Assembly: GCA_021463145.1 (NCBI GenBank)
Contig: JAJTWZ010000001.1
Coordinates: 62,001 to 126,000, forward strand
Length of the DNA stretch: 64,000 nt
Direction: 5' to 3'
DNA from: Blastocatellia bacterium
GTDB taxonomy: Bacteria > Acidobacteriota > Blastocatellia > UBA7656 > JADIYM01
Of the stretch, positions 1 through 64,000 are shown piece after piece (within the stretch, counting starts at the first letter, position 1; each line of letters begins with the position of its first letter). Position numbers and translations under genes: made by a program. The notes under the pieces were generated by a model. The model was not told the DNA's origin. It was given only the letters and a program-made list of their open reading frames with translations, and ran no database searches.

Positions 1-2
1 CA

Positions 3-581
3 TACAACCCGGGCAATCCGCCTTTCCTCCGCCGCGTCGACACCGACAAGGTCTATCCCCGGGATCTGGTACGGCAGGTGCACACTGACGGCGAGATCTA
101 CTCCTCGTGCCTGTGGGATCTGCACCAGGCGGTCGGCCGTGACGTGGCTAACGAGATAATCTTCAACGCGAACTTCCTCCTGCCGAGCGCGCCGACGATG
201 CCGGATGCCGCCCAGGCCATGGTCCAGGCCGATCTGGCCTTGAATGCGGGCGCGAACGCCTCGGCCATTGCGTCGGCTTTCGGAGCCCACGGAATCGTTC
301 TCGACAGCGTTGGGCCGACGGTAACGTTCGTCAAACGGAAGAAGGGCAAGCTCACCGTTGACGGAAGCAACTTCGCCACGGGCTCAGCCGTCATCGAGAT
401 CGACGGCACCGCATTGGGATCGATGAAGTACCCGAAGCCGTTCCGCGAGAATGGTGTATCGACGCGCATCACGAGCAAGGACAACCGTGTAGCCGCTCTG
501 ACACCCGGCGTTTCGGTGACGATCACGGTCCTGAACCCGGCCACCGGGCTACGTTCGGCGCCATTCGCTTTTATTCCGTGA
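3..581 (+). CDS. C-terminal part of a secreted M36-like metallopeptidase with IPT-like domain (5' end outside window)
   Basis: The reading frame is open from the first bases of the window with no start of its own, so this is the 3' end of a longer gene. The segment around HTDGEIYSSCLWDLHQ, followed by IIFNANFLLPS, resembles the end of the catalytic domain in fungalysin/M36-type zinc peptidases, where a D-G-E-I-W-x-x-x-L-W-D-like stretch follows the metal site. The zinc-binding HExxH motif itself would lie upstream and cannot be seen. The last roughly 95 residues (from IVLDSVGP) look like a beta-sandwich IPT/TIG-type domain ending in APFAFIP, a common C-terminal module in exported proteins. 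The product is probably extracellular. The peptidase family assignment is an inference from this short tail; the open, partial frame is seen directly. Confidence 0.6.
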   Translation, partial: YNPGNPPFLRRVDTDKVYPRDLVRQVHTDGEIYSSCLWDLHQAVGRDVANEIIFNANFLLPSAPTMPDAAQAMVQADLALNAGANASAIASAFGAHGIVLDSVGPTVTFVKRKKGKLTVDGSNFATGSAVIEIDGTALGSMKYPKPFRENGVSTRITSKDNRVAALTPGVSVTITVLNPATGLRSAPFAFIP

Positions 582-621
582 TAGCGGACACGAGTGCGAC
601 GATGCGTTTCGGCGCACTCGA

Positions 622-2985
622 ATGCTCCAACCTGTGATCGTTCGCCTGATCGACCGATATCTCGTTCGCGAGATCCTGCCTTACGTCGTGCTGACGCTCG
701 TCCTCATGACGTCTGTCATCTTTCTGCATCAGGCGAACCGCTTCTCCGAGCTCTTCATTGTCTTTACCAGATCGGGACTGCCGACTGGTCCGCTTCTCGG
801 TCTGCTTGCATCGATCCTGCCTACGATCCTCGTCTACACGATGCCGATTGCGTTGCTTGTCGGCGTTCTGATGGGCCTCGGCAGACTGTCGGGCGACAAC
901 GAGATCACAGCGATGCGCGCGAGCGGCATCAGCCGGCGGCACCTGACCTGGCCACTGCTCGCCATTGGCCTGGTTGCGGCTGGATTGATGATGTGGGTGA
1001 CGTTTTCGCTCGCCCCGGCCGCACAGCGGGTCCTCGGACAACTGAAGGAAACTCGGGGCGACCTGATCTACAAGGGTCTCGCCACGCAGGTGAAGCCCCG
1101 GGTATTCGAAGAATCGGTTCCAGGAAAGGTCTTCTTCGTCTCGGACATAGACCGTCGAACGAACGAGTGGCGCAACATCCTTATTGCCGACACGCCAGGC
1201 ACCAACGAACCGGACGACGTCACGATATACACGGCGCGCGCCGGGAGGCTGTCCTCGCCTGAACCGGGTCAGTTGCTTCCGGAGTTTCACCTCTTCGACG
1301 CCGAAGCACACAAGGTCTCGAACGTCGAAGAGCGGAATAGAGTCGAGTACGACATCGTGTCCGCCGAACGCTTGTCCATTGTGTTCAATCCTGCACCCCA
1401 GCAGGATGATCCAAATCTCGCTCCGAAGCCGCCGGCCCTGGCTGAAATGGACTTTGCGACCCTGACGGCCTACACGCCAACAGCCGAACAGAAGTACAGC
1501 TATCCGGTCGAAGTTCACAGGCGCGTCGCAGTTCCAGTGACCTGCCTCATTTTTGCCGTCATCGGCCTTGCCTTCGGAATTCACAACGTTCGTGCGGGAC
1601 GATCGTTTGGACTTGTCGTCGGACTAGTGCTCACGACCATCTTTTACGTGCTCACGCTTGGCGGCGATCAGAGTGCGCGCAGTGGCGCCATCCCGGCGTG
1701 GCTCGGCGTCTGGGCCCCGAACCTTCTGTTTGCCGGCATTGGTATCTGCGCTGCCGCAGTAAACAGGTTGCCGTCGTGGATGCTGGCTGCGAGCTGGACC
1801 ACTCGGCGGACGGAGCAGAAGGAGACGGAATCGCGGAACGTCGCACATGATCGCGGTCGTTCGGTCGGGGCGTGGCGATTTGCCGCGTCTTTTCCGCGAA
1901 TCATAGATCGGATGCTCCTCTCGGACCTCGGTACGCACGTCGCCTACGTCATCGCCGGTCTGACGGTAATATTCATCGTCTTCACGGTATTCGAACTCGT
2001 GCGCGAGATCGTCGAGAACGACGTTGGGCCCGCGGTCGTGCTCGGCTACGTCGTGTATCTGACGCCGCAGATCGTGACTTACATGACGCCGGTTGCGGTT
2101 CTCGTAGGCGTGATGGTGACGTTTGGCCTGATGGCGAGCGGCAGCCAGCTCGTCGCTCTCAAAGCAAGTGGCCAGTCCATATACAGGATGGCTCTGCCGG
2201 TCTTCTGTTTCGCGATTCTCGTTGGTGCCGCACTCTTCGCAGTGCAGAACTACATACTTCCGTCGTCGAATCGGCAGCAGGAGGACCTGCGTCAGCAGAT
2301 CACGAGCGGCCAGGAACCGGCTCGCACCATCTACCAGATGGACCGCCAGTGGGTGTTTGGACAGGAGAACCGCATCTTCTACTTTCGTCATTTCGACCCG
2401 GTCGCGAACCGGTTCGCGCAGATCAACGTCTTCGATCTCGACCCGGCGACATTCGAGATCAAGCGTAGATATTGGGCCTCGGAGGCGACCTGGGACGCCG
2501 GCACAGGTTCGTGGCTGCTCGAATTCGGCTGGATGCGTACCTTCGCCGGAGCCGAAATTACGTCGGCCGAGGCTTTCCGCAAGCGGACCGTGACCCTGGC
2601 CGAGACGCCGGATTACTTCAAGCGGCCCGTTAGCAGTGCGGACAAGCTTACGCTCTCGGAGATCCAGCACGAAATCACCGAACTGTCGCGCAGCGGCTTC
2701 GACGTGCTCGACCTGCGAATCGACTTCCAGCGAAAGCTCGCGTTTCCCTTCACCTGCCTCGTGATGGCGTTGGTGGGTCTTCCATTCGCACTGACGGTCG
2801 GAAAGCGTGGCGCATTGTACGGCGTCGCGTTGGGCATCGTCATCGGGCTGGTGTTCTGGGGTGCGATCGGGTTTTTCGCACAGATGGGCAGGTACGAGAT
2901 ACTTCCCCCGGTGCTCGCCGGCTGGGGTCCCAACGTGCTTTTCGGTGCGGGCGGCGCGTATCTGTTCCTCACCACCAGGACGTAG
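622..2985 (+). CDS. lptF/lptG: Fused LptF-LptG lipopolysaccharide export permease
   Basis: At 787 residues this is about twice the length of a single YjgP/YjgQ family permease, and it contains two such units in tandem. Unit 1 starts at about residue 8 (DRYLVREILPYVVLTLVLM) and unit 2 at about residue 430 (IDRMLLSDLGTHVAYVIAG). Each has three N-terminal membrane helices with a conserved MP-x-A-LLVGVLM-like loop (YTMPIALLVGV, YMTPVAVLVGV), a periplasmic beta-jellyroll region, and three C-terminal helices that begin with a basic-residue/FPFTCLVMA-type stretch. In other diderms LptF and LptG are separate subunits that pair with the LptB ATPase to lift LPS from the inner membrane to LptC. Here one chain should supply both. 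No lptB, lptC or lptA lies beside it. There is no frameshift between the halves, and the linker (about residues 385-425) is hydrophilic and Arg/Glu-rich. Confidence 0.92.
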   Translation: MLQPVIVRLIDRYLVREILPYVVLTLVLMTSVIFLHQANRFSELFIVFTRSGLPTGPLLGLLASILPTILVYTMPIALLVGVLMGLGRLSGDNEITAMRASGISRRHLTWPLLAIGLVAAGLMMWVTFSLAPAAQRVLGQLKETRGDLIYKGLATQVKPRVFEESVPGKVFFVSDIDRRTNEWRNILIADTPGTNEPDDVTIYTARAGRLSSPEPGQLLPEFHLFDAEAHKVSNVEERNRVEYDIVSAERLSIVFNPAPQQDDPNLAPKPPALAEMDFATLTAYTPTAEQKYSYPVEVHRRVAVPVTCLIFAVIGLAFGIHNVRAGRSFGLVVGLVLTTIFYVLTLGGDQSARSGAIPAWLGVWAPNLLFAGIGICAAAVNRLPSWMLAASWTTRRTEQKETESRNVAHDRGRSVGAWRFAASFPRIIDRMLLSDLGTHVAYVIAGLTVIFIVFTVFELVREIVENDVGPAVVLGYVVYLTPQIVTYMTPVAVLVGVMVTFGLMASGSQLVALKASGQSIYRMALPVFCFAILVGAALFAVQNYILPSSNRQQEDLRQQITSGQEPARTIYQMDRQWVFGQENRIFYFRHFDPVANRFAQINVFDLDPATFEIKRRYWASEATWDAGTGSWLLEFGWMRTFAGAEITSAEAFRKRTVTLAETPDYFKRPVSSADKLTLSEIQHEITELSRSGFDVLDLRIDFQRKLAFPFTCLVMALVGLPFALTVGKRGALYGVALGIVIGLVFWGAIGFFAQMGRYEILPPVLAGWGPNVLFGAGGAYLFLTTRT

Positions 2986-3063
2986 ATGAGCAGAGGAAGA
3001 AGCTGGCGGGTCTGACGGATCGCACGCCGTCGTGTGCTTGCGTCCGTGTGCCGGCAGTACGCG

Positions 3064-3522
3064 TTAAAGTCCTTTCAAGGCCTCAACGAGCATCGCGTCC
3101 TCGACGCCGCCGGCTTCGGCGATTTCTCGCGCCAGCTTGTCGCATCGCTCCTGAACATCGTGGCCCGCGTGCCCTCGCGTCCAGGACCAGGTCACGCGGT
3201 GGCCGTCGGCTGCACGGTCCAGCCTCTCCCAGAACTCGTGGTTCTTCTTTCGCCTGTAGTTGCCCTTCTGTGTCTCGACCACGTACGTACTGTCAGTTAC
3301 GACGCTGGCAACACACGGCTGCTTCAGCGCTTCGAGAGCGATGCAGGCGGCCACGATCTCTGCCTGATTGTTCGTTGCCTTGCCGAGGTATTCGCCGAGA
3401 GCCTTTACGTGGCGCGATCCGTTGCCGTCGACGTACGAAAGGATGGCGGCCGCCCCCGCCTTCGCCGCGGTTCCGCCATTTCCGAGCGAACTGCCGTCGC
3501 ACACGATCGTGATCTGTTTCAT
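3064..3522 (-). CDS. rnhA: Ribonuclease HI
   Basis: This 152-residue protein has the size and fold signature of RNase HI, which cuts the RNA strand of RNA-DNA hybrids (primers, R-loops) using two metal ions. The four catalytic carboxylates are visible: Asp in CDGSSLGNGG near residue 9, Glu in NNQAEIVA near 52, Asp in VTDSTYV near 72, and Asp in ERCDKLAR near 131, with the conserved His in WTRGHAGHD. The frame stays open further upstream across the divergent cupin gene, but the ATG at 3522 starts exactly at the first beta strand (MKQITIVCDG), so the longer version is rejected. A TATAGT -10 element lies 18 nt upstream. It converges on the 3' end of lptFG. Confidence 0.9.
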   Translation of the reverse strand: MKQITIVCDGSSLGNGGTAAKAGAAAILSYVDGNGSRHVKALGEYLGKATNNQAEIVAACIALEALKQPCVASVVTDSTYVVETQKGNYRRKKNHEFWERLDRAADGHRVTWSWTRGHAGHDVQERCDKLAREIAEAGGVEDAMLVEALKGL

Positions 3523-3569
3523 ACGGCGCTCAGGGTCGGTACTATAGCCGCCGCCATGAAGATCGTAAA
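3517..3569. promoter_or_regulatory. Symmetric divergent promoter between rnhA and cupin gene
   Basis: The 33-nt gap between the two divergent start codons contains TACTATAG. Read on the plus strand, TACTAT (3540-3545) is a -10 element 10 nt before the cupin ATG. On the minus strand, TATAGT (3546-3541) is a -10 for rnhA, preceded at 17 nt by TTTACG (3569-3564). A plus-strand -35 candidate is TTCATA (3518-3523) at 16 nt spacing. One nearly palindromic -10 could therefore serve both directions. The cupin transcript would then be leaderless or nearly so, since no Shine-Dalgarno sequence is visible. This is a consensus match only. Confidence 0.45.
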
Positions 3570-3933
3570 CGTAGACAATGCTCAGGTCATCCGTACTCGA
3601 CACGGCTCCGAGATACGTCCCCTGATCGACAGGACGACGTCCGCCATCGAGCAATGCAGCCTGGCAGAGGAACGACTCGAGCCTGGACAGGCGGTCACTC
3701 CTCATTTCCATAGAGAAACCGAGGAAATCTATTACGTTCTCGAGGGCTCCGGGACGATGACGGTGGGCGGCGAAGCCCGGACGGTGAGCGCCGGCGACGC
3801 AATAATGATCCCGATGAACAGCATACATTCGCTCTCCAACACGGGAATCGAGACCATGCGGATCGTGCTCGTCTGCGGCCCGGCGTTCAGTCGATCGGAC
3901 GAGAATTTCGTCGAGCCGAGGCCGTGCGCGTAA
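3556..3933 (+). CDS. Small single-domain cupin protein
   Basis: This 125-residue protein is one cupin_2 barrel. The first cupin motif is HFHRETEEIYYVLEGSG at about residues 53-69, with the metal-ligand pattern H-x-H-x(4)-E-x-x-Y. The second motif, GDAIMIPMNSIHSLSN, follows at about residues 87-102 and contains the third histidine. The fold normally binds a divalent metal or a small ligand; the substrate cannot be deduced. The ATG at 3556 begins the first strand of the barrel. The frame remains open upstream, but that stretch is the antisense of rnhA. No Shine-Dalgarno sequence precedes the ATG. Instead a TACTAT -10-like box lies 10 nt upstream, which suggests a leaderless mRNA. Possible roles such as sugar-phosphate binding, dioxygenase or sensor cannot be separated by sequence alone. 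Confidence 0.82.
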   Translation: MKIVNVDNAQVIRTRHGSEIRPLIDRTTSAIEQCSLAEERLEPGQAVTPHFHRETEEIYYVLEGSGTMTVGGEARTVSAGDAIMIPMNSIHSLSNTGIETMRIVLVCGPAFSRSDENFVEPRPCA

Positions 3934-3960
3934 ATGGCGCGATCGCCGGGAAACCCTGCA

Positions 3961-3990
3961 TTGACATTCGCTTGCGGGTCTGTCTACCAT
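3961..3990 (+). promoter_or_regulatory. Sigma70-type promoter of the protease-FHA gene
   Basis: A perfect -35 hexamer TTGACA (3961-3966) is followed after 18 nt by TACCAT (3985-3990, 4 of 6 consensus bases). It lies in the 150-nt gap before the protease-FHA gene. It predicts a 5' leader of roughly 85-90 nt carrying the strong AACGAGGAG ribosome binding site at 4066-4074. Confidence 0.55.
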
Positions 3991-4083
3991 TGACTCGGGC
4001 GCTACAGGCGCTCGTCCAACCTACAACTTTCGAAGATAGGACTTTAGCTCGCTGTTCATCTTGAGAACGAGGAGTTCGTACCG

Positions 4084-5793
4084 ATGTTGAAGCGGCTCGC
4101 CTGCTATCTGGCCCTTCTGGTCGCCCTTGCGACCTTGCTCCCGTTGGGCTCGCCGGTCGACGCTCAAGAAGCGAAAGTCACCGAGGGCCAGCGTCTGGCG
4201 ATGTTCACGAAGCCAGCGGTCGTCCGAATCTGGGACGGTTACACCGGCGTCTTCCAGATTGGCGACGGCCGGGAGTCGGTTATCTACGGAGGAAGTGGCT
4301 CTGGGTCAATCATCAATCCGGACGGCTATATCCTCACGAATGCGCACGTCACGGACCTTACGCACCAGGGCGAGGACAAGGGGCGCGAGATCCTGCTACA
4401 GGTACTTGTCGAACGAATCGCTCAGCGCGCCAACGTCAATCCGAGAGATCCCGACGTCATCGAGTACATCCGGAACAACACGAGGCTCATCGACTTCCAG
4501 CACATCCACCACGTCGTGCTGCCGAACGGCGAATCGTTCCCGTTCGAGATCAAGGCCTTCGGCGCGCCGGTCGGTCAGGGCAAGGACGTCTCGATCATCA
4601 AGATCGAGCTGAAGAACGCGCCAACGCTCAAGATCGGCGACTCGGACAAGATCCAGCTACAGGACCACGTGACTGTCGTGGGCTATCCGGGCGCGGCCGA
4701 TACCTTCGACTCGGGCATACTCGACAAGAAGTCCTCACTCGAGGCGTCGATAACCGACGGAAAGCTCTCCGCCAAGAAGAACACCGCGGACGGCGCCCCC
4801 ATCCTGCAGATCTCGGCTCCGGCGACGCACGGCAATTCGGGCGGCCCCGTGTTGAGCGATGCGGGCGAGGTAATCGGCCTGCTCACGTTCCGAGGCGACA
4901 CGGTGAACGGTCAGGAAGTCTCGGGCTTCGCGTTCGTCGTCCCGACGAGCACGGCGCTCGAGTTCGTCAAGACGGCTGGGACGACGAACCAGCAGGGGCT
5001 GGCGGATCAGCGTTATCGCGAAGGGCTCGAGCTCTACTGGGACGGCTACTACTCACAGGCGATCGTGAAGCTCGAGGAGGTGAAGCGGCTCTTTCCGCAG
5101 CATTCCGAAGTATCGAAGCTGATAACCGACAGCCAGCAGAAAATAGCGGAGGGCAAGGAACGCGGCAGCATGCTTCCGTGGATCATCGGAGGCGGTGGAT
5201 TGTTGCTTGTCATCGTGGTGTTGCTCGGCGGCGGGCTCATTCTCCTGATCGTGATAATGAAGAAGAAGAAGAAGCCGGCCACGGCAGGCGCTCCAACTGC
5301 CAGCGCACCCGTTCCCGCACCTGCGCCTCTCAGCCCCGGTCAGACGCTGCCAGCTGGTTACGGCATACACCCGCCTTCTCTGGCGGGAATCGGGACGGGC
5401 CAATCGTCTCTGCCTCCGGTTGGAGGCGGCGCGGACAAGACGCAGGTCGTCGGCGCGATTGGCGGACTCAATACCGCACCTGTCGGCTACGGATCCGTTG
5501 TATGCACCTCCGGTCCGCTTGCCGGCCAGCGTTTCGAGATACGCCCTGAAGGCCTGTACATCGGAAGGGACGGGACGCTTTCGCAGATCGTCATCAACGA
5601 CAGTCGAGTCTCGAAGCGGCACGTCTGGATAGGACCACGAAGCGGCCGCGTAGCCGTCGTCGACCAGGGATCGACGAACGGTACGTTCCTGAATCAGGCC
5701 GGCTCGCAGCGAATAACGGAAGTAATACTGAACCCGGGCGACACCGTGATCGTCTCGGAGGCAGACGTCGCTCGATTCCAGTTCCAGAAATAG
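4084..5793 (+). CDS. Exported trypsin-like serine protease with transmembrane anchor and cytoplasmic FHA domain
   Basis: This is a 569-residue protein. Residues 1-27 form a signal peptide ending near VDAQEA. Residues 35-300 are a trypsin/HtrA-like domain with an apparent complete triad: His88 in LTNAHVTD, Asp168 in GQGKDVSII and Ser252 in THGNSGGPV. Residues 305-360 resemble a short TPR-like helical segment (YREGLELYWDGYYSQAIVKL). Residues 365-391 are a single membrane helix closed by a five-lysine stop-transfer motif, followed by a Pro/Ala-rich linker and a C-terminal FHA domain (about 470-569; YIGRDG, SRVSKRHVWI, STNGTFLN). The topology would place the protease in the periplasm and the phosphothreonine-binding FHA domain in the cytoplasm. 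A strong Shine-Dalgarno sequence (GAGGAG) lies 9 nt before the ATG. No PDZ domain is present, unlike DegP/DegS. Confidence 0.88.
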   Translation: MLKRLACYLALLVALATLLPLGSPVDAQEAKVTEGQRLAMFTKPAVVRIWDGYTGVFQIGDGRESVIYGGSGSGSIINPDGYILTNAHVTDLTHQGEDKGREILLQVLVERIAQRANVNPRDPDVIEYIRNNTRLIDFQHIHHVVLPNGESFPFEIKAFGAPVGQGKDVSIIKIELKNAPTLKIGDSDKIQLQDHVTVVGYPGAADTFDSGILDKKSSLEASITDGKLSAKKNTADGAPILQISAPATHGNSGGPVLSDAGEVIGLLTFRGDTVNGQEVSGFAFVVPTSTALEFVKTAGTTNQQGLADQRYREGLELYWDGYYSQAIVKLEEVKRLFPQHSEVSKLITDSQQKIAEGKERGSMLPWIIGGGGLLLVIVVLLGGGLILLIVIMKKKKKPATAGAPTASAPVPAPAPLSPGQTLPAGYGIHPPSLAGIGTGQSSLPPVGGGADKTQVVGAIGGLNTAPVGYGSVVCTSGPLAGQRFEIRPEGLYIGRDGTLSQIVINDSRVSKRHVWIGPRSGRVAVVDQGSTNGTFLNQAGSQRITEVILNPGDTVIVSEADVARFQFQK

Positions 5794-5855
5794 CTCTGGC
5801 GATAGGGTGCGTTGATTCGGGTGACTGGACTCTGTCGGCCACCCGCCTTCTGAGC

Positions 5856-6824
5856 TTAGACCTCGACGATAACCTTCAGCACGCCAGGTTCCCCCGCGGC
5901 TTCGATCACCCGGGGTCCATCGTTCAATTTCATCCGGCGCGAGATCATCGAGTTCACGTCGACCTCTCGACGCTCCAGCAACTCGATCGCCCATTCGAAG
6001 CGTCCGCACCGCGAGCCGACGAGTGTCACTTCGTTCACGATGAGAGCTGTGGAATCGAATGGGACGTCGCCGTGGATCGTACTCTTCAACACGATCGTTC
6101 CCTTCGGTCGCACAATCGCCTGGGCCATCGCAAAACCTCCCGCCGAGCCGCTGGCTTCTACGACCACGTCGAACTTCCCTGTCACGTCGTCGAATCCGTC
6201 CGCCGACAGTCTCGTCGACGCTCCCTTGCCCGCGAGCAGCGCAAGCTTCGAGCCGTGCCGGCCAAAAGCGGTCAGCCGGGCGCCAGTTGCCGCGATCACC
6301 TGGCCGATCAGCAGCCCGAGTTTCCCGTCGCCAACTAGCGCGACCGACGTATCGGAATCGATCGATACTTGATGAAGGATCTCGCACGCCGCCGCAAGCG
6401 GTTCGACGAACACGGCCTCGTCGTCCGTCACCGAATCGGGAACCCGCACCAGGTTGCATTCGGGAACGCTGACGTATTCAGCCATCGCGCCATCCCGCCC
6501 GACGATTCCGATCACGGTTCGGTTCCGGCAGTGGCGGGGGTCGCCGCCGGCGCACGACGGACAGTGGCCGCATCCGCAGTTGATCTCGCCGACGACGCGA
6601 GCTCCGATCCACGACGGATCGGGCGAAGCCTCGACCACGCCGACGAACTCGTGGCCTAGCGTGCCCCGGAATCCTGCGTACCCGCGAACGATTTCGAGGT
6701 CAGTGTTGCAGACGCCAACTGCTGTCACACGTATGAGCGATTCGCCAACGGCATCCGGCCGCGGTAACTGCTCGAGCACGACGCTGTTGCCGTCGAATCG
6801 CATCGCCTTCATCGTTACGCTCAT
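5856..6824 (-). CDS. Zinc-dependent medium-chain dehydrogenase
   Basis: This 322-residue protein belongs to the MDR superfamily. Catalytic zinc ligands are Cys39 (GVCNTDLE), His58 and Glu59 (LGHEFVGVVE). The structural zinc lobe shows the cysteines of CGCGHCPSCAGG and HCRNRT (about residues 83-99). The Rossmann fold carries VALVGDGKLGLLIGQV near residue 160, so it probably uses NAD(P). At 322 residues it is somewhat shorter than typical alcohol or threonine dehydrogenases (about 340-350). The substrate cannot be read from sequence; threonine, sorbitol and other secondary alcohols are all possible. The start lies 3 nt after the mgtE stop, so it is probably co-translated at the end of the long minus-strand operon. 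A second Met, four codons in, could also serve as start. Confidence 0.85.
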   Translation of the reverse strand: MSVTMKAMRFDGNSVVLEQLPRPDAVGESLIRVTAVGVCNTDLEIVRGYAGFRGTLGHEFVGVVEASPDPSWIGARVVGEINCGCGHCPSCAGGDPRHCRNRTVIGIVGRDGAMAEYVSVPECNLVRVPDSVTDDEAVFVEPLAAACEILHQVSIDSDTSVALVGDGKLGLLIGQVIAATGARLTAFGRHGSKLALLAGKGASTRLSADGFDDVTGKFDVVVEASGSAGGFAMAQAIVRPKGTIVLKSTIHGDVPFDSTALIVNEVTLVGSRCGRFEWAIELLERREVDVNSMISRRMKLNDGPRVIEAAGEPGVLKVIVEV

Positions 6825-6827
6825 TGT

Positions 6828-8186
6828 TCAGTTCGCAAGCAACAGGCGTCCAGCCCAGAGAAAAATCACCAGTCCCACGATGACTGTCACCGTGGTGACG
6901 AATATGCTCGAGGCAATTGCCGGATCGATTCGCATACGCTTGAGCACCATCGGGACGAGCGCTCCGACCAGACCTCCGACTACCGTGCTCAGCAGCAATG
7001 CAACGGCAATGACGACTCCGACGCGCGTATTGCGAAACCAGACACTTGCTGACAGTCCGGCAATGAGGCCGACGACTGCACCGTTCAACGCCGCAACGAT
7101 CGACTCCTTCAGGATCACGCGCGCAGCGACACTCCAGACGAGGTTGTCGAGCCCAATGCTCCGGACGACGACGGTCATCGACTGAGTCGCGGCGTTTCCA
7201 CCCATCGCAAGCACGACCGGCATGAGTACCGCGAGCACGATGGCGTGGCCGATGGCATCGCGAAACGCGTTCACGACGACCGCGGCCAGCATGGCGGTTC
7301 CAAGGCTGAGCAACAGCCACGGGAGGCGGCTTCTGATGGACTGCAGCGAACTGCCTGTGGCCCGGTCGTCGGCTTCGACACCGGCAAGGGCATAGATGTC
7401 CTCGGTCGCTTCTTCCTTGATGACGTCGATGATGTCGTCGACGGTGACGATGCCAACCAGCCTGTTCTCGGCGTCCACGACCGGCAGGGCGATCAGGTTG
7501 TAGTTCGCGACCAGACGCGCGACCTCTTCCTGGTCCGTCGCCGTCGTCACGCGAATCACGTCCGTCGACATGAACTTGCGCAGCGGCGTCGATGGCGAGT
7601 TCAGCAGAAGCTGCCTCATGTTCACCACGCCGAGCAGGTGGTTCCTCCCGTCGACGACGTAGACGTAGAACGACATTTCCAGGTCTTCACTGCGCTTCTG
7701 CAAAGCCGTGATGGCTTCGGAGACGGTGACGTCCTCGCCCAGAGCGAAGAAGTCCGGAGTCATGATCCGGCCCGCCGTCTCCGTCTCGAAGTTCAGCAGT
7801 TCCTGGACGTCGCGGGCGTGCTCCTCCTGCAGCCGGTCAAGCAGTTGGTCACGGAGCGGTTCGGGCAGTACGTCAACGAGAACGGCCGCGTCGTCCTTCG
7901 ATAGTAACGCCAGCAGTTCGAGTGTCCGGTCGGACGAAAGCGGCTCGAGAAGCTCGCGGACGAACCCGGGGCCCAGCTCCGAAAGAGATTCGGCTGCTTT
8001 CTCGGGATCGCGGTCCGCGAGTCCCGCAAACGTCGACTCGCGCGTGCGGCCCTGTAGCGCCTTGAGGACTGTTGCGACCTCCACCGGACGCAACTTCTCG
8101 AGAATGTTGAGCGCGTGGGCCGTGGCGCCCCGGCGCGCAAGCCTCCCGATCGAATCGATGAGGACGTCGAATCGTTCCTGGTTCAT
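6828..8186 (-). CDS. mgtE: MgtE-type magnesium transporter/channel
   Basis: This 452-residue protein shows the full MgtE architecture. A helical N domain at about residues 1-130 has tandem L-x-x-L-S/PEP-type repeats. Two CBS domains follow at about 135-255 (FYVYVVDGRNHLLGVV, ALPVVDAENRLVGIV), then a plug helix, then five membrane helices from about 285 to the C-terminus with the pore signature MPVVLAMGGNAATQS. In characterised MgtE the N and CBS domains sense cytosolic Mg2+ and close the pore. The gene sits 27 nt after the PEGA gene and 3 nt before the zinc dehydrogenase. No M-box-like leader is apparent, which fits an internal operon position. Confidence 0.95.
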   Translation of the reverse strand: MNQERFDVLIDSIGRLARRGATAHALNILEKLRPVEVATVLKALQGRTRESTFAGLADRDPEKAAESLSELGPGFVRELLEPLSSDRTLELLALLSKDDAAVLVDVLPEPLRDQLLDRLQEEHARDVQELLNFETETAGRIMTPDFFALGEDVTVSEAITALQKRSEDLEMSFYVYVVDGRNHLLGVVNMRQLLLNSPSTPLRKFMSTDVIRVTTATDQEEVARLVANYNLIALPVVDAENRLVGIVTVDDIIDVIKEEATEDIYALAGVEADDRATGSSLQSIRSRLPWLLLSLGTAMLAAVVVNAFRDAIGHAIVLAVLMPVVLAMGGNAATQSMTVVVRSIGLDNLVWSVAARVILKESIVAALNGAVVGLIAGLSASVWFRNTRVGVVIAVALLLSTVVGGLVGALVPMVLKRMRIDPAIASSIFVTTVTVIVGLVIFLWAGRLLLAN

Positions 8187-8213
8187 CGGGATGCCCGGAG
8201 ACCCGACGGCCGC

Positions 8214-9377
8214 CTAGTTCGCCATCGTGACGGAAATGGTGTAGGCACCCTGCTTCGGTCCCGACAGACTCCTGACGTAAACCGTGTAGGTCCCGCCGCC
8301 AAGAGTCGTGACGATTTCCGGAAGCGTGGAAGCCGGCGGGTCGTTCTTCTTCCCCTTGGGTTTCTTCTTCGTCTCTTCTGACTTACCGCTAGTCGCCACG
8401 ACACGTCCGTCCAGAAGCAGAGTCAGCCCGGCCGCGAACGTGCCATTCGTATCCACCGCAATGCGCACGCGAGTTCCCGTCTGGCCCGAGATAGACCAGG
8501 CATCGTAATAATCGCCCGGACCGCTCTGCGAATCCGTGACTTCCAGATTACCCGTCGCCGAGGCTCCGATCGAGATCGACTGAGGACCCCGAGCGACGCG
8601 CTCCGACTGCACCGAAAGGCTGAACTCACCCGCCGAATATGTGCTCTCGTCGAGCGGGGCGATGACCTGGACGTAATAGTTGCCCGCCTTCGGCAGGGTC
8701 ACGGTCTGGAACACGGTATCCGAAACTGGTTGGACGGGATAGTTGATATTGGAGTCGTCCACTAGCTTGAGCTTCGGGCGGAATCCATCGGCCCGGAGCG
8801 TTACGATCAGCGCGTCCGAGCTCTCGAGCTTGATCCGGTACTCCGAATAGAAGCCGCTGCCGTCCGACATCTGGACGCCCTCGCGGCTCACCTGGCCTTT
8901 CACTTCGGTCCCAAGCGGGAGTTCCGGCACCTTGCCGAGATCTCGCAGATATTGCGAGTTCTCTGCCTGGAGTAGCGGTTCGATCTCTTCCGTCTTCGTC
9001 GTCGAGGTGAGCCGAACGGTCTGCGCCCACTCCCGGTATCCATTCTTCTTGAGGACGATGCGGTGCGCGCCGAGTCGAACATCGCTCAACTCCAACTCGC
9101 CGTCGTCTGCAGTGGTGCCAACGAGAGCACCGTCGATGAAAACTTCGGCTCCGGGCGGGTACGAACGAATGATCACCGATGACGACGGCACCTTCTCGAC
9201 ATCGGTTTTGGCACGGCCGCGGATCACCTTGCCGGGACGGCCCGTCTTACGTGTCTTCGGCGGACCTGTAGGCCGGCCACTGGCATCCTGAGCGTCAGCG
9301 GCGGCCGGAAACCCGACCAATAAAGTAGCCGCGACGATGATGACCGCACATCGTCCCAAGGCGCCGACCGAAGTCAT
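8214..9377 (-). CDS. Exported PEGA-domain protein with C-terminal PPC-like beta domains
   Basis: A long N-terminal extension is possible, but the ATG at 9377 has a good Shine-Dalgarno sequence (GAGGAGAG, about 4 nt away) and begins a clean signal peptide ending at AAADAQDA, so I place the start there (387 residues). After a basic linker (GPPKTRKTGRPGKVIRGRA), a PEGA domain spans about residues 65-135 (SVIIRSYPPGAEVFIDGALVG). Two beta-rich repeats follow, resembling bacterial pre-peptidase C-terminal domains (AGNYYVQVIAPLDES and GGGTYTVYVRSLSGP). PEGA domains are common in surface and envelope proteins. No enzymatic motif is visible. It follows the zinc-ribbon/FGE-like gene by 56 nt in the same operon, so the two could act together at the envelope. 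Confidence 0.8.
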   Translation of the reverse strand: MTSVGALGRCAVIIVAATLLVGFPAAADAQDASGRPTGPPKTRKTGRPGKVIRGRAKTDVEKVPSSSVIIRSYPPGAEVFIDGALVGTTADDGELELSDVRLGAHRIVLKKNGYREWAQTVRLTSTTKTEEIEPLLQAENSQYLRDLGKVPELPLGTEVKGQVSREGVQMSDGSGFYSEYRIKLESSDALIVTLRADGFRPKLKLVDDSNINYPVQPVSDTVFQTVTLPKAGNYYVQVIAPLDESTYSAGEFSLSVQSERVARGPQSISIGASATGNLEVTDSQSGPGDYYDAWSISGQTGTRVRIAVDTNGTFAAGLTLLLDGRVVATSGKSEETKKKPKGKKNDPPASTLPEIVTTLGGGTYTVYVRSLSGPKQGAYTISVTMAN

Positions 9378-9433
9378 GACTCTCTCCTCGAATACCGTCA
9401 CCAGGCTTGCAGGATACGATTGCACCGGCGGAA

Positions 9434-11764
9434 CTACGGGGCGTCCTTGGCGCATCGGAATCCAACTTTTGGAAGAACCTCGTCTGCCGCGAAGAAGCCG
9501 CGATACATCGCGGTGTTGCCGCCGACGTTGTCGTAGGCGCCACCTCGAATCACCTTCAATCCGTCAAACGACTTTGCTTCGGCCGGATCGACGGTGCTTC
9601 CCGGATAGATCGAGAAACTGCTGGAAGTCCACTCCCAAACATTCCCGACCATGTCTAGCACGCCGAAAGGACTTGCACCCGCCGGATACTTGCCGACCTT
9701 CTCTATCGACCCGCCCTTTGACTTGCCCAGATTTCCCTTGGTGGCGTCCCACGTGGATCCCCAGGGGTAAGTGCGACCGTCCAGGCCGCGAGCAGCAAAC
9801 TCCCACTCCAGTTCGGTGGGAAGCCGTTTCTTCGCCCACGTGGCGTACTCGGTTGCGTCGCCCCACGACACAAACACGACCGGCCACTCCTCGGTGCCGG
9901 GCTTTGGCGCGCCGTTCACCCAATCTCTGGGAGCTGCACGGCCCGTCGCATCCACGAACTCCTTGTACTTGGAATTCGTCACCTCGGTTGTATCGATCAG
10001 GAACGGCTTGACCGTAACGGAATGCGCCGGCTTCGAGAATTCGTCGCCACTTTCAGCATCCGTGCCGACCGAGGTCACCCCTCCAGGTATGAGCACCATA
10101 CCTTCCGGCAAGGTCGAAACCGGCGGCGGAGGTTCGGTCGACGTGGGCGGTGAAGGCTCCGAACCGACCGGAGGAGGCGCAACGGCAACCTGCCGATTCT
10201 GCCACCACCGCACACCAAAGAAACCTGCAACGCCGACGATGGCAAACAGAACCAGTCCCGCCACTCCAAGTATGACGAACTTCATTCCAGATGCCGAAGA
10301 CGACTTCGGACCAGCGTGTTGAGGCGAGGGGAACGGATCAGACGCTACCTGCGCCGGCGGGTACGCCGCCGAACCGTCAGCAGCCGGGTAGCCAGCCGAA
10401 TGGCCGGCGACCCCGGCGGCTGCGTGCAGCTCACTCCAGGGCGACGTTGGAGGCGCCTGCCCCGTCGCGGCGTAGGACGACGTGCCGGGATCGACCGGTA
10501 ACGCCAACGTGGGGCTCGCATTGCCTGGCGTACTATCGGGTACGTAACGAGGCGGTGGAGTGGCAGGTGGAGCAAAAGACGGCGCTGTCGATTGCGGCTG
10601 CACGCCGAACGAGCCAACCGGGGCTACGTGCGTCGCGTAGGGATCGAACTCCGTCGGAGGCTGGATGACCTCCGTCAGCTGAGCTCCCCCAGCCTGCGCC
10701 TGGACATCGTAGACCTGTGTCGCGTTCGCCGCGGAGACATCGTAGACCTGCGTGCCTTCGTGAGACGGTGGCTGGAAGGCCGGCGGCACCACCACGTCCT
10801 GCTCAATCGTAGCCCCGCCCGGATCGTAGTGAGGCGGTGGCGGCAAGGGAGCGCTCATGACGAGCGTGGAATCCTGCGGCGCCGCAGGTGGGACCTGGGC
10901 CGGACCGTTCAGCGAGGCACCAACCGGAGGAATCTGGTCCACCTGCATCGTGCCGGGCTGCGCACTGCCTCCCGCAGGCGGAGCCGGAACGTAGAACTGA
11001 GTCTGTGACGGGTCCTGCGCGGACGGGCGCGCCGCCTCGCCGGCGAGCGCATTGGTGGGAAGATCAGATCCGGAGTCGAACAGTTCAGAGGCCTCCAGTC
11101 TCCCCTCACGCGCAACCGCGTGTGCGGCGTCGCTGGCCGAATGGTTGCGGAATTCCTGTTCGAGCGCGTCAGTATCCAGGTGGCCGGTTGTCCTCGTGAC
11201 CGTGAGCGGCTTCGTTCCCTGATGAACGTCTTCGTGCGCTGCGGCGCGCTCGTGCTGGCGCTTCCGCGACCCGGAAATGACGTCGTCGAGAGGCGGCAAC
11301 TCGCCGCTCTTGAGATTCGAAAACGGTTCGGCCTCGTCTTCCTCGGGTGGTAGCGCCGGAATTCCGGCCACCGTGCGGAAAGCGGCGCGGCCATCGCCGT
11401 GCGCGGACACGCCGACACCGCATTGCTTGCAGTAGACCCAGCCGTCGCGAACACCCGCATTGCAATTCGGACAGCGGTGCGGCGCCCGATCCGACGCCGC
11501 CTGCTCTCCGCACTGCCTGCAGAACATCCAACCCCGCTTCACGGTGGCGCTACAGGAAAGGCAGATTTCGTCCTTTGGCTGGGCGCCCAGCGTAGCGAGG
11601 TCGACGCCGCACTCGTTGCAGAACGCCCACTCTCGCTCGACGGTCGAGCCGCAGGCAGGACAGTACTGCGTGCCAACCGATTCGCGCGCGACCAGCCCTT
11701 CACCGCAGTACTTGCAGAACCGGAGTGTGTTCGGATACTCGATGTCGCAAGTCCGGCAGTACAT
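9434..11764 (-). CDS. Multi-zinc-ribbon membrane protein with C-terminal formylglycine-generating-enzyme-like domain
   Basis: This is a 776-residue protein. Residues 1-120 contain four consecutive zinc ribbons, each with two CxxC knuckles (CRTC/CKYC, CPAC/CNEC, CLSC/CRQC, CPNC/CKQC). Residues 130-490 are low-complexity and rich in Pro, Ala, Gln and Thr. Residues about 496-516 form one membrane helix followed by RWWQNR. Residues 554-776 are an FGE-sulfatase (SUMF1-like) domain with EGMVLIPGG, DTTEVTN, LPTELEWEFAARG, VGNVWEWTSS and RGGAY. The segment after RGGAY (DNVGGNTAMYRGFF) lacks both active-site cysteines of true formylglycine-generating enzymes, so catalysis of that reaction is unlikely and a binding or scaffold role is more plausible. 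Its ATG overlaps the TAA of the prenyl synthase gene by one base (TAATG), which implies translational coupling. Confidence 0.85.
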   Translation of the reverse strand: MYCRTCDIEYPNTLRFCKYCGEGLVARESVGTQYCPACGSTVEREWAFCNECGVDLATLGAQPKDEICLSCSATVKRGWMFCRQCGEQAASDRAPHRCPNCNAGVRDGWVYCKQCGVGVSAHGDGRAAFRTVAGIPALPPEEDEAEPFSNLKSGELPPLDDVISGSRKRQHERAAAHEDVHQGTKPLTVTRTTGHLDTDALEQEFRNHSASDAAHAVAREGRLEASELFDSGSDLPTNALAGEAARPSAQDPSQTQFYVPAPPAGGSAQPGTMQVDQIPPVGASLNGPAQVPPAAPQDSTLVMSAPLPPPPHYDPGGATIEQDVVVPPAFQPPSHEGTQVYDVSAANATQVYDVQAQAGGAQLTEVIQPPTEFDPYATHVAPVGSFGVQPQSTAPSFAPPATPPPRYVPDSTPGNASPTLALPVDPGTSSYAATGQAPPTSPWSELHAAAGVAGHSAGYPAADGSAAYPPAQVASDPFPSPQHAGPKSSSASGMKFVILGVAGLVLFAIVGVAGFFGVRWWQNRQVAVAPPPVGSEPSPPTSTEPPPPVSTLPEGMVLIPGGVTSVGTDAESGDEFSKPAHSVTVKPFLIDTTEVTNSKYKEFVDATGRAAPRDWVNGAPKPGTEEWPVVFVSWGDATEYATWAKKRLPTELEWEFAARGLDGRTYPWGSTWDATKGNLGKSKGGSIEKVGKYPAGASPFGVLDMVGNVWEWTSSSFSIYPGSTVDPAEAKSFDGLKVIRGGAYDNVGGNTAMYRGFFAADEVLPKVGFRCAKDAP

Positions 11765-12804
11765 TACACGTCGCGCTCCACAATGAAGTTAGGGATGGAT
11801 AGTAGAGCCTGCCGGAACTCCGAATCCTCGACACCCGACAGCGCTTCGGTGGCCCGAGTCGCGTAGTCACGAGCCTGGCTGCGCGCGCGCTCGAGAGTGC
11901 CGTGGCGAGTCACGAGGGCGAGGATCTCTTCGCGCGTTACCGACTCGAATGCGCTTTCTGTCACGACCATCTCGACGAGCCGGCGATGTTCGGGATCACC
12001 CAACTCGATGAGGTGGATGAGCGGAAGCGTCAGCTTGCCTTCGCGAAGGTCGTTTGCAACCGGCTTTCCCAGTTTGTCCTCGGTCGAAACGAAGTCGAGC
12101 ACGTCATCGATCAACTGGAAAGCGATGCCCGCGTTCAGCCCGTACTCGCGCAACGCCGCGCGCTGCCCGGCATTGGCCCCGCCCACTATCGAGCCGATCT
12201 CGGTGCACGCGCGGAACATGAAAGCAGTTTTCCGCCGGACGATTTCGAGATGCTGAGCTTCGGTGATGTCCACCGAACCAAGTACATCAAGCTGTATCAG
12301 TTCGCCCTCGGTCATCTGCCTTGTCATCTCCGTCAACAGGTCGAGGACATCGAAGTTGCGCTGTTCGAGTGTGATCTCGAACGCCTTCATGTAGAGCCAG
12401 TCGCCCATCAGAACGCTGATCTCGTTTCCCCACGTCACATTGACCGAAGGTCGGCCCCGGCGCATCTTCGCGTCGTCGATGATGTCATCGTGCACGAGAG
12501 TCGCGGTATGGAGCATCTCCATGACCGCCGCCATTCGAATGACCGAAAGCGGCAGTTCCCCCGATGCGCCTCCGCCGCAGGTCCGCGCGGCGAGCACCAG
12601 CAGCGCCGGCCGGATCCGCTTGCCACCCGCTTCGTGAAGGTGGCGCCCTATCGCGTCGACGATTCCGAGATCGGACGCAAGCAAGCTGCCAAGATCCGCT
12701 TCGACGCGGGCCAGATCGTCTCGAATCAGTGAGAAAAACTGCGGCGCCGAACGTCGCGCGCGCTCCTCGACTGGCGATGTGCTACTGGAAACAGTCGTTT
12801 GCAT
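11764..12804 (-). CDS. Long-chain polyprenyl diphosphate synthase
   Basis: This 346-residue all-alpha trans-prenyltransferase builds the polyprenyl tail of respiratory quinones by adding isopentenyl diphosphate to an allylic primer. The first Asp-rich motif is HDDIIDD at residues 105-111, preceded by GGKRIRPALLVLAAR and MLHTATLVHD, and the second is LIDDVLDF in the second half. The residues before the first DDxxD (MLHTATLV) are small, which in this family usually means a product longer than farnesyl or geranylgeranyl, such as octaprenyl or heptaprenyl; the exact length cannot be set. It is upstream of the zinc-ribbon gene and coupled to it. A 248-nt gap separates it from tatD, so it may have its own promoter. 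A TAGAAT box at 12950-12945 is a weak candidate. Confidence 0.9.
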   Translation of the reverse strand: MQTTVSSSTSPVEERARRSAPQFFSLIRDDLARVEADLGSLLASDLGIVDAIGRHLHEAGGKRIRPALLVLAARTCGGGASGELPLSVIRMAAVMEMLHTATLVHDDIIDDAKMRRGRPSVNVTWGNEISVLMGDWLYMKAFEITLEQRNFDVLDLLTEMTRQMTEGELIQLDVLGSVDITEAQHLEIVRRKTAFMFRACTEIGSIVGGANAGQRAALREYGLNAGIAFQLIDDVLDFVSTEDKLGKPVANDLREGKLTLPLIHLIELGDPEHRRLVEMVVTESAFESVTREEILALVTRHGTLERARSQARDYATRATEALSGVEDSEFRQALLSIPNFIVERDV

Positions 12805-13052
12805 TGGAAACGTCTTCCGGGGAACAGTGCCGCGACAACCCGAATGCGCGAGGGGAGGTCCGCATCGGCACTACCCCGACAGGATGACAACACGTTTCAA
12901 TCGCCTTTCGAAGCGACTCGCCGTGCCGCCCAAGTGACGCCCGGATTCTAGCACATGAGCTTCGACGGCACGGAACCCCTAGAAGAAATGGCAGATCCGG
13001 GTGCGCAGGCAATCGTGCCCATCGAGGATCCGTTCGTTTGCAAATGCCCCGA

Positions 13053-13844
13053 TCAGGCCTGTCGAGGCGATGTCCGGAACAGCCTGTGGAAGTTCGCAGC
13101 CGTCGCAGCGGCTACGCTTTCGACCGTTTCGCCGCGCAATTCGGCAAGTCTTGCCGCCACGCTGGTGACAAATGCCGGTTCGTTGCGTTTGCCGCGATGC
13201 GGCACGGGCGCGAGGAACGGAGCGTCCGTCTCGATCAGGATCCGGTCGAGAGGGACGGCACGCGCCGCGTCCTGCACTTCCGGAGCGCCGGGAAACGTCA
13301 CGATCCCTGAGAAGCTGACATACATGCCGAGTTCCACCGCTTCGAGAGCGACGTCGGCCCCGTAACTGAAGCAGTGGAATACCCCGCGGGCCGCGTCGGA
13401 TCCGAACCCGTCACGCAGGATTGCGAGCGTTTCATCCGCCGCGTCGCGCGAATGGACGATTACGGGCAACTCGACTTCGCGCGCGAGCCGAAGCTGAATT
13501 GCAAACGCATCACGCTGCACGTCGCGAGGCGAGTTGTCGTAGTAGAAATCGAGTCCGCACTCGCCCCACGCGACGACCTTCGGATGGCGGGCCAACGCCA
13601 GCATTCGTTTCGCGGCGTCGTCATCGAAGAACCGCGCATCGTGCGGGTGCATCCCGACCGACGTCACGATGTCGTCGTGGGTCTCGGCAAGCTCGAGCGA
13701 TGAATCCATCGAATCCCACGATGCGCCGACCTGGCCGACCGTGAGCATCAAGCGAACGCCCGCCGACCTGGCGCGGGCAATCGCCTCGCTGCGATCGGAG
13801 TCGAACCGCTTCCCTTCGAGGTGGGTATGCGAGTCGATATACAC
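13053..13844 (-). CDS. tatD: TatD family metal-dependent hydrolase (DNase)
   Basis: This 263-residue amidohydrolase-fold protein of the TatD family has characterised members that are Mg2+-dependent 3'-5' nucleases involved in DNA repair. Metal ligands are visible in order: IDSHTHLEG near the N-terminus, GECGLDFYYD near residue 95, VIVHSRDA near 130, FHCFSYG near 156 and LIETDAPFLAP near 205. The start is GTG, 18 nt after the metG stop. The metG-tatD order is widespread in bacteria, which supports both calls. Confidence 0.93.
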   Translation of the reverse strand: MYIDSHTHLEGKRFDSDRSEAIARARSAGVRLMLTVGQVGASWDSMDSSLELAETHDDIVTSVGMHPHDARFFDDDAAKRMLALARHPKVVAWGECGLDFYYDNSPRDVQRDAFAIQLRLAREVELPVIVHSRDAADETLAILRDGFGSDAARGVFHCFSYGADVALEAVELGMYVSFSGIVTFPGAPEVQDAARAVPLDRILIETDAPFLAPVPHRGKRNEPAFVTSVAARLAELRGETVESVAAATAANFHRLFRTSPRQA

Positions 13845-13862
13845 AGATTGGCCGCCCGGCCG

Positions 13863-15830
13863 CTACTTGAGGCGAATGCCGTTCGGAACGTCCTCGGCGA
13901 AGGTCGCCAGGACGGGAACGCCGTCGTCTCCAACCGACGCCGCGAGGATCATTCCGTGCGACACGAGCCCACGCATCTTCCGTGGCTTGAGGTTCGCCAC
14001 GACGACGATCTTCCGCCCGACGAGCGCCTCGGGGGCATAGTGCAACGCGATTCCCGCCAGTACCTGTCGCGGTTCGGTCTCGCCGAGGTCGACGCTCAGC
14101 TTCAGAAGTTTGTCCGCGCCTTCGATGCGATCGGCCGCAAGAATCTGTCCGACGCGCAAATCCACCTTCGCGAAGTCGTCGATGGTGATGAAGGCGTCGT
14201 CTTCCGTCGCTGGCGTGGGCGCCGGCGCCACGGCGGCTGCCGAGGCCGCGGGCTCGACGGGCGCGGCGCCATCTGCCGCAGTCTCTTTCGTGATCTCGTC
14301 CATGATCTGCTCCTTGTTCAGTCTCGGGTACACCGGAACGATGTCGCCAATTCGATGGCCAGCTGGCACGTCGCCTATCGCGAGTGCGCCCGGATCGACG
14401 GCCGATGCCGTTCCTTCGAAATTCAGGCTACGCCATAGCGCCTCGGCGCCCTCGGGCAAGGTTGGGGCCAGCGTCACGACAAGTGCGCGAACCGCAGCGA
14501 ACGCCGTGACGAGCACCACGTCGAGCTCCCGCTCGAGAGCCGGGTCCTTCGCCATCGCCCACGGCTTCCTGTCCGAAATGAAGCGGTCGACTGTGGCCAT
14601 CGCTACGCGCAAGGCTTCGATCCCCCGCCGGAATTCGAAGTTCTCGAACTCCGCAACGGCCGTCGTAACCGCCTGCTCGAGTGCAGACAGGACGGCAGGA
14701 TCAACCGCTGCGTCGGGAATGACGCTTTCCCGGTACTTCGCCAGCATCGTGAGGGTGCGGCTCGCGAGGTTACCGATCCCGTTTGCGAGGTCGGCGTTCG
14801 AACGATCCACAAGCGCGCCGTAAGTGAAATCGCCGTCCTGACCGAAGCCCATCTCCGCAAGGCAGTAGTAACGCACCGCGTCGTGCTGGAAATGCCGGTC
14901 GAGCAGTCCGATGTCCACGCCGTTGCCAAGGCGCTTCGACATTTTTCGGCCGCCCGACATCCATAGGCCGTGCACCATGACCCTTTCGGGCAAGGGCAAG
15001 CCGGCGCCCATGAGAAATGCCGGCCAGTAGACTGTGTGAAACCGCAGGATGTCCTTGCCGATCAGATGCACACCCGGCCAGAACTTCCACCTCTCCGGCT
15101 CCGGCGACTCGCTGAAGCCAAGCGCGGTGACATAGTTCGAAAGAGCGTCGAACCAGACGTACATCACGTGCGCAGGATCGTCGGGCACCTGAACGCCCCA
15201 TTTCGTCGTTACCCGGCTGATGGACAGGTCCTGCAGCCCGCCTTCGACGAAGCTCACGATCTCGTTTCTGCGCGAATCCGGCTGAATGAAGCCGGGGTGC
15301 TCGCGGTAATAAGCGAGCAACCGATCCTGAAACTCCGAGAGACGAAAAAAGTAGCTCTCCTCTTCGACCCACTCCGCCGGCCCTCCCGAGTCGGGGCACT
15401 CAGGCGGGGGACCGTCCTTCGGGCCGTCGATGAAAGCATTGTCCTGAACGCAGTACCAGCCCGCATAGACACTCTTGTAGATCAGTCCGGCGTCGCGGCA
15501 GCGCCGCCACAACTCCTGAGCGCCGGCCTTGTGGGCATCCGACGTCGTTCGGATGAACTGGTCGTAGCCGATCTTCCAGTGATCGAAGACCTCACGGAAG
15601 CGGCCGGCCAATCCGTCGACGAACAGCTGTACGGGAACGCCCTTCGCTTCGGCGGCGCGCTCGATCTTCTGGGAATGTTCGTCGGTGCCAGTCAGAAAGT
15701 AGCTCTCGCGCCCGCGCTGTGTCTGGAATCGGCGAACCGTGTCGGCAAGCATCGTCGCGTAGAGATGGCCGAGGTGCGGTTCGGCGTTCACGTAATAGAT
15801 TGGCGTCGTTATGTAGAAGCGGTCCGTCAT
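13863..15830 (-). CDS. metG: Methionyl-tRNA synthetase with fused C-terminal tRNA-binding domain
   Basis: This 655-residue class I aminoacyl-tRNA synthetase charges tRNA-Met. The HIGH-type motif appears as AEPHLGHLYATM near residue 18 and the KMSKS loop as GRKMSKRLGNG near residue 297. The zinc-knuckle region (YCVQDNAF...ECPDSGG) keeps only some of the cysteines of the full knuckle, as in forms with reduced or no zinc. After the anticodon-binding helical domain, an Ala/Pro-rich linker leads to a Trbp111-like OB-fold domain in the last about 105 residues (DDFAKVDLRVGQIL, NLKPRKMRGLVSHGM) that increases tRNA affinity and usually dimerises the enzyme. The gene lies 3 nt after folE and 18 nt before tatD, inside the operon that starts at cobB. 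Confidence 0.96.
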   Translation of the reverse strand: MTDRFYITTPIYYVNAEPHLGHLYATMLADTVRRFQTQRGRESYFLTGTDEHSQKIERAAEAKGVPVQLFVDGLAGRFREVFDHWKIGYDQFIRTTSDAHKAGAQELWRRCRDAGLIYKSVYAGWYCVQDNAFIDGPKDGPPPECPDSGGPAEWVEEESYFFRLSEFQDRLLAYYREHPGFIQPDSRRNEIVSFVEGGLQDLSISRVTTKWGVQVPDDPAHVMYVWFDALSNYVTALGFSESPEPERWKFWPGVHLIGKDILRFHTVYWPAFLMGAGLPLPERVMVHGLWMSGGRKMSKRLGNGVDIGLLDRHFQHDAVRYYCLAEMGFGQDGDFTYGALVDRSNADLANGIGNLASRTLTMLAKYRESVIPDAAVDPAVLSALEQAVTTAVAEFENFEFRRGIEALRVAMATVDRFISDRKPWAMAKDPALERELDVVLVTAFAAVRALVVTLAPTLPEGAEALWRSLNFEGTASAVDPGALAIGDVPAGHRIGDIVPVYPRLNKEQIMDEITKETAADGAAPVEPAASAAAVAPAPTPATEDDAFITIDDFAKVDLRVGQILAADRIEGADKLLKLSVDLGETEPRQVLAGIALHYAPEALVGRKIVVVANLKPRKMRGLVSHGMILAASVGDDGVPVLATFAEDVPNGIRLK

Positions 15831-15833
15831 TGC

Positions 15834-16409
15834 CTACCCCTTCTCGATGATTGCCATCGCTTCGGCGCGTGTCCGGGGATCGCGCCGGAAGCTGCCGCGA
15901 ACGGCGGAAGTCACGGTGGTCGTACCGGGCTTCTTGATGCCACGCATCGACATACAGAGGTGCTCGGCCTCGATCAGCACCATCACGCCCTTTGGACGAA
16001 GCCCGTCATCGAGTAGTTCCGCCACCTGCGTTGTAAGCCGTTCCTGAATCTGTGGACGCCTCGATATTCGGTCCACGATACGAGCGAGTTTGGACAGTCC
16101 CAGGATCCTTCCGCCTTCGGGAATGTATGCAATGTGGGCGACACCGTGGAACGGAACGAGGTGGTGCTCGCAGATCGAGTAGAGAGGGATGTTCTTCACG
16201 ACTATCATCTCGTCGTGCGTCTCGTCGGGGACGACCTTCAGAAACTCCTCCGGACTCAGATGCAGGCCCTCGCAGATCTCGGCGTACATCCGCGCGACGC
16301 GCGACGGGGTTTCGGCGATGCCGGGGCGGTCGACGTCTTCGCCGATGCCTTCCAGGATCAACCGGACGCCACGCTCGATCTTCTCGAGATCCACGGTTTG
16401 CTCGCTCAT
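15834..16409 (-). CDS. folE: GTP cyclohydrolase I
   Basis: This 191-residue enzyme converts GTP to 7,8-dihydroneopterin triphosphate, the first step of tetrahydrofolate synthesis and the entry to queuosine-type 7-deazapurines. Zinc ligands are present in the canonical order: Cys and His in [12 protein letters not shown] (about residues 78-89) and the second Cys in [11 protein letters not shown] (about 149-159). [10 protein letters not shown] and RPQIQERLT are typical family segments. The ATG overlaps the larC stop by 4 nt (ATGA) and metG follows after 3 nt, so it is tightly coupled in the operon. No zinc-responsive or THF-binding leader is evident. Confidence 0.96.
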
Positions 16410-17749
16410 TCGTTTCTCCCGGCGAACGCTGCTGCCGCCATGGCCTGGATCCTGCGCACGGGGAGTCCCGTGCGAATCGCCGCCTCGCGACAGTCTTCGA
16501 ATTCCGGCGAAGCGCTGACGACATCGCCGTCGAGCCTCGCCACCTTCACGTGAATGGGTCCAACTGCAGTCTCGACCGAAACGCGCTGGCGATCGAGAAC
16601 GGTTCGGGCGACTTCGCTGTAACGAAGACCGATCGTAGTGGTCTCCTGAAACACCAACCGCGAGAAGCGCTCGCGGTCGACGGGCTCAGCCAGAAGGGTG
16701 AGCAGGATACCGGGCCGGTTCTTCTTCATCTGAATCGGCGTTACATACACGTCCAGCGCGCCGGCAGCCAGCGCCCGCTCGAGAAAGTAGCCCGTGGCTT
16801 CGGGCGTCATGTCGTCAATGGCCGCCTCGAGGACGACGACGCTGCCGGGTCCAGACTCCTCTTCGCTCGTGGTTCCGAGCATCACGCGTAAAACGTTCGG
16901 ATGGCCCTGCACGTCGCGAGTTCCGGCGCCGTAGCCGACTCTGTCGACGACGAAGGCAGGCAGCGGCCCCCAATACTCCACGACCGACGTGAGAATAGCC
17001 GCGCCGGTCGGTGTCACGAGTTCCTTTTTCACTGCTCCGCTGTAGATCGGGACGCCGCGCAGCAGTTCGAGCGTCGCCGGACCGGGCACCGGATAGGTAC
17101 CGTGCGAAAAGGCCACCGTGCCACCGCCAACGTTCAAAGGCGAACTGCAGAATCGCTCGATTCCGAGCAGTTCGAATGCGACCATCGTCGCCACTACGTC
17201 GACGATCGCGTCGACGGCCCCGACCTCGTGAAAATGCACGTCCTCCGGCGTAGTGCCGTGTGCCCGGGCCTCCGCGTCGCCCAGGCGGCGGAATGCATCG
17301 GCGGCCCGTTGCCTGGTCTTTTCGGACAGGGAAGACGAGGCGATGACGTCGAGAATCCGCGAAAGGTTCATCGACGGCCTGCCAGAGTCTTGTGCGTGCG
17401 AGTGATCGTGCGAATGGCCTTCGCCGTGTTCGTGGCCGTGATCGTGGTTGTGTTCGTGGCTGTGTTCGTGGCTGTGTTCGTGGTTGTGGTGACGATCGTG
17501 AGAGACGGTGTGCCCGTGCCTGTGAACCCGTCCACCGGGACCCTCGACGTTTTCGCCGACGATGACGTCCACCTTCGTTGCCGAAAGGGCCGAACGCTCC
17601 ACACGACGCGATTCGAGGCGATACCCGTCCAGCGGCAGCTTCTTCAGCTCCGCTCGAACGCTCGCCAGATCGACTCCGAGGTCGACGAGCGCGCCAAGCA
17701 GCATGTCGCCGCTGGCGCCGGAGAAACAGTCGAAATAAATCGTACGCAT
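16406..17749 (-). CDS. larC: LarC-type nickel insertion protein for the nickel-pincer nucleotide cofactor, single uninterrupted frame
   Basis: This 447-residue protein matches the LarC/TIGR00299 family. In lactate racemase maturation, LarC inserts nickel into the pyridinium-dithiocarboxylate pincer cofactor in a CTP-dependent reaction. Family hallmarks are [16 protein letters not shown] at the N-terminus, [15 protein letters not shown] and [11 protein letters not shown] in the middle, and [22 protein letters not shown] near residue 320. A His/Asp/Glu-rich stretch at residues about 76-118 could store or capture metal. In Lactobacillus the gene is split and read by programmed frameshift (larC1/larC2); here one frame encodes the whole protein. 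No larA, larB or larE is nearby, so the client enzyme is unknown. It starts 12 nt after cobB and overlaps folE by 4 nt. Confidence 0.92.
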
Positions 17750-17761
17750 CGGGATCGAACC

Positions 17762-18481
17762 TCAGAGAAGCGGCAGAACGTCGCCGGCCCTCCCTGCGAT
17801 CATGATCGATCGTGAACCGCCGATGCCAGAAGGCTCGGGGTTAACTTCGATCACGGTCGCGCCACGCTGCGCACAGACGAGCGGTATCTCGGCCGCCGGA
17901 TAGACCAGCGCCGATGTTCCGACGACGAGGCAGACATCCGCCCGGCCAGCGGATTCACGTGCCTTCTCGAACGATTCGGCGGGCAGGTACTCGCCGAACA
18001 GCACGACGTCTGGACGCAGGTTGCCGCCACAGTCGCGACACGCCGGGGGGATCTCCACATGGGGCGTCATATCGAGAGGAACGCGCGACGAACACTCGAG
18101 ACAGCGGCCTCGCCACAGGTTGCCGTGAAGTTCGATCGCAGCTGAGCTACCTGCCTTGTCGTGAAGTCCGTCGACGTTCTGCGTGACAAGGGTGAACTCC
18201 GGGAAGCGTGATTCCCACGCGGCTATCGCGAGATGCGCAAGATTCGGCTCGCACCTGGCGAGCAGGTCACGGCGATATTCGAACCACTCCCAAACGAGCT
18301 TCAGATCTTCACCGACCATTCGAGCCGAGCTCAATTGCATTGCGTCCATGCCACGCCAGACAGCCGTCCCTCCGCCACCTCGAAAGGTCGGCACCCCGCT
18401 CTCGGCGGACACACCGGCGCCGGTGAAGACGACTACGCTCCTGGCTAGCGAAAGAACCTCTTGTGCACGCTTGATACTCAT
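17762..18481 (-). CDS. cobB: Sirtuin-type NAD+-dependent protein deacylase
   Basis: This is a 239-residue SIR2-family enzyme. Motifs in order are FTGAGVSAESGVPTFRG (NAD pocket), TQNVDGLHDKAG, catalytic His in ELHGNLWRGRC, two CxxC zinc pairs (CLEC and CRDC, about 30 residues apart), and VGTSALVYPA. In class III sirtuins such as SIRT5 and E. coli CobB a Tyr-x-x-Arg pair recognises acidic acyl-lysines. The matching stretch here reads WFEYRR, keeping the Arg but with Phe for the first Tyr, so acyl preference is uncertain. A longer start at 18532 is possible on paper, but a strong promoter ends at 18514, downstream of that codon, so the ATG at 18481 is preferred. It is the first gene of the operon continuing to larC. 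Confidence 0.9.
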   Translation of the reverse strand: MSIKRAQEVLSLARSVVVFTGAGVSAESGVPTFRGGGGTAVWRGMDAMQLSSARMVGEDLKLVWEWFEYRRDLLARCEPNLAHLAIAAWESRFPEFTLVTQNVDGLHDKAGSSAAIELHGNLWRGRCLECSSRVPLDMTPHVEIPPACRDCGGNLRPDVVLFGEYLPAESFEKARESAGRADVCLVVGTSALVYPAAEIPLVCAQRGATVIEVNPEPSGIGGSRSIMIAGRAGDVLPLL

Positions 18482-18798
18482 CAGGATCGTCGCCCGACTC
18501 TGGCGGACCGGCGATCCTAGGTGCCGGGTCAAGCGGTGTCAAGAATGGTAGCCAGCGAGCCTTGCTGCGAATCAGGAGCACGCCGGAAATCGCATCTCCC
18601 TGGAATCTGCGGGACCTCTCCCCGGTCGCGATCCATGACATATCCACTCTCGACCGCGCTCCGGTCACGCGAAACGCCAAAGCATCGACACGCTCTCGCC
18701 AGATCCAATCCGCCCGGGTCCGGCCACCCGCACCACGGGCCCGTGGTAGACTCACCGCTTTCTTTCGCCGGATCCGCCGGCTCTGGAGACAGCAGTAG
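18482..18798. other. Divergent intergenic region between cobB and argS (317 nt)
   Basis: The region contains the cobB promoter at 18514-18542 on the minus strand. On the plus strand, a TAGACT box (18747-18752) about 50 nt before argS is a possible weak -10 without a clear -35, and GGAG lies about 11 nt before the argS ATG. I see no open frame with protein character, no tRNA-like T-loop and no long hairpin in the rest. Confidence 0.5.
18514..18542 (-). promoter_or_regulatory. Sigma70-type promoter of the cobB-larC-folE-metG-tatD operon
   Basis: Read on the minus strand, TTGACA (18542-18537, perfect consensus) is followed after exactly 17 nt by TAGGAT (18519-18514, 4 of 6). A transcript from about 18507 would give cobB a 26-nt leader if translation starts at 18481. 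The start at 18532 would lie upstream of the transcription start, so the promoter decides the cobB start. Confidence 0.65.
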
Positions 18799-20823
18799 AT
18801 GCTCGATTCCCTGTCAAGCGCACTGAAGGCGCGGATTGCCGACGCAACGGAAGCCACTTTCGGTGTGAGAATCGACGATCCCGTCATCGACGTGCCTCGC
18901 GACCTCGCCCACGCCGATCTGGCTTGCCCGGTGGCCTTCGAATTGGCGAAGCGGATCAAGACCGCCACGGGCGCCAAGCGGGCGCCACGCGACCTGGCCG
19001 CGACGCTTGTCGAATGGTTACAGGCGCCAGGACGCCTGCCGTCGGGCGTCAACCGCCTCGAAGTCGCGGGAGCCGGATATGTGAACGTGTTCCTCGATCG
19101 CGCTTCGATCCTGAAGACGCTGATCGCCGGGAATTCGGCCGCGCGATCGGCCGGCACGGGCAAAGTCATCGTGGAGCACACGAGCGTCAACCCGAACAAG
19201 GCCGCGCACATCGGCCACCTCCGTAACGCCGTGCTCGGCGATTCGATCGTCCAGATCCTCCGGGCGACAGGCCACCGCGTCGAGATACAGAACTATATCG
19301 ACAATACCGGCGTGCAGGTCGCTGACGTCGTCGTCGGTTTCCTTCACCTCGAGCCCCACACCCTCGACGAGATCAAGGCGATTCCAGATCCCTTCGACTA
19401 CTTCTGCTGGGACCTCTACTCGCGTGTCGGGCTCTGGTACCGGGACGGTAACGCCGACGGCCGCGAGAATCCCGAAAAGCTCGCGCACCGCGCGGAAGCT
19501 CAGCACGCGATCGAATCCGGCCACGGACCGATAGCCGAGATGGCCGAGTACGTGGCGATGCGTAACCTCGAGGCGCTCCTGCGGACGATGTACCGGCTCG
19601 GAATCGTCTACGACGTCATGCCTCGCGAGAGCGAAGTGCTGCAGAGCAACTTCTGGGCGGATGCCTTCGAGATGCTCAAGGCGGCGGGCGCGATTCACTA
19701 CGAGACCGAAGGCAAGCACGCCGGTTGCTGGGTAATGCGGGCGGAGGAGACGGAATCGGACGGCGGGGACGACGATTTCGCCGCCGACAAGATCCTCGTG
19801 AAGAGCAACGGACTGGTGACGTACGCCGGAAAGGACATCGCGTATCACCTCTGGAAGCTGAACAGGATACCCAGGGATTTCTCCTACCGGCGCTTCTTCG
19901 AGTATCCGGATGGCCACGTCGCCTGGATCACCACGCCAGACGGCCACGAGGCGGAGGCGGAACACGACAGCTTCGGCCACGGCGACAGGTATGTGAACGT
20001 CATCGACAGCGGTCAGAGCTATGTGCAGGATTTCGTCAAGAAGGGCGTGATGTCAGTCGCGAACGATCCGAAGGTCGCCGACAGCACGCACATGGACTAC
20101 GAGAAGGTCGGCCTGACGGTCTCCGCTTGCGATGACCTTGGCCTCCCGCTTTCGGATGAAGAGCGGAAACGGAGCTTCATCGGCATGTCTGGCCGAAAGG
20201 GTCGCGGGGTGAAGGCGGACGACCTGCTCGCGATGCTCGAGCGGAACGCTCTGGCCGAGGTTCGGTCGCGCGTCGAGAAAATGAACTACCCGGAGGACGA
20301 ACAGCACGCGATCGCCCACAAGATTGCGGTTGGTGCAGTCCGCTACTTTCTGCTCAAGTTCTCGCGCAACAGTGTCATCGCCTTCGACCTGAAGGACGCG
20401 CTCTCGTTCCAGGGAGAGGCCGGACCTTACGTGCAGTACTCCGCCGTCCGGCTCAATTCGATCTTCGCCAAACTGCGCGACGACTCTATCGAGGTCGAAG
20501 ACCCGCTCGGCCGGACAGGTGACGAGCGCATATCCGAACTCCTCGCCGGCGAGGAGAACGCCGACTTCTGGCCGGTGGTCTATCTCTGTGCGCAGTTGCC
20601 CGAGACGCTTTCGCGCGCGGCGGCAGCGCTGGAGCCTGCGATCGTCGCGCGCTACGCCTTCCAGACCGCCCAACTCACGAACGAGTTCTACCACCGGCAT
20701 CAGGTTCGCAACGAAGCCAACCCCGACCGCCAGGCACTGATGATCGCGATCATCGGACTGGTGCAGCGAACGTTGGTCGAGTCACTTGCGGCCCTGGGCA
20801 TCGAGGTGCCCGAGCGGATGTAG
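18799..20823 (+). CDS. argS: Arginyl-tRNA synthetase (long form)
   Basis: This 674-residue class I synthetase is about 100 residues longer than the common bacterial enzyme. The N-terminal Add1 domain (about residues 1-110) is followed by HTSVNPNKAAHIGHLRNA, the HIGH-type site, near residue 130. DNTGVQVADVVVGF, NGLVTYAGKDIAYHLWK and YVNVIDSGQSYVQDF mark the catalytic domain, and MSGRKGRGVKADDLL takes the place of the KMSKS loop. The C-terminal DALR-type anticodon domain is seen at FQTAQLTNEFYHRH. Extra length sits around residues 190-330, including an acidic stretch (EETESDGGDDDFAAD). GGAG lies about 11 nt before the ATG. It is transcribed alone, divergent from cobB. Confidence 0.95.
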   Translation: MLDSLSSALKARIADATEATFGVRIDDPVIDVPRDLAHADLACPVAFELAKRIKTATGAKRAPRDLAATLVEWLQAPGRLPSGVNRLEVAGAGYVNVFLDRASILKTLIAGNSAARSAGTGKVIVEHTSVNPNKAAHIGHLRNAVLGDSIVQILRATGHRVEIQNYIDNTGVQVADVVVGFLHLEPHTLDEIKAIPDPFDYFCWDLYSRVGLWYRDGNADGRENPEKLAHRAEAQHAIESGHGPIAEMAEYVAMRNLEALLRTMYRLGIVYDVMPRESEVLQSNFWADAFEMLKAAGAIHYETEGKHAGCWVMRAEETESDGGDDDFAADKILVKSNGLVTYAGKDIAYHLWKLNRIPRDFSYRRFFEYPDGHVAWITTPDGHEAEAEHDSFGHGDRYVNVIDSGQSYVQDFVKKGVMSVANDPKVADSTHMDYEKVGLTVSACDDLGLPLSDEERKRSFIGMSGRKGRGVKADDLLAMLERNALAEVRSRVEKMNYPEDEQHAIAHKIAVGAVRYFLLKFSRNSVIAFDLKDALSFQGEAGPYVQYSAVRLNSIFAKLRDDSIEVEDPLGRTGDERISELLAGEENADFWPVVYLCAQLPETLSRAAAALEPAIVARYAFQTAQLTNEFYHRHQVRNEANPDRQALMIAIIGLVQRTLVESLAALGIEVPERM

Positions 20824-20877
20824 AACGCGGCGCCGCGCCTTCCAGCCAGACGCAGCGCCGGGCATTCTCGGGACCGA

Positions 20878-22743
20878 TCACGATCCCGTCCGGTACTCGA
20901 CAAGCTCGCGAAGCAACACTCCGTCCTCCGTCGTCGTGATTCGGACTGTCGTCACCTGAGAGACCACGTTCAACAGGCTGGCGAGATTCTCGGAGAAGAA
21001 CAACACCGGACGACGAAGCGCGTCCGCCTCGCCACCCTCGGCCGCAATCTCCTGATCGAGCGCGTTCGAATCCCTGGCATCCAGGAGCCCCGTGAGCCGG
21101 CGGAACGGCCCGCTCGCCGTCGAAAGCCTGACTTCGGCAACACGAACCGTGACGCCCGGAAGGCTGCTTGCCGGCGCTGCGGCCGATTCCACCCGAGCCG
21201 CAATCGTCGCGCACTGCGCCGCGTCACGCGCGACTATCAGGAATCTGCCAGCAAGCCTGTAGGCACCGCCTTGGGAAATGAGCGCGCCGGCCAGTCCCCG
21301 CGCTCCGTCGACGTCCACCCAGGAAACCCTCGATGGCTGTCCGCCGACCAGGAACCGGCGTGCGAACTCCTCCCTCGCGAGCGTCTCGAACGCGCCGCGA
21401 TCGAATCGATCCGGCGACCCGAGTTCCACAACGACAGCGCGCTCGAACCCGGCGAAGAGCTTTCCCTCAGGCAAACGGATGCTTCCGTACACGGCATAGC
21501 GGACCGGAGACGCCGCCGCCAGCATTGGCGCGAGCCGCTCCTCGAGCGATGGAGTCGCCGGCGTCACCGCCACGGCCGTCTTTGCTCTTATCGTCGCGAC
21601 GGGATCGTCAACGTCCCGGTCGAAACGGTCGTCGAGATAACGATATCGACCGCCCGCCGGCCTGCGATTCGAGCCCTCATCGTCCAACTCGAACGGGTTG
21701 TCGACTCGCGAAGCTCTGACGTCGGCAGTCGTCCGGCCAGTGCGGCTGGGACCGAACATCGTTTCAGCGAGAACCGCCGGCATCCGCGCGTCCATCGACC
21801 TCGCTTCGACGTACTGAGCATCTGCTGGCGCGAGCGCGGCCAGATCGGCAATGCCAGTGCCTCCACCCGCCGATTCCGCCGCGGGAGCGTTCTTTCGAAC
21901 GAACCACCGCCGTTCCCTGACGCCAGCTGCCGAGATCTCTACATCGAACAGGCCCGATTGCAATTCCTCCAGTTCCCTGGAGTTGCGATGGATCCAGTAA
22001 AGCGAGAAATACCTGCTTCGAACCGCGCGTTGCATGTCGGCCCATATGACGACATCGTGCGCAGTGTTGAGGTCGGACGCCGCGCGCACCGTTTCAGCGA
22101 CGGCGGTACCGAGTCCACCCCCGCTCGGCCCGTCGATCGCCTCTGCAACCAGGGACTCGTTCGTTCCGACCCACAACTTGTCTGCCGCGTAACCGAACGC
22201 GATTCTCTGCACCAGGCTGCCGCCGTCCGAGACGACCTCTCGCGAGTAGTACGGCTGGCCTTTCGCGGTCTGGCGCTGTTCGAACGACGACGACTGCGCA
22301 AAGAGCCTGGACGCCATCGCCTTTTGACTCGACACCTCGGTGACCAGCAACACCTCCAGCTTGCCCGGATCGTATACGGCGACCGCCGACGAACCGCCCG
22401 CCAGCTCAGCGAGCAGCGTGTCGCTGAGCTCGACGCCGAATCCCTGCTCGAGGTCCCTGATCCTATCCGAAAGCTTCATGAAGAGACGTGAGCGCCTGAA
22501 CGACCGATAGCTCGCGCTCTCCAGATATTTCGCCCGGATGGGAGACGCCAGCCAGACGCCGAGAAGAGACGACAGATCGCGCGCCTCGACGTATGCAATG
22601 GCGCCCGCAGGCATCGATCCCGCGTGACGGATCAACGGCGCTGTCGACTGCGCAGTGGCGCCGCCGAGCGCCGCCAGCGACACTGTCGCCACACCCGCGA
22701 TCAGAACCGCAATCATTCCAAGTTTTCTTCTTCGAGAGGTCAT
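20878..22743 (-). CDS. Exported protein of unknown function
   Basis: I do not recognise this 621-residue protein. Residues 1-32 are a signal peptide (MTSRRRKLGMIAVLIAG onward, ending near ATAQS). The mature part begins with APLIRHAGSMPAGAIAYVEA and alternates predicted beta strands and helices. A segment ELAGGSSAVAVYDPG followed by KLEVLLVTEV is reminiscent of DUF3352-type exported proteins that bear repeated Ala-rich SKIM-like domains, but I would not assign it. The chosen ATG at 22743 has GGAG 9 nt upstream. An alternative start at 22782 overlaps the stop of the giant TPR gene (TGATG) and would allow direct coupling. Either way the two genes are co-transcribed. It is the last gene of a five-gene exported cluster. 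Confidence 0.75.
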   Translation of the reverse strand: MTSRRRKLGMIAVLIAGVATVSLAALGGATAQSTAPLIRHAGSMPAGAIAYVEARDLSSLLGVWLASPIRAKYLESASYRSFRRSRLFMKLSDRIRDLEQGFGVELSDTLLAELAGGSSAVAVYDPGKLEVLLVTEVSSQKAMASRLFAQSSSFEQRQTAKGQPYYSREVVSDGGSLVQRIAFGYAADKLWVGTNESLVAEAIDGPSGGGLGTAVAETVRAASDLNTAHDVVIWADMQRAVRSRYFSLYWIHRNSRELEELQSGLFDVEISAAGVRERRWFVRKNAPAAESAGGGTGIADLAALAPADAQYVEARSMDARMPAVLAETMFGPSRTGRTTADVRASRVDNPFELDDEGSNRRPAGGRYRYLDDRFDRDVDDPVATIRAKTAVAVTPATPSLEERLAPMLAAASPVRYAVYGSIRLPEGKLFAGFERAVVVELGSPDRFDRGAFETLAREEFARRFLVGGQPSRVSWVDVDGARGLAGALISQGGAYRLAGRFLIVARDAAQCATIAARVESAAAPASSLPGVTVRVAEVRLSTASGPFRRLTGLLDARDSNALDQEIAAEGGEADALRRPVLFFSENLASLLNVVSQVTTVRITTTEDGVLLRELVEYRTGS

Positions 22744-22781
22744 TGTCGGCATCTCCGTCGATCGATGTCGGTCGTTGAACA

Positions 22782-25700
22782 TCAGTCGAGCGCCAAGTCG
22801 CGGACGGTGATAGTTTCCGAGGCCACGGCAGCCCCGATACGAAGTACGCCGGTATGTCGCCGTTCCGCCTCCCGGCTGGATGCGAGCAACTCGCTGACCT
22901 TGCTGTCGGCTTCGGTCCGCTCGCGCGAGCCCGGCTGGAGCAGGCTTGCGCGACGCCTCCCGAAGGCAACTGCTTCCGTCCAGCGCTCGGTGCGCGTCGC
23001 CGCATCGACAAGGGCCGCGAGCGCGAGGATTCGATCGGCTCGTTCCGAGTCGTAGTTCCTCGAGTTTAGGCTTGCGAGGCCAGTCGAAGTACGCGCTTCG
23101 ACTACCTCCGGCTCGAACACGAGCCCTGCCTCGTCGTCCTCGACATCGGCCTGATAGATCGTGCTGCGAGATTCGACGAGTTCGAGCGCCGCATCCACGC
23201 GGCCCGCCCCGACGTACGCCCTGATCAGGCCGTTGATCGGTACCGTCCCCCCAAACGCTATCGCCGTCCCGATGTCGTTGCTGCTGTCGGCCGCTAGCGC
23301 CAACTCGAAGGCGCGCGCCGCCTCGGCCGGCCGGCCCGCTTCGAATTCGATGCGTCCCAGTTCGATAGCGGCAAATGCCGACGGGCCTCCGGCAAGAACC
23401 GCTTCGAGGCTCTTTCGAGCTCCGTCAACGTCGCCAGAAGCGGCCTGCAGTCGCGCCGAAAGGATTCGCGCCGGCTCACTGCGCCCCGACGACGATAGAC
23501 TCAGCGCCGCGGACCGTGCCGAGGCGTCCGCCGCGGCCGTCTCGGCCGCCAGATCCACGGCCTGCGCACGCAGCCGGTTCGGCGCCCGTTCGTCGTTCAC
23601 GATCTCGACGAACCGCGTGACGGCGTCGGCGCCATTTCCCGAAAGCGCCACGAGTCGCGCGGTCTCGAGACGGTTATCCAGGTTCCCCGGCGCCTTCCTG
23701 GAGATCATCCCTCGAAGCTCGAGGGCCACTGCGAACTGACCGGATCTCGCCGCAGCGTCAGCAGCAACGGCAAGCGCGTCCGGGCCAACGTTACGGCCGG
23801 CGGCAAGTCGCCGCAGGACGCCGTTTGCCTCTTCGGCCCTACCCCGGCGGTAGAGAACCTCGGCGAGCCCCGTGAAGTTGGCCGTCTCGAAGCGACGATC
23901 TTCAAGCAATCCTCGGTACGTCGATTCGAGCAGCGCATCGGCCTCTTCGAACGCACCATTGGCCCTAAGCACGGCAACGGCAGACTGGCAGCGCGTGGCG
24001 TTTTCGCCTCCGGGCACGCCATTGCCATCTTCGTCGATGTTGCAATAGCGGCCGAGCGCCTCGAGCGCCGACGCCTTGTTGCCCTGCTTGAGCGCGGCCG
24101 TAGCTCTCGCAAGCTCTATCCACGTCTCGTCCAGCCCCGCCTCGGCATCGAAAAGCGTCCCGTGCGCGTCAATCGCCGCCGACTCCACTGCATCGAGCAG
24201 CGCCGACGCCTCGGCGCTATTGCCACGTCTGATGAAGTAGTCCGCGGCGTTGCGCTGCCAGACGCGCAGTTGGTCGGCAGGCTCCACGTACTCGCCGTCG
24301 ATGACAATGTAGGCATCTTCCTCGTCGTTCGAGGATGCAGCGGCGAGCGATTCCAGCCGGTCGGTAATCAGCCTGTAGAACGGCGCACGCCGGTCTTCGG
24401 GAACGAGCTCCTCCGAAAGCGCCAGCCGCAGCAATTCGACGTCGTCGACGGACCCCACAGCCGATCCGTAGAACATGTCGGCAATTGCGGGCCAGTCCGA
24501 CGGATTCGCGCGCCCGTAGTCGGCCATCGCGATTATCACGTCACGCACCACGCCGAACTCCCGCACGTACATTCGGTCCGCAATGATGTCGCGAAGCCGA
24601 GTTATCGCAACGTCCACCTTTCCGTGCGAAGACATGAGGTTGAAGTACAGGACATAGCTTTCTGATCCAGCGTTTTTGGCTTCGATCAGGCGTGTCCACA
24701 TCTCTACCGCCTCACCGGTCTTCCCGGCAGCCGCGAGCGCCTCACCGCGAATGCCTATGACAGAAGGCGTGTTCGGCTCGATCTCGCCCGCAAGCTCGGC
24801 GTGAAGCCCCGCGCGCGCAGTATCGCCTCTCACGAGGTAGTAGCGGGCGAGTTGCTCCTGCGGGGCGGCGTCTCGCGGCCGCTGCTCGGTGCGGCCGACG
24901 ATGAAACCGCGCGCCTCGTTGCCGCGGCCGGCAACGACGTCGAGCCAGACACCGTAGTTGCGAGCAACCAGGAAATAGTCCGATCCCCTGAGCATCGTGC
25001 TCTCGTCGAACGGCCGTCCCACCAATTCGCCTATCGGGCGCACGAAGAGCGCCTCCCTGAACGCCGATTCGACAGCTGGCGACGCGTTTCGGAAATAGAG
25101 CCCCATCTCCGCGGTCTTCGCCTTTCCCCACACTGGGGTAAAGCCCGTGTTGGCAATCGCACGCGCAGCAAGATCCTGGTCACCCAGCTCGATCAGGTAG
25201 TTCACGAGGACGAGCTGCATTGGGCTCTGGTGGCCGGCAAGCTCGACAAGCCGGTCCCGCCGTCCTGAAGAGATCAGGATGTCGAACAGCCGTTCGACCG
25301 CGTCCACCATCTCCCCTCCCGTCGCCACGCTTCCGCTTGCAGTCGCGTAGACGCGTTCGAGCGACGCGATCTCGTTTGCAGTGTCGCCGGCAAGCCGGTA
25401 GTACCCGGCGATTCGACGGTCGTAGTCGAAGTCGCCCGGTTGAGGATCCCTGCTGCGGAAACTCTCGAGAACGACGGCCGCGCGCGCGAACTGGGCGCGA
25501 CTGGCGAGCGAGTCGGCAAGCTCAGTCAGCGCGCTCCGGAAAGCAGCGCCCCGGTCGGCGCGCGCCGTCAGAAGTGTCTGCTCGACGATGGCTGCAAGAA
25601 TGGCTTCCTGGGCGTCGGCGAGCCCGCAAGCCTGCGCAATGCCAAGATAACGGCGCTTGGCCGCAGCCTCGGACACTCGACTCGCGGCCCCGCGGAGCGC

Positions 25701-28700
25701 TGCGTCGAGAGCGGAACGCTCGCCGCCCGAGGCGAAGTCCGCTACGGCGCGTGGAAGCCCCCGCTGCTCGGCCTCCTCGATCGAGTCCGCAATGGACTTG
25801 CCACCATAAAACGAGCTGGACGATCCCTGCCCGAGGAAGGTTGCGCGAAGGGCCTCGAGCCGGTTGAAGACGTCAACCGCTGACCTGACTCTCGAGGCGA
25901 CCGAGATGTAGCTCGTCAAGTGAGCCGATGTGAGACCCGACTGGTCCGGCTTCGCCTTCGCGGCATCTATCGCCCTGTCATAGAGGGCGACCGACTTCTC
26001 GTCGAGGCCCCATTGTTCGAGCATCTCCGCGTAACGGCAAATCTCGCCCGGAGTGATGCTCTTTCTACCGGCGATTGCCTCCTCGATGGTTGCGACGGCA
26101 TCATCGAGCCGTCCCTGCTGAACGCGGATTTCGGCAACGCTCACGAGCCACGACGGCTCCTTTCCGTCGATTTCCCAGCCGCGACGCAACTCGGCCACGG
26201 CGTCGTCGTAGCGCCCCGCGCGGCTCATGGCAGCCGCGAGAGACCTTCTGAAGTCCACCCGTTGAGGCTCGTTGACGACCGTTCGCTGGAAGGCTTCAAC
26301 CGCGCCGGCGGTATTCCCCGTGAGGTCGTACAGGCGGCCAAGCACGAGGCTCCAGCGGAAGTCCTTGAACGAATCCTTCGCCAGCTTCTCGTAGTAGGCG
26401 ACCAGTCGCGCTACCTGGTCGTGGCGTGACGCGTACTCGAATGCCGTTTCGAGCGACTCGAACGTCTCGGGATCTCGATTGATGATCTCGATGTATTGAT
26501 CGACCGCTTCCGCGTGGCGGCCAAGTCTCGTAAGAGCCGCGATAGTTCCGGCCCGCAATTCGGCCACCTTCATGTTGAGCTCGTCTTCGCCAAGGCCGGC
26601 TTCGCGAATGCGCTTCAGGCCTTCGGCGTAGAGAGCGGCAAGGGCTTCGTCCTTCTTCTGGTCGCCCACGACGGTAGCAAGCGCGGCGAAAACATCCGTG
26701 TCGAGCGGGTTCTCCGCGAGGTAGGCCCTCAGCGTGGCTTCAGCGTCCGAAAGCCGGCCGGCCTCGGTCTGCCTGCGCGAGAGGTCCACGACGAAAGCCT
26801 TCCGGTACTCGCCAGTGGACCTTCCAATCACGTCGCGCGAAAGCGCCACCGATCGATCGAGCATTCCAAGACGCCAGTAGATGCGGGCAGATTCGTCGAG
26901 CACCCCGAAATTCGTGGAGTACTCGGCGACCAGCCGTTCGACAACTGCGGCTGCATCGTTGTTGCGCTTCTCCTGCTCGTAGACCGATGCCAGTTGGAGT
27001 CGGGCGCGAATGCGCTCGCGCTCGTCACGCGCCCTGTCCGACAGACGTTGGAGAGCGTGGATCTCGCCTTCCGGCAGTCGCCACGACCGGAAGCGGCCAC
27101 GGGCCTCGTCGAGGAATACCGGATCCGCGATCTCGTCTACCGCCCTGTTCAGGGCGCCGGTCGCCTCGCCGTCGTTCTCGATACGCTTCAGATAGTCGAC
27201 GTATCCGAGCACCAGTTGCCAGTTGTCGGGTCTGGACGACCGAATCGCCTTGTACGCGCCCTCTATCTGACTGGCGACTCCCGGCCGGCGTTGAAGCTCG
27301 GCAAGTCGCGCCATCGCCTGCTCGCGCTCCGTGTCCGGAGTGCCGAGCGTCTTCACATACTCCGGAACCGCCCTCGCAATGTCACGCTTGGAGTCGTATA
27401 TCGCGCCCAGCCTGAAGGCATAGATCGAATCGTCGTGTGTCGATATGCGCAGTGCCTCGAGCTCGGCCGCCGCGTCCGTGAACTGGTAGTAGTCCCAGAA
27501 TATCGTCGCCACTTCGAGCCGTGTCGCGGGATTTCCCGGTGCGGCTGCAACCAGCGACCTCCACCGCTTCGCGGCCTCGTCCATTCGGCCTGCTTCCGCC
27601 AGCGCCTCGCCAGACCTGGTCGCGTAGGAAGTCTCAGTCGGATGAATTCCCGCCATCCGGTCTAGAACCTCGGCCGATTCGTCATAAAACTTCGGATCGC
27701 GCGATCCGAACGAGCGCAACAGGTCCGAGAGCGGGACCGCGTACTGCGCTTCGCCAGGGTACAGCGCGACCAGGCGGCGATACGCAGCGACCGACTCGTC
27801 GAATCGAGACAACCAGCGCGCCGCATCGGCCGTGAATACCGCATATGCGAACGACGAAGTCGACTGTGCCTCCAGTCCGCCCTCCGCGCGCGCACGCGCC
27901 GTGGCATAGTCCGACTCGAGCTTCCCAGACTTCGACAGCCTTTCGAGGTAGGAGGCGCGTATTGCCGCGTTGCCGAAGTAGTGCTCTCTCGAGAGGCGTT
28001 CCCACTCCGGCCACGCCTCGCCGGCGGCGAGCCGGTCAAGCATCAGGCCTGCGATGCGCTCGTTGTTCGGGAATCGCTGCAATGCGATTCGCGTCATCTG
28101 CAGAGCCAGTGCATTGTCGACGTCGAGAGAATCGTCTTCGGTTCGTCCGCCGTATCCGGCGTACTCCTCGAGGTATGCCGTGACCTGCTCGTCATCGAGG
28201 GTACGGAGCACCTGATTCGTCAGTCGCTGCATTTCCACCCCGCGACCGCGCCGCACGTACCATCGGGCCACGCGATGCAACCACGTCGGGTCGTCGTAAC
28301 GCTCCAGTGCGAGTTTGTACGCCTTCAACTCTTCGCCAATCAGACTGGTGCCCCCGAGCCACTTAAGGAACCGCTCGTGCAATCCCTCGTCCGATGGATG
28401 CTTCCGAAGCTCGGCCCAATAGAACGCGAGCGCTTCCGGCTTCCTGTTGTCAGCCTCGAATGAGGCCACCGTGCGTTCGAGCAAGTCACCGTACGACGGC
28501 CGCTCTCGCTCCGGCTCCGTCAAGCCGCGATAGTCGTCGGGGACGCTGCGATACTCGTCCTGGCCGCTATCGCCGAACTCGTCGGCATCGAACCTGCCAT
28601 CGGATTCGTCGTCGAAGCGCCCCGCGACGCTCGAAGCGACCGGCGTGCCGTTCGGCGCGATGAACATCGAGGGCGGGGTGTCCGGATTCCAGTCATCCTC

Positions 28701-30431
28701 GCCGTCGAAGATGCGCTCCGAGCCAAACACGGGGATGAAGCGCGACGGCGAGCGCTCGACGAGGGTTCGTCCGCGACGCTGGGCGGCGCTACGGTCGATC
28801 AACTGTGTCAGCACTGTCCGTTCCGCCGTGCGGTTCTTCATCCGAACGTGGGCATCCGCAACGGCAAGCGCAACGAACTCGTAGTCGGGAGAGCCGGGCT
28901 GAGCGGCAAGGAACGCCGATCCCACGGCGACGGCTTCCTTGTTCGCACCCAGTTCCCCGAAAGCTTCGAGTAACTGCACTGTCATCCGGCCCAATCGCGA
29001 AGATGACGGGTACTCCGCTGCAAATTGTTCGTAGATGGAATGCGCCAGTGCCCGATTCAGATAGCCTCCGGCCTTGGCCTCCTCCAGGCGATACTCGATC
29101 GTCGGGCTGTTCCCAGCAAGGATGATCGAAAGCAACGCGTTGACTGCGCCCGGCCTCTGGTCGACGCGGGCGATATCGGCGTAAAGAGAGATCCCTCCCG
29201 GTGCAATGCGGGTCGCGCCCTCGCTCGCTTCGGCAAGCGTGCTGAAGAGGCGGGCCAGGATGCGCTCACGGCCGGGCGCGCCCGGCTGCATCGCACCCTG
29301 TACGTAGAGGCTGTAGGCAAACCGGGACGCCTGATCGAAATCTCCGACCTGCGCGTACAGGTTCGCGAACAGTTCCAGGTCGGAACTCGCCCATTCGCCC
29401 GTGCCGCGCGAAGACTCCGCCGATTCGAGGAGCCGCGAGCAAGCCGAAAGATTGCCCTCGTAGGCATAGATGTTGAACAGGCGGCCGATGGAGTTGATCG
29501 ATGCGCCTGTCTTCGCTGCATCCGTCTGCAGTGAACGCCGTCGCTGCCGATACTCGCCGTAGCGCGTCAGCAACGCGTAATAGTCGGCTGCGACCGCGCG
29601 AGGCCACAACGGGTCGAATGCTCGCTCGTACACCGCGAGGGCGGAGAGTCTGTCGCCGAGCCGATCGTAGACGCGAGCCCGCTCTGAAAGCAGAAGCCGG
29701 GACACTTCCGGTCTCCGCTCTCCGGGCGCTTTGGCCACGCGGTCGAGCGCCGCGAGCGCGCGGTCCGGATCCTTCGAGTCGAGCAGCAACGAGACGTACT
29801 CGCGCAACGCTTCCCCGTTGTCGGGCGCCGAGTCGATCAGCTTCTCGTAAAAGTCCTCGACGCGCACTCCCGAGGGCTTGCCATTGTTGGCGGCCACGAT
29901 GGCTCGCGCGTAGACAGGCCCCCGCTCGCCCCCGGGGAGCTTCTCGGCCAACTCCGTAAGCACCTTGATCTCGTCGGCCGGGCGTGCGCGGTCGTTATAG
30001 AACGCCGCAAGGCGGCGAAGCGCGCGGGGTTTGCGGCCTGAAAGAGTGGTCGAGCGTTCCATGGCGGCTATGGCCTCGTCGACGAGACCGAGACTGACGT
30101 CGAGCCGGGCGAGCGCCCTCGGAAGCTGCGGGTCGTTCGGATACTTCGCGGCCAAGGCTTCGATCCGCGGCTTCGCATCGGCGAACGGAAGCGGAATGCG
30201 GGCCTTGACGTCGAAGAACGGCTGGAGGACGTAGAGTGCGGAGTCGACCTCAGCCTGGGGCGCGATGCCGGCTGGTGTCGCAAGAGCAACGCCGATCGGA
30301 TCCCGCTGCGCCGTGGCCGCGGGCCGGCGGCGCTGAGCTGGCTCGGCCGCCGGAGTCGCCAGCGCCCCGGCGCCAAGCAGCGCGACGCACGACCCAACGA
30401 TTGCACCGACCGTGATTCGTGAAAGCTTCAC
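22782..30431 (-). CDS. Giant exported TPR-repeat protein (2549 residues)
   Basis: The GTG start at 30431 has GGAGG about 9 nt upstream. The first about 27 residues form a signal peptide ending near ALATPAAEP. The rest consists almost entirely of helix pairs typical of tetratricopeptide or Sel1-like repeats (LARLDVSLGLVDEAIAAMER, AVEAFQRTVVNEPQRVDFRR, AAARAFELALAADSSNDIGT). It is interrupted near residues 590-650 by an acidic, disordered-looking stretch (FDGEDDWNPDTPPS, DDESDGRFDADEFGDSGQDE). No catalytic domain or membrane helix beyond the signal is visible. Such solenoids usually scaffold assemblies, and this one would lie in the periplasm or at the surface. Its neighbours are the VIT-vWA protein, a small lipoprotein and another exported protein, in the same direction with tight spacing. 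Its length is exceptional for the fold in bacteria. Confidence 0.88.
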   Translation of the reverse strand: MKLSRITVGAIVGSCVALLGAGALATPAAEPAQRRRPAATAQRDPIGVALATPAGIAPQAEVDSALYVLQPFFDVKARIPLPFADAKPRIEALAAKYPNDPQLPRALARLDVSLGLVDEAIAAMERSTTLSGRKPRALRRLAAFYNDRARPADEIKVLTELAEKLPGGERGPVYARAIVAANNGKPSGVRVEDFYEKLIDSAPDNGEALREYVSLLLDSKDPDRALAALDRVAKAPGERRPEVSRLLLSERARVYDRLGDRLSALAVYERAFDPLWPRAVAADYYALLTRYGEYRQRRRSLQTDAAKTGASINSIGRLFNIYAYEGNLSACSRLLESAESSRGTGEWASSDLELFANLYAQVGDFDQASRFAYSLYVQGAMQPGAPGRERILARLFSTLAEASEGATRIAPGGISLYADIARVDQRPGAVNALLSIILAGNSPTIEYRLEEAKAGGYLNRALAHSIYEQFAAEYPSSSRLGRMTVQLLEAFGELGANKEAVAVGSAFLAAQPGSPDYEFVALAVADAHVRMKNRTAERTVLTQLIDRSAAQRRGRTLVERSPSRFIPVFGSERIFDGEDDWNPDTPPSMFIAPNGTPVASSVAGRFDDESDGRFDADEFGDSGQDEYRSVPDDYRGLTEPERERPSYGDLLERTVASFEADNRKPEALAFYWAELRKHPSDEGLHERFLKWLGGTSLIGEELKAYKLALERYDDPTWLHRVARWYVRRGRGVEMQRLTNQVLRTLDDEQVTAYLEEYAGYGGRTEDDSLDVDNALALQMTRIALQRFPNNERIAGLMLDRLAAGEAWPEWERLSREHYFGNAAIRASYLERLSKSGKLESDYATARARAEGGLEAQSTSSFAYAVFTADAARWLSRFDESVAAYRRLVALYPGEAQYAVPLSDLLRSFGSRDPKFYDESAEVLDRMAGIHPTETSYATRSGEALAEAGRMDEAAKRWRSLVAAAPGNPATRLEVATIFWDYYQFTDAAAELEALRISTHDDSIYAFRLGAIYDSKRDIARAVPEYVKTLGTPDTEREQAMARLAELQRRPGVASQIEGAYKAIRSSRPDNWQLVLGYVDYLKRIENDGEATGALNRAVDEIADPVFLDEARGRFRSWRLPEGEIHALQRLSDRARDERERIRARLQLASVYEQEKRNNDAAAVVERLVAEYSTNFGVLDESARIYWRLGMLDRSVALSRDVIGRSTGEYRKAFVVDLSRRQTEAGRLSDAEATLRAYLAENPLDTDVFAALATVVGDQKKDEALAALYAEGLKRIREAGLGEDELNMKVAELRAGTIAALTRLGRHAEAVDQYIEIINRDPETFESLETAFEYASRHDQVARLVAYYEKLAKDSFKDFRWSLVLGRLYDLTGNTAGAVEAFQRTVVNEPQRVDFRRSLAAAMSRAGRYDDAVAELRRGWEIDGKEPSWLVSVAEIRVQQGRLDDAVATIEEAIAGRKSITPGEICRYAEMLEQWGLDEKSVALYDRAIDAAKAKPDQSGLTSAHLTSYISVASRVRSAVDVFNRLEALRATFLGQGSSSSFYGGKSIADSIEEAEQRGLPRAVADFASGGERSALDAALRGAASRVSEAAAKRRYLGIAQACGLADAQEAILAAIVEQTLLTARADRGAAFRSALTELADSLASRAQFARAAVVLESFRSRDPQPGDFDYDRRIAGYYRLAGDTANEIASLERVYATASGSVATGGEMVDAVERLFDILISSGRRDRLVELAGHQSPMQLVLVNYLIELGDQDLAARAIANTGFTPVWGKAKTAEMGLYFRNASPAVESAFREALFVRPIGELVGRPFDESTMLRGSDYFLVARNYGVWLDVVAGRGNEARGFIVGRTEQRPRDAAPQEQLARYYLVRGDTARAGLHAELAGEIEPNTPSVIGIRGEALAAAGKTGEAVEMWTRLIEAKNAGSESYVLYFNLMSSHGKVDVAITRLRDIIADRMYVREFGVVRDVIIAMADYGRANPSDWPAIADMFYGSAVGSVDDVELLRLALSEELVPEDRRAPFYRLITDRLESLAAASSNDEEDAYIVIDGEYVEPADQLRVWQRNAADYFIRRGNSAEASALLDAVESAAIDAHGTLFDAEAGLDETWIELARATAALKQGNKASALEALGRYCNIDEDGNGVPGGENATRCQSAVAVLRANGAFEEADALLESTYRGLLEDRRFETANFTGLAEVLYRRGRAEEANGVLRRLAAGRNVGPDALAVAADAAARSGQFAVALELRGMISRKAPGNLDNRLETARLVALSGNGADAVTRFVEIVNDERAPNRLRAQAVDLAAETAAADASARSAALSLSSSGRSEPARILSARLQAASGDVDGARKSLEAVLAGGPSAFAAIELGRIEFEAGRPAEAARAFELALAADSSNDIGTAIAFGGTVPINGLIRAYVGAGRVDAALELVESRSTIYQADVEDDEAGLVFEPEVVEARTSTGLASLNSRNYDSERADRILALAALVDAATRTERWTEAVAFGRRRASLLQPGSRERTEADSKVSELLASSREAERRHTGVLRIGAAVASETITVRDLALD

Positions 30432-30497
30432 GTCTTCAATCCTCCACTTCCGTCATCCGCAATACCGGGCGACACGCGCACCGTTCCATCCACCCGC

Positions 30498-31064
30498 CTA
30501 GCCTCCAACCTGAAAATGCACTGTCTTGATTTCGGTCTCTCCGTCATGCACCACCGCTCGATATTCGCCTGCCGGCAGTCGCTCGAGAGTGCCGCCGTCG
30601 CGCTTGACGAGGGCGAAGTAGTGATCGCCGTCGAAATTCTCGGAAAGCGCGTCCGAAAACACGAGCTTGTCCCCGTGATACCAGTCGACTCGAACGTCCG
30701 CGCCGCTCGGCAATTCGACGATGGAGACTTCCAGAACGGCCTGCCGGGTCTCTGCCGGAAGCCTGAGCGTCTGATTCTCGATCTCGTAGGTTGGCACTCG
30801 CTCGGACGATGACCACGCAAGCTTCACGGAGCGGACGTATGGCACCCCGGTAATCTCGACCGACGTGACAGGCACGGCACGCGAATTGACCGTGTTCGTC
30901 GCACCGTTCCCGCCAGCAAACGCGTCCCAATTCGCGGTCGCAGGCTCGGCCGGCTGCAGCTTCTGACCGGTCTCGGCCCGCGCGCAACCGATAGTCAGAG
31001 CGAGCAACACCACCCCGGCTACGGCGATCCCGCCGGCCGGATCGGCTGGGAGAACCTTACTCAT
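30498..31064 (-). CDS. Small exported protein, probable lipoprotein
   Basis: This 188-residue protein starts with an ATG that overlaps the stop of the VIT-vWA gene by 4 nt (ATGA), so translation is coupled. The frame is open further upstream, but that stretch is antisense-like overlap with the VIT-vWA gene. Residues 1-27 form a signal sequence with a lipobox-like end (ALTIGC), suggesting lipidation at Cys27. The mature domain is a compact beta-rich unit (VDWYHGDKLVFSDAL, LPAGEYRAVVHDG) that resembles an immunoglobulin-like fold with a final strand ETEIKTVHFQVGG. No known family is recognised. It lies 66 nt upstream of the giant TPR gene. Confidence 0.75.
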   Translation of the reverse strand: MSKVLPADPAGGIAVAGVVLLALTIGCARAETGQKLQPAEPATANWDAFAGGNGATNTVNSRAVPVTSVEITGVPYVRSVKLAWSSSERVPTYEIENQTLRLPAETRQAVLEVSIVELPSGADVRVDWYHGDKLVFSDALSENFDGDHYFALVKRDGGTLERLPAGEYRAVVHDGETEIKTVHFQVGG

Positions 31065-33451
31065 CGAGGCAGGACCTCGAGCGTGGCCTCGGTCACCGCT
31101 CCGTTGCGCGCAAAATCCTCCGCCGTGATCTGAATCGTGTACGTTCCGGCAGGCAACTCGGCCGGAATGTGGAGCAAGCCGACGTTGGCCTTCGACCCTG
31201 AATCCCACGCGATGCGAACTGGCGATGCCCCGAAGAGCCGCGCCGAGATCCATCGCGCGTCCGCGTCGGCGCGCACCAGGATGCGAACGTCGCTGCCGGC
31301 ACGCGTCGAGCCCGGCTCGATCGAAGCTTCCAGCCGCGGCGGGCGGCTGTCGATCCTGAACCTCTTCAACTCTTCGAACGACCGGCCCGATGCATCCGTC
31401 ATCACGAGCCGGCAGGCGTATTGACCGTCGCGCATGTCGGTCGGCGCAAGGAAACGCGTTTCCCACACGCCTTCGTCCTTCAGGAAAACGAGCGGCTTGA
31501 CGAGTCCGAACGGAAACACCGCGACGACGCTGGTTACCGACGGATCGGTGGCGACGCGCAACACGGGATCGCCAGGTCGAATGGTGCGCGGGCGCAGCAA
31601 CGACCTCGGGGCCGCGAGGAACGAGGTGTAGGGCGTGACGAACTTGTAGCGCTTCGAAAGCGCGATGATCTCGGCAATCGACGCCTCGTTCTCGCCGTTC
31701 AGTTCGATGTCGGCGAGCAGCGCGTCCACTCGCGCGCGCGCCCAGAGCCGCGGAATCTCACCGTGGGTCGCGTCGCGATCCGGAAGCAACAGGCCCGCGC
31801 TCAGGTTGATGTTGCCCCGATCCGAGGTTCCCGTCAGCCGGAACGACGCCTGGCCAGGCTGCCTGTACCGGCCAAAGAACTGGACCGCCGAGCCGTCGAA
31901 CCCGGTGGTTCCCGAATCCGGATACACCTGATACGTTCCGCCGCCTTCGATCGCGAGACGCACGTTGTCGAACGGCGTCATCGAGATCTTGCTCACGAAC
32001 GCCTTCAGACGGAACTCCAGGCTGTCGGTCTCGCGCGACCAGACGAAGAGCCCGCGGCTCGAGCGCGCGAGTTCGGCCAGCAAGCCGATCCGCGTGTCGG
32101 CGCCGATGCCAAAAATGTTGAGCCGTGCCTTTGGCCCGCGATCGTTCGACTCCCGGAATCCGTCGACGATCTGCTTCGTCTGAACAGTGGTGAGAGTCGG
32201 ATTGCCGTCCGTCACCAGGACGATGACGCGGCCGCCGTCGACGTCGGGAAGAGCTTCGGCGGCCTTCAATGCCGAATCGAGCGCGCCCCTGAAGTCGGTG
32301 CCGCCAGACAGGTAGCTGGCGCGGACGAACGCCAGAGCACGCTCGACGTTATCCGGCGTACCGGTGGCCGGCTCGCTGCCGAGGAGTGCTACGTCGTCGT
32401 TGAACAACACGACGTTGAACCGATCCGCCGGTGTCAGCGAGCCGAGCAGTCCCTGCATCGCCTCGAACGCGCGATCCAGCTTCTCACCCGACATCGAGAG
32501 CGAGGTGTCGAGCACGAAAAGCACCGATCTGGGCTTCGATCCCGACGCTCCCACTCCGGGCGCCCGGCCCGCCTGGTTGAACAGCGCGGTCGCCTGAAAG
32601 TAACCGTCGGCCTGACGGTCGGCTAGCGCCGGATCCCGCAGCTCGGCGGGGGAAATGCGCTCGGGAGAGCGATAAGCGATGACGTCGAGGCGGCTCTCGG
32701 GAACTGCAATTCCATAACTGAACGCGAAGTCCTGGTTCGGGACCACGCTCGTGCCCTCGAAGTGCGAGGCGAAAGCGAGCTCTTCTTCGCGGTCGATGGC
32801 GACGGGGAATTGCCCCCCCTTCGCATTGAATCCGGTAAGCGGAAACCCCGACAGGATTTCCACGTCGATTCGGAGATGCCCGATTGCCTGCTCGCCGTAC
32901 TGCGAAGGCTTCAGTGGAAACGAATAGTAGGATTGAAGATCGTCGATCGAGAGCAGTTCGGTGTACTCGATCTCGATTCGCTTGGTGCCGAACGCGGGGA
33001 TCGGTGCAACTTTGACGGTAAACGCAGTCGGCGCTTCCTCCTCGCCCTCCTGTTCGAGCAGGCCCGGATCGATGGCCCGCGCAGCGATCTCTTCGTAGAT
33101 GGCCCGGGCGGTGCGCCGCTCGAGGATGACTCCCGGGATCCGCACATCCCCGTCCCAGACTGCAAAGTCGGCTATGGATGCAGTGGCCGGCACTGCGAAC
33201 ACGTACGTGCCCTCGATTGGATTCTGCGTACGGTTCGCATAGATCTGCATCACTCGCGTCCGGGCGAGTTGGCGATCTACTTTCACCGATACCGTCATCT
33301 CGGTTAGCGCCAGGATCGACTCATCGGCAGTGTCCTTCACGCTGGACGGAATGAGCACGCCAGATTGCGCCCCGGCCGGCGTCGCGAACACACATACGGC
33401 CGCGAATGCGATCGCGCCAAGGAGGAGTAACTTGAGAGAGTCTGCTTTCAT
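31061..33451 (-). CDS. Exported VIT and von Willebrand factor A domain protein
   Basis: This is a 796-residue protein. The ATG at 33451 starts a signal peptide (MKADSLKLLLLGAIAF, ending at PAGAQS), while the longer frame adds only basic unlikely residues. A VIT domain spans about residues 40-165 (YANRTQNPIEGTYVFAVPA, EIAARAIDPGLLEQEGEEE). A vWA domain follows at about 310-480 with an intact metal-ion-dependent adhesion site: DTSLSMSGE, GGTDFRG and VTDGNPT. C-terminal beta domains include two Ig-like units (RPPRLEASIEPGSTRAGSD). VIT-vWA proteins, like inter-alpha-trypsin inhibitor heavy chains, bind proteins or matrix; bacterial ones are usually exported and poorly understood. No sortase or exosortase signal is seen. 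The gene lies 25 nt after the propeller gene and overlaps the lipoprotein gene by 4 nt. Confidence 0.88.
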   Translation of the reverse strand: MKADSLKLLLLGAIAFAAVCVFATPAGAQSGVLIPSSVKDTADESILALTEMTVSVKVDRQLARTRVMQIYANRTQNPIEGTYVFAVPATASIADFAVWDGDVRIPGVILERRTARAIYEEIAARAIDPGLLEQEGEEEAPTAFTVKVAPIPAFGTKRIEIEYTELLSIDDLQSYYSFPLKPSQYGEQAIGHLRIDVEILSGFPLTGFNAKGGQFPVAIDREEELAFASHFEGTSVVPNQDFAFSYGIAVPESRLDVIAYRSPERISPAELRDPALADRQADGYFQATALFNQAGRAPGVGASGSKPRSVLFVLDTSLSMSGEKLDRAFEAMQGLLGSLTPADRFNVVLFNDDVALLGSEPATGTPDNVERALAFVRASYLSGGTDFRGALDSALKAAEALPDVDGGRVIVLVTDGNPTLTTVQTKQIVDGFRESNDRGPKARLNIFGIGADTRIGLLAELARSSRGLFVWSRETDSLEFRLKAFVSKISMTPFDNVRLAIEGGGTYQVYPDSGTTGFDGSAVQFFGRYRQPGQASFRLTGTSDRGNINLSAGLLLPDRDATHGEIPRLWARARVDALLADIELNGENEASIAEIIALSKRYKFVTPYTSFLAAPRSLLRPRTIRPGDPVLRVATDPSVTSVVAVFPFGLVKPLVFLKDEGVWETRFLAPTDMRDGQYACRLVMTDASGRSFEELKRFRIDSRPPRLEASIEPGSTRAGSDVRILVRADADARWISARLFGASPVRIAWDSGSKANVGLLHIPAELPAGTYTIQITAEDFARNGAVTEATLEVLPR

Positions 33452-33476
33452 GGATTTCAATCCGGCCGATCCGGGT

Positions 33477-35420
33477 TCACTGGAGCGCCGATCGCTCGAT
33501 GCGGGCAATGCCGCAGTCCGTTCCGAAATAGACGTAGCGATCAGACGCCGTAATCGCCGTGACGTTTCGCGAGCCGAGCACTGCACCGAGTTGCGTCCAC
33601 CCTCCGGTGTCGACGTTGAACACGAAGGCGCCCTGCGAGAGCGTGCCCACGTATAGCCGCCTTCCGACGACAGCCATCGCTCCCGGATTCACGTCCGCCT
33701 TGGCCGTTTCCTCATAAACGATCAGTTCCCCGCCAGGCGCGAGCGACGCTACGCCGCCGCCATACGTACCGATGTACAGACTGCCTTCGAAACCGGCAAG
33801 GGCATTGACCCAGTTGTGAGGCAACCGCGAGTTGGATACCGAGAACGTTCGTCCGACCCTCGTGCCTTCGATTTCGGCCAGGCCGCCGAGCGTCCCGGCG
33901 TAGATTCGTCCACCGGCAGAAGCGATTGCGTATACGTGGTTGTTCGGCAGGCCGTGAAACGCCGTGATCGTTCTCGATATGCGGCCATCGGAAACGGTGA
34001 CGCCGGCGTTCGTTGCAATCGCGACGCCCTGTCCTCCCGCCCCGAGGCCGGTACTGACAGCCGTTGCGCTGCTTCCGGCAAGTCCCTGCTCCGGTCCTAT
34101 CGACTTCGACTTGCGGCCTCCATCGAACGCGACGACACCACGAGACGAAGCGACCCACACCTTGCCGGAATCCTGCTCGACCGAGATTGCGTTCACCTCG
34201 CGGACTTCCTGGTCCTCGACTCGCTCGAGACGCTCGCCGGACTCCGCGTCGAGCACGTCGACCCCGCCATCGAACATCCCCGCCCAAACCCGCCCTTGCC
34301 CGTCGACCGCAAGCGCCGCCACGTGGCTCGCACTGAGGCCGACGCGGCTATCCGGCGTGGCGAACGTTTCGAATCTGGAAGCCCCGTCGGACGGCACTGA
34401 CGCGAGAAGCCCGCGATCCGTCATTGCCCAGAGCACGTCATCTTCGAGTTTGAGTCCGTACGCTGCGTGTGACGGCAATCCGTGCCCGGAGTTCGGCGAT
34501 CTTCCGTCGGCAACGGGGACGATCGCGCTCGAATCGCCGCTGGTGAGCCCAGTGGTAAGACTCGAGATCCACGTCTCGGCTCCGCGAACAGCGATGCCCG
34601 ACGCATTCGGCACCCTCGACTGCAAGGCGATCTCCCCCGACTCCTTCAGGCTCGCGATACCCAGATCGGTAGCCACCAGACACTCTCCCTCACGTAATGC
34701 GAGGCCCGTGACACGGTCAGAAGGCAGCCCATCGCCAGTTCGTACTCCGACGGCCTGACCCTCCTTCCACACAAAGAGGCCGTCGTCGAAAGTTCCGACA
34801 TAAACCCGCGATGCGCCAGCCGACAACGTCGTGATCTGGCGGCAGGCGTCTCCGAGATCAGCTTGATACTGCCTCGTGAAGGTGGCGCCGTCGAACTCGA
34901 ACAGGCCGCAGTCGAACGTTCCGACGAGAAGCCTGTCGTCCGTCGCGCGCAATGCGCTGACGCGCGACGCGGCCGGTTGAACGAACCTGAAACGCGTGAA
35001 GCCCTCGCCGTCGAATTCGAGAAGCCCGCTGCCGGACGTCCCGGCGTAAAGCTTCCCCCCGAACCGTTCGAGGCACGTGATCCCGTTTTCCGGCAACCCG
35101 TCAAGCGACGTGAACCGCCGGACGAACGTGCCGCGCTCGTCGTAGACCACAAGGCCGCCCGCAGTCGCAGCATACACGCTGCCTCCGAACGGTTCGACGT
35201 CCACAGCCGGGGTGGCGGGCAGCCAGAGCGAGACGCCGGTGGCGTTCGGCGCGATGCATCGCTCCGACTCAACGACGATGCGTCCCTCCTGCCCGAGCCT
35301 CTCGCGCTCGGCATCGATCGCGCGAAGGGCGATCCATACACCTGCCATCGCAATGAGGCAGACCGCACCCCCAACAATCGCAACTCGTGAGCGTCGGTCA
35401 CCCGGCAATCGAAGACGCAT
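33477..35420 (-). CDS. Membrane-anchored regulator-propeller-type beta-propeller protein
   Basis: This is a 647-residue protein. An N-terminal membrane helix (about residues 13-35, [19 protein letters not shown]) anchors a periplasmic region of about 14 short repeats. Each repeat follows the pattern of two-component-regulator propellers: [79 protein letters not shown]. In hybrid two-component sensors such propellers bind glycans, but here no kinase, Y_Y_Y or DNA-binding domain follows, so it is not a canonical sensor. It is probably the first gene of the five-gene exported cluster, 25 nt upstream of the VIT-vWA gene. The start at 35420 puts the helix at the N-terminus; a longer frame would add 76 residues of unlikely composition. 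No clear promoter is visible. Confidence 0.8.
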
Positions 35421-35692
35421 GGCTGTCAGCCGCAACGGTAAGTAGTGAATTCGGATCGAAGACCCATCCGGGTCAGTGGCGAGCCGCCCGCTCTGATGCA
35501 GCCACCCAAAAACGGGTGGCCCGCGGACTCGAGCGAGTCTACTCCGAACAAATTCCGCGGCACAGGGCAACCGGAGTACTGAGTTGTTTTCATCGTCGCT
35601 TGACCCGTCGAAACGGCGCTCCGCGCTCACTGAGGCCCGAATTGACACCTCCCGACCGCGCGTGTAGGGTTCGGTTACCTGACAGGAGGTCT

Positions 35693-36676
35693 ATGGCAGA
35701 CGACAACGCGACCCTCCGAAAGATCGTCCTCCCCGAGCGCGGCCTCGAAACGCTCTTTGGACCCTACGACGAGAACCTCAAGACGCTCGAAACCCTCCTT
35801 GGAGTCACCGTAACCGTTCGTGGCAACGACATCGTGATCGAAGGCGATCAGGAAGGCGTGGACGCGGTCGAACGCATAGTCGAGGACTACACGCAGCTCG
35901 TGCGGGACGGGCAGAAGATTTCGGGTGCCGAGCTCAAGTCTGCTTTCAAGCAGATCGCCGAGGATCGCGCGTACTCCCTGCAGGAGCACATGACCAGCGC
36001 CCGCTTCAACCCTTCCGGCAAGAAGCAGGTGACCGCGCGCTCAGCCAACCAGCGCCGGTACCTCGAGATGATCGAGCAGAACGACGTCGTGTTCGGCATC
36101 GGCCCGGCCGGCACCGGAAAGACGTATCTCGCGGTGGCGATGGCAGTCCACGCGCTGTTCATGAAGCGCGTGAACAGGATCGTGCTGACTCGTCCCGCAG
36201 TTGAAGCCGGCGAAAAACTCGGCTTTTTGCCTGGCGACCTCCAGGACAAGATCGATCCGTACCTTCGGCCGCTCTACGACGCGCTGTTCGACCTGGTCGA
36301 CTACGAGAAGATCTCGAAGATGCTCGAAAAGCGCGTTATCGAGATCGCGCCTCTCGCCTTCATGCGCGGCCGCACGCTGGCCGATGCGTTCATCATTCTC
36401 GACGAGGCACAGAACACGACGACCGAGCAGATGAAGATGTTCCTCACTCGCATCGGACTCGGCTCGAAGGCCGTCATCACTGGTGACCTCACGCAGATCG
36501 ACCTTCCGGCCGGCCGGCGGTCGGGCCTCATCGAAGCTGAGAGGATCATGCGGGGGATCGAGGGCATCGAGTTCGTGACGTTCACGGATCGCGATGTGGT
36601 GCGTCACCGGCTCGTGCAGATGATTATTCGGGCCTACGAGGAACATTCGAAGAAGGGCCTGGAAGCGGCGCCCTAG
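35693..36676 (+). CDS. phoH: PhoH-family ATPase
   Basis: This is a 327-residue protein with an N-terminal KH-like nucleic-acid-binding region (about residues 10-70; [20 protein letters not shown]) and an ATPase domain with Walker A GPAGTGKT (about 136-143), Walker [11 protein letters not shown] (about 230-239) and the family stretches [16 protein letters not shown] and [11 protein letters not shown]. PhoH proteins are RNA-associated ATPases and commonly precede ybeY, as here (3-nt gap), which suggests a role in rRNA maturation. The ATG at 35693 follows AGGAGGT (35684-35690) at an unusually short distance. A TAGGGT box at 35665-35670 could be a -10 element. Confidence 0.94.
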
Positions 36677-36679
36677 CCG

Positions 36680-37090
36680 GTGGCCGTCGAGGTACTCAAT
36701 CGCCAGCGGCGGTTTCCGGTTGATGCGTCCCGGCTCGCCGCGATTGCCGAGGCGACGATCGCAGCGGCCGGTCATCCTGGACGCGAACTGGCCGTCACGA
36801 TCACCAACGACCGTCGGCTGCACCTGCTGAACCGGCAATATCGCGGTAAGGACAGGCCAACGGACGTCCTCTCGTTTCCCTACGACGAGCCTTGCGGCCC
36901 GATTGGCGACGTCGTGGTGTCGATCGACCGCGCCCGGGCTCAGGCCGAGGAGAAGGGTCACGGGCTGCAAAGAGAACTCGAGATTCTGGTGCTTCACGGG
37001 TCGCTGCACGTCTGCGGGTACGACCACGAGACGGACGACGGCGAGATGGACCGGATAGAAAAACGGCTCCGGAAGCGCCTTCTGGCCTGA
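36680..37090 (+). CDS. ybeY: Endoribonuclease YbeY
   Basis: This 136-residue single-domain metalloprotein is required for 16S rRNA 3'-end maturation and ribosome quality control. The zinc-binding signature HGSLHVCGYDHETD (about residues 108-121) carries the three histidines of H-G-x-L-H-x-x-G-Y-D-H. DRPTDVLSFPYDE in the middle is the other family landmark. The start is GTG, 3 nt after the phoH stop, so the pair is co-translated. The usual third partner with CBS domains (ybeX/corC) is absent downstream; instead there is a 522-nt gap. Confidence 0.94.
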   Translation: MAVEVLNRQRRFPVDASRLAAIAEATIAAAGHPGRELAVTITNDRRLHLLNRQYRGKDRPTDVLSFPYDEPCGPIGDVVVSIDRARAQAEEKGHGLQRELEILVLHGSLHVCGYDHETDDGEMDRIEKRLRKRLLA

Positions 37091-37612
37091 GTTGAGGTCG
37101 AGGACTTCTCACCCCCTGGCGCACGTTGTGTCCGCCTGCAAGTAACCACTTCACCCGGAAGACCTGCCGTATGGCGACAGCCGGTGCGATCGCCTCTGCA
37201 TTCGCCGTCTCGCTAATTCTCGCGAAACTCCCCCGGTAAGTTGTGGATTCCAGGCCCAGCGGATTCCGAGTTTCAGCCTGCACTGTCAGTGCGAAGCAAT
37301 GAGACGAACTCCGCTGTTGCCTCCGGCCCCGGACGATGCTCACGCCGGGTCGCGATCGTCGCAGCCACGGGACGCCGAGGCGCGACGCCGAATTGTGCGC
37401 ACGCGAGAGATAGAGAAGCCCCGTACCGCCACCAAGGCGATTCGAAGGTAGCTCGAGAGCCGTTCGTCCCGGATTGACGAGATCGAACCCGATGTCACCC
37501 AGCCCGCGCATCGATCACACGACCTCGCCCGGAGCATCGGTAGTGTTCCCGAATTGTCAATAGCGGATCATTCCGTCCGGGCGTGGCAGATACTGACCGA
37601 ATGGCGTTGGCT
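37091..37612. other. Convergent intergenic region between ybeY and rsmA (522 nt)
   Basis: This is the longest non-coding stretch in the window. Both flanking genes end here, so no promoter is expected. Open frames in it are short or lack protein-like composition, and none starts with a credible ribosome binding site. I see no tRNA-like fold and no tandem repeat. It could be a decayed gene, such as a lost corC after ybeY, or simply contain terminators, but nothing in the sequence proves that. Confidence 0.4.
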
Positions 37613-38407
37613 TCAAACCGATCTGCTTCCCCTCTCGAGTTGCGCAAACTCCGCGAGCGACAGCGTCTCGGCGCGACGGCGCGGATCGATACCCGCCGTT
37701 TCCGCGAGCCCGCGGAATCCCCCGGCCGCCAGGCAGTTCCCCAGCGTCTTCCGCCGCTGAGCGAATGCCGCGCGGACTATCCGATTGAACCTGGCCTCGT
37801 CACCGACCTGCTCTACCGGCGAGTCGCGAAATCCGAGCGCGATCACACTGGAGATGACCTTCGGCGCCGGCTGGAATGCCCCGGGCGGAACATCGAAAAG
37901 CCGCCGCGCTTCTGCATACATCTGTATGAAAACCGTGAGGCTGCCGTACTCCTTCCCGCCTGGCCGCGCGACGAGCCGCGCCACCACCTCCTTCTGCAGC
38001 ATCAGGTGCGCATCGTGGAACGACCCACGGTGAGTAATGAGGTGAATCAGGACTGCCGACGAAATGTAGTACGGAAGATTCGCCGCCACCCTGACTCGCG
38101 TAAGGTCCGGCCTGGTCGCGCGAACGCCCGCCACGATCGAAGTCAGGTCCGTCTCGAGCACATCCGCCTCGAGCACCGTCAGACGATCCTTCGGGTGCCG
38201 TGCCTCCAGGGGCCCACGCATACGCGGGTCGAGCTCGATGGCGAGCGTGTGACCCGCCCGTGGCACTATCCGGTCCGTGAGTGATCCGGGCCCGGGCCCG
38301 ATTTCGACGACGAGATCCGTGGGCCGGGGATCGACTGCATCGACGATGCGCTGCGCGTAACTGGAGTCGGCGAGCCAGTTCTGGCCGAGGTGCTTCTTTG
38401 CCCGCAC
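37613..38407 (-). CDS. rsmA: 16S rRNA dimethyladenosine transferase
   Basis: This 264-residue enzyme dimethylates two adjacent adenosines in the 3' terminal hairpin of 16S rRNA using S-adenosylmethionine. Motifs: KKHLGQNWLAD at the N-terminus, motif I VVEIGPGPGSLTD (about residues 33-45), AIELDPRM, and motif IV ANLPYYISSAV (about 108-118), where NLPY contacts the target adenine. PPGAFQPAPKVISSVI and FAQRRKTLGNCL are family landmarks in the C-terminal half. The start is GTG, 2 nt after the ribD stop, so it is co-translated with ribD and tsaD. Confidence 0.95.
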   Translation of the reverse strand: MRAKKHLGQNWLADSSYAQRIVDAVDPRPTDLVVEIGPGPGSLTDRIVPRAGHTLAIELDPRMRGPLEARHPKDRLTVLEADVLETDLTSIVAGVRATRPDLTRVRVAANLPYYISSAVLIHLITHRGSFHDAHLMLQKEVVARLVARPGGKEYGSLTVFIQMYAEARRLFDVPPGAFQPAPKVISSVIALGFRDSPVEQVGDEARFNRIVRAAFAQRRKTLGNCLAAGGFRGLAETAGIDPRRRAETLSLAEFAQLERGSRSV

Positions 38408-38409
38408 GG

Positions 38410-39528
38410 TCAGCGCTTCACCGGATAGCCAGTGACTTCGATGTCGGCGTCAAGCCGCCTCGTCGTCACCCGTTCGAGGACCATCGCTTCGTCGACGGAC
38501 CCCCGCTCGGCCCCACCGACCGCGCCCAGCGACGAGCGTCCGCCTAGCAGCTTCGGTGCGATATAGGCGACGACCTTGTCGACCAATCCAGCCTGAACGA
38601 AGCCCGCTGTCGTCTCTGGCCCGCCCTCCACGATGAGCCCGTGGATCTTTCGAGCAGCCAGGTCCATGCAAACCGAGTCGAGCGCCAGTCCCCGCTCTGT
38701 GTCGAACGGAACTTCGACGATCTCGACACCCGCTTTACTCAATTCGCCAGCGTGCCCGATTCGTTCGGCACGGGCCGTCCCGCTCGTGTAGACGACAACC
38801 GGTCCGTCGGTTGCGCTGGACACCACGCGAGCGTTCGCCGGGATTCGCAGATGTGGATCGAGAACGGCGCGCAGCAACGGCCTGCTTTTCGGGTCAGAAC
38901 CCCTGTATGAAAGCAACGGATCGTCGGCGACGATGGTGCCGACGCCCACGACGATCGCGTCGTTGGCGAGCCGCAGTCGCTGGGACGCTTCGCGAGACGC
39001 ATCGCCAGTAATCCACTTTGAGCGTCCCGAGCTAGTCGCAACTCGGCCATCCAGTGTTGCGGCGAACTTGACCGTGACGAACGGCAGCCCCGATCTCATG
39101 AAATGGAGGTATCGCTCGTTTAGAAGCTCAGCCGCCTCGCGCCCGGCGCCAACTACGACCTCGATACCGGCGGCTCGCAGCCGCTCGAATCCGCGGCCGT
39201 TCACGTAAGGAGCGGGATCCCCGATCGATACGACTACTCGCTCGATTCCGGCCTCGACGAGCGCGTCGACGCACGGCGGAGTGCGCCCGAAATGACTGCA
39301 CGGTTCGAGGTTGACGTATGCCGTCGCGCCCCGTGCCAGGTCGCGGGCTTGCTCGAGCGCGACAACCTCGGCGTGCTTCAGTTCGTTGTATCGGTGAGTT
39401 CCCCGGCCAACGATCTCGCCATTGCGAACTATCAACGTGCCGACGAGTGGGTTCGGACTGGCAAGACCAATGCCTTCCGCCGCGGCCTCGAGCGCAATAC
39501 CGGCGAAATGTAGATCGCGATCGCTCAC
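38410..39528 (-). CDS. ribD: Bifunctional riboflavin deaminase/reductase
   Basis: This 372-residue enzyme combines an N-terminal pyrimidine deaminase (about residues 1-145) with a C-terminal reductase (about 150-372), the second and third steps from GTP to riboflavin. Deaminase zinc ligands are in [10 protein letters not shown] and [13 protein letters not shown]. Reductase motifs are [31 protein letters not shown] and [15 protein letters not shown]. The start is a GTG whose GTGA overlaps the tsaD stop; earlier starts would run into tsaD and add unlikely residues. Other rib genes are not in the window, so ribD is separated from the pathway and sits among rRNA/tRNA modification genes. Confidence 0.93.
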
Positions 39529-40568
39529 CCGGAAGTGACTCCAAGTCGAAGTGAGGGGTCGGCATTCAAGCCAAGCCCGCTGAACTGGCCGCGCAACAGC
39601 TTCGGATAGCCGGCCGCCGCGATCATAGCGGCGTTGTCGGTCGTGAGAAGTGGCGACGGCTTGCAAACGCGAGTCTTCGTCGAGTCACCGAGCCCGTCGA
39701 CAGCCGCCCGAAGCGCCGAATTGCAAGCAACACCGCCCGCCAGCAGGATCGTCCTCGGGGCGTGGATCCGCACTGCGGAGCGGAGACGGGCGTGCAGCAC
39801 GCGAACCGCCTGCTGCTGGAAGCTGGCGCAAATGTCGCGCACTACCTGAGCAGGCTCGCAGGCCGGCGCCACCGGGTTGACGCCATTCTCTTTGACGAAC
39901 CGAAGCACCGCGGTCTTCAGCCCGCTGAAGCTGAAGTCGAGCGTGCCGTCTCGCATCTGAGGAACTTTGAATACGAGCGGCGCACAGTCCGGGTCGCCAG
40001 TCGGGGCGAGGCGGTCGATAGCGGGTCCGCCCGGATACCCGAGACCCAGCAGTTTTGCCACCTTGTCGTAAGCCTCGCCAGCCGCGTCGTCCCGAGTCCG
40101 TCCCAGCAGTAGGTATTCTTCCGGACCTGGCACCAGGAACAGACTCGTGTGCCCGCCCGACACGACGAGCGCCAATGCCGGGTATTCGATCGGGTCGTTT
40201 TCGAACACGACCGAATAGACGTGCCCTTCTATGTGGTTCACGCCAACCATGGGAATGCCACAAGCGTACGCCAGCGACTTCGCATAACTCAGCCCGACCA
40301 GCAGTGCCCCAACCAGTCCCGGCCCGTATGTGACGGCAATGCCATCGACGTCTTCCAGTCCGACCGACGCGTCCTGGAGCGCGCTATCCACTACATCGCC
40401 GATGCGATCCAGGTGCTCTCTCGAGGCGATCTCGGGAACCACGCCGCCATACAACGCGTGCGTGGCAACCTGCGATGCGATCACGTTCGACCGAATCCGG
40501 CGGCCGCCTTCGACGATGGCGGCCGCCGTCTCGTCGCAGGAGGTCTCGATTCCGAGAACGAGGTTCAC
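39525..40568 (-). CDS. tsaD: tRNA N6-threonylcarbamoyladenosine transferase TsaD
   Basis: This 347-residue ASKHA-fold enzyme transfers the threonylcarbamoyl group to A37 of ANN-decoding tRNAs, together with TsaB and TsaE. Signature stretches are [14 protein letters not shown] at the N-terminus, metal-binding [10 protein letters not shown] (about residues 107-116), [29 protein letters not shown], and [13 protein letters not shown] with [12 protein letters not shown] near the C-terminus. The start is GTG. It overlaps ribD by 4 nt and follows the cyclophilin gene by 47 nt. tsaB and tsaE are not in the window. Confidence 0.96.
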
Positions 40569-40615
40569 AGCGGCTTCGGCGGTCCGCGCCGATCCGCGCG
40601 GACCCGTCAGAAAGA

Positions 40616-41050
<435 letters not shown>

Positions 41051-41150
41051 GTAATTGCTCCTGTAACAGTCTGGTTCGCCGCTATGCGGCAAACGCGCCA
41101 ATCTATCACCCTGATCGAGTGACTGGCAATCACGAGTCCCTATTGCCGGG

Positions 41151-41179
41151 TTGTCGCGAATCTATCGAACGGGTATCTT
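41151..41179 (+). promoter_or_regulatory. Promoter of the selenoprotein gene
   Basis: TTGTCG (41151-41156, 4 of 6) is followed after 17 nt by TATCTT (41174-41179, 4 of 6). Transcription from about 41186 would place the AAGGAG ribosome binding site (41195-41200) and the ATG (41212) on a 26-nt leader. This is a consensus match only, but spacing and context agree. Confidence 0.5.
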
Positions 41180-41211
41180 GCCCGAACCCTCGATAAGGAG
41201 AATCCGAACGA

Positions 41212-41448
41212 ATGAACGTAACCATCGAATACTGCACCGCCTGAAACTACACGCCGCGAGCCGTCAGTTTGACGGACAAGATTCTCGAGACCCTTCGAAC
41301 GGAGGTGAGCAGCCTGAAGCTGATCCCGTCAAAAGGGGGATGCTTCGAAATCTCCGTGGGCGACGAGTTGATCTACTCGAAACTCGACACGGGCGAGTTC
41401 CCGGAGGACGACGCGATTATCGCCAGTCTCCAGGAACGGATTCGGTAG
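41212..41448 (+). CDS. selW: SelW-like (Rdx family) selenoprotein with in-frame TGA read as selenocysteine
   Basis: Reading through one TGA (41242-41244) gives a continuous 78-residue protein with a normal TAG stop. The N-terminus is MNVTIEYC-T-A-U-NYTPRA, so the TGA falls exactly at the second redox position of the C-x-x-U/C motif (Cys8, U11) of Rdx thioredoxin-fold proteins. After the TGA the family pattern continues: NYTPRAVSLTDKIL, then GGCFEISVGDELIYSKLDTG and EFPEDD, matching the SelW G-x-FE-x-x-V...SK...G-x-FP signature. AAGGAG lies 11 nt before the ATG, a promoter lies further upstream, and a hairpin fitting a bacterial SECIS follows the TGA. SelW-like proteins are thiol oxidoreductases of uncertain substrate. 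A pseudogene is the alternative, but the TGA position, the hairpin and the intact frame after it argue against that. The Sec machinery (selA, selB, selC, selD) must lie elsewhere. Confidence 0.9.
41261..41275 (+). promoter_or_regulatory. SECIS-like hairpin directly after the selenocysteine TGA
   Basis: CCGTCA pairs perfectly with TGACGG (6 bp) around a 3-nt GTT loop. The stem starts 16 nt after the TGA, and the loop G is 22 nt after it. Bacterial SECIS elements are short hairpins at about this distance with a G at the start of the apical loop, which SelB recognises. A further 4-bp pairing (CGAG at 41257-41260 with CTCG at 41284-41287) could extend the stem beyond an asymmetric bulge. Confidence 0.75.
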
Positions 41449-41469
41449 CTTCAACTCCCGGCACATCGG

Positions 41470-41502
41470 AGCCCCGGCCGGCCTTCGTGGCGGGCCGGGA
41501 CT
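41470..41502. terminator. Strong hairpin between convergent selenoprotein and hypothetical genes
   Basis: Arms 41470-41479 and 41493-41502 pair with one mismatch (AGCCCCGGCC against GGCCGGGACT). After a single G-G mismatch, three further pairs close a TTCGT loop. It lies between two converging genes and probably ends both transcripts. There is no long T-tract on either side, so factor-assisted or bidirectional action is an inference. Confidence 0.55.
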
Positions 41503-41526
41503 CGTAACCGATACCCGCTTCCTTCT

Positions 41527-41853
41527 TCACCACAAAGACCCGCCCTCGGCCATTGTGGCGTTCCAGAACTCGATGAACGCTTCCCGGATCGGCTCAACCT
41601 GCAGAATGGAACGCTGCCGAAGATAGATGCAGTGGTCGCTGCCCGACTCGTCGTCGGCTTCGTTCTTGGAGTATTCGGGCCGGTCTACGTCTTCCTCCTC
41701 GCCGTCAAGCCACCTCACGTAATCGAACTTCAGGAACTCGTCGCCGGGCCGATCGAATATGGCTTCTTTCGGATCGCCGTCCACGCGCCCTACGAAGTGA
41801 TAGAGCCCCTCGCCTCGCGCTTCGTACGTGACCCGCACCCACGTTCCCGGCAT
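41527..41853 (-). CDS. Small acidic hypothetical protein
   Basis: This 108-residue frame has credible protein composition but no recognised family. It begins with a beta-rich section (GTWVRVTYEARGEGLYHFVGRV) that resembles a small barrel. A strongly acidic patch follows (WLDGEEEDVDRPEYS), then a helix-rich C-terminus (PIREAFIEFWNATMAEGG). There is no signal peptide or membrane helix, so it is probably cytoplasmic. The start at 41853 is the only Met at the beginning; a Shine-Dalgarno sequence is weak. It is divergent from the IPT-repeat gene and converges on the selenoprotein gene. Its codon use resembles its neighbours, which supports a real gene. Confidence 0.6.
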   Translation of the reverse strand: MPGTWVRVTYEARGEGLYHFVGRVDGDPKEAIFDRPGDEFLKFDYVRWLDGEEEDVDRPEYSKNEADDESGSDHCIYLRQRSILQVEPIREAFIEFWNATMAEGGSLW

Positions 41854-41889
41854 TGCGTCCTCCCTGAGCTCCGATTCCGTCCCGCGAAA

Positions 41890-41919
41890 TTGCGATTCGG
41901 GGAACCGCCACGATACTAT
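41890..41919 (+). promoter_or_regulatory. Possible promoter of the IPT-repeat gene
   Basis: TTGCGA (41890-41895) is followed after 18 nt by TACTAT (41914-41919). The complementary strand reads TAGTAT over nearly the same bases, toward the divergent hypothetical gene, so this -10 is also close to symmetric. The predicted leader to the ATG at 41985 is about 60 nt. Confidence 0.4.
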
Positions 41920-41984
41920 TGCGGTTTAACCGGCGCAAGCAGTGCTTCTGCCGGGACTTTCAGCATTCGAGACTACAGAATTCG

Positions 41985-44912
41985 ATGACCAGACTAACTG
42001 AAGTGACGCGCTCGCACGCACCACGCCGGCTGCTCTCCCTCGCCGTAGCGGGCGCCCTTGCAAGTACCTTGGTCGTCTCGTCGGCGATCGTTCCGGCCCT
42101 CGCGCAGAAGCGGCTAGAGGTTACCCTGCCCGAAGGAACGATCCTCGAAGCGGGCACGCAGCCTGCGCTTTCACTCGACGGGCAGTTCGGCTTCGTGGCT
42201 CCGGCCAGGGGCGATTCGATCGTCGTATTCGCCGTGCGCACTGGCGAGATCGTAGCGCGAATCCCTGAGCTCGGGCCCGCGATGGGCATCTCGCTTCACG
42301 ATGACGGTATCAGGCGGTTGCTCGTTGCAACGTTCGACGCGGATGTCGCCGAAGCCATTCCGGCGTCGGTGCGAGTATTCGACGTCACGGACGTGCAGAA
42401 CATTAAGCCGGTCTCGACCTTCAAACTTCCGGAGTCGACGATTCCGGCGCAGGGAGCCAGAGCCGAGATCGCGCGATCCGGAAAGTCGGCCTGCATCGCC
42501 ATAACCCTGCCGGTCCCCGCGCTTCTTTCCTTCGATCTCGAAACTGGCCAGCAGCTTGGTGCGATTACACTCGACGGACCTTGCGACAAGGTCTCGACCG
42601 TCGACGTCAAGGACGAAACGCGAATTGCGGTTCTCAGCGTGGAGACGAACAAGGTCTCGATCGTCAGCCTGAACGACCTCGGCGTCCTGCTGCCGGTCTC
42701 TGCGTTCGAGCCACCTGCCGATGCTCCGTTGAGCGCCGCCAACAACGTGGTGTTCGACGCAACGGGCAAGCTGGGCTACGTGGCCTCCGTGAAGGGCCGT
42801 GCATTGATGAGTTTCTCGGTCGAGTCGGGCGAACTGATCGACAGGCTCGATACGGACGGATCTTCGGGACGGATTTCGATCTATCACGAGCCCGACCGTG
42901 ACGTGCTCGCGGTCGTAAATCTCTCGCGTCCTGGGGGCAGGGACGGCATCGTCGAGCCGGAGGCCGCAAGCCCATTCGGCATGCCGTCTGCGATGGTAGC
43001 CTTGGCCACCCCCGAAGGACGGCTCAGTTTTCAGTCGCGCTTCTATCCGGAAACGGGCGACGAGATCACCCCATCCAACAATCCGGGATTTTCGGCTGAC
43101 GGCCGCTCAATCCTCGTTCCGGTGCGAACTGGCGCCCTCTATGTTGTCGATTCCGCAACCGGGTCAGCCAGGGCAAAGGAGTCGTTCGAAGGGCGTGTCC
43201 AGTCGATCGCGCCGGCGCCTCTCGCCGAAGCCGTCACCGTAGTAACGTCCGGGGGCGATCGGGGCCGTCTCGAGATCGTGCCCCTCTCGGCCGCGGCGCC
43301 GACCGCCGCCGAACCGGAGGTGGTTGAGTCGCCGGGCGATGAAAACTCCGGTGAGGACTCCAGAGACGAACGCCACAAGTCCCGCAAGAAGGAAGCTGAC
43401 AAGATTTCGGCGCCCACCATCGACAGGTTGAGTCCGGGGACGATTCAGGTTGGCCGGCGCCGCGATCTTCCGATCACGATAGTGGGAAGTGGCTTTGGGC
43501 CTGGCGCGGTTGTCCTGGCGGATGGTGACGTTTTCTCGGCTGAGGTCAGCCGCAACGCGAAGCGGGTGAACTTCACCATCACGGCCTCGAAACTGACCAC
43601 GGCCCGATCTATTCCAGTCCAGATTCGCAACCCTGACGGCACGCTTTCTAATTCGTTGGATCTACAGGTGGTGCCGCCCTTCGTTCCGCTGCTGCAGAAG
43701 GTATCGCCGTCGACGATCGATTCCGGAAGTGGAGGCGTAGACATCAACCTCCGCGGCGATCACTTCCGCGATGGAGCCCTGGCGAAGGCCTCGTACACCG
43801 ATTCTAGCGGTGCCGTGCAGGTCGTCGATCTCCGAACCTATCGAATTTCATTCACGCAGATCATCGCGCGACTGCCCTACAAGCTGACGACTCGAGCCCG
43901 GACGCTCAGTATCTCGATAATCGACCGCGACGGCGCAACGATATCTCAGGTGCTGCCGGTCATCGTCGCGGGGCCCTCGATAGCCGGTCTTACGCCCGAT
44001 CGTTTCGTCGCGGGCGCTCTCAAGGCCGACGAATCCCTCACCGTTCAGATCGAAGGGAACAACTTTCACCGCGACGCTGTTGTCTACGTGAAGCGGCCCG
44101 TACGTGGCGACAGCGAACCGGCGGTCTACCGGCAGCTACCCTCCACTGCCGTGAAGTGGCGAAAATCCACACGAATGGCGATTCGCCTGTCTCCAAGCGA
44201 TGTTTCCCTGACCGGAGGCCTGTTTGTCCGCGTGATCAATCCGGTGCGTGGCGAACGCCGGCGAAACGGAGACGGCGCGGATGCGGCCTTTACGGTGGCA
44301 GGACCGAACGTGGAGTCGTCGTCGCCGGAGGCGATAATTGCCGGCACCGAGAACTTCGTTCTCAAGCTCATAGGAACGGATTTCCGGCGTGGCGCCGTCG
44401 TAAAGCTCACGCGGCGGGACGGAACCGGAGAGGTTACAAAACGCGTAACGGTCGAAGACGCGGACGTCAAGGATCGCAAACGTATAAACATCCACATGGA
44501 CACGCCCGACCTTCTCAGGCTGATCGCGCGTCCAGGCGAGATCACTGTTCGGGTCGTCAATCCCGGCTCCGCCCGCGGTGACGTGGCGCCTACGCTGACC
44601 ATCGATGTTCTCGCGCCTGCGATCGCGACTTACGAACTGCTGCCTCGCGCCGGCGACCCTGACGAATACGCATTGAGACTTACAGGCACGAACTTCCGTG
44701 AAGGAGCGATGGTTCAACTGCTCGACTCCGGAGGGACCGAAGTTGGGCGTCCGCACGACATCCGGTTCAAGGACTCGACCCAGATCGTGGTTTCGCTCTC
44801 CCGAAAGCGGTTGTCCGAACTCCGGACCTTCAAAGTGGTGGTGATCAACCCGGGCGGCACGTACAACGGTAGCGGCGTAAGGTCCAATCCGCTCGACGTA
44901 GCCGTGAACTGA
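41985..44912 (+). CDS. Large exported protein with propeller-like N-terminus and multiple IPT/TIG repeats
   Basis: This is a 975-residue protein. The ATG at 41985 begins a signal peptide with a basic start (MTRLTEVTRSHAPRRLL) that ends near PALAQKR; an upstream TTG would add 22 implausible residues. Residues about 40-430 look like a YVTN/WD-type beta-propeller (GQFGFVAPARGDSIVVFAVR, NNVVFDATGKLGYVASVKG). A charged linker (RDERHKSRKKEADK) leads to about five IPT/TIG-type beta-sandwich repeats, each opening with a short P-x-I-x-x-L-S/T-P pattern and containing I-x-G-x-x-F-x-x-G-A (SPGTIQVGRRRDLPI, VGSGFGPGAVV, LRGDHFRDGA, EGNNFHRDAV, IGTDFRRGAVV, TGTNFREGAMV). The function is unknown; adhesion or surface binding is typical for the fold. 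The next gene follows after 1 nt. Confidence 0.85.
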   Translation: MTRLTEVTRSHAPRRLLSLAVAGALASTLVVSSAIVPALAQKRLEVTLPEGTILEAGTQPALSLDGQFGFVAPARGDSIVVFAVRTGEIVARIPELGPAMGISLHDDGIRRLLVATFDADVAEAIPASVRVFDVTDVQNIKPVSTFKLPESTIPAQGARAEIARSGKSACIAITLPVPALLSFDLETGQQLGAITLDGPCDKVSTVDVKDETRIAVLSVETNKVSIVSLNDLGVLLPVSAFEPPADAPLSAANNVVFDATGKLGYVASVKGRALMSFSVESGELIDRLDTDGSSGRISIYHEPDRDVLAVVNLSRPGGRDGIVEPEAASPFGMPSAMVALATPEGRLSFQSRFYPETGDEITPSNNPGFSADGRSILVPVRTGALYVVDSATGSARAKESFEGRVQSIAPAPLAEAVTVVTSGGDRGRLEIVPLSAAAPTAAEPEVVESPGDENSGEDSRDERHKSRKKEADKISAPTIDRLSPGTIQVGRRRDLPITIVGSGFGPGAVVLADGDVFSAEVSRNAKRVNFTITASKLTTARSIPVQIRNPDGTLSNSLDLQVVPPFVPLLQKVSPSTIDSGSGGVDINLRGDHFRDGALAKASYTDSSGAVQVVDLRTYRISFTQIIARLPYKLTTRARTLSISIIDRDGATISQVLPVIVAGPSIAGLTPDRFVAGALKADESLTVQIEGNNFHRDAVVYVKRPVRGDSEPAVYRQLPSTAVKWRKSTRMAIRLSPSDVSLTGGLFVRVINPVRGERRRNGDGADAAFTVAGPNVESSSPEAIIAGTENFVLKLIGTDFRRGAVVKLTRRDGTGEVTKRVTVEDADVKDRKRINIHMDTPDLLRLIARPGEITVRVVNPGSARGDVAPTLTIDVLAPAIATYELLPRAGDPDEYALRLTGTNFREGAMVQLLDSGGTEVGRPHDIRFKDSTQIVVSLSRKRLSELRTFKVVVINPGGTYNGSGVRSNPLDVAVN

Positions 44913-44913
44913 G

Positions 44914-45792
44914 ATGGTCCTGGCCAGTCGATCCATCCTTGCTGCCGTCCTCGGCCTCGTTGCTTTCGGATTGATCGCGCCGCGGACCGAGTCCCTGGCG
45001 GCGGACGATCGAAAGCCGACGGGGCTGCCTCTCGTCACCAGATCGGCTTACATTCATCGAGAAGTCGCGTGCGCCCCGGGAACGATGGTGGTGCTGACTG
45101 CCGGTCCGTGGGGCAACGTGCGCGTAGTGGGGCGCCGCACGAACGTAATGTCGATTGACGGCCGCGTGGAACTGAAAGCGCCCGGAGAGGCCGATCTGCA
45201 ATTGCTGGCGTCGGTAATCAGCATTCTTGCCGATACGACGCCGACAACGATCGAGGTCCTTACAAAGGGTCCCCACGACAAGAAGTGGATGAAGAACTTC
45301 AAGAAGTTCCCCGACCGCCTGAAGGTAATGCCTTGGCGCGTCGACTACATGGTCGTAGTACCCGAATTCACGTCACTGACTATCGACGTTGGTGAGGGCG
45401 AAGCGGTCGTCGAGAACGTGCAGGGCATCGTCAGTGTCGTGAGCCTCCACGGCGACATACGCGCCAAAGAAGTCAGCGGCGCAACCCGGCTCACGGCGTA
45501 CGCCGGCAACGTGGAGATTACGACCAGTCAGCGGACCTGGCGTGGGGGCAATCTGTCGGCATCGGCGTCCGGGGACGTCACTATCAACGCGCCGCGAGGC
45601 TTCTCTGGCGATGCGAAGCTCAAGGCACAGGGCGGCATTCTGTTGCGTGGAGATCGTGACGACGAGCCCGGTCAGACCTTCGAGGGATTCATCGGCAACG
45701 GTGGCCCCGGCCTCGAACTTACATCTGGCGGGCGCCTCACGATCGCGATGGGGAAACCCGTCGATCGGCCGAGCCCGGGCCCCGGGAACTGA
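44914..45792 (+). CDS. Exported DUF4097-like (putative adhesin) protein
   Basis: This 292-residue protein has a signal peptide (MVLASRSILAAVLGLVAFG, ending near SLAADD). The mature part holds repeating short beta strands in a right-handed-helix-like series (FTSLTIDVGEGEAVVENV, GIVSVVSLHGDIRAKEV, TRLTAYAGNVEITTSQ, LSASASGDVTINAP), the usual look of DUF4097/putative adhesin domains. A basic middle stretch (HDKKWMKNFKKFPDRLK) is unusual. The ATG follows the stop of the IPT-repeat gene by one nucleotide, so the two are co-translated and probably work together at the envelope. It converges on the GAF-PP2C gene with a 3-nt gap. Confidence 0.8.
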   Translation: MVLASRSILAAVLGLVAFGLIAPRTESLAADDRKPTGLPLVTRSAYIHREVACAPGTMVVLTAGPWGNVRVVGRRTNVMSIDGRVELKAPGEADLQLLASVISILADTTPTTIEVLTKGPHDKKWMKNFKKFPDRLKVMPWRVDYMVVVPEFTSLTIDVGEGEAVVENVQGIVSVVSLHGDIRAKEVSGATRLTAYAGNVEITTSQRTWRGGNLSASASGDVTINAPRGFSGDAKLKAQGGILLRGDRDDEPGQTFEGFIGNGGPGLELTSGGRLTIAMGKPVDRPSPGPGN

Positions 45793-45795
45793 TCG

Positions 45796-47067
45796 TCAGC
45801 GTTTGATGACGACGAGCGTGAAGTCGTCCGCAAACGAATCGGTGCCCGAGAATGCACGTGTGGCGTCGAGGATCGCCCGTACCGATTTGAACGCCGAAAG
45901 CTCGCTCGTTTCTCGAACGGTCTGCTGCAGGCGCTTCACTCCGAATTCCCTTGTCTCTTCGTCAGCGGCCTCGATCACACCGTCGGTGTAGAGGAGAAGC
46001 GAATCGCCTGGCAGCAGGTCGACAATCGATTCCTCGTAGTCGGCGTTTTCGAAGACTCCGAGAGCGGGTCCGCCGCGATCGAGTTCGACAACCGTTCCGT
46101 CAACGCGAAAGAGCAAGGGCGGGTTGTGCCCGGCGTTGGTGTACGTGAAGCGGCCCGACGTAGCGTCGAGAACGCCGTAGACGGCGGTGACGAACTGCGA
46201 ATCCGCAGTCGACTCCCAGAGCAGGTAGTTGACCTTCCGGATTATCTGACGGATCGCGAAATCGTTCCGGACCTGGGTCCGCAATGCAGCGCGAAAAGTA
46301 GCCATGATCAGCGCCGCAGGCACGCCCTTCCCCGCGACGTCGGCGATCGCAATCCCGATCTGCTTGTCCGGCAACTCGATGAAGTCGTAGTAGTCGCCGC
46401 CGACTTCGTACGTCGGCAGGTTTTCGGCTGCGATGTCGTAGCCGTCCGGTCCAGGCGGGCGGTCGGGCAGGAGGCTCGCCTGCACCTGGCGAGCGACCTC
46501 AAGCTGACTCTCGATCCGTTTCTTCTCGACGAGCTCTTCGTGGAGCACCGCTTTTTCGATAGCGATCGCCGCGGCGTTCGCGAAGAAATGCAGTACTTCC
46601 GCGTCGGCCTCCGTAAAAGCGTCGAGTGAGTCGCTCTCGACGTTGAAGGCCCCGATCACTCGCTCGTTCAGGGTAATCGGGACAGCAAGTTCGGACCGCG
46701 TGTGCTGCCGCGCCATTACATATGTCGAGTCGAGCCGAACGTCCGGAATGATGAGGCTCCTGCCCTGCTCGATGACGTTGCCGACCACGCCTTCACCGAA
46801 CTTGAGCAGCAGATCCTTCTCCGATCCGCCGGGAGTGTAGCCCCGCGTAACCATTCCCTCGATCAGGCGCTGGCCGGTGTTCGAGCGCTGAAGGACGTAG
46901 ATTCCGGCGGCATCGTAAGAGAGGATCGACTTGGCCGTGTCGATCAGGTGACCGAGCAATACGTCGAGGTCCAGCGTCGTGCTGATCTTCTCGGAGATCT
47001 CGAGCATGAGCTGGAACTTCTTCTCGACAGAGAGTTCGGCTGTGTTTCCAGCCTTGGTCCGTTTCAT
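45796..47067 (-). CDS. GAF-domain PP2C-type serine/threonine phosphatase (RsbU/SpoIIE class)
   Basis: This is a 423-residue protein from the ATG at 47067 (a TTG at 47091 would add eight residues). A short coiled N-terminus (VEKKFQLMLEISEKISTTLD) precedes a GAF domain at about residues 25-180 (FGEGVVGNVIEQGRSLIIPD, ELAVPITLNERVIGAFNVES), a helical linker (ESQLEVARQVQASLLPDRP), and a SpoIIE/PP2C phosphatase domain with metal ligands in GGDYYDF, IADVAGKG, LLYTDGVIEA and DDFTLVV. Such proteins dephosphorylate anti-anti-sigma factors in partner-switching stress responses, with GAF sensing a ligand or redox state. No anti-sigma partner is adjacent, so the target is unknown. Confidence 0.92.
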   Translation of the reverse strand: MKRTKAGNTAELSVEKKFQLMLEISEKISTTLDLDVLLGHLIDTAKSILSYDAAGIYVLQRSNTGQRLIEGMVTRGYTPGGSEKDLLLKFGEGVVGNVIEQGRSLIIPDVRLDSTYVMARQHTRSELAVPITLNERVIGAFNVESDSLDAFTEADAEVLHFFANAAAIAIEKAVLHEELVEKKRIESQLEVARQVQASLLPDRPPGPDGYDIAAENLPTYEVGGDYYDFIELPDKQIGIAIADVAGKGVPAALIMATFRAALRTQVRNDFAIRQIIRKVNYLLWESTADSQFVTAVYGVLDATSGRFTYTNAGHNPPLLFRVDGTVVELDRGGPALGVFENADYEESIVDLLPGDSLLLYTDGVIEAADEETREFGVKRLQQTVRETSELSAFKSVRAILDATRAFSGTDSFADDFTLVVIKR

Positions 47068-47102
47068 CAACTCCGTGCCTTCCAGGCCCAAAGGCCGGAT
47101 GC

Positions 47103-47108
47103 TAGCAT
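47103..47108 (+). promoter_or_regulatory. -10-like box 9 nt before a leaderless-looking gene
   Basis: TAGCAT fits the TAnnnT core of -10 elements and ends 9 nt before the lipoprotein ATG, with no Shine-Dalgarno sequence between. This spacing predicts transcription starting at or next to the start codon. Confidence 0.4.
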
Positions 47109-47117
47109 ACCGGCCTC

Positions 47118-47657
47118 ATGAAGCGAAGAATCGCAACTCGGCTGCTCTTCATCGGACTGACTGCCATCTTTTCAAGCGCGTGCGGGAGCGGCCAGCCAGT
47201 GGACAACGTCCCACTCTCCGAGCGCCCAACGCCGGTTTCCGGCATTACCGACACCAAGGCCGGGATCGCCGTGAACTTCCCCGAAGGCTGGGCCGCGTAC
47301 CCGACGCTGGGCCGGCCGTACACGTCGTACTTCGAGAACAAGGAACGCCAACTCGTCCTGGGTCTCACGGAGTTCGCCAACCATCAGTCGGCCGACACGC
47401 TCGGCGACCAGGTAAAACGGCGCCTCGCCTCTGAAGGCACGGTCACCGAATACGGCCCGGTGACGGTTGACGGCGCCCCAGCCTTTCGTGTGGTCGCGAG
47501 CCTGAAGACGACCACCGGAAAGGGGCTCGTCATCGGGACCGCGATAGCGCGAAAGAACAACCGGGGCACGGCCGTGTATCTATATTCCGCAGGCGACGAA
47601 AGAGACGACCATCGCGCTGAGATGGACGCCCTGCTTGCGACGATAAAGATGAAGTAG
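47118..47657 (+). CDS. Small lipoprotein of unknown function
   Basis: This 179-residue protein has a basic start (MKRRIATRLLF), a hydrophobic core and a lipobox FSSAC, so Cys22 is the expected lipidation site. The mature domain (GIAVNFPEGWAAYPTLGRPY, VDGAPAFRVVASLKT, AVYLYSAGDERDD) resembles small PsbP/DUF1795-like folds that bind hydrophobic or protein ligands, but I do not assign it. No Shine-Dalgarno sequence precedes the ATG. It converges on the desaturase gene with a 6-nt gap, and its promoter region lies against the start of the divergent GAF-phosphatase gene. Confidence 0.8.
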   Translation: MKRRIATRLLFIGLTAIFSSACGSGQPVDNVPLSERPTPVSGITDTKAGIAVNFPEGWAAYPTLGRPYTSYFENKERQLVLGLTEFANHQSADTLGDQVKRRLASEGTVTEYGPVTVDGAPAFRVVASLKTTTGKGLVIGTAIARKNNRGTAVYLYSAGDERDDHRAEMDALLATIKMK

Positions 47658-47663
47658 GCAGGC

Positions 47664-48545
47664 TCAGGCGGCCTGCTGAACGTCGTCCGGCTCCTTCATC
47701 GAGCGCTTGAGCAGCTTCGGGCGTTTCACGTTCCTGGCAAGTCCCAGCTTCTCGAGCACGAGAATCGAGTACCAGCCAATGTCGATCTGGTACCACTTCA
47801 ATCCGAACTTGGCCGAGTTGGCGAAAGAGTGATGATTACGATGCCAGTTCTCGCCCCACGCCGTCAGCTGGAACGGACCCAGCCACCAGATGTTACGGCT
47901 TGAGTCGCTGTCGCCGACCTTCGCCCCGAGGTGCATGACGCTGTTCACGAGACATTGCATGTGGAGCGAATAAACGAGGCGTATTGCGCCGATCCAGAAG
48001 AAGCCCTCCCAGCCCCAGTAAGCGCCAGCGAACAGCGAGAGCAGGATCACTGGCACCTCGGCGCTTCGCCAGAATCGATAAGCCGGGGTTTCGAGATCCG
48101 GCGCCCATCTCTTCACGTCCGCTCGCTCCGACTGATAGAGCCATCGGAGGTGAGCCCACCAGAAACCGCCGTGCGCCGGACTCGACACGTCCTCGAGCTG
48201 ATCCGAGCGCGCGTGGTGGCGCCGGTGGTAAGCAGACCAGCTCGCCGGCGCGCCAGACCCGTTGAACATTGTCCAGAAGATCAGAAACTGCTCGAGGACC
48301 GGGTTGAGCTTGAGCGTGCGATGCGAGATCGCCCGGTGGTAGCAGACGGTCGTTCCGAATCCGCCGAGCAGAATGCCCGCAATAGTAACAAGCAGGACCG
48401 TCAGGCCAGGAAGCGGAAACAGGATGAGCCCCGCCAGAGCCAGCAAATGGATCAGGACCAGATATAGAAGGATGAATTCCTTACCGGGCGCGGGCTTCCA
48501 GAACGGCATTTCCCATGGGCGGTCTGTCCAGGTTCTCGTTGTCAT
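47664..48545 (-). CDS. Membrane acyl-CoA/acyl-lipid delta-9-type fatty-acid desaturase
   Basis: This 293-residue integral membrane di-iron enzyme introduces double bonds into fatty acyl chains. Three histidine boxes are in place: YHRAISHR (H-x4-H), YHRRHH (H-x-x-H-H) and ENWHRNHH (H-x-x-H-H). Hydrophobic segments at about residues 23-65 and 160-195 give the usual four-helix topology. In short stearoyl-CoA-desaturase-like bacterial enzymes electrons come from a separate ferredoxin or cytochrome; no fused cytochrome b5 is present. GGAG lies about 6 nt before the ATG, and a GATAAT box (48583-48578) could be the -10. Divergent to dacB. Confidence 0.92.
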   Translation of the reverse strand: MTTRTWTDRPWEMPFWKPAPGKEFILLYLVLIHLLALAGLILFPLPGLTVLLVTIAGILLGGFGTTVCYHRAISHRTLKLNPVLEQFLIFWTMFNGSGAPASWSAYHRRHHARSDQLEDVSSPAHGGFWWAHLRWLYQSERADVKRWAPDLETPAYRFWRSAEVPVILLSLFAGAYWGWEGFFWIGAIRLVYSLHMQCLVNSVMHLGAKVGDSDSSRNIWWLGPFQLTAWGENWHRNHHSFANSAKFGLKWYQIDIGWYSILVLEKLGLARNVKRPKLLKRSMKEPDDVQQAA

Positions 48546-48677
48546 CGAGGCTCCATTAACTGTTTGGATGATTGCGAATTATCGCGACCGCAACACTAGC
48601 AAGTCCGCCGATTCCGTTTTGTAATAGTTGTGTAATCTGCCGCCAGTGCAGGCTGGACGAGCATGTTATTCTGAGGC

Positions 48678-49994
48678 ATGACCTCGGCACCCACCTGCGG
48701 AATGCGCTCGATCGTCTCCTTGATCTTCATTGCCGTCGCCCTTTGCCTGCCACGAGCCGCCGTTGCCGCGCCCAACTCCGCCGCAGCGCTCGAACTCTAT
48801 CGGCAGGCGTTAGAGGAGAGCCGGCTGGACATGGACCGCCAGGGCGTGCTCTTCGAGACGCTCGACGGTGAGAGACTGCTTTCCTACAACGTAGACTGTC
48901 CCTTCAATCCCGCCTCGGTCGTCAAGCTCGCGACCTCTGTCGTAGCGATAGACAAACTGGGTGTCGACTACCGCTACGGGACCGGGTTCTACACGAATGG
49001 GCGGTTCTCGCCGGATACCGGGGAGCTAGTAGGCGACCTCGTCGTAGTCGGTTCCGCGGATCCGATGATGACGACCGAGAACGCCTTCCTCATCGCAAAG
49101 GAACTACGATCTCGCGGGGTAACGCGAATCACCGGCAATCTCCTGGTGACGGGACCGCTCTACCTGAACTTCTCGACGGACCGGCCCGCCGCGGGACGCG
49201 CTCTGAAGGCGGCTCTGGACATCGAGCTCTGGACACCTGCGATCGAAGCCGCTTATGAACGCTTCCGCCTGCAGACCGGAAACGACACTTACGAAAGCGT
49301 CACGATCGATGGATCGGTCGTGGTCCTTTCCGATTACTCGACCGCCAGCCTTACGCCTCTCTTCGTTCTGCGTTCGGTTCCACTCGTGAAGATTCTGAAG
49401 CAGCTGAACAATTACTCGAACAACTGGATGGCTTCGGTCGTGGGTCAGAAGGTCGGCGGGCCCTTGTCGGTTCAGCGCAGCATGACGACCCAGTTCAACA
49501 TTCCGGATGGCGAACTCCATCTGGATTCGTGCTCTGGGCTCGGATCCAACGGGATGAGGCCGGCTGACGTCGTGAAGATGCTCCGCTACACGCGCGCAAA
49601 ATTGCAGCCGAAGGCGTACGGACCGATCAACATAATGCCTGTCGCGGGAATCGACCCCGGAACTCTCGAAGACCGCTACCTCGACCCGGCATTCCGGGGC
49701 GCCGTAGTTGCGAAGACCGGCACGCTGCGCAGCGTCAGCGCCCTTGCGGGCTACATGCACACTCGCGACAAGGGCATCGTCCTGTTTGCGATCATGAACT
49801 CGGGTGGCAATCCCGCAAGATTCCGGAGCCTTCAGGATTATCTGGTCCGGCAGATGTTCGAGGTATGCGGAGGACCGGCTCCAATGGCCTACACGCGCCC
49901 GCGAAGCGTAGCGAACACATCGGGCGCGTTCATCGAACGTGCTCCCGGCAATATTCCAGAAATCCGGAAAGGGGCTCCGGTAGCGAGGAATTGA
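48678..49994 (+). CDS. dacB: D-alanyl-D-alanine carboxypeptidase/endopeptidase of the S13 (PBP4) family
   Basis: This is a 438-residue exported protein. The signal peptide (about residues 9-30) ends near AAVAAPN. Active-site motifs: SVVK with Ser80 as nucleophile in NPASVVKLAT, YSNN (SxN-type) in NNYSNNWMA, and KTGT in VVAKTGTLRS. Between the first two motifs is the large insertion typical of PBP4. It trims or cuts peptidoglycan peptides in the periplasm. After the KTGT domain an atypical Pro/Arg-rich tail (about 35 residues) follows, and the last 65 nt overlap the rluD 3' end on the other strand. TGAGG lies just before the ATG. Confidence 0.9.
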   Translation: MTSAPTCGMRSIVSLIFIAVALCLPRAAVAAPNSAAALELYRQALEESRLDMDRQGVLFETLDGERLLSYNVDCPFNPASVVKLATSVVAIDKLGVDYRYGTGFYTNGRFSPDTGELVGDLVVVGSADPMMTTENAFLIAKELRSRGVTRITGNLLVTGPLYLNFSTDRPAAGRALKAALDIELWTPAIEAAYERFRLQTGNDTYESVTIDGSVVVLSDYSTASLTPLFVLRSVPLVKILKQLNNYSNNWMASVVGQKVGGPLSVQRSMTTQFNIPDGELHLDSCSGLGSNGMRPADVVKMLRYTRAKLQPKAYGPINIMPVAGIDPGTLEDRYLDPAFRGAVVAKTGTLRSVSALAGYMHTRDKGIVLFAIMNSGGNPARFRSLQDYLVRQMFEVCGGPAPMAYTRPRSVANTSGAFIERAPGNIPEIRKGAPVARN

Positions 49995-50919
49995 ACTCGA
50001 GCCGCGCGCCGCTCGCGGGGTGATCGAAAGCGAGAAACGCCGCGTGCAGGAATTGCCGGCCGATAGAGTCGACGCGTCCTCGCAAGGGCGCGGACCTAAG
50101 CCCTTTCGAACGGCCCTTCGCGTAGGTCTCGTCGGCAAGCACGGCGTGACCGGCGGCAGCAAGGTGCACCCTGATCTGATGGGTGCGGCCGGTACGTATA
50201 TTCACGTCCAACAGCGTGCATTCGTCGAACCGTTCCAGGACGCGATAAATCGTAAGGGCCGGCCGGCCTTTTCCCGCCCTCGCAATTGCCATCCGGACGC
50301 GGATCTGTGGATGACGGCCGATCGGCTGCTCGCATCGCCCTTCACCCGAGAAGATACGGCCGTACACCATAGCCAGGTAACGCTTCGTAACGGTTCGCGC
50401 CTGGAACTGTGCCGAAAGATGAGCGTGGGCCGCCGGCGTCCGCGCAACAACCATCAGGCCCGATGTATCCCGGTCCAGGCGGTGCACGATGCCAGGCCGC
50501 CAGGGATCGCCTCCGAGCGCCGTGCCGTAACGCCAGGCCAGCCCGTTGGCGACGGTTCCAGACGCTATGCCGGATCCGGGATGAACTACCATACCGGCGG
50601 CCTTCTCGAGTACCAGCACCTCAGCATCTTCGTGAACGACGGACAACGGAATGTCTTCGGCGACGAGGTCGGCAGGCGGGGGTTCAGGCAGTTCCAGATC
50701 GACGCGGTCGCCAGCCCGCAGCTTGACTCCCGCCTTTGCGAGCGCGCCGTTCACAAGGACGTCGCCATCGTCGATGGCGCGCTGGGCCCGCGTCCGGCTG
50801 AGTCCTTCTACGGAAGCGGCGAGGAAGACGTCGAGGCGCGTGCCCGTATCCTCGGGTTCGACCGCCAGTTCGAGTCCTGTCCCGTCCGCGTTCGCTGGTG
50901 TGGCCTCCGCTCTGGTCAC
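49930..50919 (-). CDS. rluD: RluD-type 23S rRNA pseudouridine synthase
   Basis: This 329-residue enzyme has an N-terminal S4 RNA-binding domain (about residues 25-75; TRLDVFLAASVEGLSRTRAQ) and a catalytic domain with GIVHRLDRDTSGLMV, which holds the catalytic Asp. LDVNIRTGRTHQIRVHLA and HAAFLAFDHP are further family landmarks. Members of the RluA/C/D group modify uridines in 23S rRNA helix 69 or elsewhere; the exact site cannot be fixed from sequence. The start is GTG, overlapping the lgt stop by 4 nt (GTGA), so it is co-translated with lgt. Its 3' end overlaps dacB tail to tail. Confidence 0.92.
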   Translation of the reverse strand: MTRAEATPANADGTGLELAVEPEDTGTRLDVFLAASVEGLSRTRAQRAIDDGDVLVNGALAKAGVKLRAGDRVDLELPEPPPADLVAEDIPLSVVHEDAEVLVLEKAAGMVVHPGSGIASGTVANGLAWRYGTALGGDPWRPGIVHRLDRDTSGLMVVARTPAAHAHLSAQFQARTVTKRYLAMVYGRIFSGEGRCEQPIGRHPQIRVRMAIARAGKGRPALTIYRVLERFDECTLLDVNIRTGRTHQIRVHLAAAGHAVLADETYAKGRSKGLRSAPLRGRVDSIGRQFLHAAFLAFDHPASGARLEFNSSLPEPLSGFLEYCREHVR

Positions 50920-51794
50920 AGTGCCTCCACCGTATCGCCGGGGGCGTCGCTCGGAGCATCACTCCCAGGATCGTCTTCACCCGTTGATGGAACTCCGTCA
51001 CCGGAACGCCGCGCTCGACCCCAGAACAGCATCATCAGCACGATGCCGCCGAGACCCACCGCAAGCGAGATCACCTGCGACGTCGAGAGCCCGGTCGCGG
51101 TCGTGATTCCGAGAATGTCGCCCCGGGGATCGTCGCGCCAGAATTCGAGCGTGAAGCGAACGGCCGAATAGAGAATCAGGTACGCAAGGACGACCTGTCC
51201 CGTGAAGGCGCGATGGCGCCTGAGCCAGAGCAGCGCCAGGAAGATACCCAGCGTGAGCACCGATTCGTACACCTGGACCGGATGAAGGTGCACTCCAACA
51301 GGAACCCCGGTGTAAGAATGCGCCGCAGCAGTGAACTGCACGCCCCAGGGATACGGGCACTCCACGCCCCAGCAACACCCTGCGGCGAAGCAGCCCAGCC
51401 GGCCAATGGCCTGACCAATGGCGATCGCCGGCGCGAACGCGTCCGCCACCCGCCACCAGGGCATTTTGTATAGCCGGGCCAGACCGATGCTTGCAGTAAA
51501 CGCGCCGAGGAAGCCCCCGAAGTAGACGCCGCCGCTAGACCAGAACTCGCTGGAGAGCAAGCGCGACGGATTGGCGAGCCACGGCTCCGTTATCAGCATC
51601 AGGACCTTGGATCCGACGAGGGACGCGCCGATGGTGTAAAGCGCCAGATCGTACGCCCGATCGCGGTCCAGGCCGTCGTTGCCCGCCAACCGCACAGCCA
51701 CGAAAAGGGATGTGAGGAACGAGAGCGCGAGGAGCACACCGTACGTGGGGATCGCGTAGTCGAGACCAGGAATGCGGACCAGCTCGGGAAACAT
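50916..51794 (-). CDS. lgt: Prolipoprotein diacylglyceryl transferase
   Basis: This 292-residue multi-pass membrane enzyme attaches diacylglycerol to the lipobox Cys of prolipoproteins, the first step of lipoprotein maturation. Landmarks: YGVLLALSFLTSLFVA with the H/Y-G region near the N-terminus, the signature IGRLGCFAAGCCWG (about residues 130-143), HPVQVYESVL, and VRFTLEFWRDDPRG near the C-terminus. About seven membrane helices are visible. A hydrophilic Asp/Gly/Pro-rich tail of about 30 residues is extra. lspA and lnt are not in the window. The window encodes at least two likely clients (the lipoproteins at 30498 and 47118). Confidence 0.94.
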   Translation of the reverse strand: MFPELVRIPGLDYAIPTYGVLLALSFLTSLFVAVRLAGNDGLDRDRAYDLALYTIGASLVGSKVLMLITEPWLANPSRLLSSEFWSSGGVYFGGFLGAFTASIGLARLYKMPWWRVADAFAPAIAIGQAIGRLGCFAAGCCWGVECPYPWGVQFTAAAHSYTGVPVGVHLHPVQVYESVLTLGIFLALLWLRRHRAFTGQVVLAYLILYSAVRFTLEFWRDDPRGDILGITTATGLSTSQVISLAVGLGGIVLMMLFWGRARRSGDGVPSTGEDDPGSDAPSDAPGDTVEAL

Positions 51795-51877
51795 CGGCGC
51801 AGTCTAACACGCGGACCGGCAGCCCTGGCGACAGTCACGAAGCAGTATTCGTTGACCGTACCGTGCCAGAAAGCCGA

Positions 51878-52951
51878 CTATCGGATTTCGGACTCTTCGA
51901 GGCCGATCCGCTCGCTCACGAGGCGAACATCCTGTGCCCTATCGCGGGCGGACACGAGAAGGCCATCGTGCGAATCCACGACGACCAGGTCCCGCACGCC
52001 AAGCAGGCCGACCGGACGGCCTGTCGTCGACTCCACGAAACAGTTCGAAGCATCGATGGCAACAGATCCTGCTGGCACGATGTTGCCGGCCTCGTCGCGC
52101 TCGTCCGCCCGCAACTCCGCCAGCGCGGGCCAGGAACCTAGATCGCTCCAGCCAAACGAAGCCGGGACGACGAATACTGGACACCTGGCGCGCTCCATGA
52201 CGCCGTGGTCGATCGAGACCGGCTCGAGGCCGCCGTAGACTTCAGCAACCGTCGCGGCCTCCTCGGACGTTTCCATCGCCGAACGAATACGGCTCAGCCC
52301 GGCCGCCAGCGCCGGCATACTCGCATCCAGTTCGGCGAGGATCGTGCGCGCCGTGAACACGAAGATGCCCGCGTTCCAGCAATGCCGGCCAGTGGCGAGG
52401 TACTCCATCGCCCGCTCGACGGGCGGCTTCTCGACGAAGGCCTTCACGTTGCGCCACTCGATCCCTGCGACTTCGCCTCCCGCCTCGCCTGACTCGATGT
52501 ATCCGAATCCGGTCTCGGGAGCCGTCGGGACGACGCCGATCGTGACGATGCCGCCGCGGCTGGAAAGTTCCGCGGCGGCCGACAGGGTGCGGCGAAAAGC
52601 GTCTACGTCGGCAACGAAGTGGTCCGCAGGCAGCACGGCGATGGGCTCGTCCGCGTTCTTCCGCTCGAAATGGAGCGCCGCCAGTCCGATGCAGGCCGCT
52701 GTATTTCTACCGAACGGTTCGACGATGAGCGTCGCGCCTGCCGCGTAGACGAGTGGACGGGCAATGGTTTCGTGACGGCCGCCGCAGATGACCGCCAGGC
52801 CGGAACCGCCAGCGAGTCCCGAGAGGCGGTCCATCGTATGCTCGAGCATCGTCCGCCCACCGAAGAGCGAAAGGAACTGCTTCGGACGCGCCGGCGTGCT
52901 CGCCGGCCAGAACCGCGTTCCCGAACCGCCTGCCATGATCGCCGCAAACAT
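51878..52951 (-). CDS. manC: Mannose-1-phosphate guanylyltransferase
   Basis: This 357-residue nucleotidyltransferase makes GDP-mannose from mannose-1-phosphate and GTP, for glycans or O-antigen. The N-terminal motif AAIMAGGSGTRFWPAS with ARPKQFLSLFG is the diagnostic pyrophosphorylase signature. FVEKPPVERA, CWNAGIFVF and FGWSDLGSWPAL follow in the usual order. The C-terminal phosphomannose isomerase domain of bifunctional enzymes is absent. The ATG at 52951 is the first sensible start; a longer frame would run into the divergent NfeD gene. It is transcribed alone, 83 nt after the lgt start in the minus direction. Confidence 0.92.
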   Translation of the reverse strand: MFAAIMAGGSGTRFWPASTPARPKQFLSLFGGRTMLEHTMDRLSGLAGGSGLAVICGGRHETIARPLVYAAGATLIVEPFGRNTAACIGLAALHFERKNADEPIAVLPADHFVADVDAFRRTLSAAAELSSRGGIVTIGVVPTAPETGFGYIESGEAGGEVAGIEWRNVKAFVEKPPVERAMEYLATGRHCWNAGIFVFTARTILAELDASMPALAAGLSRIRSAMETSEEAATVAEVYGGLEPVSIDHGVMERARCPVFVVPASFGWSDLGSWPALAELRADERDEAGNIVPAGSVAIDASNCFVESTTGRPVGLLGVRDLVVVDSHDGLLVSARDRAQDVRLVSERIGLEESEIR

Positions 52952-53052
52952 CGTTCTTCCACCTCCCGGCCTGGCGAGCTTGCCAGATCGGCTGCTGCCA
53001 GGGAAAGTCCCCAACCGTTCACACGCACGTCGGCTTGGCGGCTGTCGTGGTC

Positions 53053-53058
53053 TATAAT
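53053..53058 (+). promoter_or_regulatory. Perfect -10 box (TATAAT) close to the NfeD start
   Basis: TATAAT ends 13 nt before the ATG at 53072. No good -35 is found at 16-18 nt spacing, and there is no Shine-Dalgarno sequence. The transcript would have a leader of only about 6 nt. Confidence 0.45.
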
Positions 53059-53071
53059 CCGCCCGCGCTCT

Positions 53072-53536
53072 ATGGACTACCTCTGGATCGTCTGGTTGAT
53101 CGCTGGCGTGGCGTTTGCGATTGCCGAAGTTTTCACGCTCGGCTTCGTACTGCTCTGGTTCGCGGTCGGCGCCATCGCCGCAAGTCTGGTCGGGCTTGCC
53201 GGTCTCGGCGTCGGCTGGCAGGTGTTCGTGTTTTTTTCCGTGTCGATACTTCTGACGGTCGCGTCGCGAACGATCCTCGAGAACACAATCTTCCAGAGGC
53301 ACGGACGGCTGAAGACCGGCATCGAGTCGCTGCCGGGGCAGACTGGAACGGTCGTCGAAGCCAGAAGTGGAGCCAACGAAGGGGCGGTGAAGGTCTTTGG
53401 CTCTACCTGGACCGCGATTCCCGTCGACGGCGAGGATCCGCTCGAGGTCGGCGAGCGCGTTACCGTGGACCGTATCGACGGTACGGTCATCTACGTCCGG
53501 AAGGAACAATCCGGCGAACGATCCTGGCGCTCGTAG
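53072..53536 (+). CDS. NfeD-like membrane protein
   Basis: This 154-residue protein has membrane helices at about residues 3-25 (YLWIVWLIAGVAFAIAEV), 30-45 and 48-65, and a cytoplasmic OB-fold domain at about 85-150 (LPGQTGTVVEARSGANEGAV, DPLEVGERVTVDRIDG). This is the short NfeD1b/YbbK-type form without the protease domain. It is followed after 33 nt by a stomatin/SPFH gene, the classic partner pair of membrane-microdomain and membrane-quality-control systems. No Shine-Dalgarno sequence is visible before the ATG; TATAAT lies 13 nt upstream. Confidence 0.9.
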   Translation: MDYLWIVWLIAGVAFAIAEVFTLGFVLLWFAVGAIAASLVGLAGLGVGWQVFVFFSVSILLTVASRTILENTIFQRHGRLKTGIESLPGQTGTVVEARSGANEGAVKVFGSTWTAIPVDGEDPLEVGERVTVDRIDGTVIYVRKEQSGERSWRS

Positions 53537-53569
53537 CGCCTCGGCAAGTCACCTTCGAAAGGAGGCCGC

Positions 53570-54610
53570 ATGGGTCCGATTCTCCTCGTTCTGTTTCTCT
53601 TCTTCGCTATAGCGCTCCTGATTGTCGCGTTCAAGACGGTGCGGATCGTTCCGCAGGCGACCGCGCTGATCATCGAGAGGCTGGGAACCTTCAGCCGACT
53701 TGCGGATGGCGGCCTGCACATTCTCATTCCCTTCATCGACCGGGCTCGCTCTGTTTACTGGACGGGCGTTCGGCCGGGCCTCACGTCGATCGACCTTCGC
53801 GAGCAGTTCACCGACCTTCCGCTCCAGCCTGTCATCACGAAGGACAACGTAACCATCGCGGTCGATTCCGTCGTCTACTGGCAGATCACGGATCCGATCA
53901 AGGCAGTTTACGAGGTCAACGACCTCACCGGCGGCATCATGCAGCTCACGCTGACGGCAATGCGCTCGGTCGTCGGAGAGCTCGAACTCGACCACACGCT
54001 GTCCTCACGCGAAATGATTAATACCAAGCTGCGGCAGATCCTCGACGAGGCGACGCATCGCTGGGGCGTGAAGGTCACTCGAGTAGAGGTTCGCAACATC
54101 AATCCGCCCGAGGACGTCCGCGTCACGATGGAAAAGCAGATGACCGCCGAGCGGAACCGTCGCGCACTCGTACTGCAGGCCGACGGCGAACGTCAGGCGA
54201 ACATCACGCGAGCCGAGGGTGAAAAGCAGGCGGCTATCACCCGCGCGGAAGGCGACAAGGCATCGGCCGTTCTTCGCGCCGAGGGCGCTGCACTGTCACG
54301 ACTGGCTCAGGCCGACGCGGAGTCGAAGGCGCTCGGGCTGATCTCGTCGTCGCTGAGCGGCACGGGCAATCCAGCGCACTATCTGGTGACGATGCGCTAT
54401 ATCGAATCGCTCAAGGAGATGGCCGCCGCGCGCAACTCGAAAATCGTCTTCATGCCGTTCGAGGCGAGCGGCGTACTCTCCTCGCTCGGCGCGCTCAAGC
54501 AGGTGTTCAGCGAGCAGGCCGGCGACGCGGAATCGGACGATGCCGAACCGGTCGTCATTCCGCCAGAGCCGATGGGCGTTCCAATCCGGCCGCGGACGAA
54601 GCCGCTGTAA
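53570..54610 (+). CDS. Stomatin-like SPFH/band-7 membrane protein (QmcA type)
   Basis: This is a 346-residue protein. An N-terminal membrane helix (residues about 4-22) anchors an SPFH domain at about 25-190 (VPQATALIIERLGTFSR, PGLTSIDLREQFTDLPLQP, VKVTRVEVRNINPPEDV). A coiled coil at about 190-250 is rich in RAEGEK repeats (ITRAEGEKQAA, ITRAEGDKASA), and the tail is acidic/Pro-rich. Such proteins oligomerise into large membrane cages and often work with an NfeD partner, which is the gene immediately upstream. A strong AAGGAGG lies about 7 nt before the ATG. It converges on atpE, with a CAGGATT inverted repeat in between. Confidence 0.93.
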   Translation: MGPILLVLFLFFAIALLIVAFKTVRIVPQATALIIERLGTFSRLADGGLHILIPFIDRARSVYWTGVRPGLTSIDLREQFTDLPLQPVITKDNVTIAVDSVVYWQITDPIKAVYEVNDLTGGIMQLTLTAMRSVVGELELDHTLSSREMINTKLRQILDEATHRWGVKVTRVEVRNINPPEDVRVTMEKQMTAERNRRALVLQADGERQANITRAEGEKQAAITRAEGDKASAVLRAEGAALSRLAQADAESKALGLISSSLSGTGNPAHYLVTMRYIESLKEMAAARNSKIVFMPFEASGVLSSLGALKQVFSEQAGDAESDDAEPVVIPPEPMGVPIRPRTKPL

Positions 54611-54623
54611 GAAGGAGAGTTAG

Positions 54624-54707
54624 ACAGGATTAACAGGATTATCAGGATTGGCTGAAGAGAGATTCTTCTGTCAGTCCTGTCAATCCTGTTAATCCTGTAA
54701 TCCTGTC
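54624..54707. repeat. Inverted array of CAGGATT/AATCCTG units between stomatin and atpE genes
   Basis: The left arm has three units of about 8-9 nt containing CAGGATT, spaced across 54624-54649. The right arm has four complementary units (AGTCCTG or AATCCTG) from about 54673 to 54707. The arms can fold into a long imperfect hairpin around a smaller inner stem (GAAGA/TCTTC). The element fills the gap between two convergent genes and may act as a bidirectional terminator. Short tandem units of this type recur in intergenic regions of some environmental bacterial genomes; that they are dispersed in this genome is an expectation, not seen here. Confidence 0.7.
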
Positions 54708-54719
54708 CACTCTTCCGTC

Positions 54720-55031
54720 TTACTTGCCCTGGAAGGCCAGAAGGAACGTGAAGAGCACGAGCGTCTCGATGAGGACGCAGCCGAGCACCATCATCGTGAA
54801 GATACGGCCGCCCGCACCGGGATTCCGCGCCGTGCCTTCGCATGCCGCCGCAATCGCCTTACCGTCGGCGATCGCGCCGCCGGCCGCCGCAATGGCGACC
54901 GCAAGGGCGCCCGTGATCTTGATGAGCGATCCGTCGTGTGTCTCGCCCGCGCCGGCCGTCTGCGCGAACACCGGGGCGGCCATGAAGAGCACGCCGAGAA
55001 TCGAGAAAAGCATCACTCGAAGCTTGATCAT
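54720..55031 (-). CDS. atpE: ATP synthase F0 subunit c with N-terminal signal-like extension
   Basis: This is a 103-residue hairpin of two membrane helices. Helix 1 is Gly/Ala-rich (ALAVAIAAAGGAIADGKAIA), the loop is ARNPGAGG, and helix 2 (TMMVLGCVLIETLVLFTFLL) contains the ion-binding Glu in LIETL. The Gln/Pro pattern in helix 1 that marks sodium-type c subunits is not seen, so protons are more likely. The first about 24 residues (MIKLRVMLFSILGVLF to VFAQT) look like a cleavable signal peptide, making the protein longer than the usual 70-85 residues. An Asp in helix 1 (IADGK) is unusual. AGGAG precedes the ATG. It follows atpB by 179 nt. Confidence 0.92.
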   Translation of the reverse strand: MIKLRVMLFSILGVLFMAAPVFAQTAGAGETHDGSLIKITGALAVAIAAAGGAIADGKAIAAACEGTARNPGAGGRIFTMMVLGCVLIETLVLFTFLLAFQGK

Positions 55032-55210
55032 TGTTGTTTCTCCTGTGGTGACTGTCTGTCGATCGTGACGCAGAAGTCGATCCGGAACCCGCTTCGAATA
55101 AGTGCGACACCCAGGTAGCCCTGCCCCACGTACAACAGACGGCCCCAGCAGCGTTGCGATCCCTGGAATGGAAGCGTGCTCCGTGTCCTCCTCGCGTCGT
55201 CCTGCAAAAC

Positions 55211-56014
55211 CTAGTGCGCCGCCGCTGGCTCGGCGTGATGGTGCTCGTCGTGGTCGTGTTCCTCGTGCGGAACCGTCTCCGCGAGGTAGATCATCGAGAG
55301 CATGATGAAGACCATCGTCTGCACGATCGCCACGAAGGTCGCGAGCGGCAGCGGAAGAACGATGGGCAGGATCCAGGGCATGATCTGCTCGAAGGCGCCG
55401 CCGATCTGGTGATCCGCGAAGATGTTCAGGAACAAACGGATGCCGAGCGTGAACGGACGGACGAAGTTCGAGATCATCTCGAAGAAGAACACGATGACGC
55501 CGACGATGAGCAGCGGCCCGCTCGTCAGTCCACCCGTGAAGTGCTTGAGATACCTGATTCCCTGCTGCTGGAAGCCCTTGAAGACGTAGTACCCGAACGA
55601 CACGATGCCGAGCGCGAGCGTCACGTTGATGTTGCCAGTCGGCGCGCCGAGTCCGGGGATGAGACCCATGATGTTGCTGACGAAGATGAAGACCGCGAAG
55701 GCGCCTATGAGTGGCAAGTAGCGCTGCCCGTATGGCCCGACGATATCGTCAAGCATGCCGCGGACGCCGGTGACGACCACCTCGAGCAGCTGCTGCCCGT
55801 TCGACGGCTTGTCGACCGAGAGCGTTCCCCGGAACAGATACAGACCAAGCGTGCAGACGAGAAGTGAGATCACGACGAGGACGACTTGCTCAGGGAGGTG
55901 CAGTCCCGTCACCGAGTTGATCGTCTCGACGAGCAGCGACCCGTGGCCACCGCCATCACCACCGCCGTGCGCGCCTTCCGATGCGCCTTCCGCAACTGCA
56001 AGCCAGAGATTCAT
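55211..56014 (-). CDS. atpB: ATP synthase F0 subunit a
   Basis: This is a 267-residue membrane subunit forming the proton half-channels. The key Arg lies in FTLGIRLFLNIFADHQ, flanked by the conserved SNFVRPFTLG, and IGAFAVFIFVSNIMGLIPG is the typical middle helix. The N-terminus is Gly/His-rich (AHGGGDGGGHGS) and the C-terminus is a His/Asp/Glu-rich tail of about 18 residues, both outside the conserved core. The ATG at 56014 follows AGGACCAGGA and lies 13 nt after the atpI stop; an alternative ATG eight codons upstream would overlap atpI. Same operon as atpI and atpE. Confidence 0.94.
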   Translation of the reverse strand: MNLWLAVAEGASEGAHGGGDGGGHGSLLVETINSVTGLHLPEQVVLVVISLLVCTLGLYLFRGTLSVDKPSNGQQLLEVVVTGVRGMLDDIVGPYGQRYLPLIGAFAVFIFVSNIMGLIPGLGAPTGNINVTLALGIVSFGYYVFKGFQQQGIRYLKHFTGGLTSGPLLIVGVIVFFFEMISNFVRPFTLGIRLFLNIFADHQIGGAFEQIMPWILPIVLPLPLATFVAIVQTMVFIMLSMIYLAETVPHEEHDHDEHHHAEPAAAH

Positions 56015-56027
56015 GGCGTCCTGGTCC

Positions 56028-56480
56028 TCATCTCGCACCGGCGTCGCCGGCGTCGTGCGTGTGTCGAAGGGTGTGGTTCACCTGCAGGACGGCTTCGATC
56101 CCGATCGCGATACAGGGCGTGAAGAGCCCGGCGAACACGCCTCCGATCGTAGCGACGCCCGCCGTGAGGATCGCGTACGCGACCGTGCCGACGATGATCC
56201 ACCGAAAGACGAACATCATGGTCGTTCCCGGCGGAGCGGCCTCGTGACCGGCTCCGAGAAACGATCGCAAACTGTTGGAGAGAAAGCGGAAATTGATGAT
56301 CGCGAGCGCGGTGCCCGCGACGGCGCCGACAGCGTCGCGCCATCCGAACCACACAAGCGCTATCGCGGTTACAACGGCCCCGATGACCGGAACGGCAACC
56401 TTGAGCCGGCGGATCACCGCCGCCGGGTCGTCGATCGAGCCGAGCGGTGCGGGACGGACGGTTTCGTGCGTGCTCTCCAT
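56028..56480 (-). CDS. atpI: ATP synthase subunit I-like membrane protein
   Basis: This is a 150-residue protein with four membrane helices (VAVPVIGAVVTAIALVWF, AVGAVAGTALAIINFRFLS, WIIVGTVAYAILTAGVA, GLFTPCIAIGIEAVLQV), the layout of the ATP synthase I chain that helps assemble the c ring. Its position directly before atpB supports the call more than sequence similarity does, because the family is poorly conserved. The ATG at 56480 starts a short hydrophilic N-terminus (MESTHETVRPAPLG). Upstream frame extension would run through an inverted repeat, so it is rejected. Confidence 0.75.
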   Translation of the reverse strand: MESTHETVRPAPLGSIDDPAAVIRRLKVAVPVIGAVVTAIALVWFGWRDAVGAVAGTALAIINFRFLSNSLRSFLGAGHEAAPPGTTMMFVFRWIIVGTVAYAILTAGVATIGGVFAGLFTPCIAIGIEAVLQVNHTLRHTHDAGDAGAR

Positions 56481-56599
56481 AAAAAGCTGGCCATCATAGC
56501 GAAGCCGAATGTGCATGTCCAGTCTTTCACAAACTACGCGAGAGTCAATGGGGGGATGGAGTTGCGGCGTCGCAGGCCGTGCGTTTTCAATTGTCTTCC

Positions 56600-56690
56600 C
56601 TGCGCCTTCGGCGTGTCCTCTGCTCACCTGCGCAAACCTGTCGTGCGGTCGAGATCCTCGCAGAGGCGCAGAGGACACGGCGAGGAAGTC
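56600..56690. repeat. Imperfect inverted repeat with CCTCTGC-type arms between msrB and atpI
   Basis: CGTGTCCTCTGC (56612-56623) is the exact reverse complement of GCAGAGGACACG (56668-56679). The similarity extends outward imperfectly through CTTCC/GGAAG and inward through CTGCGC/GCGCAG-like bases. The right arm reads as CGCAGAGGCGCAGAGG, a short internal tandem. It begins just after the msrB stop and fills the gap to atpI, so it may terminate the msrB transcript. Confidence 0.65.
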
Positions 56691-56697
56691 GGGAACC

Positions 56698-57108
56698 CTA
56701 CTCCCGCGCTTCTCCCTCGAACTCCAGTGCTGACGACAACACGCAATACCTCAATCCTGCATCCGGATGGTCGTCGCCCGTTCGTTCGCCGTCGTCGAAC
56801 ACGTGCCCGAGGTGCGCATTGCACTGTCGACAAAGTATTTCCGTCCGTTCGAGACCTTCGGAACGATCCTCACGCTCGGCCACTGACGATTCGACGGCCG
56901 CCCGGAAACTCGGCCACCGCGTCGTCGACGCGAACTTCGCCCTCGATTCGAACAGCGGTTGCCGGCACGTTGCACAGACGTACACGCCCGCCTCGAAGTG
57001 CTTGGCAAAGCTCCGCTCCGGTGGACGCGTCACGACCGACGCGAACGCGACCACCACGATGCCGGCGACGAGGAGTGAGACACATATGGAAACGACGCGC
57101 GGCGTCAT
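56698..57108 (-). CDS. msrB: Membrane-anchored methionine-R-sulfoxide reductase
   Basis: This is a 136-residue protein that reduces methionine-R-sulfoxide. An N-terminal hydrophobic helix (SICVSLLVAGIVVVAFASVV) acts as signal anchor, placing the catalytic domain in the periplasm. Two CxxC zinc pairs are present (CATCRQPLF and CRQCNAHLGHVF). The substrate loop TRWPSF and the C-terminal catalytic Cys in RYCVLSSALEF match MsrB. No second resolving Cys is obvious, so recycling would need an external thioredoxin-like partner. The ATG at 57108 has GGAGG about 8 nt upstream. It lies 31 nt after the FG-GAP gene and interrupts the atpZ-atpI neighbourhood. Its catalytic residue is Cys, not Sec. Confidence 0.88.
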   Translation of the reverse strand: MTPRVVSICVSLLVAGIVVVAFASVVTRPPERSFAKHFEAGVYVCATCRQPLFESRAKFASTTRWPSFRAAVESSVAEREDRSEGLERTEILCRQCNAHLGHVFDDGERTGDDHPDAGLRYCVLSSALEFEGEARE

Positions 57109-57139
57109 TTGCCATCCTCCCGATACACTCAACGATCCG

Positions 57140-60031
57140 TCACAGTCCATCCCAGTCGCCGACGAGCGGCAGCAGATGCGCAGGTCCGTAGCTGAACACG
57201 ATATCGGCCACGCCTGACCCGTTCGTGTTTCGCAGGAAGAACCCGCCACTCGCCCCGTTGTACAGGCCGATCGAATCGACACCATCGCCGTCCCAGTCTC
57301 CAGCGAGCGGCGTCCACCCGGTTCCTCCGGGTCCGAAGCCAAAGACATGGTCAGCCGCGCCTGGTTCGTGAGTGTTTCTCAGGAAGTAGAACCCGTTCGT
57401 CGGATCGTAGAGTCCGACCGTTTCGATTCCGTCACCGTTCCAGTCCCCGACAACAGGCTTCCACCCGATCCCGCCGGGGCCAAATCCATACACCAGATCG
57501 GCCGCACCCGCACTGTTCGAGTTCCTCAGAAAGAAGAACCCGCTCGCCGGATCGTAGAGACCGACGGTGTCGTCGCCGTCGCCGTCCCAGTCACCGCTGA
57601 TCGGCACCCACCCGATGCCTCCCGGTCCGTAGCCGAACACATGGTCCGCCGCGCCCCCAGCGTTCGTATTCCGCAGGAAGAAGAACCCGTTCGAAGCGTT
57701 GTACAGTCCCACGCTGTCGCCACCCAACCCGTCCCAATTCCCCGCGAGCGGAACCCATCCAAGTCCGGCCGGACCGAATCCAAACGCCGCGTTGGCCGGC
57801 CCCGGGGCATTGATGTTGCGCAGGAAGCACGTCCCAGTCGATCCTCTGTAGACACCAATGGTTGACGAACCACCCGACACGGGCGTGTTGAACCCGTTCA
57901 ATACGTAAGGTCCGGCTGCGAAGAACTCATCCGTGCCTGGCAGTTCCGCAACACGGCCCCCGAACCCGGGGCCAAAATTGTCGCTCGACCACAGCACGTT
58001 CCCTACCGCGTCTAGCTGTTTCAGCCGACCTCCGCTTCCGACGTACGTCCCAGTCGCATTAATGGTGATGCCACTGATCCCCACGTCCGACACTGTCACT
58101 CGAGATGTCTCCGCATACGAATTTGGACCCGGTGCGCCTGTGTATGCATATCGAATAATCTCGCCCGTGTGCGTGCCGACAACGATCGTCGCAGGCAACG
58201 AGGAGCGATCAACCGTCAAGGTCGAACAGTCTGCAATGATCGCCGCTTCCGCAGTCTTCGTCACTCCATCATAAACATAAAAGTTCCGACGGGTATCGGC
58301 AACAATGATTTCAGGCGAATTGTCGGCGTCAACGTTCGCGACTTCGAGACCTACTGCGTGAGGAAAGCTGATGTTGTCAGGGGAACTCCACTCCAAGGCA
58401 CGGGTCGCATAGTTGTAGACGTAGACGATCCTCCCTTCATCTCCAGAATTCATTGATGAGATTGCAGCGACGATCTCGAGTTGACCGTCGTTATCCACAT
58501 CCGCTGCTTCAGAGAACACAAATGGACCACCGCTCGGTCTGCTGCCATTGGTCCACTGACTTGTGAAGGCGCCCGAGGCGTCAAAGTCAAAAATCTCGAC
58601 AACCGCTCCGTTCGAGCCATCGTATGCAAGTAGAATCTCAGCTCGACCGTCTCCATCAACGTCCCGAGTTTTCACATCCTCAGCTCCGTACGATCGGTTT
58701 CCGAGAAAGGCAGAAACGGCGCGCAACTTCCTCGTAAGTCCATCAAACACGAACAGTCGAGGATAATAGTCCGCATCCGTATTGTAAGGAGCGATCACGA
58801 TCTCCGGACGACCGTCCCCGTCAAGGTCGCCAATAGCTGGGTCCGTGAATGGACCGACGAGATCGTCGGATTTCCACACGATGGTACGGCTGTTCCAGTC
58901 CGCGACGCAGAGATAGTCAGGGCCGCCCGTACTAAAGCCGCAACCGTAAATGACGTCGAAATCGCCATCAGCATCTGAATCAGCCGTAACAACGTCGGTC
59001 ACGCCGCTTTCAGGCACCGGGACTGAGCCCTCGAGCAGGAGCGACGTAGTATCGACAACCTCGATGCGATGGTTCTGGTTCCCGATCAGCATTTCGGGCA
59101 ATTCGTCCCCGTCCATATCTCGGACTTCGATGTCCTTGTGACTCGAGGTCGAGTAAGACCACTTCGGAAACTGTAGATCCACATCGTACGCACGGATTCG
59201 GAAGATCTCGGACACCAGCAATTCGTTCTTTCCGTCGTTGTCGATGTCGGCTGAGGAGACCCCCCTTCCGAACCCATCAGGCCACACCCATTGGGCGGTG
59301 TGCGCAACAGCATCGACGACAGAACCGCCAGTGAGGCAAATCTCGAGGGCCGGATCGCCGTCCATCTCAGCGACCTCAATGTCCAAGCCGCCCGTGCCGG
59401 GAACACTCCATTCCAGTTGTCCCGTTCCGTCGTACACCAACAGGCCGAGGTGATCCGACAGGAGAATTTCGGCCAAACCGTCATTGTCAAGGTCGCGGAC
59501 GGCGAGTCCAAACGTATCTAGACCGGGCGGATCCGTGACAGAGGACTGGAACGTCGAAACAACCTGCCGAGTGCCCTGATCCGTGATGATGACGCGACCG
59601 TCCGACTGCAGCACGACGATCTCTTTAGCCGGTTCAGCAAGAACGTCCCCAAGCTCAAGTCGTAAGATGCTCGGTGAGTGCTCAAAAACGCTGTCAACAG
59701 TCGGAACAAATGGGCTCACGTAGGTCTGGTCATACTGGGAGGTTGCAACGTTGTATCGCATCGCGGCCCAATAGCGGCCTTCGTCGCAAACGACATACAC
59801 TTCGGGCACTCCGCCGTCGTAACCAATTCGAATGTTCCCAAGTCCGATTCCCTCGCCGTAGCGCGCAAATCTCCAAGTCGGTTGACTGCTAGGCACCGGG
59901 CCGTCGGAGATTCCTCTTCGATCCTCGAAGTGCCCTCTTGGGGCCGAGTACGCAGGGTAGACTACGAAGGCGCTACCAAGAACTGAAAGGAGTAGGAGTG
60001 CGATTGTTGATCGTTGAGGCACATTGTTCAC
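57140..60031 (-). CDS. Large exported FG-GAP/VCBS-type repeat protein
   Basis: This is a 963-residue protein from a GTG start. A signal peptide (STIALLLLSVLGSAFVVY) ends near YSAPRG. Residues about 50-640 hold many FG-GAP-type repeats with D-x-D-x-D-G calcium loops (VRDLDNDGLAEILL, IGDLDGDGRPEIVI, DVDGDGRAEILLA), the pattern of integrin-like beta-propellers. Residues about 736-963 are five 49-residue tandem repeats (see separate entry). The protein should be extracellular or surface-attached. Base composition of roughly 58000-60030 is visibly poorer in G+C than the surrounding genes, which suggests a different history. The gene separates atpZ from the rest of the atp genes. Confidence 0.88.
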   Translation of the reverse strand: MNNVPQRSTIALLLLSVLGSAFVVYPAYSAPRGHFEDRRGISDGPVPSSQPTWRFARYGEGIGLGNIRIGYDGGVPEVYVVCDEGRYWAAMRYNVATSQYDQTYVSPFVPTVDSVFEHSPSILRLELGDVLAEPAKEIVVLQSDGRVIITDQGTRQVVSTFQSSVTDPPGLDTFGLAVRDLDNDGLAEILLSDHLGLLVYDGTGQLEWSVPGTGGLDIEVAEMDGDPALEICLTGGSVVDAVAHTAQWVWPDGFGRGVSSADIDNDGKNELLVSEIFRIRAYDVDLQFPKWSYSTSSHKDIEVRDMDGDELPEMLIGNQNHRIEVVDTTSLLLEGSVPVPESGVTDVVTADSDADGDFDVIYGCGFSTGGPDYLCVADWNSRTIVWKSDDLVGPFTDPAIGDLDGDGRPEIVIAPYNTDADYYPRLFVFDGLTRKLRAVSAFLGNRSYGAEDVKTRDVDGDGRAEILLAYDGSNGAVVEIFDFDASGAFTSQWTNGSRPSGGPFVFSEAADVDNDGQLEIVAAISSMNSGDEGRIVYVYNYATRALEWSSPDNISFPHAVGLEVANVDADNSPEIIVADTRRNFYVYDGVTKTAEAAIIADCSTLTVDRSSLPATIVVGTHTGEIIRYAYTGAPGPNSYAETSRVTVSDVGISGITINATGTYVGSGGRLKQLDAVGNVLWSSDNFGPGFGGRVAELPGTDEFFAAGPYVLNGFNTPVSGGSSTIGVYRGSTGTCFLRNINAPGPANAAFGFGPAGLGWVPLAGNWDGLGGDSVGLYNASNGFFFLRNTNAGGAADHVFGYGPGGIGWVPISGDWDGDGDDTVGLYDPASGFFFLRNSNSAGAADLVYGFGPGGIGWKPVVGDWNGDGIETVGLYDPTNGFYFLRNTHEPGAADHVFGFGPGGTGWTPLAGDWDGDGVDSIGLYNGASGGFFLRNTNGSGVADIVFSYGPAHLLPLVGDWDGL
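57143..57826 (-). repeat. Five tandem 147-bp (49-residue) repeats in the FG-GAP protein
   Basis: Each unit starts at FLRN and runs through a glycine-rich FGFGPGG-like block, a G-W-x-P-x-x-G-D-W segment, a D-x-D-G-D-like loop and x-x-GLY(D/N). Four copies have exactly 49 residues, and the fifth is cut to 32 at the C-terminus. A degenerate half-copy precedes the first. Confidence 0.85.
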
Positions 60032-60193
60032 TCTACACCGGCTCGCTCACGTGACATCTCCGGATACGTTTCGACAGGATCCGACGTCGGACGAGACTTC
60101 CGTACGCCGACAATCCAAAAAGTTTAACAGTACAGTCAACGTTCCAGCGACGACGTGAGAGGTCCAGGCGATTCGCCCTGCGGGAACGACGCC

Positions 60194-60463
60194 TCAGCCG
60201 AGCAGCTTCACGCGTTTCAAGATCAGGAAGACGTTGTAGACCGTGCCGATGAACCCAAGTATCAGCAGTCCGAGCGTGAACCACGGCGATGTTCCCAGAT
60301 AATCGTCGAGCGCCATTCCGAACAGCGGCGGTCCGAAGAGCATGCCCGGAAGGCTAATGGCGAGTCCGCCGACGATCACGCCCTGATTCCACGACATCTG
60401 GCTGCTCGCCGGCTCGTTGGCGTCGTCCGAAGGCTTCGGTCCGAACTTACCGTGCTCGTCCAC
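60194..60463 (-). CDS. atpZ: AtpZ/AtpI-like small F0F1-associated membrane protein
   Basis: This is an 89-residue protein. Two membrane helices (NQGVIVGGLAISLPGMLFGP and PWFTLGLLILGFIGTVYNVF) linked by a short loop (PLFGMALDDYLGTS) match the AtpZ/AtpI-type (PF09527-like) family found next to ATP synthase genes. The GTG at 60463 lies 4 nt after the nuoN stop. An earlier GTG at 60484 would add seven residues that duplicate the start (VDEHDKQ before VDEHGK). It is the last gene of the nuo group here. The ATP synthase membrane genes resume only 3.7 kb downstream. Confidence 0.78.
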   Translation of the reverse strand: MDEHGKFGPKPSDDANEPASSQMSWNQGVIVGGLAISLPGMLFGPPLFGMALDDYLGTSPWFTLGLLILGFIGTVYNVFLILKRVKLLG

Positions 60464-60467
60464 CTGC

Positions 60468-62093
60468 TTATCGTGCTCGTCCACCTGGTGCGGCTCGCTC
60501 CGCGGAATTCCTCGTCGGCTTCGGACCCGGCGCGGGCTCGAGTCGCTCGGCAGCCGCGCCAGACACCGCGATGACAGGTTGAGGATACACGCCCACGGCA
60601 AGCGTCAGCACGCCCGACACCACGACGACGGCGAGCAGTCCAGGCGACGTCGCAAGGGCCGGGGCGCCGGCTTCGTCCGCGTCCGCGTACATCGCCTTCA
60701 CGAAGAGCAGGTAGTAGTACGCCGAGATCGCCGTGTTCACGAGCGCGAGCGCCGCGAGCGCGACGAGCCACCGGTCCCCGGTCTCGACGAGCGCGGCGAA
60801 AAGATAGAACTTCCCGACGAAGCCCGCGGTCGGCGGGATGCCGCCGAGCCCGAGCATGAAGACCGTCATGAGCGCCGCCATGCCGGGTGCCCGTGCCGCG
60901 AGCCCGCGGAAATCCTCGATGCCGTCGCCAGCTATCGTCCCGCGGCGAAGCGCGATGAGCACCGCGAACGCTCCGAAATTCATCGCGACGTACACGACGA
61001 TGTAGAGCACGAGGCCCGTGTAGCCCATTCGGTTTCCGGCGACGACGCCGAGCAGTGCATACCCGGAGTGCGCCACGGCCGAGTATGCAAGCAGCCGCTT
61101 CGCGTTCTTCTGCGTGAGCGCCGCGAGGTTTCCCCAAGTCATCGCAACCGCCGCGAGCACCCCGACCGACAAGTCCCAACCGGGCCATCCGGACTCCACT
61201 GCGGCGCGGAGCGGACCGAGCCCGTCGACGAGAATCCGCACGAGAAGCGCGAAACTCGCCGCCTTGACGCCCACCGACATGAAGGCCGTTACCGGCGTCG
61301 GCGCGCCTTCGTAGGCGTCGGGAGCCCACACGTGAAATGGCGCGGCCGCGACCTTGAACGCAAGCCCCGCGACCAGCAGCGCGACGCCAACCCCGACGAG
61401 CAGGACGAGATCGCCATTCGCCGAGATCGCCTGTGGCAGCGCAACCGCGAGGTCGACGAGCCGTGTCGAGCCTGCCACGCCGTAGACGAGCGACATGCCG
61501 TAGAGCAGCACGCCCGACGAGAACGCGCCGAGCAGGAAGTACTTCATCGCGGCTTCGTTCGACCGGCCGTCGCCACGGAGGTAGCCGACGAGCACGTACA
61601 CCGAGAGTGACATGAGCTCGAGCGCGATGAAGAGCGAGAGCAGGTCGGCGCCGCTCGGCACGAGCATCATGCCGACGGTCGCGAAGAGCACGAGTGCGTA
61701 GTACTCGCCACGCTCCGTGCGCTCCTCCGTGAGGAATCGCATCGAGATCGCAATCGTGACCGCCGCAGCGACGACCGCAATACCCTTGAAGAGCAGCGCG
61801 AACTCGTCGACGACGTACATCCCCGCGAGACCGATTCGCGGCAGCGTGCGGCCTTGTGCGATCCAGATCGACACGACCGAGACGAGACCGAGAGCCGTGC
61901 CTCCGAGCGACGCCCAGCCAGCGAGCCGCTGATGGCGCGGACCGGCACCCGCCGCGACGAGCAAGGCGAGGCACGCGAAGACCGAAACGATGATCTCGGG
62001 CATCGCGAGATCGCGGACTTCGGCAAGCAAGTCGACCGCCGACGGAACGGCCGTCGACACGAAGACCGCCAGTCCAGTGCCTTCCACGGTCAC
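60468..62093 (-). CDS. nuoN: NADH-quinone oxidoreductase subunit N
   Basis: This 541-residue antiporter-like subunit of respiratory complex I has about 14 membrane helices. Landmarks include SLSVYVLVGYLRGDGRSNEAAMKYFLLGAF, FKVAAAPFHVWAPDAYEGAPTPVTAFMSVG (the conserved Lys/Pro-His-Trp-Ala-Pro-Asp segment), LLAYSAVAHSGYALLGV and GGIPPTAGFVGKFYLF. The GTG start overlaps the nuoM stop by 4 nt (GTGA). The C-terminal hydrophilic tail is Arg/Ala/Pro-rich. It is the last complex I gene. Confidence 0.95.
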   Translation of the reverse strand: MTVEGTGLAVFVSTAVPSAVDLLAEVRDLAMPEIIVSVFACLALLVAAGAGPRHQRLAGWASLGGTALGLVSVVSIWIAQGRTLPRIGLAGMYVVDEFALLFKGIAVVAAAVTIAISMRFLTEERTERGEYYALVLFATVGMMLVPSGADLLSLFIALELMSLSVYVLVGYLRGDGRSNEAAMKYFLLGAFSSGVLLYGMSLVYGVAGSTRLVDLAVALPQAISANGDLVLLVGVGVALLVAGLAFKVAAAPFHVWAPDAYEGAPTPVTAFMSVGVKAASFALLVRILVDGLGPLRAAVESGWPGWDLSVGVLAAVAMTWGNLAALTQKNAKRLLAYSAVAHSGYALLGVVAGNRMGYTGLVLYIVVYVAMNFGAFAVLIALRRGTIAGDGIEDFRGLAARAPGMAALMTVFMLGLGGIPPTAGFVGKFYLFAALVETGDRWLVALAALALVNTAISAYYYLLFVKAMYADADEAGAPALATSPGLLAVVVVSGVLTLAVGVYPQPVIAVSGAAAERLEPAPGPKPTRNSAERAAPGGRAR

Positions 62094-63976
62094 GGGCGGT
62101 TTCCTCCCGGAGGAGGCGGAAGGGCGTCGGCCCGCGGCTCGCTGCCGGGCGGCGGCAAGAGGGGCTTCGGTGAGTCACTGCCAGCAGACGGGGCCTCCGG
62201 CTCCGGCCCGAACACCGCCGGATCGACAGCCGGCTTCGCCTCGCTCGCCCAACGCGCGGCGCGATCCCTGGCGAGCTTCTCCTGCGCTTCGGGCGTGGGA
62301 GCGTATCGGTCTTCGACGCCGGTCTGGTGCCACACCTGGTACGCGAGCATCTGGCTCGGCCGCTCGAACAGATCGAGCACGGGTTTCGGATAGACTCCGA
62401 TCCAGAACGCGAGTACGACAAGCGGCAGCATGTACCACCACTCGCGCCGCGACATATCCGGGAGAGCGAGGTTTACGTCGCGCTCGACCTTCCCGAACAT
62501 CAGGCGTTGGTAGAGCCAGAGCGTGTACGCTGCACCGAGCACGATGCCGATCACGCCGGCCGCCGCCCACCAGGGGTTCGCTTCGAATGCGCCGCGCAGT
62601 ATGAGGAACTCGCCGATGAAACCGTTCAGAAGTGGCAGACCTATCGATGACAGGACGATGATGAGGAACACGACGGCAAGTCCCGGCGTCACGGCCGACA
62701 GGCCGCCGTACTCCGAGATGATGCGCGTGTGCCGTCGCTCATAAAGTATGCCGACGATCAGGAAGAGCCCGCTGGTCGAGATGCCGTGATTGACCATCTG
62801 GAGAGTCGCACCCGAGATGCCGTTCGGATTCAGCGCGAAGAGACCGAGCACGACCATGCCCATGTGCGAGACCGAGGAGTATGCAACCAGCTTCTTCATG
62901 TCGCCGAGCGTGGCAACGTGGTACATCGAACATAGCGCCCCGTAGATGATGCCGACGATCGCCAACCCCACGACGACGTTCAGTACGTCCGCGTCGCGGC
63001 TTGCATCGGGCAGGATCGGCATGCTGATTCGCAGGAACCCATAACCGCCGAGTTTGAGGAGCACGCCGGCGAGGATGACCGAACCGGCCGTCGGCGCTTC
63101 GACGTGAGCGTCCGGCAGCCAGGTGTGGAACGGGAACATCGGCACCTTGAAGGCAAATCCGGCGAAGAACCCCGCGAAGAGCCAGATCTGGATCGACAGA
63201 GGAATGAGCGCCGCGCCCGTCAGCAGGCGCGCGCCGCCGATCGCGTGCAATGCCGGCAGACAGAACGTGCCGTCCCCGGCGCGGATCGAGGCGATCGCGC
63301 CGTCGACGAGCGACTGCATCGCCGCGTTCGATCCGCAAAGCGTCTTCGCCGCCGCCTGCACCGGCGTGAGGCTCGCCACGGTCGAAGGATCGATCGTGAT
63401 CGAATAGAGCTTCAGGATCGCGAGCAGCATGATCACCGAGCCCACGAGCGTGAACAGGAAGAATTTGATTGCCGCGTAGAGACGCCGTTCCCCGCCCCAG
63501 ATGGCGATGAGGAAGTACATCGGGACTAGCGAGACCTCCCAGAAGACGTAGAAAAGAAAAAGGTCCATCGACGCGAACACGCCGATGGTCGTGGCCTGCA
63601 TGAGGAGCAGGAAGACGTAGAACTCCTTCTCGCGCTTCGCGACCGCGTTGAACGCGCTGCAGCACGCCACGGCACCGAGCAGCGCCGTCAGGACGATGAG
63701 CGCGATCGATATGCCGTCGACGCCGAGCGCGTAGCGCGCGCCGATCGCCGGAATCCACGTCGCGTCCTCGATGAACTGGATACCGCCCGCCGATCGACTG
63801 TAGGCGAAGACGAGGGGCAGCGTCGTGACGAACGACACACTCATCGCGACGTTCGCCGCAAACTTGATCGCCCGCGATTGCGCGGCGGGTATGGCCATGA
63901 CCACGAGCGCGGCGAGTACCGGGAGCCACACGACGATCGAGAGCCAGTGGATGTCGGCGAGCGCGCGCTCGGTCAT
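62090..63976 (-). CDS. nuoM: NADH-quinone oxidoreductase subunit M with extended C-terminal tail
   Basis: This is a 628-residue antiporter-like proton-pumping subunit of complex I. Landmarks: FLFYVFWEVSLVPMYFLIAIWGG with the conserved Glu, KVPMFPFHTWLPDAHVEAPTAGS, KLVAYSSVSHMGMVVLGLF and LPLLNGFIGEFLILRGAF. After the last helix an about 100-residue hydrophilic tail rich in Pro, Ala and Glu follows (from about residue 530), longer than in most NuoM. The start overlaps the preceding gene's stop (ATGA), and the stop overlaps nuoN by 4 nt. Confidence 0.95.
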   Translation of the reverse strand: MTERALADIHWLSIVVWLPVLAALVVMAIPAAQSRAIKFAANVAMSVSFVTTLPLVFAYSRSAGGIQFIEDATWIPAIGARYALGVDGISIALIVLTALLGAVACCSAFNAVAKREKEFYVFLLLMQATTIGVFASMDLFLFYVFWEVSLVPMYFLIAIWGGERRLYAAIKFFLFTLVGSVIMLLAILKLYSITIDPSTVASLTPVQAAAKTLCGSNAAMQSLVDGAIASIRAGDGTFCLPALHAIGGARLLTGAALIPLSIQIWLFAGFFAGFAFKVPMFPFHTWLPDAHVEAPTAGSVILAGVLLKLGGYGFLRISMPILPDASRDADVLNVVVGLAIVGIIYGALCSMYHVATLGDMKKLVAYSSVSHMGMVVLGLFALNPNGISGATLQMVNHGISTSGLFLIVGILYERRHTRIISEYGGLSAVTPGLAVVFLIIVLSSIGLPLLNGFIGEFLILRGAFEANPWWAAAGVIGIVLGAAYTLWLYQRLMFGKVERDVNLALPDMSRREWWYMLPLVVLAFWIGVYPKPVLDLFERPSQMLAYQVWHQTGVEDRYAPTPEAQEKLARDRAARWASEAKPAVDPAVFGPEPEAPSAGSDSPKPLLPPPGSEPRADALPPPPGGNRP

Positions 63977-64000
63977 TGACCACCTCCAAACCAGTGTCCG
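63973..64000 (-). CDS. 3' end of the upstream gene, probably nuoL
   Basis: The last bases of the window read on the minus strand as G-H-W-F-G-G-G-Q followed by TGA, the TGA overlapping the nuoM ATG by 2 bases (ATGA). The position before nuoM-nuoN is that of nuoL in nearly all complex I operons. The protein itself lies outside the window, so the name is an inference from order. Confidence 0.45.

Follow-up and report, generated by a model that had tools for sequence, protein, structure and literature searches.

A 237-bp gene on the forward strand of the stretch of DNA analysed here (64,000 nucleotides, hereafter the window) very probably codes for a small selenoprotein of the SelW/Rdx (SelT/W/H) family, with a thioredoxin fold and with selenocysteine (Sec) inserted at an in-frame TGA by means of a bSECIS hairpin. 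We give this explanation as a whole, Sec insertion in vivo included, a probability of about 97%, as judged from sequence comparison, with the fold and the redox function taken from the family. The features of the locus are the following:

41195..41200, + strand: Shine-Dalgarno-like AAGGAG, 11 nt 5' of the ATG
41212..41448, + strand: predicted selW-like gene for a 78-aa selenoprotein, with the TGA as Sec codon and TAG as stop
41233..41244, + strand: redox motif C8-T-A-U11, with the putative Sec codon TGA at 41242-41244, from an alignment of 48 homologous sequences
41261..41275, + strand: bSECIS hairpin CCGUC-AGUUU-GACGG, from folding and from covariation against a synonymous-codon null; it fits the published model
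41469..41502, + strand: G+C-rich hairpin 3' of the stop, lacking a T run, from a fold of 41449-41510

Reading frame and family assignment

Re-reading of the sequence reproduces exactly the frame of the original prediction, which runs from the ATG (41212-41214) across the TGA at codon 11 (41242-41244) and through 67 more codons to the TAG (41446-41448). The AAGGAG that it had seen is likewise present at 41195-41200, and a purine-rich Shine-Dalgarno sequence stands at the same place in many relatives in the homologue alignment. Its promoter-like boxes found no support, since a consensus scan of the upstream region gave no sigma-70-like promoter on the forward strand and a single match on the reverse one. 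Past the stop, the scan found no canonical terminator; the G+C-rich hairpin located there (-30.1 kcal/mol and z -2.1 for 41449-41510) is a possible 3' end of the transcript. An Rfam scan of the selW locus returned nothing relevant.

Concerning the family, the Pfam Rdx profile (PF10262) matches the 78-aa translation with 77.2 bits (E=1.2e-21, cut-off 22.6) over its positions 1-72 of 74, the match spanning the TGA, and TIGR02174 (CXXU_selWTH) matches with 64.1 bits (cut-off 34.2). The protein hence displays the features by which SelW/Rdx (SelT/W/H) members are recognized, namely a full-length Rdx domain above the curated cut-off and an N-terminal CxxU. The motifs NYTPRA, GGCFEISV and YSKLDTGEFP, on which the assignment had originally been based, are all in the translation, and the TGA does fall on the redox position of a C-x-x-U motif, C8-T-A-U11. 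NF041051 (SelTWH_Campy, SelT/SelW/SelH family (seleno)protein) aligns over positions 1-69 of 70 with 81.6 bits, below its equivalog cut-off of 88 bits. A six-frame Rdx search of the 5.28-Mb genome yields the selW locus as its only match (E=1.9e-18). The nearest relative found, from the same class (L036), shares 63% identity, and a Planctomycetota protein (L050) 55%.

With the SelW-like prokaryotic selenoproteins (PF10262, TIGR02174) the window protein shares its size, the CxxU, the GG-x-F-E and FP motifs, the TGA-encoded Sec and a bSECIS located 3' of the TGA, and no difference of substance was seen. Cys-type Rdx proteins of solved structure, among them 3dex_A (SAV_2001, E=3e-13) and 2fa8_A (Atu0228, E=2e-11), have the same domain but carry Cys where the window protein would have Sec.

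Conservation of the TGA and covariation of the hairpin

The alignment comprises 48 sequences including the window gene. The window's own genome and others of its phylum contribute 30 of them, and public contigs assigned to Planctomycetota, Bacillota, Poribacteria, Thermodesulfobacteriota, Gemmatimonadota and one unclassified bin the remaining 18. At the codon-11 column TGA is found in 40 sequences, Cys in 8 and any other residue in none, so that the TGA aligns with Cys or Sec of relatives, as is required of a bacterial selenoprotein; this is also the comparison that had been proposed as a check of residue 11. The 8 Cys forms build a single clade, corresponding to one inferred Sec/Cys change in a quick tree that is weakly resolved with its 78 columns. 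Within the phylum, the Cys-type SelW clade (L021-L028) has at its C terminus a conserved extension, APGRDLGHSDR, which is absent from the Sec forms.

Downstream of the TGA, comparison with the nearest relative gives dN 0.30 and dS 1.34, and six comparisons give dN 0.30-0.53 with dS either about 1.1-1.5 or saturated. Values of dS well above dN indicate that this part of the protein is under purifying selection. Random decay after the TGA in close relatives, which the original prediction had named as an observation that would speak against it, is not what the alignment shows, the residues there being conserved.

The published description of bSECIS elements asks for a loop of 3-9 nt, a stem of 4-16 bp, a G as first or second loop base, a distance of 16-37 nt from the UGA and a minimum free energy (MFE) of -7.5 kcal/mol or lower (PMC13188914). 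The window hairpin agrees with all of these, with a 5-bp stem, a 5-nt loop (AGUUU) starting 21 nt after the UGA, a G at loop position 2 and -7.8 kcal/mol over 41 nt; a further A-U pair is closed inside the loop in the MFE form, while the centroid keeps the 5-nt loop. Taken as a single sequence it is not clearly more stable than shuffled versions (z -0.9 to -0.5), and the structural support therefore comes from covariation.

To this end the null was built from 2000 synonymous-codon resamplings, weighted by the third-position G+C of each gene. All five stem pairs form in 30 of the 40 Sec sequences, against a null mean of 5.0 +/- 2 with a maximum of 11, and 186 of 200 stem cells are paired, against 142.5 +/- 4.5 with a maximum of 156. 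Partners in register give 4.65 pairs per sequence, compared with 1.2-2.8 when they are slid. Several pairs change on both sides (CG/TA/GC), as seen in the stem variants CTGCG-AGTTT-CGCAG of Bacillota and GGCC-AGTCT-GGCC or CCGCC-GGTCT-GGCGG of others. None of the 8 Cys genes has all five pairs. In two Sec sequences (L034 and L045) this stem is broken and a shifted one, CAGAC-CGTGA-GTCTG, can form. The G at loop position 2 occurs in 40 of 40 Sec sequences, but also in the 8 Cys genes, and is by itself not diagnostic. The covarying hairpin supports programmed Sec insertion as a line of evidence additional to the TGA column.

In the mechanism we propose, the ribosome would reach the UGA at codon 11, SelB carrying Sec-tRNA(Sec) would bind the hairpin just downstream, and selenocysteine would go in at the UGA in place of termination, the C-x-x-U pair acting presumably as a reversible selenenylsulfide redox centre.

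Selenocysteine machinery and the weighing of other readings

Profile searches of the same genome, probably a metagenome assembly (173 contigs, 5.28 Mb), identified selA (557.6 bits, 462-aa ORF), selB (337.7 bits, 633-aa ORF), selD (340.3 bits) and a tRNA-Sec gene, selC, with anticodon TCA (74.3 bits), which is called by ARAGORN as well. These four genes, whose joint presence in one genome is expected for a bacterial selenoprotein, are the ones that the original prediction had proposed to look for, stating that absence of selB and selC would refute it; both are there. As a control, selA exceeded the cut-off in only 1 of 14 control genomes. An oppositely oriented tRNA-Ala lies 142 bp away from the tRNA-Sec gene (L002:1497-1594), which also overlaps a mechanically called ORF, DprA-like, at the 5' end of the latter; the true dprA start is probably located after the tRNA-Sec gene.

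The selD gene (L018:1492-2613, G000:C96) is itself a selenoprotein gene, with an in-frame TGA in MVSCAGU, SCAGU being what we take as the known Sec site of SelD, and an otherwise intact frame. A formate dehydrogenase alpha gene (L068; G000:C110:28973-30247, reverse strand) and a BCP-type peroxiredoxin gene (L078; G000:C7:8751-9122, reverse strand) have one in-frame TGA each, in CNRTU and TPGU respectively, which presumably correspond to the known Sec positions of these families. The usual N-terminal Fe-S region of the former was sought in three frames directly upstream and none was seen; the gene may be truncated, rearranged or misassembled. As sampled by family searches, the genome thus has at least four selenoprotein genes, selW included, and appears to decode UGA as Sec.

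These data bear on two other explanations of the TGA. Since a single substitution separates it from TGC or TGT, it could have arisen by an error of sequencing, or by a nonsense mutation that turned a Cys-type SelW gene into a pseudogene. However, the same TGA appears in 39 independently sequenced relatives, which already refutes such a reading, and the purifying selection on the frame behind it, the covarying hairpin 3' of it and the full Sec machinery stand against it too; we reject it as extremely improbable. Alternatively, the codon might specify an amino acid other than Sec, such as Trp or Gly under codes 4 or 25, or there might be plain suppression, and a frame open under TGA as Trp would look alike. 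Nevertheless, the residue aligned in relatives lacking the TGA is always Cys, the in-frame TGAs met when this genome was searched by family sit only at known Sec sites, with none in the other matches, and the genome has a tRNA-Sec whose anticodon is TCA. Reading as Trp is rejected on these grounds, and we consider decoding as any other residue, or suppression, to have hardly any probability. Selenocysteine insertion, as originally proposed, is accordingly the reading that the conserved TGA column, the covarying bSECIS and the complete machinery most strongly suggest.

A different matter is whether Sec, once inserted, serves mainly selenium handling or signalling instead of general thiol redox chemistry. 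For bacterial SelW-like proteins no physiological partner is known to have been settled, and the genes around selW suggest no particular role (see below). A CxxU motif in a thioredoxin-like family, however, usually denotes a redox protein, and Cys replacements occur in the family; we regard a main role in selenium handling or signalling as rather unlikely.

Distribution and genomic context

SelW-like proteins were already among the bacterial selenoprotein families by 2006, Cys homologues being few or lacking in organisms that use Sec, when four selenoproteins were counted in Acidobacteria (PMC1794560), and in the ocean metagenomes of 2008 they were the most numerous prokaryotic selenoprotein family, with 427 Sec against 56 Cys forms (PMC2398784). 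The latter counts, as well as the 40 TGA and 8 Cys sequences aligned here, are in line with the earlier statement that prokaryotic SelW-like proteins occur with either residue. The finding is thus real and very probably read correctly, but ordinary in kind, as Sec-containing SelW-like proteins are known from many bacteria. Its interest lies in offering a clear, well-supported case of a gene that automatic annotation would end after codon 10; of the 298 selenoprotein genes known in the test genomes of one study, no more than 195 were correctly annotated (PMC12013277).

Across the phylum, 115 of 396 genomes have an Rdx match, with an in-frame TGA in 105 of them (counted from tables). A selA gene is found in 98 of these 105 genomes and in 154 of the 291 others (Fisher p=1.7e-15, a value overstated because related species are not independent); four of the 7 genomes with a TGA-containing SelW and no selA match are 64-75% complete. 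Rdx is absent from the seven other genomes of the window's own order, the gene being therefore patchy. A chlorosome CsmA-family protein occurs in three genomes of the same class, as fits Chloracidobacterium, and the window comes probably from the class Blastocatellia of the Acidobacteriota. It seems doubtful to us that the phylum at large has Sec-type SelW as its normal form, perhaps largely unannotated, and uses it for a specific, undescribed selenium-dependent redox step.

In the window, selW is flanked by a cyclophilin gene upstream and a 108-aa ORF downstream, both on the other strand. The closest relative used for comparing context (L080) appears to have different neighbours, no conserved neighbourhood being seen between the two, and the context gives hence no functional hint. 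The 108-aa ORF (41527-41853, reverse strand) has no Pfam match, nor does a 997-aa ORF beyond it (41919-44912, forward strand), whose second half shows by eye repeated IPT/TIG-like segments, preceded by an apparent beta-propeller half.
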